Below the pieces are notes generated by a model, which was not told the DNA's origin, did no database searches, and worked only from the letters and a program-made list of their open reading frames with translations. A program made the translations under genes and the position numbers. This document shows, one piece after another, positions 1 through 29,692 of a DNA stretch of 29,692 nt; within the stretch, counting starts at the first letter, position 1; every line of letters starts with the position of its first letter. The stretch comes from a virus. Where the stretch lies: positions 1 to 29,692 of IMG/VR virus record IMGVR_UViG_3300048912_000258; one strand, written 5' to 3'.

Positions 1-45
1 GCGCTGGACGCCGCGCTGCCAGGCGGCAATCACGGCGTCCAGCGC
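1..45. repeat. 13-bp perfect inverted repeat at the left edge
   Basis: GCGCTGGACGCCG at 1-13 is the exact reverse complement of 33-45, with a 19-nt loop. It lies inside the helicase-like reading frame. It may be chance within codons, a real hairpin where assembly stopped, or a fold-back artefact. The right edge also ends in a perfect inverted repeat. Confidence 0.6.
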
Positions 46-84
46 GTCCCTCTGGTAGTCCCGCAGGGGGAGCTGCTGGCTCAT
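1..84 (-). CDS. N-terminus of a probable DEAD/DEAH-type (SF2) helicase, cut by the left edge
   Basis: Only the first 28 codons are inside the window; the gene reads leftward from ATG at 84 and is open at base 1. The peptide contains LRDYQRDALDAVIAAWQ, which resembles the start of phage SF2 helicases, where a conserved LRxYQxxA segment precedes the Walker A motif. The Walker and DEAH motifs would lie outside the window, so the call rests on this short segment and on typical phage replication content. The start lies 3 nt after the stop of the gene at 88-522, so the two are probably translated from one minus-strand transcript. Confidence 0.5.
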   Translation of the reverse strand, partial: MSQQLPLRDYQRDALDAVIAAWQRGVQR

Positions 85-85
85 C

Positions 86-113
86 GGTCAGCGGGGCCCG
101 GTCAGCGGGGCCC
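86..113. repeat. 14-bp tandem direct repeat at a stop codon
   Basis: GGTCAGCGGGGCCC occurs at 86-99 and again at 100-113 with no gap. The unit length is not a multiple of three, so the same bases are read as Leu-Thr in one copy and as the stop in the other. This suggests a recent slippage duplication that changed the C-terminus of the 144-aa protein. Confidence 0.8.
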
Positions 114-522
114 AGGTGACGACGATGCCGACCTGGGACCACTCGGTGGGGCCGCCGATGAAGTCGAGCAGCTCGTCCCAGGTGAGGGGGTTGCCGTTGT
201 ACTTCGGTCCGGTCAGGTACCAGCCGCGACGGGCGACGCTCAGGGCGGCGAACGAGTAGCCGGGGCCGTCCTCGGTGTACCGCTTGGTGAACCCGAGGAC
301 CGTGCCCGGCTCCAGCTCGACCGGACGGGCCGGCGTCTGCTCGAACGGCGTCCAGTCGTTGCCGTAGTTGGTTGCCAGGCCGGAGGCGGGGACGGGGTAC
401 TCCCCGAACCGCTCCTCATCGGGCATACCCCGTCCCAGCCGCGGGGGGACCGGGACGAAGGTCTCCGGCACGTGCGGGTTGTCGTACGGCTCGTCGGCCG
501 ACTGGGCGAAGTAGTCACTCAT
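88..522 (-). CDS. Hypothetical protein, 144 aa
   Basis: I do not recognise a family. The start at 522 is chosen because GGAGAG lies about 8 nt upstream; a longer reading frame from a TTG at 588 would overlap the promoter and lacks a ribosome site. The first half (residues 1-60) is rich in Pro, Asp and Glu and looks disordered. The second half has a mixed hydrophobic pattern with LTWDELLDFIGG and VGIVVTWAPL, consistent with a small folded domain. There are no membrane segments or cysteines. It is the first gene of the minus-strand unit that continues into the helicase-like gene. Its last codons lie in a 14-bp tandem duplication (86-113). Confidence 0.75.
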   Translation of the reverse strand: MSDYFAQSADEPYDNPHVPETFVPVPPRLGRGMPDEERFGEYPVPASGLATNYGNDWTPFEQTPARPVELEPGTVLGFTKRYTEDGPGYSFAALSVARRGWYLTGPKYNGNPLTWDELLDFIGGPTEWSQVGIVVTWAPLTGPR

Positions 523-568
523 GATCGATCTCTCCAGTTGTTCGCGTGGTTGGTAAGTGCGCGCCGCC

Positions 569-598
569 AGTCTAGGCACAGATGACAAAGCATGTCAA
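569..598 (-). promoter_or_regulatory. Minus-strand promoter for the 88-522 / helicase unit
   Basis: On the minus strand, TTGACA (593-598) is followed by an 18-bp spacer and TAGACT (569-574). This leaves about 40 nt of leader before the ATG at 522. The consensus match is strong and the direction fits the gene. Confidence 0.7.
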
Positions 599-608
599 TG
601 CTGGACAT
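592..608. promoter_or_regulatory. Inverted repeat between divergent promoters, candidate operator
   Basis: ATGTC (592-596) and GACAT (604-608) form an inverted repeat with a 7-nt spacer. It covers the -35 hexamers of both divergent promoters, so a protein bound here could block both. The half-site ATGTC also recurs in the four leaderless promoters elsewhere in the window. Confidence 0.4.
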
Positions 609-630
609 AGTGCTGGTGATCGCGTACCGT
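602..630 (+). promoter_or_regulatory. Plus-strand promoter for the HTH gene
   Basis: TGGACA (602-607), a 17-bp spacer and TACCGT (625-630) make a moderate sigma-70-type promoter. The start of transcription would lie about 30 nt upstream of the ribosome site for the ATG at 669. The -35 is one mismatch from TTGACA. Confidence 0.4.
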
Positions 631-668
631 CGTCCACATCCCGACCACCCCCGAGGGGAGGTGAACCG

Positions 669-881
669 ATGTCGCCACTCAAGCGACTCACGCCCGAAGA
701 CACCCTGACCAAGCAGGAGGCGGCTCGACTCGCCGGGGTCACGCCGCGCACGATCGCACGCTGGTTGGCCGACGACGAGGTGCCCCTGACCAAGTACTGG
801 ATCCAGATCAACCGCGTCGCCGTGTCCAAGAGCGAGCTCAAGGACCTGATCTCTGGACGCGCCCTGGACGCCCAGGCATAG
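669..881 (+). CDS. Small excisionase/MerR-like helix-turn-helix protein, 70 aa
   Basis: The ATG at 669 follows a strong ribosome site (GGGGAGGTGA). Residues 12-50 read as a winged HTH of the excisionase type: LTKQEAARLAGVTPRTIARW is the HTH, followed by a short wing and a SKSELKDLI helix. Such proteins bind DNA as phage regulators or as recombination directionality factors. No integrase is visible nearby, so a regulatory role is more likely than excision here. It stands alone between a divergent promoter region and a strong terminator, which fits an early regulator that may act on the adjacent ATGTC-N7-GACAT dyad. That target is inference. Confidence 0.8.
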   Translation: MSPLKRLTPEDTLTKQEAARLAGVTPRTIARWLADDEVPLTKYWIQINRVAVSKSELKDLISGRALDAQA

Positions 882-882
882 A

Positions 883-920
883 GAAGGACCCCGGTCCGCG
901 GGGAACCAGGGTCCTTCTTT
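883..920 (+). terminator. Intrinsic terminator after the HTH gene
   Basis: A 9-bp stem GAAGGACCC (883-891) / GGGTCCTTC (909-917) encloses a 17-nt loop and is followed by TTT. It starts 2 nt after the TAG of the HTH gene and isolates it from the polymerase operon. Confidence 0.85.
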
Positions 921-934
921 GCGCACGCCTTACG

Positions 935-955
935 TCACATCACCACGCTATGTGA
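935..955. promoter_or_regulatory. Dyad upstream of DNA polymerase, candidate operator
   Basis: TCACAT (935-940) and ATGTGA (950-955) form a perfect inverted repeat with a 9-nt spacer, 16 nt before the polymerase ATG. No clean -35/-10 pair is visible in this gap, so an activator-dependent promoter or a repressor site are both possible. Confidence 0.4.
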
Positions 956-970
956 AGGGTAACACACGCC

Positions 971-2899
971 ATGCTTTGGGGTGATCCACCCGTCCGCCCG
1001 GCCACCGAGGAGTTCGTCAGCTCCGCCGACGGCCGGCAGGGCTGGGAGAACGTCCCGTGTTACGCCGGCGAGCGGGCTGTCCGGCTCGTCGCGTCCGGGT
1101 GGTGGCCGGCCGTCTCGGTGGACATCGAGTCCTTCGGGCTGGGCCGGTACTCGGCACGGCTCAAGTGCGTGTCGTTCTCCGACGGCGAACAGGCCCTCGT
1201 GCTGGACCCCCGCGAGGACAACCAGCGCACCGCGGCGCGCGAGCTGATCGAACGCTCGCCGGAGCTGACCTTCCACAACTCGCCGTTCGACGTGCCGAAC
1301 CTGTCGCGCAACGGCCTGATCAACTTGTCCCATGTGGACAAGATCAACGACACGCTGATTCACTCCCGGCTCGCCGAACCCGACGGCACGGTACGCAAGA
1401 GTCTGGAGCACGTCGGCCACCGCTACCTGGGCACGCCCACCGATGACCATCTCCTCCGCGCGTTCAAGGTGGCCGGGCTCACCAAGGAGCAGGGGTACTA
1501 CCAGTTCGACATCGATCGCATGGTGTACCTGGTGGGCAGCGCATCCGATGCGATCATGACCGCACGCCTACGCGAGGCCACTCGGCAGGCCGCGTACGCC
1601 CGGCTCACCACCGGACACCCCTTCACCGAGAACGGGGTTACCGGGTCGGAGGCGTGGGCGCTGGTCGAGAAGATGCAGCTGTTCAACCGGATCATGCTCC
1701 GCCGTGCCATCCGCGGCCTGCGAGTGGACCTGGAGTTCCTGGACGCCTACCGCGAGTCCAACGCCCAGCGCCTGCACGAGGCGGAGAAGGCGTTGGCGGA
1801 GAACAACATCAGGCCGGGCAACGCGAACGACCTGATCGGGTTCATGACCGACCACAACCTCCTGCCGGAGGACTACCCCCGCACGGCCAAGACCAAGAAA
1901 CCGTCCACAGTGGCTGATCACCTGGAGGCCCTGAACCACCCCGTGGCCCAGGTCTTCGTGCAGCACAAGCAAATCACCAAGGTGGGCGAGGACTACCTCC
2001 AGAAGGTGGTTGATCAGTCCGGAGAGGACGGTCGGGTGTACCCATCCACCAACCCGCTCGCCGCGGTGACCGGTCGTGCGTCCATGGACAACCCGCCCCT
2101 GCACCAGTTCCCCGATGGCGCACGCGGGATCATCCTGGCCGACGAGGGCGACGCGCTCACGTCGACGGACTGGGCGCAGATCGAGCCCGTGGTCATCGCC
2201 AACATCGCCGGGGATCATGACATCGTGGCGGCCTACGAGTCCGGGGAGGTCGACTTCTACCAAGGGGTCGCGCTCGCCGCGGCCCTGGCGCGACCGACGG
2301 CCAAGGTGGTGCTGCTCGCCCAGCTGTACGGGGAGGGCCTGCGCAAGCTCGCCGCGGACCTGGGCCTGCCGGAGACCGAAGAGGACCTCCACAACCTGAT
2401 GCTGGACGGGCCGTCCGCGGAGAGCCTGCGCGCCACCGTCTTCGAGACCCTGCCCCGGACCGCGGACCTCGTCCGGGCGAAGTCCGCCGCGGGGCCCGGG
2501 CAGCGGGAAGGCCTGCTCCGGCGGATCGGTCGGGACTACGGGGTGGTGTTCACCATCTCCGGCCGCATCCTGCCCGTGCCGATGGGGCGGGGCTGGGTGG
2601 ACGAGGAGACCGGAGAGGTCGGCCCGCCGTCACGAGCGGTGCACAAGGCCGTCAACTTCTACGTGCAGGGCTCCGCGGCGGACGTCCTCATGGAGACCGT
2701 GATCGCCGGGGACGAGGCGGGCCTGTCGGACACGCTGTACCTCACGATGCACGACGAGCTGATCACTTCGACCGACGCGGCGGAGGAGTGGGGAAGGATC
2801 ATGAGGAAACCCCCGGAGCGCTTGTGCCACTTGGCAAAACGTGTCCCTCTACTGAGGACAGACCGGGCAGACGTGGGTGAGAGGTGGAAAAAGGTATGA
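971..2899 (+). CDS. polA: Family A DNA polymerase with N-terminal 3'-5' exonuclease domain, 642 aa
   Basis: Replicates the phage DNA. The N-terminal exonuclease fold shows ExoI DIE (D51, E53), ExoII NxxFD (N103, D107) and ExoIII SASDA (D193). The usual Tyr four residues before the last Asp is Gly189, so proofreading may be weak. Polymerase motif A is STDWAQIE (D400, E405), motif B is RPTAK..YG (R441, K445, Y453) and motif C is HDE (594-596). There is no 5' nuclease domain, as is usual for phage enzymes of this size. The C-terminus RTDRADVGERW looks natural, so the protein is complete. No clear ribosome site precedes the ATG (AAGGG is 13 nt away). The downstream HNH gene overlaps its stop by ATGA. 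Confidence 0.97.
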   Translation: MLWGDPPVRPATEEFVSSADGRQGWENVPCYAGERAVRLVASGWWPAVSVDIESFGLGRYSARLKCVSFSDGEQALVLDPREDNQRTAARELIERSPELTFHNSPFDVPNLSRNGLINLSHVDKINDTLIHSRLAEPDGTVRKSLEHVGHRYLGTPTDDHLLRAFKVAGLTKEQGYYQFDIDRMVYLVGSASDAIMTARLREATRQAAYARLTTGHPFTENGVTGSEAWALVEKMQLFNRIMLRRAIRGLRVDLEFLDAYRESNAQRLHEAEKALAENNIRPGNANDLIGFMTDHNLLPEDYPRTAKTKKPSTVADHLEALNHPVAQVFVQHKQITKVGEDYLQKVVDQSGEDGRVYPSTNPLAAVTGRASMDNPPLHQFPDGARGIILADEGDALTSTDWAQIEPVVIANIAGDHDIVAAYESGEVDFYQGVALAAALARPTAKVVLLAQLYGEGLRKLAADLGLPETEEDLHNLMLDGPSAESLRATVFETLPRTADLVRAKSAAGPGQREGLLRRIGRDYGVVFTISGRILPVPMGRGWVDEETGEVGPPSRAVHKAVNFYVQGSAADVLMETVIAGDEAGLSDTLYLTMHDELITSTDAAEEWGRIMRKPPERLCHLAKRVPLLRTDRADVGERWKKV

Positions 2900-3411
2900 G
2901 GTTAAAGTCCAACGTATCGCAGTCCGTCCGAGACCGCGTCCTTAGTGCACAATGCTGCACCTATTGTGGTGATCGGGTTGGTCCTTGGGAAGTGGACCAC
3001 ACAGTGCCTTTAAGCCGGGGGGGCACAAACTCAGAGGATAACTTGGCTTGCTGCTGCGTGGCGTGTAATAGCCAAAAGAGGGCTTTTCTATTGCATGAAT
3101 GGATATTGTTCCGCACTACCAACGGGATGCCATGGCCCCCTATCGCCTCACATCCCACTGAGCTTGTGCACTTCCCTGACATGTGCTCCGGTAATCCTCG
3201 TAAGCACCCAAGCTATGATGATCACCCCAATGAGTGTGAAAAAATTAACGTGCCCTATACCATGGAATGGGACGGTGCGGGGTACCTGTGCTATTACCGT
3301 TGTGAGGCCTGTCGATCAAAGTGGACCTGTTGGAATGGGTTTATTCACGGATATTTCAATGACTGCCTTTGCACGTATTGCCGCATGGCGCGATTGGAGG
3401 TCCAGTCATGA
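2896..3411 (+). CDS. HNH endonuclease with C-terminal zinc ribbon, 171 aa, probably a free-standing homing endonuclease
   Basis: Residues 20-62 form a classic HNH nuclease: CxxC (21-24), WEVDH (D34, H35), TNSEDNL (N49) and CxxCN (54-58). A second Cys-rich module follows near the C-terminus (CEACRSKWTCW and CLCTYC), probably a zinc ribbon used in DNA contact. The ATG at 2896 is chosen because it gives the ATGA overlap with the polymerase stop that is common in this window; a GTG at 2884 is possible. Base composition differs sharply from its neighbours (bases 3061-3120 are 26/60 G+C), so it is a recent arrival. Its position directly behind the polymerase gene suggests that gene may be its homing target, which is inference. 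Confidence 0.9.
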   Translation: MRLKSNVSQSVRDRVLSAQCCTYCGDRVGPWEVDHTVPLSRGGTNSEDNLACCCVACNSQKRAFLLHEWILFRTTNGMPWPPIASHPTELVHFPDMCSGNPRKHPSYDDHPNECEKINVPYTMEWDGAGYLCYYRCEACRSKWTCWNGFIHGYFNDCLCTYCRMARLEVQS

Positions 3412-3521
3412 CCACGCTATGGATCATCATCGCGGCCACGCTGACCTGGTTGGTGATGTTCGTTCTGGGGTCGTGGATCGGGTACGCGATCGGCGAGCTG
3501 GGACGGAGACACGACCGATGA
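3408..3521 (+). CDS. Single-pass membrane peptide, 37 aa
   Basis: The ATG at 3408 overlaps the HNH stop (ATGA) and has GGAGG about 8 nt upstream. The product is almost entirely one membrane helix (LWIIIAATLTWLVMFVLGSW), followed by a short basic tail ending RRHDR, which predicts an inward C-terminus. Its own stop overlaps the next ATG, again as ATGA, so it is translationally coupled on both sides. Function is unknown; small membrane peptides among phage early genes are common, and some alter host membrane proteins or energetics, but nothing in the sequence says so here. Confidence 0.75.
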   Translation: MTTLWIIIAATLTWLVMFVLGSWIGYAIGELGRRHDR

Positions 3522-3901
3522 CCCGCGGGGTACGCGAGCCGTGGACCGTCGACGACGCGGCACGCCTGACCGACGCGCTGGGCGAGCTGCTCGCCGCGGA
3601 AGAGGAACTCCGACGGCGCAAGCTCGTCATCGTGGAGCAGGCCCTGCGGACCACGGTCGGGTGCTGCTCGACCTGCCACCGGCCGCTGATCTCGCGCCGG
3701 CTCTGGGACCTACTTCCCAGTAGCGTCCGCGAGACGGGCACCTTGGCCCGCCGGCACAACGCCACGACGTGCTTCACCCACTACATCGACCGGTACCGGG
3801 CACGGCGCAAGCTCATGGACCCGGCCCGGCTCGCCGCCCTCCGGGCGGCCGTCGGGTTCAACCCGGCCGCCAACTACGACGAGATGGAAGAGAGCGCGTG
3901 A
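3518..3901 (+). CDS. Hypothetical protein with a putative zinc site, 127 aa
   Basis: The ATG at 3518 overlaps the stop of the membrane peptide. Residues 10-45 form a strongly charged helix (LTDALGELLAAEEELRRRK). A CCSTCH cluster near residue 50 and a later TCFTHY near residue 90 could together bind one zinc ion. The remainder is basic. The family is unrecognised. It lies in the replication operon just ahead of the prim-pol/helicase, so a DNA-linked accessory role is plausible but unproven. Confidence 0.75.
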   Translation: MTRGVREPWTVDDAARLTDALGELLAAEEELRRRKLVIVEQALRTTVGCCSTCHRPLISRRLWDLLPSSVRETGTLARRHNATTCFTHYIDRYRARRKLMDPARLAALRAAVGFNPAANYDEMEESA

Positions 3902-3949
3902 GCGGCCCCATGCGCTGACGTCGTGCCAAGAACAAGGAGGCCTGACCCC

Positions 3950-6361
3950 GTGTTTGCTCACGACACCTTTACGGCGATCTTCGGAGCCGCGCGTCCCGGC
4001 GAGCTGGAGATCCTGGCCGGGCTCGTGCGCGCCGCGCTGCGCGAGGGCTACGTCATCGTCCTGAACGAGCCCGGCACCAAGAAGCCCCTGTGCCCGCTCT
4101 CAGCGAACCAGCGCAAGGCCGCCGACCGGATGGCCCAGGACCTGGCCGCGGAGCGGGGAGAGCGCGGTGCGGCCGCCCGACGGCACGCGTGCGGCATCGC
4201 ACACGCCCTCACCGAGAAGGACGCGGCCAAGATCACCGGGCTGCTCAACCGGCTCACCAAGATCTACGGCGCCCCGCCCAACATCGGGCTGGACCCCGGC
4301 CGCTCCCGGCTCGTGTGCGCCGACATGGACACCGCCGGCCAGCGGGACGCGTTCCTGGCCGCGTGGCAGCACGAGGACCCCGGCGCCGCACCGACTCCGG
4401 GCACGCTCTACACCGTGCGCTCGCCGGGGCAGCGCTCGCCGGACGGCACGTGGGCGCACAGCGACGGCGGGCACACGTGGTTCACCCTGCCCGCCGGGGT
4501 GGTCCTGCCCTCCGACGGTGGCCGCGGCGTGCTCACCGACGAGGGCGGCTGGTCGCTGATCTGGTCCGGGCTCCAGGTCCTCGTGCCGCCCTCGGTGCGC
4601 GAGGAAGGCCCCTACGCCGTGGTCGGCATGCCGCGGCCGGCGCCGGCCTGGCTGCTCCAGCGCATCGAGACGGAGGTCGTCCTGCGCACCGAGCGTGAAC
4701 GGCTCCGGCTGGAGCGGCGCGCGGAGCGGGTGTCGAGCGGGGAGGTGGACCCCGTCGACGCGTGGTCGGCGGAGACCACCTGGACGGAGCTGTTGGAGGC
4801 CCGCGGGTGGTCGGCGACCGGGCGGGTGGACACGTGCTCGTGCCCGACCTGGACCGCACCCGGGCCGCACGGCTCGCCCAAGTCCGCGACGGCGCACGAC
4901 GAGGGGTGTGTCAAGTTCGACTCCGACGACGGTCACGCGCCTCTGCACGTCTGGACGGACAACCCGCCGGACTATCTGGCCGGCGCCCCCCGCACGCTGA
5001 CCAAGCTCACCCACGAGGCCTACGCGGATTACGAGGGCAGCGAGTCCGCCGCGGTGGTGGGGCTGGGCCTGGCCGTGCGCGAGAACGGCCCCATGGTCGT
5101 CGACAACCCCTTCGATCTGCCCAGTCCACAGCCTGTGCATGAGTTGTCCACAGGCTCGGAGACAGAGCACGGCCCCGCCGGGGACAAGCCAGCGGGGCCG
5201 GACGACTTCGCGATGCCCGGTACCAAGGACTCACCCGACGAGTCGGAGCCTGCGGGGCTCGCCGAAGTCGCTAGCGAGCCTAGCGAGGATGTCAAGCCCG
5301 CGCAACCCGACCCGGTCAAGCCCGGCTCCCTGCTCGCCTACGACTCCTCGGACCTGGACGACCTGCCCGATCCCGACCCACTGGTGTACGGCCTGCTCGA
5401 TCGGGGCAGCGTCGCGATCCTGTCCGGCAAGTTCGGCACGTACAAGTCGTTCCTGGCGCTGGACTGGGCCTGTCACGTGGCCCTGGGGCGGGCCTGGCAG
5501 GACCACGACGTCGACCGGGCCGTGCCCGTGGTCTACATCGCGGCGGAGGGCCAGGTCGGGATCAAGCGGCGCGTACGGGGGTGGCGCCAGCGGCACACCG
5601 GCGGGGCGCATCTTCCCGCCGGGGCGCTGACCGTGATCCCGCAGCGCGTGGTGCTGGAGACGGACAAGGACGGCAAGGCCACCGCGCACCTGCGCGAGCT
5701 GGTTGAGCTGGTGCGCGAGCGCGGCGCCGGGCTGGTCGTGTTCGACACGCTGTCCAAGAGCCGGGGCAAGGCGGAGGAGAACAGCAACAGCGACATGGCC
5801 CAGGTCATGGCCCTGGTGATCGAGCTGTGCCGGGCGACGGCGGCCACGGTGCTGCTGGTCGCGCACACGGGCTACTCCGGCGAGCACACCCGGGGCGGAT
5901 CGAGTCAGGAAGACGATGCGGACTCGGTGTTCGTGATCAAGTTCGAGGACCCGAAGAACGAGGACCGCGGCCCGGACAACCGGCGGGTGCTGCACCACCG
6001 CAAGTCCAAGGACGGCCTGCTCTCCCCGCCCCGGGTGCTCGCTCCGCGGGTGGAGGAGATCGGGCAGGACGACCACGGCAGGCCGGTGACGACGCTGACC
6101 CTGTCCGCGGACCCGTTCGAGATGGACGAGCCGCGTACGGAGGTCGTCAGCTTGGAGAGAGTGGTGGCGTGGCTGGAGCACCACGAGGCACCTAAGGGGC
6201 TGTCTCAGCGCAAGGCACTCCCGTGGATTCGAGGTCACGAGGCCTACGGAGAGATCAAGACGAGAGCCGAGATGCTGACCCTGGCCTACCGCGAATACAC
6301 CACTGATTCCGGCGAGCGGGAATCAGAAGACCCCGGAATCACCCCTGACCAGGAAGAATAA
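3950..6361 (+). CDS. Prim-pol (AEP primase-polymerase) fused to a RecA-fold replicative helicase, 803 aa
   Basis: Makes primers and unwinds DNA at the phage fork. The GTG at 3950 follows AAGGAGG by 9 nt; an earlier in-frame GTG (3923) has no ribosome site. Residues ~20-240 match an archaeo-eukaryotic primase fold: the metal-binding DxD is in VCADMDT (D125, D127) and the second motif is GGHTWF (H175). A CSC...HDEGC patch at 296-320 may bind zinc. An acidic, Pro-rich linker (~385-460) leads to a RepA/RecA-like ATPase with Walker A GKFGTYKS (493-500), Walker B VVFDT (596-600) and LLVAHT (635-640). The last ~100 residues are probably a winged-helix tail. The stop is embedded in the GGAATCA repeat field. 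Confidence 0.92.
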   Translation: MFAHDTFTAIFGAARPGELEILAGLVRAALREGYVIVLNEPGTKKPLCPLSANQRKAADRMAQDLAAERGERGAAARRHACGIAHALTEKDAAKITGLLNRLTKIYGAPPNIGLDPGRSRLVCADMDTAGQRDAFLAAWQHEDPGAAPTPGTLYTVRSPGQRSPDGTWAHSDGGHTWFTLPAGVVLPSDGGRGVLTDEGGWSLIWSGLQVLVPPSVREEGPYAVVGMPRPAPAWLLQRIETEVVLRTERERLRLERRAERVSSGEVDPVDAWSAETTWTELLEARGWSATGRVDTCSCPTWTAPGPHGSPKSATAHDEGCVKFDSDDGHAPLHVWTDNPPDYLAGAPRTLTKLTHEAYADYEGSESAAVVGLGLAVRENGPMVVDNPFDLPSPQPVHELSTGSETEHGPAGDKPAGPDDFAMPGTKDSPDESEPAGLAEVASEPSEDVKPAQPDPVKPGSLLAYDSSDLDDLPDPDPLVYGLLDRGSVAILSGKFGTYKSFLALDWACHVALGRAWQDHDVDRAVPVVYIAAEGQVGIKRRVRGWRQRHTGGAHLPAGALTVIPQRVVLETDKDGKATAHLRELVELVRERGAGLVVFDTLSKSRGKAEENSNSDMAQVMALVIELCRATAATVLLVAHTGYSGEHTRGGSSQEDDADSVFVIKFEDPKNEDRGPDNRRVLHHRKSKDGLLSPPRVLAPRVEEIGQDDHGRPVTTLTLSADPFEMDEPRTEVVSLERVVAWLEHHEAPKGLSQRKALPWIRGHEAYGEIKTRAEMLTLAYREYTTDSGERESEDPGITPDQEE

Positions 6362-6503
6362 GTGATTCCCACCCCGGAATCACTTCGGAATCAGGGTGAC
6401 CCCAGGGGACCAGGACCCGACCCCAAGGGAGGGTCCCGGGGACCACGCGCGAGGGGGTGATTCCCGATTCCCGGCCCTTAGGGGAATCAGGAATCGGGAA
6501 TCA
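6304..6503. repeat. Field of eleven GGAATC(A/G) repeats in both orientations, candidate replication origin or binding-site cluster
   Basis: GGAATCA or GGAATCG starts at 6319, 6335, 6376, 6387, 6483, 6490 and 6497; the reverse complement starts at 6304, 6363, 6458 and 6465. The copies build two perfect hairpins: a 10-bp stem at 6360-6385 spanning the helicase stop codon, and a 16-bp stem at 6456-6505 with an 18-nt loop. Three copies lie in the 3' coding end of the helicase gene and the rest in the 186-bp gap before RusA. No comparable cluster was noticed elsewhere. Iterons beside a primase-helicase gene suggest an origin; repressor sites or a terminator pair are alternatives. Confidence 0.75.
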
Positions 6504-6505
6504 CC
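6456..6505. repeat. Large perfect hairpin (16-bp stem)
   Basis: GGTGATTCCCGATTCC (6456-6471) is the exact reverse complement of 6490-6505; the loop (6472-6489) carries one further GGAATCA. No T-run follows (CTAAACGG), so it is not a standard intrinsic terminator. Confidence 0.85.
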
Positions 6506-6547
6506 CTAAACGGACACCAACCAAGATCAACATATGAGGAGCGCGAG

Positions 6548-7105
6548 ATGGCTGACATCAAGATCGACAATCCGAACCCGAACGGCCCCGCCTACGGGCT
6601 GGGAGGGGCCGTGCCGCCGGGGTGCCGGCCACCGAGCGGGGAGAGCCTGAGCGCGTTCGTGCCGGGCCGTCCGGCGCCCCAGGGGTCCAAGACCTACCTG
6701 GGCCGCCGTGGCGGCCGTGGAGTGCTCGTGGAGTCCAGCAAGGCCGTCAAGCCGTGGCGTGCCGACGTGCGCGAGGCGTTCATGTGGGAAGGACTGCCGA
6801 AAGGAGCGTTCGCTCCGGCCGTGCCCCTGGTGGTCATGATCGTGTTCGTCATGCCCCGGCCGGCCGCAACGCCGAAGACGCGAGCCACCCCACCGGCGGT
6901 CAAGCGGCCCGACCTGGACAAGCTGGGGCGTGCCGTGCTGGACGCGCTCACGAGCGCCGGGGTCTACGCCGATGACTCCCAGGTCGTCACCCTGCTCACG
7001 CACAAGCGGATCGCGGAGCCGGGAGAGGCCACGGGTGCCATGATCCACATCGAGCGTGCAGACGTGTCCACCTTTGACACACCGACCAGCAGGCACGTAG
7101 GGTGA
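6548..7105 (+). CDS. rusA: RusA-type Holliday junction resolvase, 185 aa
   Basis: Cuts four-way junctions made during replication and recombination, giving DNA fit for packaging. Residues ~35-170 carry the RusA pattern: a PxPQGSK strand, then KRPDLDKLGRAVLDAL (D122, D124, K125, D132), and VYADDSQV (D142, D143), which holds the metal-binding Asp residues, followed by THKR (K153). The first 30 residues (Pro/Gly-rich) are an extension not usual for the family. The ATG at 6548 follows GAGGAG. The end of the gene contains a promoter for the next gene, and the 3' end overlaps it. Confidence 0.93.
   Translation: MADIKIDNPNPNGPAYGLGGAVPPGCRPPSGESLSAFVPGRPAPQGSKTYLGRRGGRGVLVESSKAVKPWRADVREAFMWEGLPKGAFAPAVPLVVMIVFVMPRPAATPKTRATPPAVKRPDLDKLGRAVLDALTSAGVYADDSQVVTLLTHKRIAEPGEATGAMIHIERADVSTFDTPTSRHVG
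7074..7103 (+). promoter_or_regulatory. Plus-strand promoter for the packaging block, apparently leaderless
   Basis: TTGACA (7074-7079), an 18-bp spacer and TAGGGT (7098-7103) lie in the last codons of rusA. Seven nt separate the -10 from the ATG at 7111, so transcription should begin at or next to the start codon. This is the same geometry as the four minus-strand leaderless promoters, but it lacks their conserved spacer. Confidence 0.65.
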
Positions 7106-7110
7106 TGACC

Positions 7111-7665
7111 ATGTCCGCGAGACGGGACGTGGCCCCCGGAGGCCACACGCACAGGCAGTCAGGGACCGACGCCGGCCGAGTGGAGGCCCGTCGCAGAGCC
7201 TACGAACTCCGCCTCGGTGGCCGCACCCACCGACAGATCTCCGAGGACCTCGGTGTGTCCACCGGCACGGTTCACAACTACCTCCGCGAGGAGATCAGTG
7301 AGCGCCTCGACCCGCTCAAGGACCACTACCTCCAGATGGAACTGGACCGGCTCGACCACCTTCAGCAGGTCGCGTTGAAGCTGATCGAGCACCCCGGCAT
7401 GGTCGTCGAGGACCACGAGGGCAAGACCCACGTCATCCTGGACCAGAAGAAGATCGAGTCCGGTTTCGACCGCGCGCTGAAGGTGTCCGAGTCCCGGCGC
7501 AAGCTGCTCGGACTCGACGCCCCGGTTCGCGTGCAGGGCGACTTCTCCGTCACCGAGACCACCCAGGAGGACCTGGAGCTCCAGGAGCTGATCCGGGAGG
7601 CCAAGGCCAAGGCCGCGGCCTCCGCGGAGGCGCTCCGGGCCACCAGTCCGGAAGCGAGCTGGTGA
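7111..7665 (+). CDS. terS: Helix-turn-helix protein, probable small terminase subunit, 184 aa
   Basis: Residues 24-60 form a homeodomain-like HTH (EARRRAYELRLGGRTHRQIS followed by EDLGVSTGTVHNYL), the fold by which small terminases recognise packaging sites. A long helical region follows (LQMELDRLDHLQQVALKLI) and then ESRRKLLGLDAPVRV, a motif common in actinophage small terminases before an acidic helical tail. The ATG at 7111 is chosen because the promoter places the transcript 5' end there; GTG 7102 and ATG 7105 would lie in or beside the -10. It precedes the large terminase with several genes between. A transcription regulator is the alternative. Confidence 0.65.
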   Translation: MSARRDVAPGGHTHRQSGTDAGRVEARRRAYELRLGGRTHRQISEDLGVSTGTVHNYLREEISERLDPLKDHYLQMELDRLDHLQQVALKLIEHPGMVVEDHEGKTHVILDQKKIESGFDRALKVSESRRKLLGLDAPVRVQGDFSVTETTQEDLELQELIREAKAKAAASAEALRATSPEASW

Positions 7666-8030
7666 CCGCCATGACTTCGCGGTTCTGCTGTGACAACCCC
7701 GAGCCGGGCGGCGACCCTGGCGAGCCGGACGAGAACGTCGTCTGCTGCGTCAATTGCGGCGAGGACATGGACGACGACATGATCTACCGCTGGTCGACCC
7801 AGCGTGATGCCGAGCCTGCCCCGGTCCGTGTCGTTCTGGAGACGGCGCACGGCAGGATCCTCGTCGGCATGGGCTTGCTCGCCGGTGGTATCACCGGGCC
7901 GACCTGGGCCCTGAACATGCCGGGCGTGCCCCACCTCCTGCGTGCCCTGGCCAACCAGCACGAGGACGCGATCACCTCCGGACCGCCGGCGACATGGCTG
8001 GAGGACGACGAGCATGATGACGGAGAGTGA
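7662..8030 (+). CDS. Hypothetical Cys-rich protein, 122 aa
   Basis: The GTG at 7662 overlaps the upstream stop (GTGA) and has GGAAG about 8-10 nt before it; ATG 7671 is a possible alternative. The N-terminal third has CC near residue 9 and CCVNCGEDMDDD near residues 28-39, enough for one zinc site. The middle (VRVVLETAHGRILVGMGLLAGG) is a beta-like hydrophobic stretch rather than a clear membrane helix, and the C-terminus is acidic. The family is unrecognised. It is coupled to the small terminase gene and to the next Cys-rich gene, so a role in packaging or head assembly is possible. Confidence 0.75.
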   Translation: MTAMTSRFCCDNPEPGGDPGEPDENVVCCVNCGEDMDDDMIYRWSTQRDAEPAPVRVVLETAHGRILVGMGLLAGGITGPTWALNMPGVPHLLRALANQHEDAITSGPPATWLEDDEHDDGE

Positions 8031-8205
8031 GATCCTGCGGGTCACCCTGGCCCGGCGGATCATGGCCGGCTCGCTCGTGACCAAGCTCGTCCGGCCGTGC
8101 TGGGTCTGCGCGAACGTCGGCCACGCCCACGTCGCCGGCGGATGCCATGTCGAGGGCTGCCCGTGTTGCGGCCGGTACCCCTTCGGTCAACCGGTGTGGC
8201 CATGA
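8014..8205 (+). CDS. Small zinc-ribbon-like protein, 63 aa
   Basis: The ATG at 8014 has GGAGGA 8 nt upstream and lies inside the end of the previous gene (17-nt overlap in another frame). The first 28 residues are a basic helix; the rest has CWVCANVGHAH followed by a GCHVEGCPCCGRYPF cluster, six cysteines and several histidines that could bind one or two zinc ions. The stop overlaps the MuF-like gene start as ATGA. Function is unknown. Small zinc proteins next to minor head genes may be nucleic-acid-binding or structural. Confidence 0.75.
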   Translation: MMTESEILRVTLARRIMAGSLVTKLVRPCWVCANVGHAHVAGGCHVEGCPCCGRYPFGQPVWP

Positions 8206-9110
8206 TCGAGCACACCGACCAGCTCCTGAACCTGATCGAGCGGCGCGTCACCGCGACGAACGCGGACCTGCTCGCCCTGCTCGATCGGGTCAGGCATCGG
8301 TTGGCCCAGCTCGCCGTGGACCCGGCCAAGCTCGCCGGCCCCGCCCTGACCGCGATCGTGGACCAGATCCTCGCGGAGATGGCGGTCGCGGCCCGGCGAG
8401 CCGTCCGAGCGGGGAGCGACAAGGACCGCGTTGGCGAGTTGCTCAAGGAGCAGGCCACCCGCGTTTCGGGCCTGAGTCGCTCTCTGCGGGCCGCGGAGCG
8501 TCCGACACTGGCCAAGGCCCTCCTGGTGCTCCAGGCGGCGCACACGCTCGCCTCCGGGCTCAAGGGCACCCTGTCCGACGCCGCGGTGCAGGGCCAGACC
8601 AAGGCGCGGCGCTCCCAGCTCGCCGACCAAGGGCGAGCCGTGGTGCTCATGTGGGTGCCGGAGCGCGACGCCTGTGCGCGCTGCCTGCGCTACGCGGGCC
8701 TGCGCTTGCTGCGTCCCACCGACGCGTTCCCCGCCGGCCTGTCCTACGATCCCCAGCAGGCGGACTCGGGTGCCGGCGACATACCGGGTCCGCCCCTTCA
8801 CCCGCACTGCCGGTGCGAGCTCCAGGTCGTGAGCAAGGGTGACAGCGAGGACGCGAGCCAGGCTCTCCAGCGCGAGGCGGAGCGCGCCGTGCTCAAGGGG
8901 TGGGCCCTGGCCAGTGAGGGCGCCGCGTCGCGCGAGCGTGCCGCCAGGGCCCTGCTCGCGGCCGGGGCCAGTGTGCCGAAGTCGGTCAAGGCGGAGGCGT
9001 TGAAACGTTTGAAGGAGGGCGAGCGCTTCACGCGCCCCGTGCCGTCCGGGCACGAGCCGAAGGCGAAGCGGGACTACCTGGCCTCGTACTCGGGGGTGTA
9101 CCGCCGGTGA
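8202..9110 (+). CDS. MuF-like minor head protein, 302 aa
   Basis: The ATG at 8202 overlaps the previous stop (ATGA); a longer GTG frame from 8097 is rejected. Residues 1-140 are long amphipathic helices. The MuF core follows: MWVPERDACARCLRYAG, then PPLHPHCRCEL, with a CxxC ... HxHCxC pattern that is probably a zinc site. MuF-family proteins sit on or inside the portal region of the head, in few copies, and may be ejected with DNA. The C-terminal ~80 residues are basic and helical and show no toxin domain. It is placed before the large terminase, whereas MuF genes usually follow portal. Confidence 0.75.
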   Translation: MIEHTDQLLNLIERRVTATNADLLALLDRVRHRLAQLAVDPAKLAGPALTAIVDQILAEMAVAARRAVRAGSDKDRVGELLKEQATRVSGLSRSLRAAERPTLAKALLVLQAAHTLASGLKGTLSDAAVQGQTKARRSQLADQGRAVVLMWVPERDACARCLRYAGLRLLRPTDAFPAGLSYDPQQADSGAGDIPGPPLHPHCRCELQVVSKGDSEDASQALQREAERAVLKGWALASEGAASRERAARALLAAGASVPKSVKAEALKRLKEGERFTRPVPSGHEPKAKRDYLASYSGVYRR

Positions 9111-9115
9111 GCCCC

Positions 9116-9280
9116 TCAGCTCCAGCACGGGCCGTCCGGGTGCCAGACGGTGGTGGTCAGCTCGTCGGTGTCCGGCTTGAGCGGGACGTAGGCGCCTTTG
9201 AGCGGCACTCCCAGGAACACGTCAAAGGCGCCGGGGGCGGTCAGGTCGGTGAGGTTCACGAAGTCTTCGTCGTTCAGCAT
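9116..9280 (-). CDS. Counter-strand small protein A, 54 aa, leaderless
   Basis: Reads against all surrounding genes. The ATG at 9280 lies 6 nt after the CATACT -10 of its promoter, so the mRNA should begin at the start codon; there is no ribosome site. The product is acidic, with VNLTDLTAPGAFDVFLGV and a C-terminal TTVWHPDGPCWS; no membrane segment and no known domain. The stop lies 6 nt from the convergent stop of the MuF-like gene, and no strong terminator separates them. It is one of four genes in this window under nearly identical promoters. Confidence 0.75.
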   Translation of the reverse strand: MLNDEDFVNLTDLTAPGAFDVFLGVPLKGAYVPLKPDTDELTTTVWHPDGPCWS

Positions 9281-9286
9281 GCGATC

Positions 9287-9316
9287 AGTATGACATACAT
9301 GGACATAGGTGGTCAA
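9287..9316 (-). promoter_or_regulatory. Conserved leaderless promoter P1
   Basis: On the minus strand: TTGACC (9311-9316), 18-bp spacer ending TGTCCATGTATGT, CATACT (9287-9292), then GATCGC and the ATG at 9280. The spacer and -10 are almost identical in P2, P3 and P4. Confidence 0.85.
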
Positions 9317-9331
9317 CCCCCAGCACGAAAG

Positions 9332-9355
9332 AGCAGGCCCCCGAGGGGGCCTGCT
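9332..9355 (-). terminator. Terminator hairpin after counter-strand gene B
   Basis: An 11-bp perfect stem AGCAGGCCCCC / GGGGGCCTGCT with a 2-nt centre, read on the minus strand into CTTTCG. It lies between the stop of gene B (9362) and the -35 of P1 (9316), separating the two transcripts. The T-tract is weak, which is common in actinobacteria. It could also stop plus-strand read-through. Confidence 0.75.
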
Positions 9356-9361
9356 GGTCGG

Positions 9362-9535
9362 TCAGCGTCCGGAGCGGCGGCTGTGCATCGCCTGGGTGGC
9401 CGCGTCGCGCTGCTCTCGGGTCAGGCCCGCCAGGGTCTCCTCCATCAGGTGCGGGTTGGCGGCCTGGAGCCGGTTCAGGATGTCGGCCGCGGACTGGTCG
9501 GTGATCGGGCTCTCGGTGGTCTCGTTCTCGCTCAT
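9362..9535 (-). CDS. Counter-strand small protein B, 57 aa, leaderless
   Basis: The ATG at 9535 lies 6 nt after CATACT of promoter P2, with no ribosome site. The product starts acidic and polar (SENETTESPITDQSAAD) and continues as an amphipathic helix with a basic end (LTREQRDAATQAMHSRRSGR). The last 40 residues may be fully helical. No domain is recognised. It has its own promoter and its own hairpin terminator, so it is a self-contained transcription unit, like a phage moron, set between MuF-like and terminase genes on the other strand. Confidence 0.8.
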   Translation of the reverse strand: MSENETTESPITDQSAADILNRLQAANPHLMEETLAGLTREQRDAATQAMHSRRSGR

Positions 9536-9541
9536 GGACAA

Positions 9542-9571
9542 AGTATGACACACGTGGACAGAACATGTCAA
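9542..9571 (-). promoter_or_regulatory. Conserved leaderless promoter P2
   Basis: On the minus strand: TTGACA (9566-9571), 18-bp spacer ending TGTCCACGTGTGT, CATACT (9542-9547), TTGTCC, ATG at 9535. The -35 directly abuts the terminator hairpin of gene C. Confidence 0.88.
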
Positions 9572-9597
9572 GGCCCCGCGCTGCTGAGCGCGGGGCC
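9572..9597 (-). terminator. Terminator hairpin after counter-strand gene C
   Basis: An 11-bp perfect stem GGCCCCGCGCT / AGCGCGGGGCC with a 4-nt loop. On the minus strand it ends gene C (stop at 9611) and is followed at once by the TTGACA of P2, so terminator and next promoter are fused head to tail. Confidence 0.75.
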
Positions 9598-9610
9598 GGT
9601 GGTGGGCACG

Positions 9611-9892
9611 CTACGCGTCGTCCACCAAGTCGCTGGTCTCGTACGACAGGCCGCGGCACGTTCCGTGAGGCGCGTGGTTGAGGACGGATCGACACTGCCG
9701 GTAGTGCTGCCAGCGTGCGTTGGCCAGGTCACGAGCGGCCTGCTCGGTGCCGCGCTCGTGGCGTTCGGTCTCTCGCAGAGCACGGTCTCGAACGACCACC
9801 CAGAAGATCGGGAAGTCGTGACCGAAGTCCTCGTCATGGATGACCTGAATCAGTGCGTCGGGGGTGGCGCGGTGCGCTGCAAGGATCGTCAT
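9611..9892 (-). CDS. Counter-strand small protein C, 93 aa, leaderless
   Basis: The ATG at 9892 lies 6 nt after CATACT of promoter P3. An N-terminal half with HDEDFGHDFPIFWVVVRDRAL is followed by a charged helix (RETERHERGTEQAARDLANA) and a tail with two cysteines (CRSVLNHAPHGTC). VIHDEDFGHD resembles NDEDFVN near the N-terminus of protein A, but the likeness is too short to claim homology. The family is unrecognised. Its promoter overlaps the first codons of the large terminase on the opposite strand, so expression of the two may be mutually exclusive. Confidence 0.75.
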   Translation of the reverse strand: MTILAAHRATPDALIQVIHDEDFGHDFPIFWVVVRDRALRETERHERGTEQAARDLANARWQHYRQCRSVLNHAPHGTCRGLSYETSDLVDDA

Positions 9893-9898
9893 GCACCT

Positions 9899-9928
9899 AG
9901 TATGACATACATGGACAGACCATGACAA
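9899..9928 (-). promoter_or_regulatory. Conserved leaderless promoter P3, overlapping the terminase start codon
   Basis: On the minus strand: TTGTCA (9923-9928), 18-bp spacer ending TGTCCATGTATGT, CATACT (9899-9904), AGGTGC, ATG at 9892. The -35 occupies bases 2-7 of the terL reading frame (ATG at 9922). Confidence 0.85.
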
Positions 9929-11487
9929 CCCCCAGTCTGGTCGCTGACCCCTACGACCCGACCGCTGACGTTGACACGTTTCAACTTGATCTTTACCTGG
10001 CCCAGTTCGACGAGCGACTCCTCGCTCACCCGGAGGGCCGCCGCGCCCTGACCTACACCGACCCCCTCCTGTTCGCCCTCGTCTACCTCCGGGACCACCT
10101 CCGGTCCGAGGAGACCGGCGACGAGGTCACGATCGCCGACATGCACCTGTCCTGGGCGCGGCAGGCCCGGCAGTGGCTCCTGCCCATCCGGTACCCGGCC
10201 CAGTACCGGGCTGCGGAGATCGCGCCCCGCAACACCGGCAAGACCACCTGGTGGTTCCTGATCATCCCGATGTGGCTCGCCGCGCACGGACACAGCAAGT
10301 TCATCGGCGCGTTCGCCGACTCCGGTCCCCAGGCGGAGATGCACCTCCAGACGTTCAAACAGGAGCTGGACCGCAACGCCCTGCTGCGCAAGGACTTCCC
10401 CACCCTGTGCCAGGCCAAGGAGCGCACCGACGTCAAGCGCCGCCTGAGCGACAACAAGAAGATGACCATCCAGGCCAACGACTTCGTGTTCGCGGCCAAG
10501 GGCGTCGACGCGGGCAACCTCGGTATGAAGGTGGGCAAGCGGCGCCCCGACACGATCATCCTGGACGATGTCGAACCCGGCGAAGAGGTCTACTCCAGTT
10601 ACCAGGCCGGGCAACGCCTGATCGCCCTGACCGACTCGATCATGCCGCTGAACGTGTACGCCCGCGTCGTGCTGTGCGGCACGACGACCATGGTGGGCTC
10701 GATCGTGCACCAGCTCGTCAAGAGCGAGCTGGAGCCAGGGGAGGAGCCGGCCGCCTGGATCGCGGAGGAAAACTTCCAGGTCCACTACCACCCGCCGATC
10801 GTCACCCGGCCCGACGGCACCGAGCGGTCCTGCTGGCCGGCGCGCTGGTCCCTGGAGTTCCTGGAGTCCATCCGCCACACCCGGCAGTACCAGAAGAACT
10901 ACCGCAACCTGCCTGCCGGTGTGGGCGACTACTGGTCCACCGAGGACCTGGAGCAGGCACGCGAGCGCGGCGCCGCGGTCACCGGGATCACCCGGGGCGT
11001 GCTCTCGATCGACCCGGCCACCACGAGCAGGACCACATCCGACCGGACGGCCTTTGCCGTGGTGACCGTCTCGCCCATGCACAAGACCGCGGTACTGGAG
11101 GCGTGCCGAGCCGTCATCCTCCCGCCGGCCGCCTGCCGGCGCATCGCCCTCCAGTACCTGGAGCTGCACCCGGAGATCCGGAAGATCCTGATCGAGTGCA
11201 ACCAGGGCGGGGAGACGTGGCTGTCCGTCTACCACGACATGCCCGTGCCGGTGGAGCTGATCCCGCAGAGCGAGCCCAAACCCGTCCGGGCCGCCCGGCT
11301 CCTCAACCACACTCAGCGCAAGCACTTCGCCCTGAGAGGCAGGCAACTCCCGTTCGAGGAAGAGGCCCTGAGCTTCCCCCGGGGTGCCTACGATGACGTC
11401 CTGGACGCGGTGGGCACGGGCGCGGACTACGTGCTCAGGACCCGGCGCCGTCCCGCCCAGTCCACCAACCAGTCCTATGTGGCGTAG
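9922..11487 (+). CDS. terL: Large terminase subunit, 521 aa
   Basis: ATP-driven motor and nuclease that packages DNA through the portal. The ATPase domain has an arginine-containing Walker A, APRNTGKTT (101-109), and Walker B TIILDDVE (211-218), with LCGTTT (251-256) as the coupling motif. The RNase H-like nuclease begins at VLSIDPATT (D364) and ends with YDDVLDAV near residue 493, supplying the later acidic residues. No ribosome site is seen before the ATG at 9922 and no plus-strand promoter was found immediately upstream. Read-through from the 7074 promoter past three counter-strand genes is the simplest source of mRNA. Confidence 0.95.
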   Translation: MTTPSLVADPYDPTADVDTFQLDLYLAQFDERLLAHPEGRRALTYTDPLLFALVYLRDHLRSEETGDEVTIADMHLSWARQARQWLLPIRYPAQYRAAEIAPRNTGKTTWWFLIIPMWLAAHGHSKFIGAFADSGPQAEMHLQTFKQELDRNALLRKDFPTLCQAKERTDVKRRLSDNKKMTIQANDFVFAAKGVDAGNLGMKVGKRRPDTIILDDVEPGEEVYSSYQAGQRLIALTDSIMPLNVYARVVLCGTTTMVGSIVHQLVKSELEPGEEPAAWIAEENFQVHYHPPIVTRPDGTERSCWPARWSLEFLESIRHTRQYQKNYRNLPAGVGDYWSTEDLEQARERGAAVTGITRGVLSIDPATTSRTTSDRTAFAVVTVSPMHKTAVLEACRAVILPPAACRRIALQYLELHPEIRKILIECNQGGETWLSVYHDMPVPVELIPQSEPKPVRAARLLNHTQRKHFALRGRQLPFEEEALSFPRGAYDDVLDAVGTGADYVLRTRRRPAQSTNQSYVA

Positions 11488-11497
11488 GGAGCGCGAG

Positions 11498-11782
11498 ATG
11501 GCGGATCGTTTGTGCGGTAAGCGGATGTACGCCTACAAGCATTGGTCGTGCCAGAAGAAACCACACCTTTGGGGGCGACACAGATTCAATAATTACACGT
11601 CTGGGCGTATCCCTCACGTGTGGAAGGTGAAGGCTCTGCGGGTCTTGTGGAGAGGTAATCGTCGATTGAAGAGAATACCCGGTAAGGGAGGGGGCTTGTT
11701 CCGTTACAGGCAAGCCCTTTTCCCTTGTCGGTTTGATCCACTTCCTGTCACCCATACGCCTAAGGAGCGGGGCCGTGGCTGA
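11498..11782 (+). CDS. Small basic protein with a possible zinc knuckle, 94 aa
   Basis: The ATG at 11498 follows GGGAG, in a start context (GCGCGAGATGGC) shared with rusA and the scaffold gene. The N-terminus has a C-x11-C pair (C6, C18) followed by HLWGRHRF, resembling short Cys/His motifs in small actinophage proteins; the rest is very basic (VKALRVLWRGNRRLKRIPGK). Composition is lower in GC than flanking genes (bases 11581-11640 are 31/60 G+C), which suggests acquisition. A terminator-like hairpin lies in its 3' third. The end overlaps the portal start by 8 nt. Function is unknown. Confidence 0.65.
   Translation: MADRLCGKRMYAYKHWSCQKKPHLWGRHRFNNYTSGRIPHVWKVKALRVLWRGNRRLKRIPGKGGGLFRYRQALFPCRFDPLPVTHTPKERGRG
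11692..11721 (+). terminator. Terminator-like hairpin inside the small basic gene
   Basis: GGGCTTG (11692-11698) pairs with CAAGCCC (11711-11717) across a 12-nt loop and is followed by TTTT. It has the form of a modest intrinsic terminator between terminase and portal but lies within a reading frame, so it may attenuate rather than stop transcription. Confidence 0.4.
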
Positions 11783-13292
11783 TTCACCGGACCTCACCCT
11801 GGCGGTCACGGAGATCACCGAACACCGTGACGCCTACATCACCGCGGACCTGATGTACCGCAACAAGGTGGAGGAGATCTTCGCATCTTCCAACAAAATC
11901 GTGGCTCTGCTCCAGGAAGCGAGCAAGCACTTCCGCACCAACCTCGCGGCCACGCCCGTCGATGCAGTCCTTAATGGACTGGAAATCACCTCCGTCACGG
12001 TCCCCAACCAGCAGGGCGAGCCGGACGACAAGCTGACCCAGGTCTTCAAGGACAAGGTGTGGGACGCTAACCAACTTGACCTCTACATGCCCGACTGGCT
12101 CCGGGAGATCGGCAAGGAGGGCGACGCCTACCTGTTCGTCTGGGATGGTGACGATGAGGCGTCGTGCGAGATCCACATGCGCAAGCCGGTCGGGGCGCGC
12201 ATGTTCTACAACGAGGAGAACCCCCGCGAGAAGTCGTTCTTCGCCTTCACCTGGAAAGAGCGCAACCCCAAGCGCATCCGGATCAACCTCGTCTACGCGG
12301 ACCGGGTCGAGAAGTACGTCAGCACCGCGAAGGACCCCAAGGCGGACAAGGACTTCACCCCGTTTGAAGAGGACGGCGACGGGGGTTGGCCGGTCTTCCA
12401 CGACTACGGCGAGATCCCCGCGTTCCACGGCCGGTCCGATCACCCCTACGGCGTGCCGGATCACTACAACGCCTACGGCCCCCAGAACCAACTCAACAAG
12501 ATCATCGCAACCCAAATGGGCTCGATGGACTACGTGGGGTTCCCCCAGCGCGCCGCGCTCCAGGACTCCCCCGTGGACGACGACGGGGACCTGTGGGACG
12601 AGGACGACAACGAGGCGGCCGGCGGCACGGGCATCGGGGCGCCCCAACAGAACAAGCTCGTTTCGCACCCCGGCTCGCTGTGGGAGCTGAAGAACACGCG
12701 CTCGCTGGTACAGCTCCCAGCCGCGGAGGCGGATAACTTCCTCAAGCCGATCGACAAGGCGGCCCAGCTCATGTCCGCCGCGACGGGCACGCCCATCCGG
12801 TTCTTCAACGGCACCCAGGGTCAGCAGCCCTCCGGCGCGAGCCTGCGCGAGGACGACGCACGCCTCACCGCTCGCCGCTCCATGCGCATGCTGCTCGCCG
12901 GCGCGACGCTGCGCGACGCCTTCACCTTCGCGATGCGCAAGGTGCTGGGCTACGCGGACTGCCCTGAAGTCGTGATCAACTGGAAGCCCGCCCAGCGCGC
13001 GGAACTCCCTGACGAGTGGGAGGTGATCCAGGCCAAGCAAGCGGCAGGCGTGCCGCGAGACGTGACCCTGTTGGAGGCGGGCTACACCCCGTCACAGATC
13101 CAAGACTGGAACGACGCGGCCCCCGATCCCGGTGAGGGCCTGCTCGCCAGGGTCGAGTTGCTGGAGCGGTTGGCCGGCGCCGCGGAGAAGCTCGCCGGGG
13201 CCGCTGGCCTCGGTGCCCTGGACATGAAGCTGGTCCAGGAACTGATGGCCGGGTTCCTCCCGGCCCCCGATGATGGAGGAAACAATGGGTGA
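11775..13292 (+). CDS. Portal protein, 505 aa
   Basis: Forms the dodecameric ring at the unique head vertex through which DNA enters and leaves. The GTG at 11775 follows AAGGAG by 8-9 nt. Length and position directly after terminase fit a phage portal. Recognisable features are the N-terminal helix region, an acidic insert near residues 275-290 (DDDGDLWDEDDNE), and a C-terminal half with GTPIRFFNGTQGQQPSGASLR followed by a long helix (ARRSMRMLLAGATLRDAFTF) typical of the stem/crown transition in SPP1/HK97-type portals. A coiled C-terminal tail (LLARVELLERLAGAAEKLAG) ends it. The next gene begins inside its last codons. Confidence 0.9.
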   Translation: MADSPDLTLAVTEITEHRDAYITADLMYRNKVEEIFASSNKIVALLQEASKHFRTNLAATPVDAVLNGLEITSVTVPNQQGEPDDKLTQVFKDKVWDANQLDLYMPDWLREIGKEGDAYLFVWDGDDEASCEIHMRKPVGARMFYNEENPREKSFFAFTWKERNPKRIRINLVYADRVEKYVSTAKDPKADKDFTPFEEDGDGGWPVFHDYGEIPAFHGRSDHPYGVPDHYNAYGPQNQLNKIIATQMGSMDYVGFPQRAALQDSPVDDDGDLWDEDDNEAAGGTGIGAPQQNKLVSHPGSLWELKNTRSLVQLPAAEADNFLKPIDKAAQLMSAATGTPIRFFNGTQGQQPSGASLREDDARLTARRSMRMLLAGATLRDAFTFAMRKVLGYADCPEVVINWKPAQRAELPDEWEVIQAKQAAGVPRDVTLLEAGYTPSQIQDWNDAAPDPGEGLLARVELLERLAGAAEKLAGAAGLGALDMKLVQELMAGFLPAPDDGGNNG

Positions 13293-13623
13293 CCAGAACT
13301 TGAGAGTGTGGCCCGTCGATGGCGACACCTACGGCGACGTCGTGGAGTACCCCGCCGGCGCGAGCTACCGCTCCGTGCCGATCGAGCCCGGCGCCAGTGG
13401 CGACATGAACCATGACCTCGTCGTGACGGAGCGGCGCGAGCCCGGCGAGTCCGTGGACGACCCCCGCGAGCTGGGTCGGCACCGGATGAGCGAGGTCCTG
13501 ATCGCCTACCCGGGACAGCCCACCCCGGACGCCGTGCTGGAGAGCGAGCACGCGCGGCGCACCACGGTGGGCGGCAAGTCCGAGGACACCAAGAAGGCCG
13601 GCTCCCCGGCCGCCAAGAAGTAA
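13285..13623 (+). CDS. Hypothetical small head protein, 112 aa
   Basis: The ATG at 13285 follows GGAGG by 5 nt and overlaps the portal stop by 8 nt. The N-terminal 50 residues read as beta strands (LRVWPVDGDTYGDVVEYPAG); the C-terminal part is charged and ends in a Lys/Ala/Pro-rich tail (KKAGSPAAKK). No known domain. Its position between portal and scaffold suggests a head-assembly accessory or a minor structural protein, but no capsid protease motif is present. Confidence 0.8.
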   Translation: MGDQNLRVWPVDGDTYGDVVEYPAGASYRSVPIEPGASGDMNHDLVVTERREPGESVDDPRELGRHRMSEVLIAYPGQPTPDAVLESEHARRTTVGGKSEDTKKAGSPAAKK

Positions 13624-13650
13624 CCAACTACGCACAGACAAGGGCGCGAG

Positions 13651-14286
13651 ATGGCAGACGACACCACGACCGACGAGACCACCGATGACACCGAGGAGCA
13701 GCAGGAGGACTACGAGGCTCCCGACCAAGCCACCTGGTCACGGACCACCGAGGCCCTGAGCAAGGCCAACGCGGAGGCCAAGAAGTGGCGTCTCCGTGCG
13801 CAGGGCAAGGACGAGAAGTGGGCCGTGCCCGGGTGGACCAAGCCCCCGGCCGACGAGGACACCGAGGACGACGACAAGCCCGCGGCCAAGCCACGGCGCC
13901 AGCCGCGGGTGGACGTCGACGCGGTCCGGCGCGAGGCGGAGGAAGCGGCCCTCACCCGGGCCAAGCCCGGGCTCGTCCGGACCGCGGCCAAGGACGCGCT
14001 CAAGGACGCGGGCCTCATCCTGCCGGAGAAGGGCTCCGCGGATGGCGCCTACCAGCGGGCCTTCCGCCTGTTCGACATGGACGCGATCGAGGTCGACGAG
14101 GACGGCACGGTCATCGGTGTGGAGGACCAGATCAAGGCGGTCCGGCGGGACTACCCGGAGTTGTTCGCCAAGCGCGGCGGCGCGCGCGTGAACGCCGGGG
14201 CGGGGAGCACGGCGGCCGATGGCGCCGGCGGGAAGACCCCCAGCTCGTCGGACAAGCTAGCCGCGATGCTGCTGGGCAAGGGGTAA
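13651..14286 (+). CDS. Scaffolding protein, 211 aa
   Basis: Guides capsid assembly and leaves before maturation. The sequence has the usual composition: a very acidic N-terminus (residues 1-25, mostly D, E, T), a helical charged middle (VDAVRREAEEAALTRAKPGL), and a C-terminal region rich in Ala, Gly and Ser ending SDKLAAMLLGKG. It lies directly before the major capsid gene. No separate protease gene is seen, so the scaffold is probably released or cut by unknown means. The start context GGGCGCGAG-ATG is shared with rusA and the 11498 gene. A hairpin begins on its stop codon. Confidence 0.88.
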   Translation: MADDTTTDETTDDTEEQQEDYEAPDQATWSRTTEALSKANAEAKKWRLRAQGKDEKWAVPGWTKPPADEDTEDDDKPAAKPRRQPRVDVDAVRREAEEAALTRAKPGLVRTAAKDALKDAGLILPEKGSADGAYQRAFRLFDMDAIEVDEDGTVIGVEDQIKAVRRDYPELFAKRGGARVNAGAGSTAADGAGGKTPSSSDKLAAMLLGKG

Positions 14287-14301
14287 ACTCAGCGTTACCC
14301 C
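14280..14301 (+). repeat. Small hairpin over the scaffold stop codon
   Basis: GGGGTAA (14280-14286) pairs with TTACCCC (14295-14301) across an 8-nt loop. The TAA is the scaffold stop. It may protect the 3' end or aid termination together with the stronger hairpin 28 nt downstream. Confidence 0.5.
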
Positions 14302-14328
14302 CGCCCTCACCCGGGCGACATCCGGTAG

Positions 14329-14373
14329 GTGACGGCCCGTTCGTGTCCCCCAGGCGAACGGGCCGTCACTGTT
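14329..14373 (+). terminator. Strong intrinsic terminator between scaffold and capsid
   Basis: A 15-bp perfect stem, GTGACGGCCCGTTCG (14329-14343) / reverse complement (14355-14369), with an 11-nt loop, followed by TGTTT. It should sharply reduce read-through and so uncouple capsid expression from the upstream genes. Confidence 0.85.
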
Positions 14374-14394
14374 TGTCACGGTTTAGCTAGCACG

Positions 14395-14424
14395 GTGACA
14401 TGTGACTTCCCGGTGACGTATCCT
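14395..14424 (+). promoter_or_regulatory. Promoter for the major capsid gene
   Basis: GTGACA (14395-14400), an 18-bp spacer and TATCCT (14419-14424) lie just after the strong terminator. The predicted leader is about 59 nt. The 18-bp spacing matches most other promoters in the window. A dedicated promoter fits the high demand for capsid protein. Confidence 0.6.
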
Positions 14425-14451
14425 TCGGGTGATCAAGGGTAAGCACGCGCG

Positions 14452-14491
14452 ATGGTGGCCCACCCCCAGCTACAGGAAGGGACGCCACCAT
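14452..14491 (+). promoter_or_regulatory. Leader hairpin pairing with the capsid start codon
   Basis: ATGGTGGC (14452-14459) is the exact reverse complement of GCCACCAT (14484-14491), which includes the first two bases of the capsid ATG. The 24-nt loop holds the ribosome site AGGAAGG. The fold would expose the ribosome site but pair the start codon, so it may tune translation or stabilise the mRNA 5' end. Confidence 0.5.
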
Positions 14492-15458
14492 GGCAGCGTC
14501 CGTCGTTGACAACTGGATCCCCGAGGAGCAGGGCGGTCCGGTCATCCAGAAGATCCAAGCCACCTCCGCCGTGGAGACCCTGGCACGCCAGGAGTCCATG
14601 ACGACCCTCACCAAGAAGGTCCCGCGTGACGGCGGCGTCGACTTCGAGGGCGCGACCACCAAGGGCGTCGCGATCGCCGAAGACGACAACGACGTGGACA
14701 ACGTCCTGCTCACCGCACGCAAGCTCGCGCGCATCGTGCGGCTGAATGACGAGGACGTGGAGGACACCTCCGCCACGGCGAGCGTCATCCAGCAGAAGCA
14801 GATCGGCTGGGCCACGGCCTACGGCATCGGTTTCGACAACGCCACCCTTGCGGTGACCGCGGCGGAGAACGGCACCACGGTCCCGTTCACCTCACTGTGG
14901 AAGGTGCTCAACACCACCAACTCCACCCTGCCCGACGGGGTCACCTACACCGCGGGTGACAACATCGTGACCGGCGTGACGGCCGCCAACCCCGGCCCGC
15001 AGAAGTACACCGAGCTGTCCAACGTGTTCGGCAAGGTCGAGACCGGCCAGTACTGGACCGAATCGGACATGGTGGTCATCGCCCACCCGGCCTTCCGCAA
15101 GTTCTTCCGCGGCATCGTCGACGTCAACGGCAACCCGATCTTCTCGGAGAACTCCAGCGCCGCCGGCCAGTCGGTGGACCGGCTGTTCCAGGCCCCCATC
15201 CGCTGGACGACCGGGGCGCGCACGAGCGCCGTCGCGACGAACAAGCCCGTCGGCACCCCGCTCCTGTTCGTCGGGAACGCCCAGTTCCTGATCAAGGGCA
15301 ACCGGTCCGGCCCCGAGTACGCCGTCGCCGGCCCCAACTCCGGCGCCGGGTTCACCACGGACCAGACCCTGCTGAAGTTCCGCACCCGCCGGGGGTTCGC
15401 GGTGGGCAACCCGTTCGCCTGGGCGATGTACACCCCGGCCGCCTCCTACATCGCCTGA
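14490..15458 (+). CDS. Major capsid protein, HK97 fold, 322 aa
   Basis: Builds the icosahedral shell. Evidence is the position after scaffold, the length (short HK97-fold proteins are 300-350 aa), and recognisable regions: a basic beta segment (TTLTKKVPRDGGVDFEGAT) matching the E-loop/N-arm area, a helix with TATASVIQQK-like sequence, the P-domain stretch YWTESDMVVIAHPAFRKFF, and a C-terminal strand region ending FAVGNPFAWAMYTPA. There is no long N-terminal delta domain, consistent with a separate scaffold. It has its own terminator, promoter and structured leader upstream, so it is the best insulated gene in the late region. Confidence 0.94.
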   Translation: MAASVVDNWIPEEQGGPVIQKIQATSAVETLARQESMTTLTKKVPRDGGVDFEGATTKGVAIAEDDNDVDNVLLTARKLARIVRLNDEDVEDTSATASVIQQKQIGWATAYGIGFDNATLAVTAAENGTTVPFTSLWKVLNTTNSTLPDGVTYTAGDNIVTGVTAANPGPQKYTELSNVFGKVETGQYWTESDMVVIAHPAFRKFFRGIVDVNGNPIFSENSSAAGQSVDRLFQAPIRWTTGARTSAVATNKPVGTPLLFVGNAQFLIKGNRSGPEYAVAGPNSGAGFTTDQTLLKFRTRRGFAVGNPFAWAMYTPAASYIA

Positions 15459-15474
15459 CCGGAGCTGACCGATC

Positions 15475-15924
15475 ATGGCCTGGGCCGACGTGACGTACAC
15501 CGAGAACATCACAGGTGTGGTGGTCTCGGAGTCCCAGCTCGCCCAGGCCCAGGCCGTGATCGAACTGTTCTCCGGGGTGACCGAAAGCTACGCCCTGTCC
15601 GGCCGCGATGCGCGTCACCTCCGGATGGCGGTCGCGTACCAGGCGGCATGGATGAAGGGCCAGATCGACGTCACCACCCGCACCGACGTGTCCAGCGTGA
15701 CTCAGGACGAGATGTCCTTCCAGTACGCGAATCCGGACGCGCCGGTGCTCGCACCGCTCGCACGAGCGGCGCTCAAGCGGTTGAGCTGGAAAGGCACGAG
15801 GTCGACCCTGGTCAGAAGGCCGGTCGATCTCGTTGCACCAGGGTGGAGCCCGGAGCAGGACTTTGTCACCGACAGGGACTGCTCCGGGTACCGGCCGCTG
15901 AACATGTACGAGGGCGGTTCGTGA
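15475..15924 (+). CDS. Head-tail connector (adaptor), 149 aa
   Basis: The ATG at 15475 follows GGAG. Position directly behind the capsid gene, size, and a helical first half (SESQLAQAQAVIELFSGV, LRMAVAYQAAWMKGQ) fit the gp6/gp15-type adaptor that docks under the portal. The second half has PLARAALKRLSWKGTRS, a basic helix typical of this group. The stop overlaps the next gene start (TGATG). The exact ring position is inferred from gene order rather than from a diagnostic motif. Confidence 0.75.
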   Translation: MAWADVTYTENITGVVVSESQLAQAQAVIELFSGVTESYALSGRDARHLRMAVAYQAAWMKGQIDVTTRTDVSSVTQDEMSFQYANPDAPVLAPLARAALKRLSWKGTRSTLVRRPVDLVAPGWSPEQDFVTDRDCSGYRPLNMYEGGS

Positions 15925-16280
15925 TGACCGCGTTCGTGCCGAACACCACGGTCCGGATCGAGCGGAACAACAGCGCACCCGTGACGGGCACCGCTGTGGA
16001 GGGCTACGGCCCCGACCTCTCGAACTGGACCCCCGTCGCGACCGGGGCGCCGGCCTACCTCCACGAGGACAGCCAGACGACCTGGGACCCGACTGCCGAC
16101 CGGAAGACCATCCGCGAGGTGACCTTGATCCGGCTCAGGCCGGACGCACAGGTGCAGGACCGGGACCGGCTCGTGGACGAGCAGACCGGCGCCATGTACC
16201 AGGTAGACACGATCACCACCGAGTCGAGCACGGTCGGTGTGAACGACATCCGGGTCGTCACGATCCGGATCACCGCCTGA
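15924..16280 (+). CDS. Head-tail connector (stopper-like), 118 aa
   Basis: The ATG at 15924 shares a base with the previous stop. The protein is nearly all beta: VRIERNNSAPVTGTAVEGYG, IREVTLIRLRPDAQVQDRDR, then GAMYQVDTI and DIRVVTIRI. A small beta-barrel with the phrase DRLVDEQTGAMYQVD (the 'variable defined by bound/value' pattern) is typical of head-closure stopper proteins of the SPP1 gp16/HK97 type. The gene order adaptor, stopper, gp10-like, tail terminator supports this. Confidence 0.72.
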   Translation: MTAFVPNTTVRIERNNSAPVTGTAVEGYGPDLSNWTPVATGAPAYLHEDSQTTWDPTADRKTIREVTLIRLRPDAQVQDRDRLVDEQTGAMYQVDTITTESSTVGVNDIRVVTIRITA

Positions 16281-16339
16281 GGGCCACGGACGGCTACTCA
16301 CTCAGGCCAGGCCGCACCTGGGAAGGGGGCGGGGAGCTG

Positions 16340-16645
16340 ATGGCTGCGCGCTACACGGAGGACCCCCGGGCCGCCGACCACATCGTGAAGATGTGCGGCG
16401 GCATACTGGACAAGATCTTGCCGGAGATCGAGAAGGACGCGAAGAGGTACGTGCCGGTGCTGACCGGGTACCTCCGCAACCACATCGGTCACGACAAGGT
16501 CTCGCCCACCCACGGCCGGGTCTACGCGAACGCTGAGTACGCGGCCGCGATCGAGAAGGGGTTCACCCACGCTCGATCCGGACAGCACATCCCCGCCCAG
16601 CCCTACCTCCGCCCCGCGGCGTACAAGAACCGGAACCCGACGTGA
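16340..16645 (+). CDS. HK97 gp10-like head-tail protein, 101 aa
   Basis: The ATG at 16340 follows GGGGAG. The family signature is clear: a helix with KDAKRYVPVLTGYLRNHI (in gp10-like proteins, 'aP v dTG.Lr.si'), then YANAEYAAAIEKGFTHAR and a C-terminal AQPYLRPA segment. Members lie at the head-tail joint or at the tail tube end. The 59-nt gap before it contains no other gene. The stop overlaps the next start as GTGA. Confidence 0.85.
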   Translation: MAARYTEDPRAADHIVKMCGGILDKILPEIEKDAKRYVPVLTGYLRNHIGHDKVSPTHGRVYANAEYAAAIEKGFTHARSGQHIPAQPYLRPAAYKNRNPT

Positions 16646-17088
16646 GCCGGCCAGACGGCGCGCTCGTGGCGGACGCGTGGCTACGCCTGGTCTCCGGTCT
16701 CCCCGCCTCCTGCATCGGCCCCACCCTGCCGGACGTCAAGCGCACCCCGGCGCCGCCGTGGGCCACGCAGGGGTTCGTCCAGCACACCGTGGTCGGTGGA
16801 TCGCCGACCACCCACGTGCCCGTCCGCCGGACGGTCGTCCAGCTCGACTTCTGGGCTACCACCCTGGACGACCGGACTCCGCCCTGGGGACGGGCCAGTG
16901 CGCTCGCGGAGACCGTCCTGGCGGCCACCTACGGTGCCACCAACCAGCTCGCCCTCACCGTGCCGTCCGGCTACGACACGCCCAGTCTGCGTGTCGTGCT
17001 CGCTCTCCAGGAGCCGCGGAAGGTGCGCGAGGACGGTGCCGGGTTCGCCCACTTCCAGTTCGATGCCGAGTTCGTCTGGACCAGCTAG
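16642..17088 (+). CDS. Tail terminator/completion protein, 148 aa
   Basis: The GTG at 16642 overlaps the gp10-like stop (GTGA). Tail terminators cap the tube when it reaches the length set by the tape measure. The protein has an N-terminal helix (DALVADAWLRLVSGLP-type), a central beta strand pair with VRRTVVQLDFWATTLDD, a helix (GRASALAETVLAATYG) and final strands ending AHFQFDAEFVWTS. This alpha-beta-beta-alpha-beta order and the 'f.f.v.fw' C-terminus match the family. The position just before the major tail protein supports it. Confidence 0.8.
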   Translation: MSRPDGALVADAWLRLVSGLPASCIGPTLPDVKRTPAPPWATQGFVQHTVVGGSPTTHVPVRRTVVQLDFWATTLDDRTPPWGRASALAETVLAATYGATNQLALTVPSGYDTPSLRVVLALQEPRKVREDGAGFAHFQFDAEFVWTS

Positions 17089-17097
17089 GAGTTGATC

Positions 17098-17262
17098 ATG
17101 AACACCGTTTCCGTTCGCACCACGATGCGGCCCTTCGAGGAGCTGGAGGTCTCGGAGCACGAGGCCAGCGACCTCCGCCGTCAGGGCCTGCTCGTCGACG
17201 AGCCGGCGCCGCCGGCGGAGACCCGCAGCAACCGGAGCCCGTCCGGCTCCGGCGACAAGTAG
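17098..17262 (+). CDS. Small hypothetical structural-region protein, 54 aa
   Basis: The ATG at 17098 follows AGGAG by about 7 nt; the gene fits tightly between tail terminator and major tail protein. The N-terminal half (TTMRPFEELEVSEHEASDLR followed by RQGLLVDE) looks like the short peptides found in actinophage head-tail operons in which an 'F.dlev.e.ea..lr.qGLl' pattern precedes a disordered end. The second half is Pro, Ser and Arg rich and probably unstructured. Function is unknown. Confidence 0.75.
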   Translation: MNTVSVRTTMRPFEELEVSEHEASDLRRQGLLVDEPAPPAETRSNRSPSGSGDK

Positions 17263-17277
17263 CAAGGAGTTACCCCC

Positions 17278-17832
17278 ATGTCCGTTACTGTGTCCGAGCT
17301 GACCCAAGGCCCGGCGACCTTGTACTACGGCAACTTCGGTGCCACGGAACCGCTGGACAACGCGGTGAACAGCACCCCGGCGGCCAGTGCGTGGACCGAC
17401 CTGGGCGGCACCGTCGACGGCTCCAAGCTGGTGATCAAGCAGAACTACTCCATGCTGGCCGTTGACCAGCTTGTGGACGTCCCGGGCTCTCGGCTGAACA
17501 TGCGAGAGATCACCGTGGAGACCGCCATGGCGGAGCCAACGATCAACAACCTGAACCTCGCACTGAACGGCGGCACCATCACCACCGGCGCCGGGTTCAC
17601 CGGAGCGTTCGAGCCGATCGACTCCGACGCGGCCACCCAGCCCACGTACAAGGCGCTGATCCTGCACGGGTGGCACGGCACGGCGCGGCGCATGGTGATC
17701 CTGCGCCGGGTGCTCTCCGTGGAAGGTGCCGAGTCCGAGTACAAGAAGGACGGCCAGACCGTCCTCAAGGTCAAGATGCAGGCGTTCTACGTGAGCCCCT
17801 CCATCCGGCCCTTCCGCATCATCGACGCCTGA
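17278..17832 (+). CDS. Major tail protein (tube), 184 aa
   Basis: Stacks into the tail tube. The ATG at 17278 follows AAGGAG. The protein is beta-rich with the opening typical of actinophage tubes (ELTQGPATLYYGNFGATEP, then WTDLGGTVDGSKLVIKQNY), a REITVETAMAEPT helix-strand region and a C-terminal strand pair (KVKMQAFYVSPSIRPFRIID). The length suits a single-domain tube protein without a decorative Ig domain. A palindrome and a short gap separate it from the chaperone genes. Confidence 0.9.
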   Translation: MSVTVSELTQGPATLYYGNFGATEPLDNAVNSTPAASAWTDLGGTVDGSKLVIKQNYSMLAVDQLVDVPGSRLNMREITVETAMAEPTINNLNLALNGGTITTGAGFTGAFEPIDSDAATQPTYKALILHGWHGTARRMVILRRVLSVEGAESEYKKDGQTVLKVKMQAFYVSPSIRPFRIIDA

Positions 17833-17855
17833 TCACGTAGAGTAACCAGATACCC

Positions 17856-17873
17856 AAATCCCTCGAGGGATTT
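17856..17873. repeat. 18-nt perfect palindrome between tube and chaperone genes
   Basis: AAATCCCTCGAGGGATTT can fold as a 7-bp stem with a TCGA loop. It lies 19 nt before the chaperone start. There is no proper T-run after it, so it may be a weak attenuator that lowers chaperone synthesis relative to tube protein, or an RNA processing site. Confidence 0.5.
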
Positions 17874-17891
17874 ATACAGAGAGTGACAATG

Positions 17892-18269
17892 ATGAGCAAC
17901 CAGACCGCGGACGCGATCGAGCAGGAGTCGGCGAGCAACCGCGTCGTGCTCCCGCCGTCGACGGCCGGCACGCTGTCCGAGGACACCACCGTCCTGTTCG
18001 AGCTGGACGGGCGTGAGTACCGCGTCCCGTCCAAGCCGCGCGCCGCCGTGGCCCTGCGCTACCTCCGGGCCGTGCGCGACGGAGGCAAGGAGCTGGGTTC
18101 CGCCCAGCTCCTGACGGACCTGCTCGGGATCGACGGGTTCAACGCGCTGTGCGACTACGAGGACCTGTCGCCGGAGCAACTCAAGATGATCATGGAGGCG
18201 GCCCAGGCCCTGACCCTGGGCGCCATGGAGGAAGCGTTCGAGGGAAACTCGCGCGGCTCCAAGAGGTGA
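17892..18269 (+). CDS. Tail assembly chaperone G, 125 aa
   Basis: Coats the tape measure during tail assembly. The start is uncertain between GTG 17883, ATG 17889 and ATG 17892; the last has GAGAG 8 nt upstream and is used here. After a disordered head, residues 35-120 hold the typical chaperone fold (FELDGREYRVPSKPRAAVAL, then FNALCDYEDLSPEQLKMIME). The ribosome site is weak, and a palindrome precedes it. Near its 3' end a GGGAAAC slippery site gives a second, longer product. Confidence 0.88.
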   Translation: MSNQTADAIEQESASNRVVLPPSTAGTLSEDTTVLFELDGREYRVPSKPRAAVALRYLRAVRDGGKELGSAQLLTDLLGIDGFNALCDYEDLSPEQLKMIMEAAQALTLGAMEEAFEGNSRGSKR

Positions 18270-18538
18270 TGTGGACGGTCAACCACCTGGCGGACATCGA
18301 GTCCGACTTCTCGGTGTTCCACCGGGTGGATGACCCCCTCGCCCTCGCGGGGCCGGAGTTCTTCCGCAAGGCCGTCCGGCTCGCCGCGTATACCGGCGTC
18401 ATGGCGGCGCGCGTGGCGGCGCAGCACGAGCGCTCCCAGCCTCTGGCAGCCACGGGGCGGGGAGCAGGGAGCGAGGTCCGCACGGTCTCGTTGGACACGA
18501 TGATGGCGCAACACCCGGACTTGATCGACAGGAGGTGA
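17892..18538 (+). CDS. Tail assembly chaperone GT fusion made by -1 frameshift, about 215 aa
   Basis: Read as codons 17892-18248, then continued in the -1 frame from 18248 to 18538. The T part starts LARLQEVMWTVNHLADIESD and contains FRKAVRLAAYTGVMAARVAA, a helical pattern common in T extensions that bind the tape measure and tube. No good independent start precedes the T part (the ATG at 18269 overlaps the G stop and has only AAGAGG nearby), so the frameshift is the likely route. The end lies 4 nt before the tape measure start, with AGGAGGTG shared as its ribosome site. Confidence 0.85.
18242..18248 (+). other. Programmed -1 ribosomal frameshift site GGGAAAC
   Basis: The heptamer reads G GGA AAC in the chaperone frame, the canonical X XXY YYZ form. 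A -1 slip leads into an 87-aa open extension (LARLQEVMWTVNHLADIESD and onward). It lies 19 nt before the zero-frame TGA, as is usual for G/GT pairs. Confidence 0.9.
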
Positions 18539-18542
18539 CTCG

Positions 18543-20612
18543 GTGGCTGAGGGCTTCAAAATGGGCGCCGCATTCGTCGACGTCACCACCGAGGACAACA
18601 CCGCGGAGGGCCGGTCACGCATCGGGTCCACCATGGCGAAGTGGGCCGGCGGCCTGGCCCTGGGTGCGACCATCTCCAAGGGCATCACCGACAACCTGGA
18701 CATCGGGGCGTCCACGGCCAAGCTCGGGGCCCAGCTCAACCTGACCAAGGACGTCGCGGAGAACGCGGGACGGCTCGCCGGTGAGGTGTACAAGGACAAC
18801 TTCGGCGAGTCGATCCCCGCGGTGAACGACGCGATCGCCAGCGTCGGGCAGAGCTTGTACAACCTGAACACAGCCAGCGAGGAGAACATCAAGGGCGCCA
18901 CCGAGGCGGCCTTGGGTCTGGCCAGCGTGTTCGGCACCGACGTCACGGAGAACGTCCGGTCCGCCTCCGCCATGATCTCCAACCACCTCGCGCCGGACGC
19001 CACATCGGCTTTCGACCTGATGACGCGGGCCTTCCAGACCGGCGGCAACGAGGCGGGGGACCTCCTCGAAACGATCACCGAGTACGCGCCCCAGTTCCAC
19101 AAGCTGGGCCTGGACGGGGCAACCGCCCTGGGACTGCTGAGTCAGGGCCTGCGCGCCGGCGCACGCGACACGGACGTCATCGCCGACGCGTTCAAGGAGT
19201 TCAGCCTGCGCGCTATCGACGGGACCACTCTGACCAAGGAGGGGTTCAAGGCGCTGGGCCTGGACGCGAAGGACATGGGCGAGAAGATCGCGGCCGGCGG
19301 GAAGACCGCCCAGGACGGTCTACTCGCGACACTGACCGCGCTCCAGAACATGAAGGACCCCGTGGCCCAGAACACTGCGGGTGTCGCGCTGTTCGGTACC
19401 CAGTGGGAAGACACGCTCCGCCAGATCCTGCCCAACATGGACCTAACCGAGGCGGCCTTGACCGACGTCAAGGGCGCCACCGAGAAAATGAACAAGGCCG
19501 CGTCGGACAGTGCGCAGGGCGGGCTGGAATCGGTCAAGCGCCAGATGGAGGGCTGGGTCCAGTCGGTCACCAACATGAACGGGCCACTCGGTGACATCAC
19601 CTCGTGGGCCATGGGGTTCGGTGGGGTCGCGTTGCCGGTTGTGTCCCAGATCGCCATGATCACCACGGCGATGTCCGGGATGAAGTGGGCATCCGTTGGT
19701 ACCGCGCTCAGCGTGGTGGCGGACTGGATCGCTATGGCCGCGGCGTCGGTGGCCAATGCCGCCGTCATGGCTGCGTCGTGGCTGGTCGCGTTCTGGCCTA
19801 TCGCATTGATTATTGCCGCGGTTGCGGCATTGGTCGCATTGGTGATTCTGAATTGGGACTACATAAAGAATCAGACCATCGAAATCTGGACTGCCATTGT
19901 TAATTGGTTGACAGGTATTTGGAATGACATTGTTAGTCAGGTTCAGGGCGCGATCAACCTGGTGCTGGACGCCTGGTCCTGGTTGTCCGCCTTGCCGGGC
20001 CGGGTGGCCGAATGGTTCGGCGGAGTGGTTCGCGCCGCGGCCGACAAGATCGGTCAACTGATCGATTGGGTGAAGTCCATACCTGGCAAGATTTTGAATG
20101 CGGTAGGCAATCTGGGGCGACTACTGTGGGATGCCGGTGTGAAGATCATCCAGGGCCTGTGGGACGGCCTGAAGAACATGTGGAACAAGGTTACCGGTTG
20201 GATCTCCGGCATCGGCTCCTGGATTGCTGACCACAAAGGACCAATCGAGGTGGACGCGGTCCTCCTGGTCCCTCACGGAAACGCGATCATGGACGGTCTG
20301 GCCAAGGGACTCCAGGCCCAGTTCTCCGCAAAGGTCAAGCCCACCGTGGAGGGCATGGCCGGCGAACTCGCCGGCACCGCGTTTCCCGTGCCTCCGGTCA
20401 CCACCTCCCCGCTCCCCGCCTTCGCCGGGGCGGGCACCGGCGCGGCCACCAACGAGCAGGCGCCGCCGCCGCCGGTGCACATCGAGAACCTGACCGTCAC
20501 GTTCCCGGGCAGCCTGAACGCGATGTCCCGGACGGACCTGCGCAAGGCCGTCGACTTCCTGGACGAACAGCTCCGCAACCTGAACCGGAGCAGACTGGGG
20601 CAGGCGTCATGA
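18543..20612 (+). CDS. Tail tape measure protein, 689 aa
   Basis: Sets tail length and passes into the host envelope. GTG start with AGGAGGTG upstream. Residues ~1-40 are a short head; ~60-300 match the TP901-type tape measure core, with TSEENIKGATEAALGLASVF-like segments, FKEFSLRAIDGTTLTKEGFK and NTAGVALFGTQWED. Residues ~395-435 form two hydrophobic membrane-type segments (SWLVAFWPIALIIAAVAALV). They are followed by a Trp-rich amphipathic region (IEIWTAIVNWLTGIWNDIV) common to the family. The C-terminal VHIENLTVTFPG is a typical end. At about 1.5 angstrom per residue the tail would be near 100 nm. The DNA for residues ~420-460 is notably AT-rich. Confidence 0.95.
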   Translation: MAEGFKMGAAFVDVTTEDNTAEGRSRIGSTMAKWAGGLALGATISKGITDNLDIGASTAKLGAQLNLTKDVAENAGRLAGEVYKDNFGESIPAVNDAIASVGQSLYNLNTASEENIKGATEAALGLASVFGTDVTENVRSASAMISNHLAPDATSAFDLMTRAFQTGGNEAGDLLETITEYAPQFHKLGLDGATALGLLSQGLRAGARDTDVIADAFKEFSLRAIDGTTLTKEGFKALGLDAKDMGEKIAAGGKTAQDGLLATLTALQNMKDPVAQNTAGVALFGTQWEDTLRQILPNMDLTEAALTDVKGATEKMNKAASDSAQGGLESVKRQMEGWVQSVTNMNGPLGDITSWAMGFGGVALPVVSQIAMITTAMSGMKWASVGTALSVVADWIAMAAASVANAAVMAASWLVAFWPIALIIAAVAALVALVILNWDYIKNQTIEIWTAIVNWLTGIWNDIVSQVQGAINLVLDAWSWLSALPGRVAEWFGGVVRAAADKIGQLIDWVKSIPGKILNAVGNLGRLLWDAGVKIIQGLWDGLKNMWNKVTGWISGIGSWIADHKGPIEVDAVLLVPHGNAIMDGLAKGLQAQFSAKVKPTVEGMAGELAGTAFPVPPVTTSPLPAFAGAGTGAATNEQAPPPPVHIENLTVTFPGSLNAMSRTDLRKAVDFLDEQLRNLNRSRLGQAS

Positions 20613-21811
20613 CCTGGGGAACGATCACGATCGGGCGGCTCACCGTACGCGAGGACTTCGCCGTGACCGCCACCAACGCGGACACGGTGAATATTCGCGG
20701 TCAGGAGTCCCTACCCCCACTGACCGCCCTCCAGCTCGAACAGCGGCGCGAGGACCTGTGCGGTCTGGAGGGCATGACCGTGCCCGTGGTCTTCTCCAGC
20801 AAGGACCGGCTCACCGGGTTCTACCGCGTGTCCGCGGCCAAGGCCGACTACGCCAACTACCAGGGCAACCCGATCGCCACCCTGGACTGGACGCTCGATC
20901 TCGCGCGCATCGGCACCGAGTCGGAAATCGACCTGGAGAGCAGGCTCTCCGGCCCGCTCACCCGCAACACCGCGTTCGCCGTGACCGGGGACCGGTGGCT
21001 CGCCCCGCCGCTGGGGCACTACGGCTTCTCCTCCGGCGCCACCATCCCCAGCTCGCTGACCCGCACCGGCGCCGACGGGGGCATCGTGGTCTACCGCGGC
21101 GTGCCGGCCGTCCAGCCGCGGTGGGGCTGCACGGTGGCCGGGCTGCTCGCCGGCCGCGTACGCCTCACCGACACCAACGCGTTCGAACGCACCGGCACCA
21201 ACTACTCGATCGCGCCGACGGGCTGGGAGCTGAGCAACGGGTTGGTGAAGATCAGCCCCACCAACGCGGGCACCAGCCGGTCCGACTTCATCGTCAGCTC
21301 GTACACCGGTGGGGCGTGGCGTCCGAAGACCTGGACCGTGACCAAGGGCGCCGCGCAGCTCGGTGCACCGACATCGGTCACGGTCCTGCGTGACACCTAC
21401 GAGTTGATGGTGGTGCGCGTGCTGTACGCCTCCGCCGCGGCCGCCGGCCGCACCACGATCGACCTGACCCTCCGCCGCGGCTCCCGATTCGTGGAGCTGT
21501 ACGTGCACACCAGCGCGAGCAGCACGCTCGCGGTAGCCCAGACCGTCGCGGAGGTCGGCACGGCCGGCACAGGCTACGTGAGGGCCACGGCGAACGACGC
21601 GAACGGAGACCGCTACGTCATCGGCAGCGCGCTCGCCTTCACCAACGATCTGGTGAACGGCGGCCTGTCGAAGTCCTCCACGACCACGCTTGACGCCTTC
21701 ATCGGCGTGGCCGCCGGCGGGAGCGGCGCGGTGACCGGTGACCAGCCGGACAACCTGATGACCCAGTACCTCGGGTCCCCCAACGAGCTCGTCGTGCCGG
21801 TCAGGAGGTGA
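20609..21811 (+). CDS. Distal tail / minor tail protein, 400 aa
   Basis: The ATG overlaps the tape measure stop (ATGA). Position directly after the tape measure and the N-terminal half (TITIGRLTVREDFAVTATNA, then LPPLTALQLEQRREDLCGLE and TGFYRVSAAKADYANYQGN) fit the distal tail group that forms the ring joining tube and hub. Residues ~130-390 form a second beta-rich domain (WKVTKGAAQLG-like strands, TIDLTLRRGSRFVELYVHTS), perhaps a carbohydrate-binding or galectin-like insertion. The stop lies in AGGAGGTGA, the ribosome site of the next gene. Confidence 0.75.
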   Translation: MTWGTITIGRLTVREDFAVTATNADTVNIRGQESLPPLTALQLEQRREDLCGLEGMTVPVVFSSKDRLTGFYRVSAAKADYANYQGNPIATLDWTLDLARIGTESEIDLESRLSGPLTRNTAFAVTGDRWLAPPLGHYGFSSGATIPSSLTRTGADGGIVVYRGVPAVQPRWGCTVAGLLAGRVRLTDTNAFERTGTNYSIAPTGWELSNGLVKISPTNAGTSRSDFIVSSYTGGAWRPKTWTVTKGAAQLGAPTSVTVLRDTYELMVVRVLYASAAAAGRTTIDLTLRRGSRFVELYVHTSASSTLAVAQTVAEVGTAGTGYVRATANDANGDRYVIGSALAFTNDLVNGGLSKSSTTTLDAFIGVAAGGSGAVTGDQPDNLMTQYLGSPNELVVPVRR

Positions 21812-21814
21812 CCC

Positions 21815-24508
21815 GTGCCTGTCACTGAAACCCACCGGGCCCTGGGGGGCTGGTCCCTCCAGCTCAGCCTGGACACCCCTCGCTCGATCCTGGACGCGCT
21901 GGTCTACCTGGGCCACGTCACCGTGCATACCGGCCGCGTGGATCCGGTGCTCGCCGGCGACGGGCTCCTCGCGTCCAGCGAGTTCACCGGGGTCATGCGC
22001 TCGCTGACCCTGGGCGACGACCACCACGAGATCCACGGCCCCGGCATGGCGTTCTGGTTGGGCGACGAGGACGGCAAGGGCAGCGTCTACGAGACCCCCG
22101 TGACCTTCACCGGGGAGGTCCCGGCCAACGTCATTCGCGGCCTGCTCCCCGCCTCCGGCGCGGTGGTGGAGGGCACCTTCCACGCCGTGGCCGGGCTCTA
22201 CACCGGCACCCACCAGTGGCAGAGCCCGCGGGCCGCGATCGACTACGTGTCCACCACGGTAGATGCGGAGTGGCGCGTCAACGGCGACGGCACCCTGGAC
22301 TTCGGCACCACCGAGGACCTGTTCGTCACCGACCCGAAGTGCCTCGTGCTCCGCCGCGGCGCCGGCGTCGACTTCGACCTCCGCGCCCTCCAGGGCAAGC
22401 TGTCCACCTCCAGCGACGTGGAGGACTTCACAACCCGCGTGGTGCTGCTCGCCCAGGGCACGGAAGCGTCGACCCTCACCGCGACGGCCGACCTGAACCC
22501 GGGCCTGAACCCGTACAAGGACGTGCACGGCAACCCGGTCGTGCTGACCCGCATGGTGAGCGAATCGACCACCGACGCCACCAACGCGGACGCACGCGCT
22601 CAGCTGCAGCTCAACCGGTTCTCCGGCACCCGCGACGCCATGACCCTGTCCGCCAGCGACTACGACGTGTTCGGCGCGGCGCGCGCCGGGGACTTCGTGT
22701 ACGTGTTCGACCCTGACATCGGGATGTACGACCTGGACAACGAGGTCCTGTTCCGTGGCGAGCGCATCTACCCGGCCAAGCTCCGGCTCACCGAGGTCAC
22801 CTGGCCGGTCCGCCCGGGCCGGATGGTGGCCTACCGCGGGCCGGACGGCACGTGGTTGGACCTGACCGACTACGTCATGTGGGAGACCGGCGACGCCCAG
22901 CTCAAGGTGGGGGATTATTCCCGCTCGCTGATCGCGAGCGGGGAGTCGGTCGGCACCCGGCCCGTCGCCGACACGTCCGTGCCGGCGGCGCCCACCTGGG
23001 TAACCCCGTTCCTCCAGGGCGTCTACCAGTCGCCGACCACCGGATCGGCGCGGGGCGCCGCCGTGCTGACCTGGTTGCGACCGCTGAACACTGACGGCTC
23101 CACCATCCTGGACGGCTCGCACTACGAGATCCGGTACCGCTCCAGCTCGCAACCGGTGTTCCCCGTGACCTGGGATCAGTTCGAGTCGACGTACAGCGAC
23201 TGGGACGATGCGGAGGCGAGCGGCGCGACGTGGGACTCGCCCATCCTGTTCGAGGAAGGCGAGTGGCAATTCGCCACGGCCGGGTTCGACCAGCTCCAGT
23301 TCCGGCTACAGGAACTCCTCCCCGCTCACCCGTACGAGGTCCAGATCCGGGCCGTGGACATGGCGTCCCCACCGAACGTCAGCGCGTGGTCGGCGAGCTC
23401 GTTCTTCCAGACCGTGAACGACAACCAGCCGCCGGTCACTCCGGCGGCGCCCACGATCGCGGCATCCACGCTCGCCGTCCAGATGACGCACGAGCTGGGA
23501 GTCGCGAGCGGCGGCACGTTCAACCTGGACCGTGACCTCCACCACCTGGAGCTCCACGGCGGGTCCGGCCCGGTCTTCACCCCCACCGACGCGACGTTGC
23601 TGGGCAAGGTGCTCGCGAACTACGGCATGATGGCGGCCGAAGTCCCGGTCGTTGCCACGATCGCGCTGGACAATCTGAACCCGGTCTACTTCAAGGTGAT
23701 CGCCGTCGACGACGCGGGCAACAAGAGCCTGCCGTCCACCGCTGTCAACGCCACGGCGGAGCTGGTCGACGACGCACACATCAGCTCGCTGACCGTGTCC
23801 AAGGTGACGGCCGGCACCATTCTGGCAGACTGGCTCATGGCCGGCTCGATCAAGACCGCGGTGTCCGGGTCGCGTGCGGAGATGGACTTCGCCGGGCTCC
23901 GGCTGTACGACCAGGATGCGAACAACACGGTGAACCTGGACGCGGCAACGGGCAACGCGACCTTGATCGGACGATTCCAAAGTGGACTAGACACCGACGT
24001 GCAGCGCATCGTGATTGACGCTGACACCGGTGGGGTCAACCGAATCGACATGTACGACGACGGATCGTCTGACCACCTCACCATGGTGAACTTTGGGTCC
24101 GCGTTCTACGCGGGTCGGGTCAATTCGTCCGGGGCGGCCAATGGCGGGTTCTCCCAATACCAAACCAATACATCGTTCTTCGGATGGCAGAATGGGAGTT
24201 CCCAGGCGTACATAGCCCTGGACAATACGGAAGGGATCTACTTCAAAGGTCACTTCCGGAAGACCATTACCCTGAGCGGGACCACCGGTCTGTACGCGGA
24301 CCACGTATCCGGTAGCGGGACGAGTGCGTCATTCACTTACGGGGCAACCATTACCAGTCAGATCCTCCCGTTCGTGGAAATCCTTCCGACCTCCGGTGGG
24401 TTCGCTGGTAAGTATCATTGTCTGAATGCGTCGACGGCCACGGGGTTCGGCGTGGAATACCCCGCGGGCAACTGTGAAATATTCGTATGGGCGCCAAAGG
24501 TATCGTGA
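21815..24508 (+). CDS. Tail hub / minor tail protein with fibronectin-type domains, 897 aa
   Basis: Probably the baseplate hub and host-contact protein. GTG start with AGGAGG. Residues 1-380 are beta-rich and include WRVNGDGTLDFGTTEDLFV and YDVFGAARAGDFVYVFDPD, consistent with a gp27/Tal-like hub. Two fibronectin III-like domains follow at ~387-530 (VPAAPTWVTP ... YEVQIRAVDMASP) and ~540-650 (PVTPAAPTIAAS ... YFKVIAVDDAGNKSLPS). Residues ~655-750 contain the LTVSKVTAGTILADWLMAGS phrase often seen in actinophage tail proteins. The last ~140 residues are Gly/Ser/Asn-rich and encoded by less GC-rich DNA (24121-24180 is 32/60), suggesting an exchanged receptor-binding tip. Confidence 0.85.
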   Translation: MPVTETHRALGGWSLQLSLDTPRSILDALVYLGHVTVHTGRVDPVLAGDGLLASSEFTGVMRSLTLGDDHHEIHGPGMAFWLGDEDGKGSVYETPVTFTGEVPANVIRGLLPASGAVVEGTFHAVAGLYTGTHQWQSPRAAIDYVSTTVDAEWRVNGDGTLDFGTTEDLFVTDPKCLVLRRGAGVDFDLRALQGKLSTSSDVEDFTTRVVLLAQGTEASTLTATADLNPGLNPYKDVHGNPVVLTRMVSESTTDATNADARAQLQLNRFSGTRDAMTLSASDYDVFGAARAGDFVYVFDPDIGMYDLDNEVLFRGERIYPAKLRLTEVTWPVRPGRMVAYRGPDGTWLDLTDYVMWETGDAQLKVGDYSRSLIASGESVGTRPVADTSVPAAPTWVTPFLQGVYQSPTTGSARGAAVLTWLRPLNTDGSTILDGSHYEIRYRSSSQPVFPVTWDQFESTYSDWDDAEASGATWDSPILFEEGEWQFATAGFDQLQFRLQELLPAHPYEVQIRAVDMASPPNVSAWSASSFFQTVNDNQPPVTPAAPTIAASTLAVQMTHELGVASGGTFNLDRDLHHLELHGGSGPVFTPTDATLLGKVLANYGMMAAEVPVVATIALDNLNPVYFKVIAVDDAGNKSLPSTAVNATAELVDDAHISSLTVSKVTAGTILADWLMAGSIKTAVSGSRAEMDFAGLRLYDQDANNTVNLDAATGNATLIGRFQSGLDTDVQRIVIDADTGGVNRIDMYDDGSSDHLTMVNFGSAFYAGRVNSSGAANGGFSQYQTNTSFFGWQNGSSQAYIALDNTEGIYFKGHFRKTITLSGTTGLYADHVSGSGTSASFTYGATITSQILPFVEILPTSGGFAGKYHCLNASTATGFGVEYPAGNCEIFVWAPKVS

Positions 24509-25044
24509 TGATAAAGATTGAATTCACCGACGCAATCGACGACGGGCAGGGTCATTGGATCGTGCACCGGCGAATCACCCGCACCGCGGACGGAGTTGAC
24601 CCCGTTGTGGAGGAAGGGATCCACGCCTTCCCCTACGACACCCTGGAGTGGCGAGCTGCTGAGTACGGCATTGACCCCTCCGACGTGGACACCCTGATGG
24701 ACATCGTCCTGGCAGAGCCGTACCTGACGAACGAGGACTACGAGCCCGGCACCACTCTTTACGACGCAGCGTCCATTCAGGACGCACGGGAGGCGCACAT
24801 CGCCAGGTGCGTCAAGGTGAAGCTCGCCCACCGGATGTCCACCCGAGGAAAGAACCAGCCCCACGTCCAGCGGGTGAAGGACAACGCCTTCATGCATCCG
24901 GAGGCGGTGATCCTCAAGCGCGAGCTGGTCAAGCGGAGCCGGGAGGAACTCCAGCGCAAGGCCGCGCGCCGCGCCGCTGACCCGCATGCCGAGCGGCTCG
25001 CCGCCCTCCGGCAAGAGCACGCTCACCGAAGGGACTCACGATGA
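24508..25044 (+). CDS. Hypothetical protein in the tail-fibre region, 178 aa
   Basis: The ATG at 24508 overlaps the previous stop (TGATG) and has AAAGG nearby; an earlier ATG at 24487 lies inside the tail gene without a ribosome site. The first 100 residues are acidic and mixed (HWIVHRRITRTADGVDPVVE, TLMDIVLAEPYLTNEDYEPG); the last 60 form a very basic helix (ELVKRSREELQRKAARRAAD). No domain is recognised. It is tightly coupled to the tail genes (ATGA with the next gene), so it may be a minor tail component or a fibre chaperone. Confidence 0.75.
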   Translation: MIKIEFTDAIDDGQGHWIVHRRITRTADGVDPVVEEGIHAFPYDTLEWRAAEYGIDPSDVDTLMDIVLAEPYLTNEDYEPGTTLYDAASIQDAREAHIARCVKVKLAHRMSTRGKNQPHVQRVKDNAFMHPEAVILKRELVKRSREELQRKAARRAADPHAERLAALRQEHAHRRDSR

Positions 25045-25973
25045 GCACCACGACCCCCAACATGAGCTTGGTCCTGCCGGACGGGGTCGACCCGATCAGC
25101 CGGACCGCGCACCTGAACGGGAATTTCACGATCCTGGACACTCTGGCCCGTGCGATCATCTGCACGTCCAGCACCAGGCCCACCCCGCCCTTCGCCGGGC
25201 AGACCATCTTCGAGACGGACACGGGTCTGCTCCGCATCCGCAACACGGCGAACAGTGCGTGGACCACGGTCGCGGGGCTGGTCAAGACCTATACCTCCAC
25301 CACCCGGCCCAGCTCGCCCGACCCCGGTCAGCTCCACTGGGAGAGCGACACCAACGCGCTCGTGGTCCGCTCTGCCACCGGGTCCTGGCAGTACCCCAGT
25401 GTCCCGATCGTGAGCAGCACGGCGACGTTCGTCACCCCGCTCGCCAACCAGATCGCGTTCGTGACCGACACGGCCGGTGGGGTGCTCCGCAAGTACTCAG
25501 GCAGCACGTGGGACCTGTTCGACTCGAATACCCTCCACAAGTACAAGCCCAGCACCGAGAGTGTGACCAGCTCGACCACGCTCCAGAACGACGACGTGTT
25601 CTTCTGGAACAACATGCCCACCTCCAGCGCGTGGGAGCTGGAGGGCTTCATCCCGTTCGACGGCGCGGCGGACCCTGCCGGCGGGCTCAAGATGTCGTTC
25701 ACCGCATCCGCTGGCGCGAGCATGTACTTCGCCACCTACGGCGCGAACACCGGCGCGCTCACGTCCTATGACGTCGTGGCCCAGGGTGTCGGCGCCGCGG
25801 GCAGGGTGATCGGCACCAACCTGACCACGGTCATGACCTGTCGATTGTCCGGCGTGCTCGTCATGGGCGGCACGTCCGGCACGCTCCAGTTCCAGTGGGC
25901 CCAGGGCGCGAGCAGCGCGACGGCCACCCGGATCCTGGGCGCCGCCTGGATGAAGCTCACACGGATCGCCTGA
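25041..25973 (+). CDS. Minor tail / fibre protein with internal repeats, 310 aa
   Basis: Begins TTTPNMSLVLPDGVDPISRT, a phage fibre opening in which a short N-terminal segment joins the tail. Residues ~40-165 hold about three copies of a ~45-residue unit: TRPTPPFAGQTIFETDTG, TRPSSPDPGQLHWESDTN and TPLANQIAFVTDTAGG, each followed by a short Trp-containing strand (SAWTTV, GSWQYP, STWDLF). This repeat is common in actinophage fibres and is probably a trimeric shaft. Residues ~190-310 form a beta-rich knob with many Gly, Thr and Ser, the probable receptor-binding end. Confidence 0.82.
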   Translation: MSTTTPNMSLVLPDGVDPISRTAHLNGNFTILDTLARAIICTSSTRPTPPFAGQTIFETDTGLLRIRNTANSAWTTVAGLVKTYTSTTRPSSPDPGQLHWESDTNALVVRSATGSWQYPSVPIVSSTATFVTPLANQIAFVTDTAGGVLRKYSGSTWDLFDSNTLHKYKPSTESVTSSTTLQNDDVFFWNNMPTSSAWELEGFIPFDGAADPAGGLKMSFTASAGASMYFATYGANTGALTSYDVVAQGVGAAGRVIGTNLTTVMTCRLSGVLVMGGTSGTLQFQWAQGASSATATRILGAAWMKLTRIA

Positions 25974-25989
25974 TGGGGGAAGGCCTACT

Positions 25990-26211
25990 GTGAATGCTGC
26001 GTGGGTAATCGGCCTGGTGGTCACGGTGGCTATCGCCGTGATCGGGTGGCTGATCACGCGCAACCACACGTTGAACCAGGTAATTCTTACTCAGCGTGAG
26101 ACTATCGACACGCTCAAGCGACAGGTGGACCGGCTGGAGATCACGGCGGAGTTGACCGACCGGATCATGAGTCAGTTGCCGAAACCGAGGACCCCGGGTG
26201 GTGGGCGATGA
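25990..26211 (+). CDS. Small membrane protein with coiled coil, 73 aa
   Basis: GTG start at 25990 after GGGGAAGG. One N-terminal membrane helix (AAWVIGLVVTVAIAVIGWLI) is followed by a heptad-like charged helix (LTQRETIDTLKRQVDRLEIT) and a Pro/Gly tail. Such proteins open many actinophage lysis cassettes, where they may act as a holin partner or link the membrane to the wall. It lies between the fibre gene and the other lysis genes, with ATGA overlap to the next gene. No spanin lipobox is present. Confidence 0.75.
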   Translation: MNAAWVIGLVVTVAIAVIGWLITRNHTLNQVILTQRETIDTLKRQVDRLEITAELTDRIMSQLPKPRTPGGGR

Positions 26212-26375
26212 GGTGGCCATGGAACCGAGACAAGAGGTTGGCGCAAGTACGGCAGGAGCAAAGAGAGATCAAGAGCAAGGGTAAGCGGCAGGAAGAATTG
26301 GCCCGCAAGGCAGAGCAGCACCTGTCGGCCGACCCTTTTGGCGAGAGATTTCGGACCGCCTTGGGAGGCAGGTAA
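26208..26375 (+). CDS. Small charged helical protein in the lysis cassette, 55 aa
   Basis: ATG at 26208 overlaps the previous stop (ATGA); the stop lies directly before the next ATG. The product is highly basic and helical (RLAQVRQEQREIKSKGKRQE), ending with SADPFGERFRTALGGR. It has no membrane helix, although it starts with MRWPWNRDKR. The tight spacing on both sides argues that it is a real gene. Function is unknown; it could be cytoplasmic and modulate holin assembly, which is a guess from position only. Confidence 0.7.
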   Translation: MRWPWNRDKRLAQVRQEQREIKSKGKRQEELARKAEQHLSADPFGERFRTALGGR

Positions 26376-26720
26376 ATGATCAAGGCCATTAACTCCATGC
26401 CCACCGGCTGGTCGATCTTCGCCTACATCGTGCTGGGGATCGGGGCCGTGTCGGTGGCCGGGTTCCTGGTCCGGTACGTGGCCAACCTGCCGTGGCGGAG
26501 CACCGAGGAGGGCCGCCACCTCGTGGCCATGAGCGCCAGCGTCGGCGCGTTCTTCGCGGTCTACCTCGTGCAGGCGTTCATCCCCGACTGGCCAGGGCGG
26601 GCGTATGTGATGGTGGCCCTGCTCGTCGCGCTGGTGGCCAACTGTGTCTGGCGCTGGGTCATGCTCGAACGGCACCTCGCGCGCCGGCGCCGGGCCACCC
26701 GGGAAGGGACAAAACCATGA
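26376..26720 (+). CDS. Putative holin, 114 aa
   Basis: ATG with GGAGG upstream. Three membrane helices are visible: WSIFAYIVLGIGAVSVAGFL, LVAMSASVGAFFAVYLVQAF, and YVMVALLVALVANCVWRWVM, followed by a short basic tail (HLARRRRATREGTKP). Size, topology and position directly before the muramidase (ATGA overlap) fit a class I-like phage holin that opens the membrane at a set time to let the endolysin out. No sequence motif proves it. Confidence 0.75.
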   Translation: MIKAINSMPTGWSIFAYIVLGIGAVSVAGFLVRYVANLPWRSTEEGRHLVAMSASVGAFFAVYLVQAFIPDWPGRAYVMVALLVALVANCVWRWVMLERHLARRRRATREGTKP

Positions 26721-27637
26721 CACTCGGTGTCGATCTCTACCGCTACCAGACCGTCACCGACTTCGCGGCCATGGCCGGCGCCGCGCACTTCGCCTGGGTC
26801 AAGCTGACCGACGGCACCGGCCCGGCACAGGTCCGCGGTGACCGTCAGGTGAACGGGTGCAAGGCCGCACGCATCCCGGTCGGGGGCTACCACTACGCCC
26901 AGCCCGGCAACCCGGAGCAGCAGGCGACGGTCCTGCTCCGCGAGTGCTCGCGGCTTGGAGCGTTCGATCTGGCGCCGGCACTGGACCTGGAGGCGCCCTT
27001 CACTCCCGGCCCCAGCACGCGGGACTTCGGCGAGCGGTTCTGCCAGGCCGTGGCCGCGGCCGGGTACCGGCCCGCGGTGTACATGTCGGCGAGCTGGGCC
27101 GGCGCCATGCGGCCGGACCAGTGGGACGTGCCGGGCCTGGTGATCTGGTTGGCCGCGTACGGCACCAACGACGGCCGGCGCCGGCCCACCGACGTCACCC
27201 GCCACTACGGCGGCCGGTGCGACGTCCACCAGTTCACCAGCAACGGTGTCCTGCCCGGGGTGTCCGGGCGGGTGGACCTGAACGAGGCGACGGCGGACAT
27301 CCGCAACAGCCCTCAGCGGAAGGACGAGAACGTGAAGAACCTGATCCTGGCGGAAGCGGCCAAGCCCCTGCCCGGCGAGACGGCCCTCCGGACGTACGTC
27401 GGCGACGGCCTCACACGGAGGCACGTCGCCGACGAACGCGAGCTGGAGGGGCTCCAGTACTGGATCGAGCAGAAGGGTGGGAACCCAGCGGTTCAGCGTG
27501 GCTGGGAGGACCTGAGGGTCCTGGGCGAGGAAGTCAGCGAGGCGGCTCCCGTGGAGCTGGGAGCCGCCCAACTGGACGCCCTGGCCGACAAGGTGGCCGC
27601 TCGCCTGCGCACCCTGGAGTTCAAGGCTCAGGCCTAG
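26717..27637 (+). CDS. lysA: Endolysin: GH25 muramidase with C-terminal domain, 306 aa
   Basis: Cuts the glycan strands of the host wall. Residues 1-200 are a glycoside hydrolase family 25 barrel: GVDLYRYQ (D6), IPVGGYHYAQPG, ALDLEAP (D90, E92, the catalytic DxE) and WLAAYGTNDG, ending CDVHQFTSNGVLPGVSGRVD. A C-terminal region (~205-306) with TYVGDGLTRRHVADERELEG and a helical end is shared by many actinophage lysins and may bind the wall. A GTG at 27332 with GGAAGGA 7 nt upstream lies in frame at the domain junction and could start a separate C-terminal product. The stop overlaps the convergent minus-strand gene by 2 nt. Confidence 0.92.
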   Translation: MTLGVDLYRYQTVTDFAAMAGAAHFAWVKLTDGTGPAQVRGDRQVNGCKAARIPVGGYHYAQPGNPEQQATVLLRECSRLGAFDLAPALDLEAPFTPGPSTRDFGERFCQAVAAAGYRPAVYMSASWAGAMRPDQWDVPGLVIWLAAYGTNDGRRRPTDVTRHYGGRCDVHQFTSNGVLPGVSGRVDLNEATADIRNSPQRKDENVKNLILAEAAKPLPGETALRTYVGDGLTRRHVADERELEGLQYWIEQKGGNPAVQRGWEDLRVLGEEVSEAAPVELGAAQLDALADKVAARLRTLEFKAQA

Positions 27638-27768
27638 CCGTCGCCTTGCTTCTGCTCGTTCTTCAAGCGCAATTCCTCTTCGCGCCGACGCTCTGCCTCG
27701 TCGTTCGCTTCCGCTTCCGAGCGGGCGTTGTACTCGTCGGGCGTCTCGTCACCTTGCGGTCCGGACAT
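27634..27768 (-). CDS. Small charged coiled peptide, 44 aa
   Basis: ATG at 27768 with GGAG about 7 nt upstream on the minus strand. The product is polar throughout (SEAEANDEAERRREEELRLK is one unbroken charged helix) with a disordered start rich in Gly and Asp. It is too small for a known domain. It is the last gene of the minus-strand operon that begins at promoter P4, and its stop overlaps the stop of the endolysin gene. No terminator is seen between these convergent genes. Confidence 0.65.
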   Translation of the reverse strand: MSGPQGDETPDEYNARSEAEANDEAERRREEELRLKNEQKQGDG

Positions 27769-27799
27769 AGATCACTCCTCATCTTGTGTGCGTCGGTGT

Positions 27800-28138
27800 T
27801 CAGCCCCTGAGCTGGACACCGCTGGTGATGTCGCGGGACTCGCCGAAGAACACACGGAGGTCCGGCGTCACCCACGCGTCGAACGTGGCGGCCCCTGGCA
27901 CGAGTGTTCGTGCCAGGGGCGTCGCCGTCTCCGGCTGGACGATGCGGCGGCCGCGGAGCTGGACCTCGCGAACGGCCGTCGCCACGGCGACCCAGCTACC
28001 GCCGGCCGCGAAGTACGCGATCGACGGGGCGTCGGAGACGAGGACCATGGCAGTACTGAGCATGCTCATCAGCGCGACGAGCGCGGTCTGGAACGCGTAG
28101 GTCACGGTGTCGGCCGTGGGCAGTGAGGTTCTGGTCAT
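27800..28138 (-). CDS. Putative two-helix membrane protein, 112 aa
   Basis: The ATG at 28138 has AGGAAA upstream; a TTG at 28144 is a less likely start. Two hydrophobic stretches, VTYAFQTALVALMSMLSTAM and SIAYFAAGGSWVAVATAV, make a helical hairpin, followed by a soluble part (LRGRRIVQPETATPLARTLV, FDAWVTPDLRVFFGES). It could be a second holin or an envelope protein. It is the second gene of the P4 operon, 12 nt after the Cys-rich gene. A 13-bp perfect hairpin lies in its coding sequence. Confidence 0.72.
   Translation of the reverse strand: MTRTSLPTADTVTYAFQTALVALMSMLSTAMVLVSDAPSIAYFAAGGSWVAVATAVREVQLRGRRIVQPETATPLARTLVPGAATFDAWVTPDLRVFFGESRDITSGVQLRG
27891..27920. repeat. 13-bp perfect hairpin inside the membrane protein gene
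   Basis: GCCCCTGGCACGA (27891-27903) and its reverse complement (27908-27920) flank a 4-nt loop. It is as stable as the best terminators in the window but is followed by T-poor sequence on both strands and is translated. It could stop plus-strand read-through from the lysis genes, or pause the minus-strand transcript. Confidence 0.75.
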
Positions 28139-28150
28139 GATCAAAATTTC

Positions 28151-28354
28151 CTAGGTCAGGTTGCACGGGGCGGAGGTGAACTTGCACATGGCGGAGTGGA
28201 ATTCCTTACCATCGAAAGCCGCGCGCCGGCACTGAGCCGGCATCATGCTCGCGCACGACCCGCAGACCTGATAGCCGTACTTGGCGGCCGCATTGCGGGT
28301 GCAGCGCCAGTGGCGTCCGTGGGCGTTGCGGGTGGCGGAGCACTGCGTGGTCAT
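28151..28354 (-). CDS. Counter-strand small protein D, Cys-rich, 67 aa, leaderless
   Basis: The ATG at 28354 lies 6 nt after CATACT of promoter P4, with no ribosome site. The protein has seven cysteines: C-x12-C (C5, C18, with HGRHW between), CGSC (31-34), and three more toward the end (AQCRRA, AMCKFTSAPC). At least one zinc site is likely. The C5-C18 motif resembles that of the small basic protein at 11498. It is first in a minus-strand operon with the membrane protein and the charged peptide. Function is unknown. Confidence 0.78.
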   Translation of the reverse strand: MTTQCSATRNAHGRHWRCTRNAAAKYGYQVCGSCASMMPAQCRRAAFDGKEFHSAMCKFTSAPCNLT

Positions 28355-28360
28355 GCCACG

Positions 28361-28390
28361 AGTATGACACACATGGACATAGCTGGACAA
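28361..28390 (-). promoter_or_regulatory. Conserved leaderless promoter P4
   Basis: On the minus strand: TTGTCC (28385-28390), 18-bp spacer ending TGTCCATGTGTGT, CATACT (28361-28366), CGTGGC, ATG at 28354. It lies in the 40-bp gap after the glycosyltransferase gene, 18 kb from P1-P3. Confidence 0.85.
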
Positions 28391-28394
28391 GTCC

Positions 28395-29051
28395 CTACCA
28401 CCTGACCGGGTCACCGGACGTGTTGCCCGGGTGGCCCGGCATGCCGAACCCCCAGTGGTTCCAGATGAACGTCACCTCCGGCACGTGCAGGAACCGAGCT
28501 CCCCGCTCCAGCAGCGCGAGCCATGCGCCCCAGTCGTCGTACGGGCAGGGCGAGCCGTCCGGCATCGTCCGGTCGGGGAGCTGGAAACCCCCCGCCTCCT
28601 TGAGCAGATCGGTCCGGATCAGGCTCGTGGTCTGGATGTAGGACCGGCGCCGGAGCTCGTCGGCATCGAACGGCACCCCGTACCGGCCGTTCGGGTCGCG
28701 CCGGCCCGGGAGCTGGGGTACGTCGGGAATCGAGTACACGACGTCGGGCAAAACATCGCGCCCCACCACAAACGCGGGATGCAGGTCCGCAGGATGCGCT
28801 GCGTGATACCTGAGCGTCTCCAGGTGGTGGGGGAGGAACTGGTCGTCGTCGTCCAGGAACGCCACCCACGGCGTCCGCACGGCAGCCAGGGCGCGGTTCT
28901 TGGTGGCCGCCGCGCCGGTGTGCTCGTGGTCGTACTCGACCACGATGGCGGCCGGATGGAGGGTCTGCTCCGCGACGCTCGCGAGCGCGCGCCGGAGGAG
29001 CTTGGCCCGTGGCGGGATGGTCGCGATGCACACCGTGATGTCGTTGATCAT
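28395..29051 (-). CDS. Family 2 glycosyltransferase (GT-A fold), 218 aa
   Basis: Transfers a sugar from a nucleotide donor. The ATG at 29051 overlaps the methyltransferase stop (ATGA). The N-terminal ITVCIATIPPRAKLLRRALA is the usual GT2 opening, then SVAEQTLHPAAIVVEYD, and PWVAFLDDDDQFLPHHLETL carries the metal-binding DxD (within D67-D70). YDDWGAWLALLERG supplies the probable catalytic acid region. The protein is short for GT2, and no membrane helix is present. GT2 genes in actinophages have been linked to glycosylation of virion proteins; that, or host surface change, is possible here. Confidence 0.9.
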   Translation of the reverse strand: MINDITVCIATIPPRAKLLRRALASVAEQTLHPAAIVVEYDHEHTGAAATKNRALAAVRTPWVAFLDDDDQFLPHHLETLRYHAAHPADLHPAFVVGRDVLPDVVYSIPDVPQLPGRRDPNGRYGVPFDADELRRRSYIQTTSLIRTDLLKEAGGFQLPDRTMPDGSPCPYDDWGAWLALLERGARFLHVPEVTFIWNHWGFGMPGHPGNTSGDPVRW

Positions 29052-29572
29052 GGCCGCCTCGCTGCCTCGTAGCGTCCGACGATGGTGCCCTGCCAGTGCC
29101 AGGTGATCCCGTGGAAGGTGTCCATCACGCGCTCGTGTGTCCAGTCCGGGACGACGTGCTCCTCGTACGGGTTGCCGTGGACCTCGCCCTGCGGGCACGG
29201 CACGACGGGCAGGGAGAGGTAGATCGCTTTGCGTGCCAGACCGCGCGCCATGTCCCACAGGGACACGGCGTCCTTCTCCGGCATGTGCTCCAGCACGTCG
29301 CCGAAGATCACCACGTCGGTGCAAATCCCGGTCTCAGGCAGAAACGTCCGGACGTCCTCGACGACGACCAGGTCATAGATGTCCCGGAGCGTGTACTTCC
29401 CAACGTAGGGCGCCCAGATCTCCACCCCGATCAGGTAGGGCGGGTTGTGCTGCTGGCGGAGCAGCTTGCCATACGTTCCGCACCCCGCCCCCACGTCCAG
29501 CACGGAGCGGGGGCGGCGGGACGTGATCCAGTTCAACATGATGGTGCGGCCCTCTTCGGCGCTAGCGGGCAT
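29048..29572 (-). CDS. Class I SAM-dependent methyltransferase, 174 aa
   Basis: The ATG at 29572 has AGGAG about 8 nt upstream. Motif I is VLDVGAGCGTYG (24-35), the acidic end of strand 2 is in GVEIW, and DVVIFGDVLEHM is the strand-4 motif of small-molecule or sugar methyltransferases rather than the (D/N)PP(Y/W) of DNA methylases. It is coupled to the glycosyltransferase by ATGA, so the pair probably makes and attaches a methylated sugar. It overlaps the upstream membrane peptide by 11 nt. Confidence 0.88.
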   Translation of the reverse strand: MPASAEEGRTIMLNWITSRRPRSVLDVGAGCGTYGKLLRQQHNPPYLIGVEIWAPYVGKYTLRDIYDLVVVEDVRTFLPETGICTDVVIFGDVLEHMPEKDAVSLWDMARGLARKAIYLSLPVVPCPQGEVHGNPYEEHVVPDWTHERVMDTFHGITWHWQGTIVGRYEAARRP

Positions 29573-29681
29573 CGGTGACTCCTATCAGTAGCGTGGCGAG
29601 CCAGAACGAAAAGACCACAATGGACAGCCAGACCAGCACCCACATGACCGCGTAGAGCACGTCGTCTGGCCGGCGCCTCAC
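29562..29681 (-). CDS. Single-pass membrane peptide at the right edge, 39 aa or longer
   Basis: A GTG at 29681 gives a 39-aa product with a basic, polar start (RRRPDDV) and one membrane helix (AVMWVLVWLSIVVFSFWLAT) ending LLIGVTDAR. The frame stays open to the window edge, so the true start may lie outside; no ribosome site is visible because a hairpin occupies the upstream bases. It overlaps the methyltransferase start by 11 nt, which suggests coupling. Function is unknown. Confidence 0.55.
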   Translation of the reverse strand: MRRRPDDVLYAVMWVLVWLSIVVFSFWLATLLIGVTDAR

Positions 29682-29692
29682 AGCGCCGGCCA
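29667..29692. repeat. 10-bp perfect inverted repeat ending at the last base
   Basis: TGGCCGGCGC (29667-29676) and GCGCCGGCCA (29683-29692) flank a 6-nt loop, reaching exactly to the window end. It contains the possible GTG start in its loop. It mirrors the inverted repeat at base 1. Confidence 0.7.

Follow-up and report, generated by a model that had tools for sequence, protein, structure and literature searches.

In the window, that is, the whole stretch of 29,692 bases of the virus record IMGVR_UViG_3300048912_000258 (a fragment), eleven copies of the word GGAATC(A/G) lie within 200 bp directly behind the gene of a prim-pol/helicase protein. We consider it likely that this array serves an actinobacterial phage as its replication origin and that the GGAATC(A/G) repeats are iterons for an initiator, most likely the upstream prim-pol/RepA-like helicase or a domain of it. 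An iteron-like origin adjoining the prim-pol/helicase had been proposed from the letters of the window (hereafter the sequence-only reading), and comparison with relatives supports it as the reading that apparently fits best.

The window encodes a DNA polymerase A (971-2899), an HNH nuclease (2884-3411), the prim-pol/helicase (3923..6361, + strand), a RusA-like Holliday junction resolvase (6548..7105, + strand; PF05866, 5.3e-13), which forms the downstream border of the slot that holds the array, a large terminase (9922-11487) and a portal protein (11733-13292), together with head and tail genes. Judged from sequence, this gene content is that of a tailed phage, a soil phage whose host is probably an actinobacterium (the group being taken from the relatives of the helicase and of RusA). 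Upstream of the DNA polymerase lies the gene of a small excisionase/MerR-like HTH protein (582-881), which may be a candidate regulator or an alternative reader of the repeats. Positions 923-9358 are 100% identical to IMGVR_UViG_3300045391_003633 (36,449 bp; L004), a second record of the same virus, and the loci L004, L009 and L067, with 100% DNA identity to the window virus, were left out as independent loci.

The prim-pol/helicase (812 aa) belongs to phrog_906 (7.7e-129) and combines a prim-pol domain (Pfam PF09250, 1.6e-8) with a RepA-like AAA_25 helicase core of the RecA fold (PF13481, 1.1e-37). Its closest solved relative is RepA of RSF1010, a replicative helicase (1g8y, E 2.8e-22), and the top Foldseek matches were 1nlf, 1olo and 1g8y (AlphaFold2 model: mean pLDDT 76, pTM 0.44).

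Exact matches to GGAATCR confirmed the eleven copies in 6304-6503 and their occurrence in both orientations (nine GGAATCA and two GGAATCG; seven on the + and four on the - strand). They fall into a left set of six (6304-, 6319+, 6335+, 6363-, 6376+ and 6387+; 6304..6393), which is kept in the relative L010, and a right set of five (6458-, 6465-, 6483+, 6490+ and 6497+; 6458..6503), separated by a G+C-rich gap without an AT-rich melting region (6394..6457). The first three copies of the left set lie inside the helicase coding end, in agreement with the sequence-only reading. The clustering is not due to chance, as had been argued from base composition: all nine GGAATCA copies of the window lie within the 200 bp, a second-order Markov model expects 2.1 per whole window, and the Poisson probability, taken over all positions, is about 1e-18. 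The word is likewise restricted to the array in the 36.4-kb contig of the same virus (9 of 9 copies), and in a 37.7-kb relative contig 10 of 10 copies lie within about 270 bp.

We consider it unlikely that the array is instead an operator, bound by a repressor or activator of the phage that regulates RusA and the genes beyond it, or the helicase gene. Inverted repeats would suit a dimeric regulator, and there is a gene for at least one small HTH protein of this kind (the excisionase/MerR-like protein of 582-881), but a promoter scan of 5900-7000 found no sigma-70-like promoter, copies reach into the coding end, 6-14 copies are many for one operator, and such arrays trail helicase genes in loci with differing downstream sequence. 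Regulation of the stoperator type would furthermore scatter the copies genome-wide, whereas GGAATCA is confined to the array, with no copy elsewhere in the window or in the 36.4-kb contig. What is found, many short copies at one place that adjoins a replication gene, is the general mark of an iteron origin.

The repeats are more conserved than their surroundings. In L010, an independent relative (helicase protein 66% identical), the word occurs ten times and the layout is kept, and between it and the window 72 of the 77 repeat columns are identical (94%) vs 95 of the 169 spacer columns (56%; p 5.5e-10). The last 19 helicase codons, which hold repeats, show 82% DNA identity, the preceding 81 codons 55%. 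The GGAATCR repeats, including those in the coding end, therefore appear to be held by selection on the DNA, even within the gene.

Several copies are arranged as dyads. The right set builds a perfect inverted repeat with an 18-nt loop (6455..6506; 6455-6471 with 6490-6506, 100% paired), so that the perfect stem of the sequence-only reading is real, its length being 17 bp and not 16 bp. Two inverted copies of the left set form a perfect 10-bp hairpin (6360..6385; 6360-6369/6376-6385), also real, although it does not span the stop codon of the helicase gene (TAA, 6359-6361) but starts within it; two further inverted copies form an imperfect hairpin at 6303..6326. The 17-bp and 10-bp stems had been described as nested, which does not hold, because they stand side by side (6360-6385 vs 6455-6506). 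Folded as single strands, the two main hairpins are far more stable than shuffled sequences (z -5.9 and -7.5); an Rfam search gave no match. The stems consist of the inverted repeats themselves, and the inverted layout is kept in the window, L010 and L011 despite the different word of L011, which also has a layout similar to that of the 17-bp inverted repeat.

At the centre of the right dyad lies the palindrome CCCTTAGGG (6475..6483), the sole CCCTWAGGG in the 36-kb contig of the virus. In many slots the inverted repeats enclose a short palindrome of G+C with AT at its centre (e.g., CCCTATAGGG in L010, CCCTAAGGG in L011 and CCCCTTTAGGGG in L082), and a centre of the form CCTW(1-3)AGG was found in 11 of 43 array slots (22 strand-hits vs 0.6 expected). 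Under a broader definition, the stem rule of which misses the window's own short centre, a G+C hairpin with an AT centre occurs in 22 of 43 array slots vs 31 of 540 control segments and 1 of 29 slots of the Evaa-type phages (see below); the control segments of this count are largely coding, so the centre could also act as a terminator. That the hairpins as a whole are transcription terminators and the repeats their by-product is extremely improbable. Strong stem-loops directly 3' of a gene, the G+C hairpin centre in particular, could terminate transcription, and one terminator-like site was predicted (- strand, 6360-6385), but shuffles yield 0.7 such sites by chance, and terminators need neither a 7-mer shared by eleven copies nor a word conserved above its spacers.

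The slot behind the helicase gene was then compared among relatives. Searching with a profile built from five prim-pol/helicase proteins yielded 45 viral loci and 13 genome-contig loci (a scan of the genome contigs with the window protein alone as query gave no match, while the alignment query did yield loci), and genomes at the family level (301) and at the class level (395) supplied further slot loci. For each locus, the 7-mer with the highest count in 300 bp was determined on both strands in the region that starts 350 before the helicase stop and ends 450 after it. At least six copies of one 7-mer were present in 36 of the 75 loci outside the Evaa-type group vs 6 of the 510 other segments of the same loci, and per-locus shuffles rarely rose above 4-5 copies. 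In the Evaa-type phages, i.e., Mycobacterium and Gordonia phages with related prim-pol/helicases, none of the 29 loci reached six copies (L006-L008, L016, L017, L020, L022, L024-L031, L033, L035-L039, L042-L045, L048, L049, L051 and L053); the helicase type as such thus needs no array. Since Evaa-type and array-type loci were divided by inspection after the scores had been seen, the contrast between the two groups is descriptive, and the comparison with the control segments is unaffected.

The search for repeats at the same place in relatives gave a stronger result than expected from the sequence-only reading: the position of the array is shared and its word is lineage-specific. Even in distant relatives an array lies directly 3' of a RepA-like helicase gene, often fused to a prim-pol domain, with another word, and nearly all loci use both orientations. 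There are about thirty words in all (GGAATCA, CGGACA, TGACAT, AGTTCGG, GCGTCAC, ACCTATG, GATCGCA, GAATCTC, GGGGGAC, CACCGAC, GCCGGAA, CGTCCCA, ATCCGCG, CAGATGC, CAGACAC, ACCTCGC and others). Arrays also occur behind AAA_25 helicases in which no prim-pol domain was detected (L083, L087, L105 and L120), and behind a prim-pol protein with another helicase domain (DUF3987, L059). The gap between the repeat sets is, by eye, AT-rich in some relatives (L018, L059, L060 and L064).

This distribution bears on two further alternatives. One is that the words are single-strand template sites at which the prim-pol starts its primers and not double-strand binding sites; the PrimPol of phage NrS-1 starts at TTTGGTTA, which is thought to fix its initiation site (PMC8718748). 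The arrays with words of their own behind AAA_25 helicases without a detected prim-pol domain of their own (L083, L105, L120 and L087) argue against it, although a separate prim-pol gene may exist there, and we rate it as very unlikely. Just as improbable is a parS-like role of the repeats, as a partition site bound by a ParB-type protein and not as an origin. Mycobacteriophages with RepA/parS regions are similar in that an actinobacterial phage has repeats near a replication gene: their parS comprises eight copies of an 8-bp motif, and Miko and Rachaly have a parS of five direct repeats immediately downstream of repA (PMC7157519). However, these parS copies are direct repeats, whereas those of the window occur in both orientations and form dyads; arrays trail the helicase gene in many loci; and a scan of 20 proteins of the window, which is a fragment, detected neither ParA nor ParB. 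The mycobacteriophage RepA is also another type of protein, a plasmid-type initiator with an N-terminal HTH, no repeats were found at those origins, and the repeats described there are the partition sites (PMC7157519). The next question is what would read the repeats.

In the clade L055/L058/L032/L034/L056/L062 the helicase cores are 77-99% identical and the word has been replaced throughout (words include GACCTATG, GGCCTATG, GTTCTAAG, GATCTTTG and GATTCTTG); many of the repeats occupy aligned positions. As these alignments indicate, the copies within one array have changed in the same direction, in concert, as would be expected of sites that must all follow the changes of a protein reading them. 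In four of these slots (L055, L058, L032 and L034) CTACC(A/T)GGGG is conserved beside the changed repeats.

The candidate reader is the C-terminal tail of the helicase protein, in particular a helical domain of residues 744-792 (coding part 6152..6298, + strand) that is predicted by AlphaFold2 as a helical segment with low to middling pLDDT; a relative, L105, has an HTH_IclR match in its C-terminal part. Co-evolution of site and protein, suggested earlier because repeats lie inside the coding end, fits the lineage-specific words at one place, but the covariation of C-terminal domain and word is not decisive. Pairs with the same word have C-terminal identities of 47-77% (core 61-87%) and pairs with different words 46-64% (core 77-92%), so that a simple covariation of the two was set aside. 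The window and L010 share the word although their C-terminal domains are only 38% identical, which leaves a simple word-to-domain match unsupported. The C-termini of array-type proteins are somewhat more diverged than those of the Evaa type at equal core identity (62 vs 73% in the 80s bin), a pattern that relaxed constraint would give as well.

Origins next to their replication genes are known from several systems. In phage P4, the alpha protein unites primase, helicase and C-terminal iteron binding, and the short repeats lie in two clusters; it differs from the window in its primase and helicase families and in that the origin (ori1) and crr are apart. The window resembles the oriV of RSF1010/IncQ plasmids in its RepA-type helicase and its combination of iterons and hairpins, the IncQ iterons being longer. 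RSF1010 has RepC to bind the iterons, RepA to unwind and RepB' to make primers at stem-loops (as summarised in PMC4234260); iteron binder, helicase and primase are thus three proteins, unlike the window, where primase and helicase form one polypeptide. The archaeal plasmid pRN1 has an essential stem-loop just downstream of its prim-pol/helicase gene (ORF904), conserved in structure and not in sequence (PMC4234260), and the window likewise has stem-loops behind the gene of a prim-pol/helicase; pRN1 differs in its SF3 helicase and its single 100-nt stem-loop, with no iteron array described (PMC4234260). A parallel in position, as pRN1 is, are the PICIs/SaPIs, the origin of which lies directly 3' of the primase/helicase (rep) gene with two sets of short iterons, as in the window; the repeat sequence varies between islands and the rep-ori module supports plasmid replication when tested (PMC6092414). 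An AT-rich region is said always to lie between the iteron sets of PICI origins (PMC6092414), whereas the gap of the window is G+C-rich, and the window differs further in its RecA-fold, RepA-like (AAA_25) helicase with prim-pol and in that it belongs to a phage which encodes terminase and head proteins itself. Candidate mycobacterial PICIs have been reported (PMC10654092), for which we found no account of their origins.

By analogy with RSF1010, the PICIs and pRN1, the array might work as follows. The two iteron sets would gather several initiator molecules; the helicase protein, bound to the iterons that follow its gene, would assemble or load as a hexamer and open the DNA at the dyad; the inverted copies and the G+C hairpin centre (CCCTTAGGG) could be extruded as stem-loops; and these may act as priming sites for the prim-pol, as ssiA and ssiB do for the RSF1010 primase. 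That the window has no AT-rich melting region between its two repeat sets counts against the origin reading, and the cumulative GC skew, proposed earlier as a check, showed no turning point at 6.4 kb in the window, which is a fragment. The matches listed from the plasmid collection included no close plasmid of actinobacteria that carries this module, and thus gave no independent proof of autonomy.

An iteron origin adjoining its replication gene is of a known kind. We found no paper describing these arrays in the open-access literature, and as far as that literature tells, what is new is how widely they occur among actinobacterial phages and elements that have RepA-like helicases, the centre of the hairpin, and that their word has been rewritten repeatedly. 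Since initiator and origin must match, it is puzzling how a replicon can survive the change of its word at ten or more sites; one slot with about thirty words, and a clade with close cores and a replaced word, make this question testable by swaps of arrays and tails. It is possible, although we put this forward only tentatively, that one origin architecture is common to a large class of phages and integrated elements of actinobacteria: a short G+C hairpin flanked by iteron dyads and placed immediately 3' of the gene for a RepA-like helicase. Its word would be rewritten repeatedly and in concert, possibly via competition of replicons in the same host, and words and helicase tails would form a learnable natural recognition code. 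The series of arrays would document a joint change of the start site and the protein that would read it. The array pattern is a simple search handle for origins in actinobacterial phages and satellites, and the arrays may be a source of small, mutually compatible replicons for actinobacterial hosts.

Some other short elements were seen in or near the slots. Dense short-repeat arrays that do not directly follow the matched helicase gene are present in L077 (249-427, GGCTGGA x9), L113 (413-550, GCGTCCC x6) and L125 (2-177, CGCGACC x7). Within the gap of the window lies GACCACGCGCGAGGG (6441..6455, + strand), present too in the slot of L062 (Gordonia), and CGCGCGAG has 10 copies in the 43 slots vs 2.3 expected; a GC-alternating element (GACCACGCGCGAGGG or CGAGAGGTCGCGCGCG) is common to the slots of the window, L062, L055, L056, L032, L059 and L060 despite their different words. 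Finally, AAGATCAA occurs at 6524-6531 of the window, near the ribosome site of the next gene, and also in L010, L011, L015, L019, L023 and L052; with 8 copies in 7 of the 43 array slots vs 1.0 expected, it is possibly another conserved signal.
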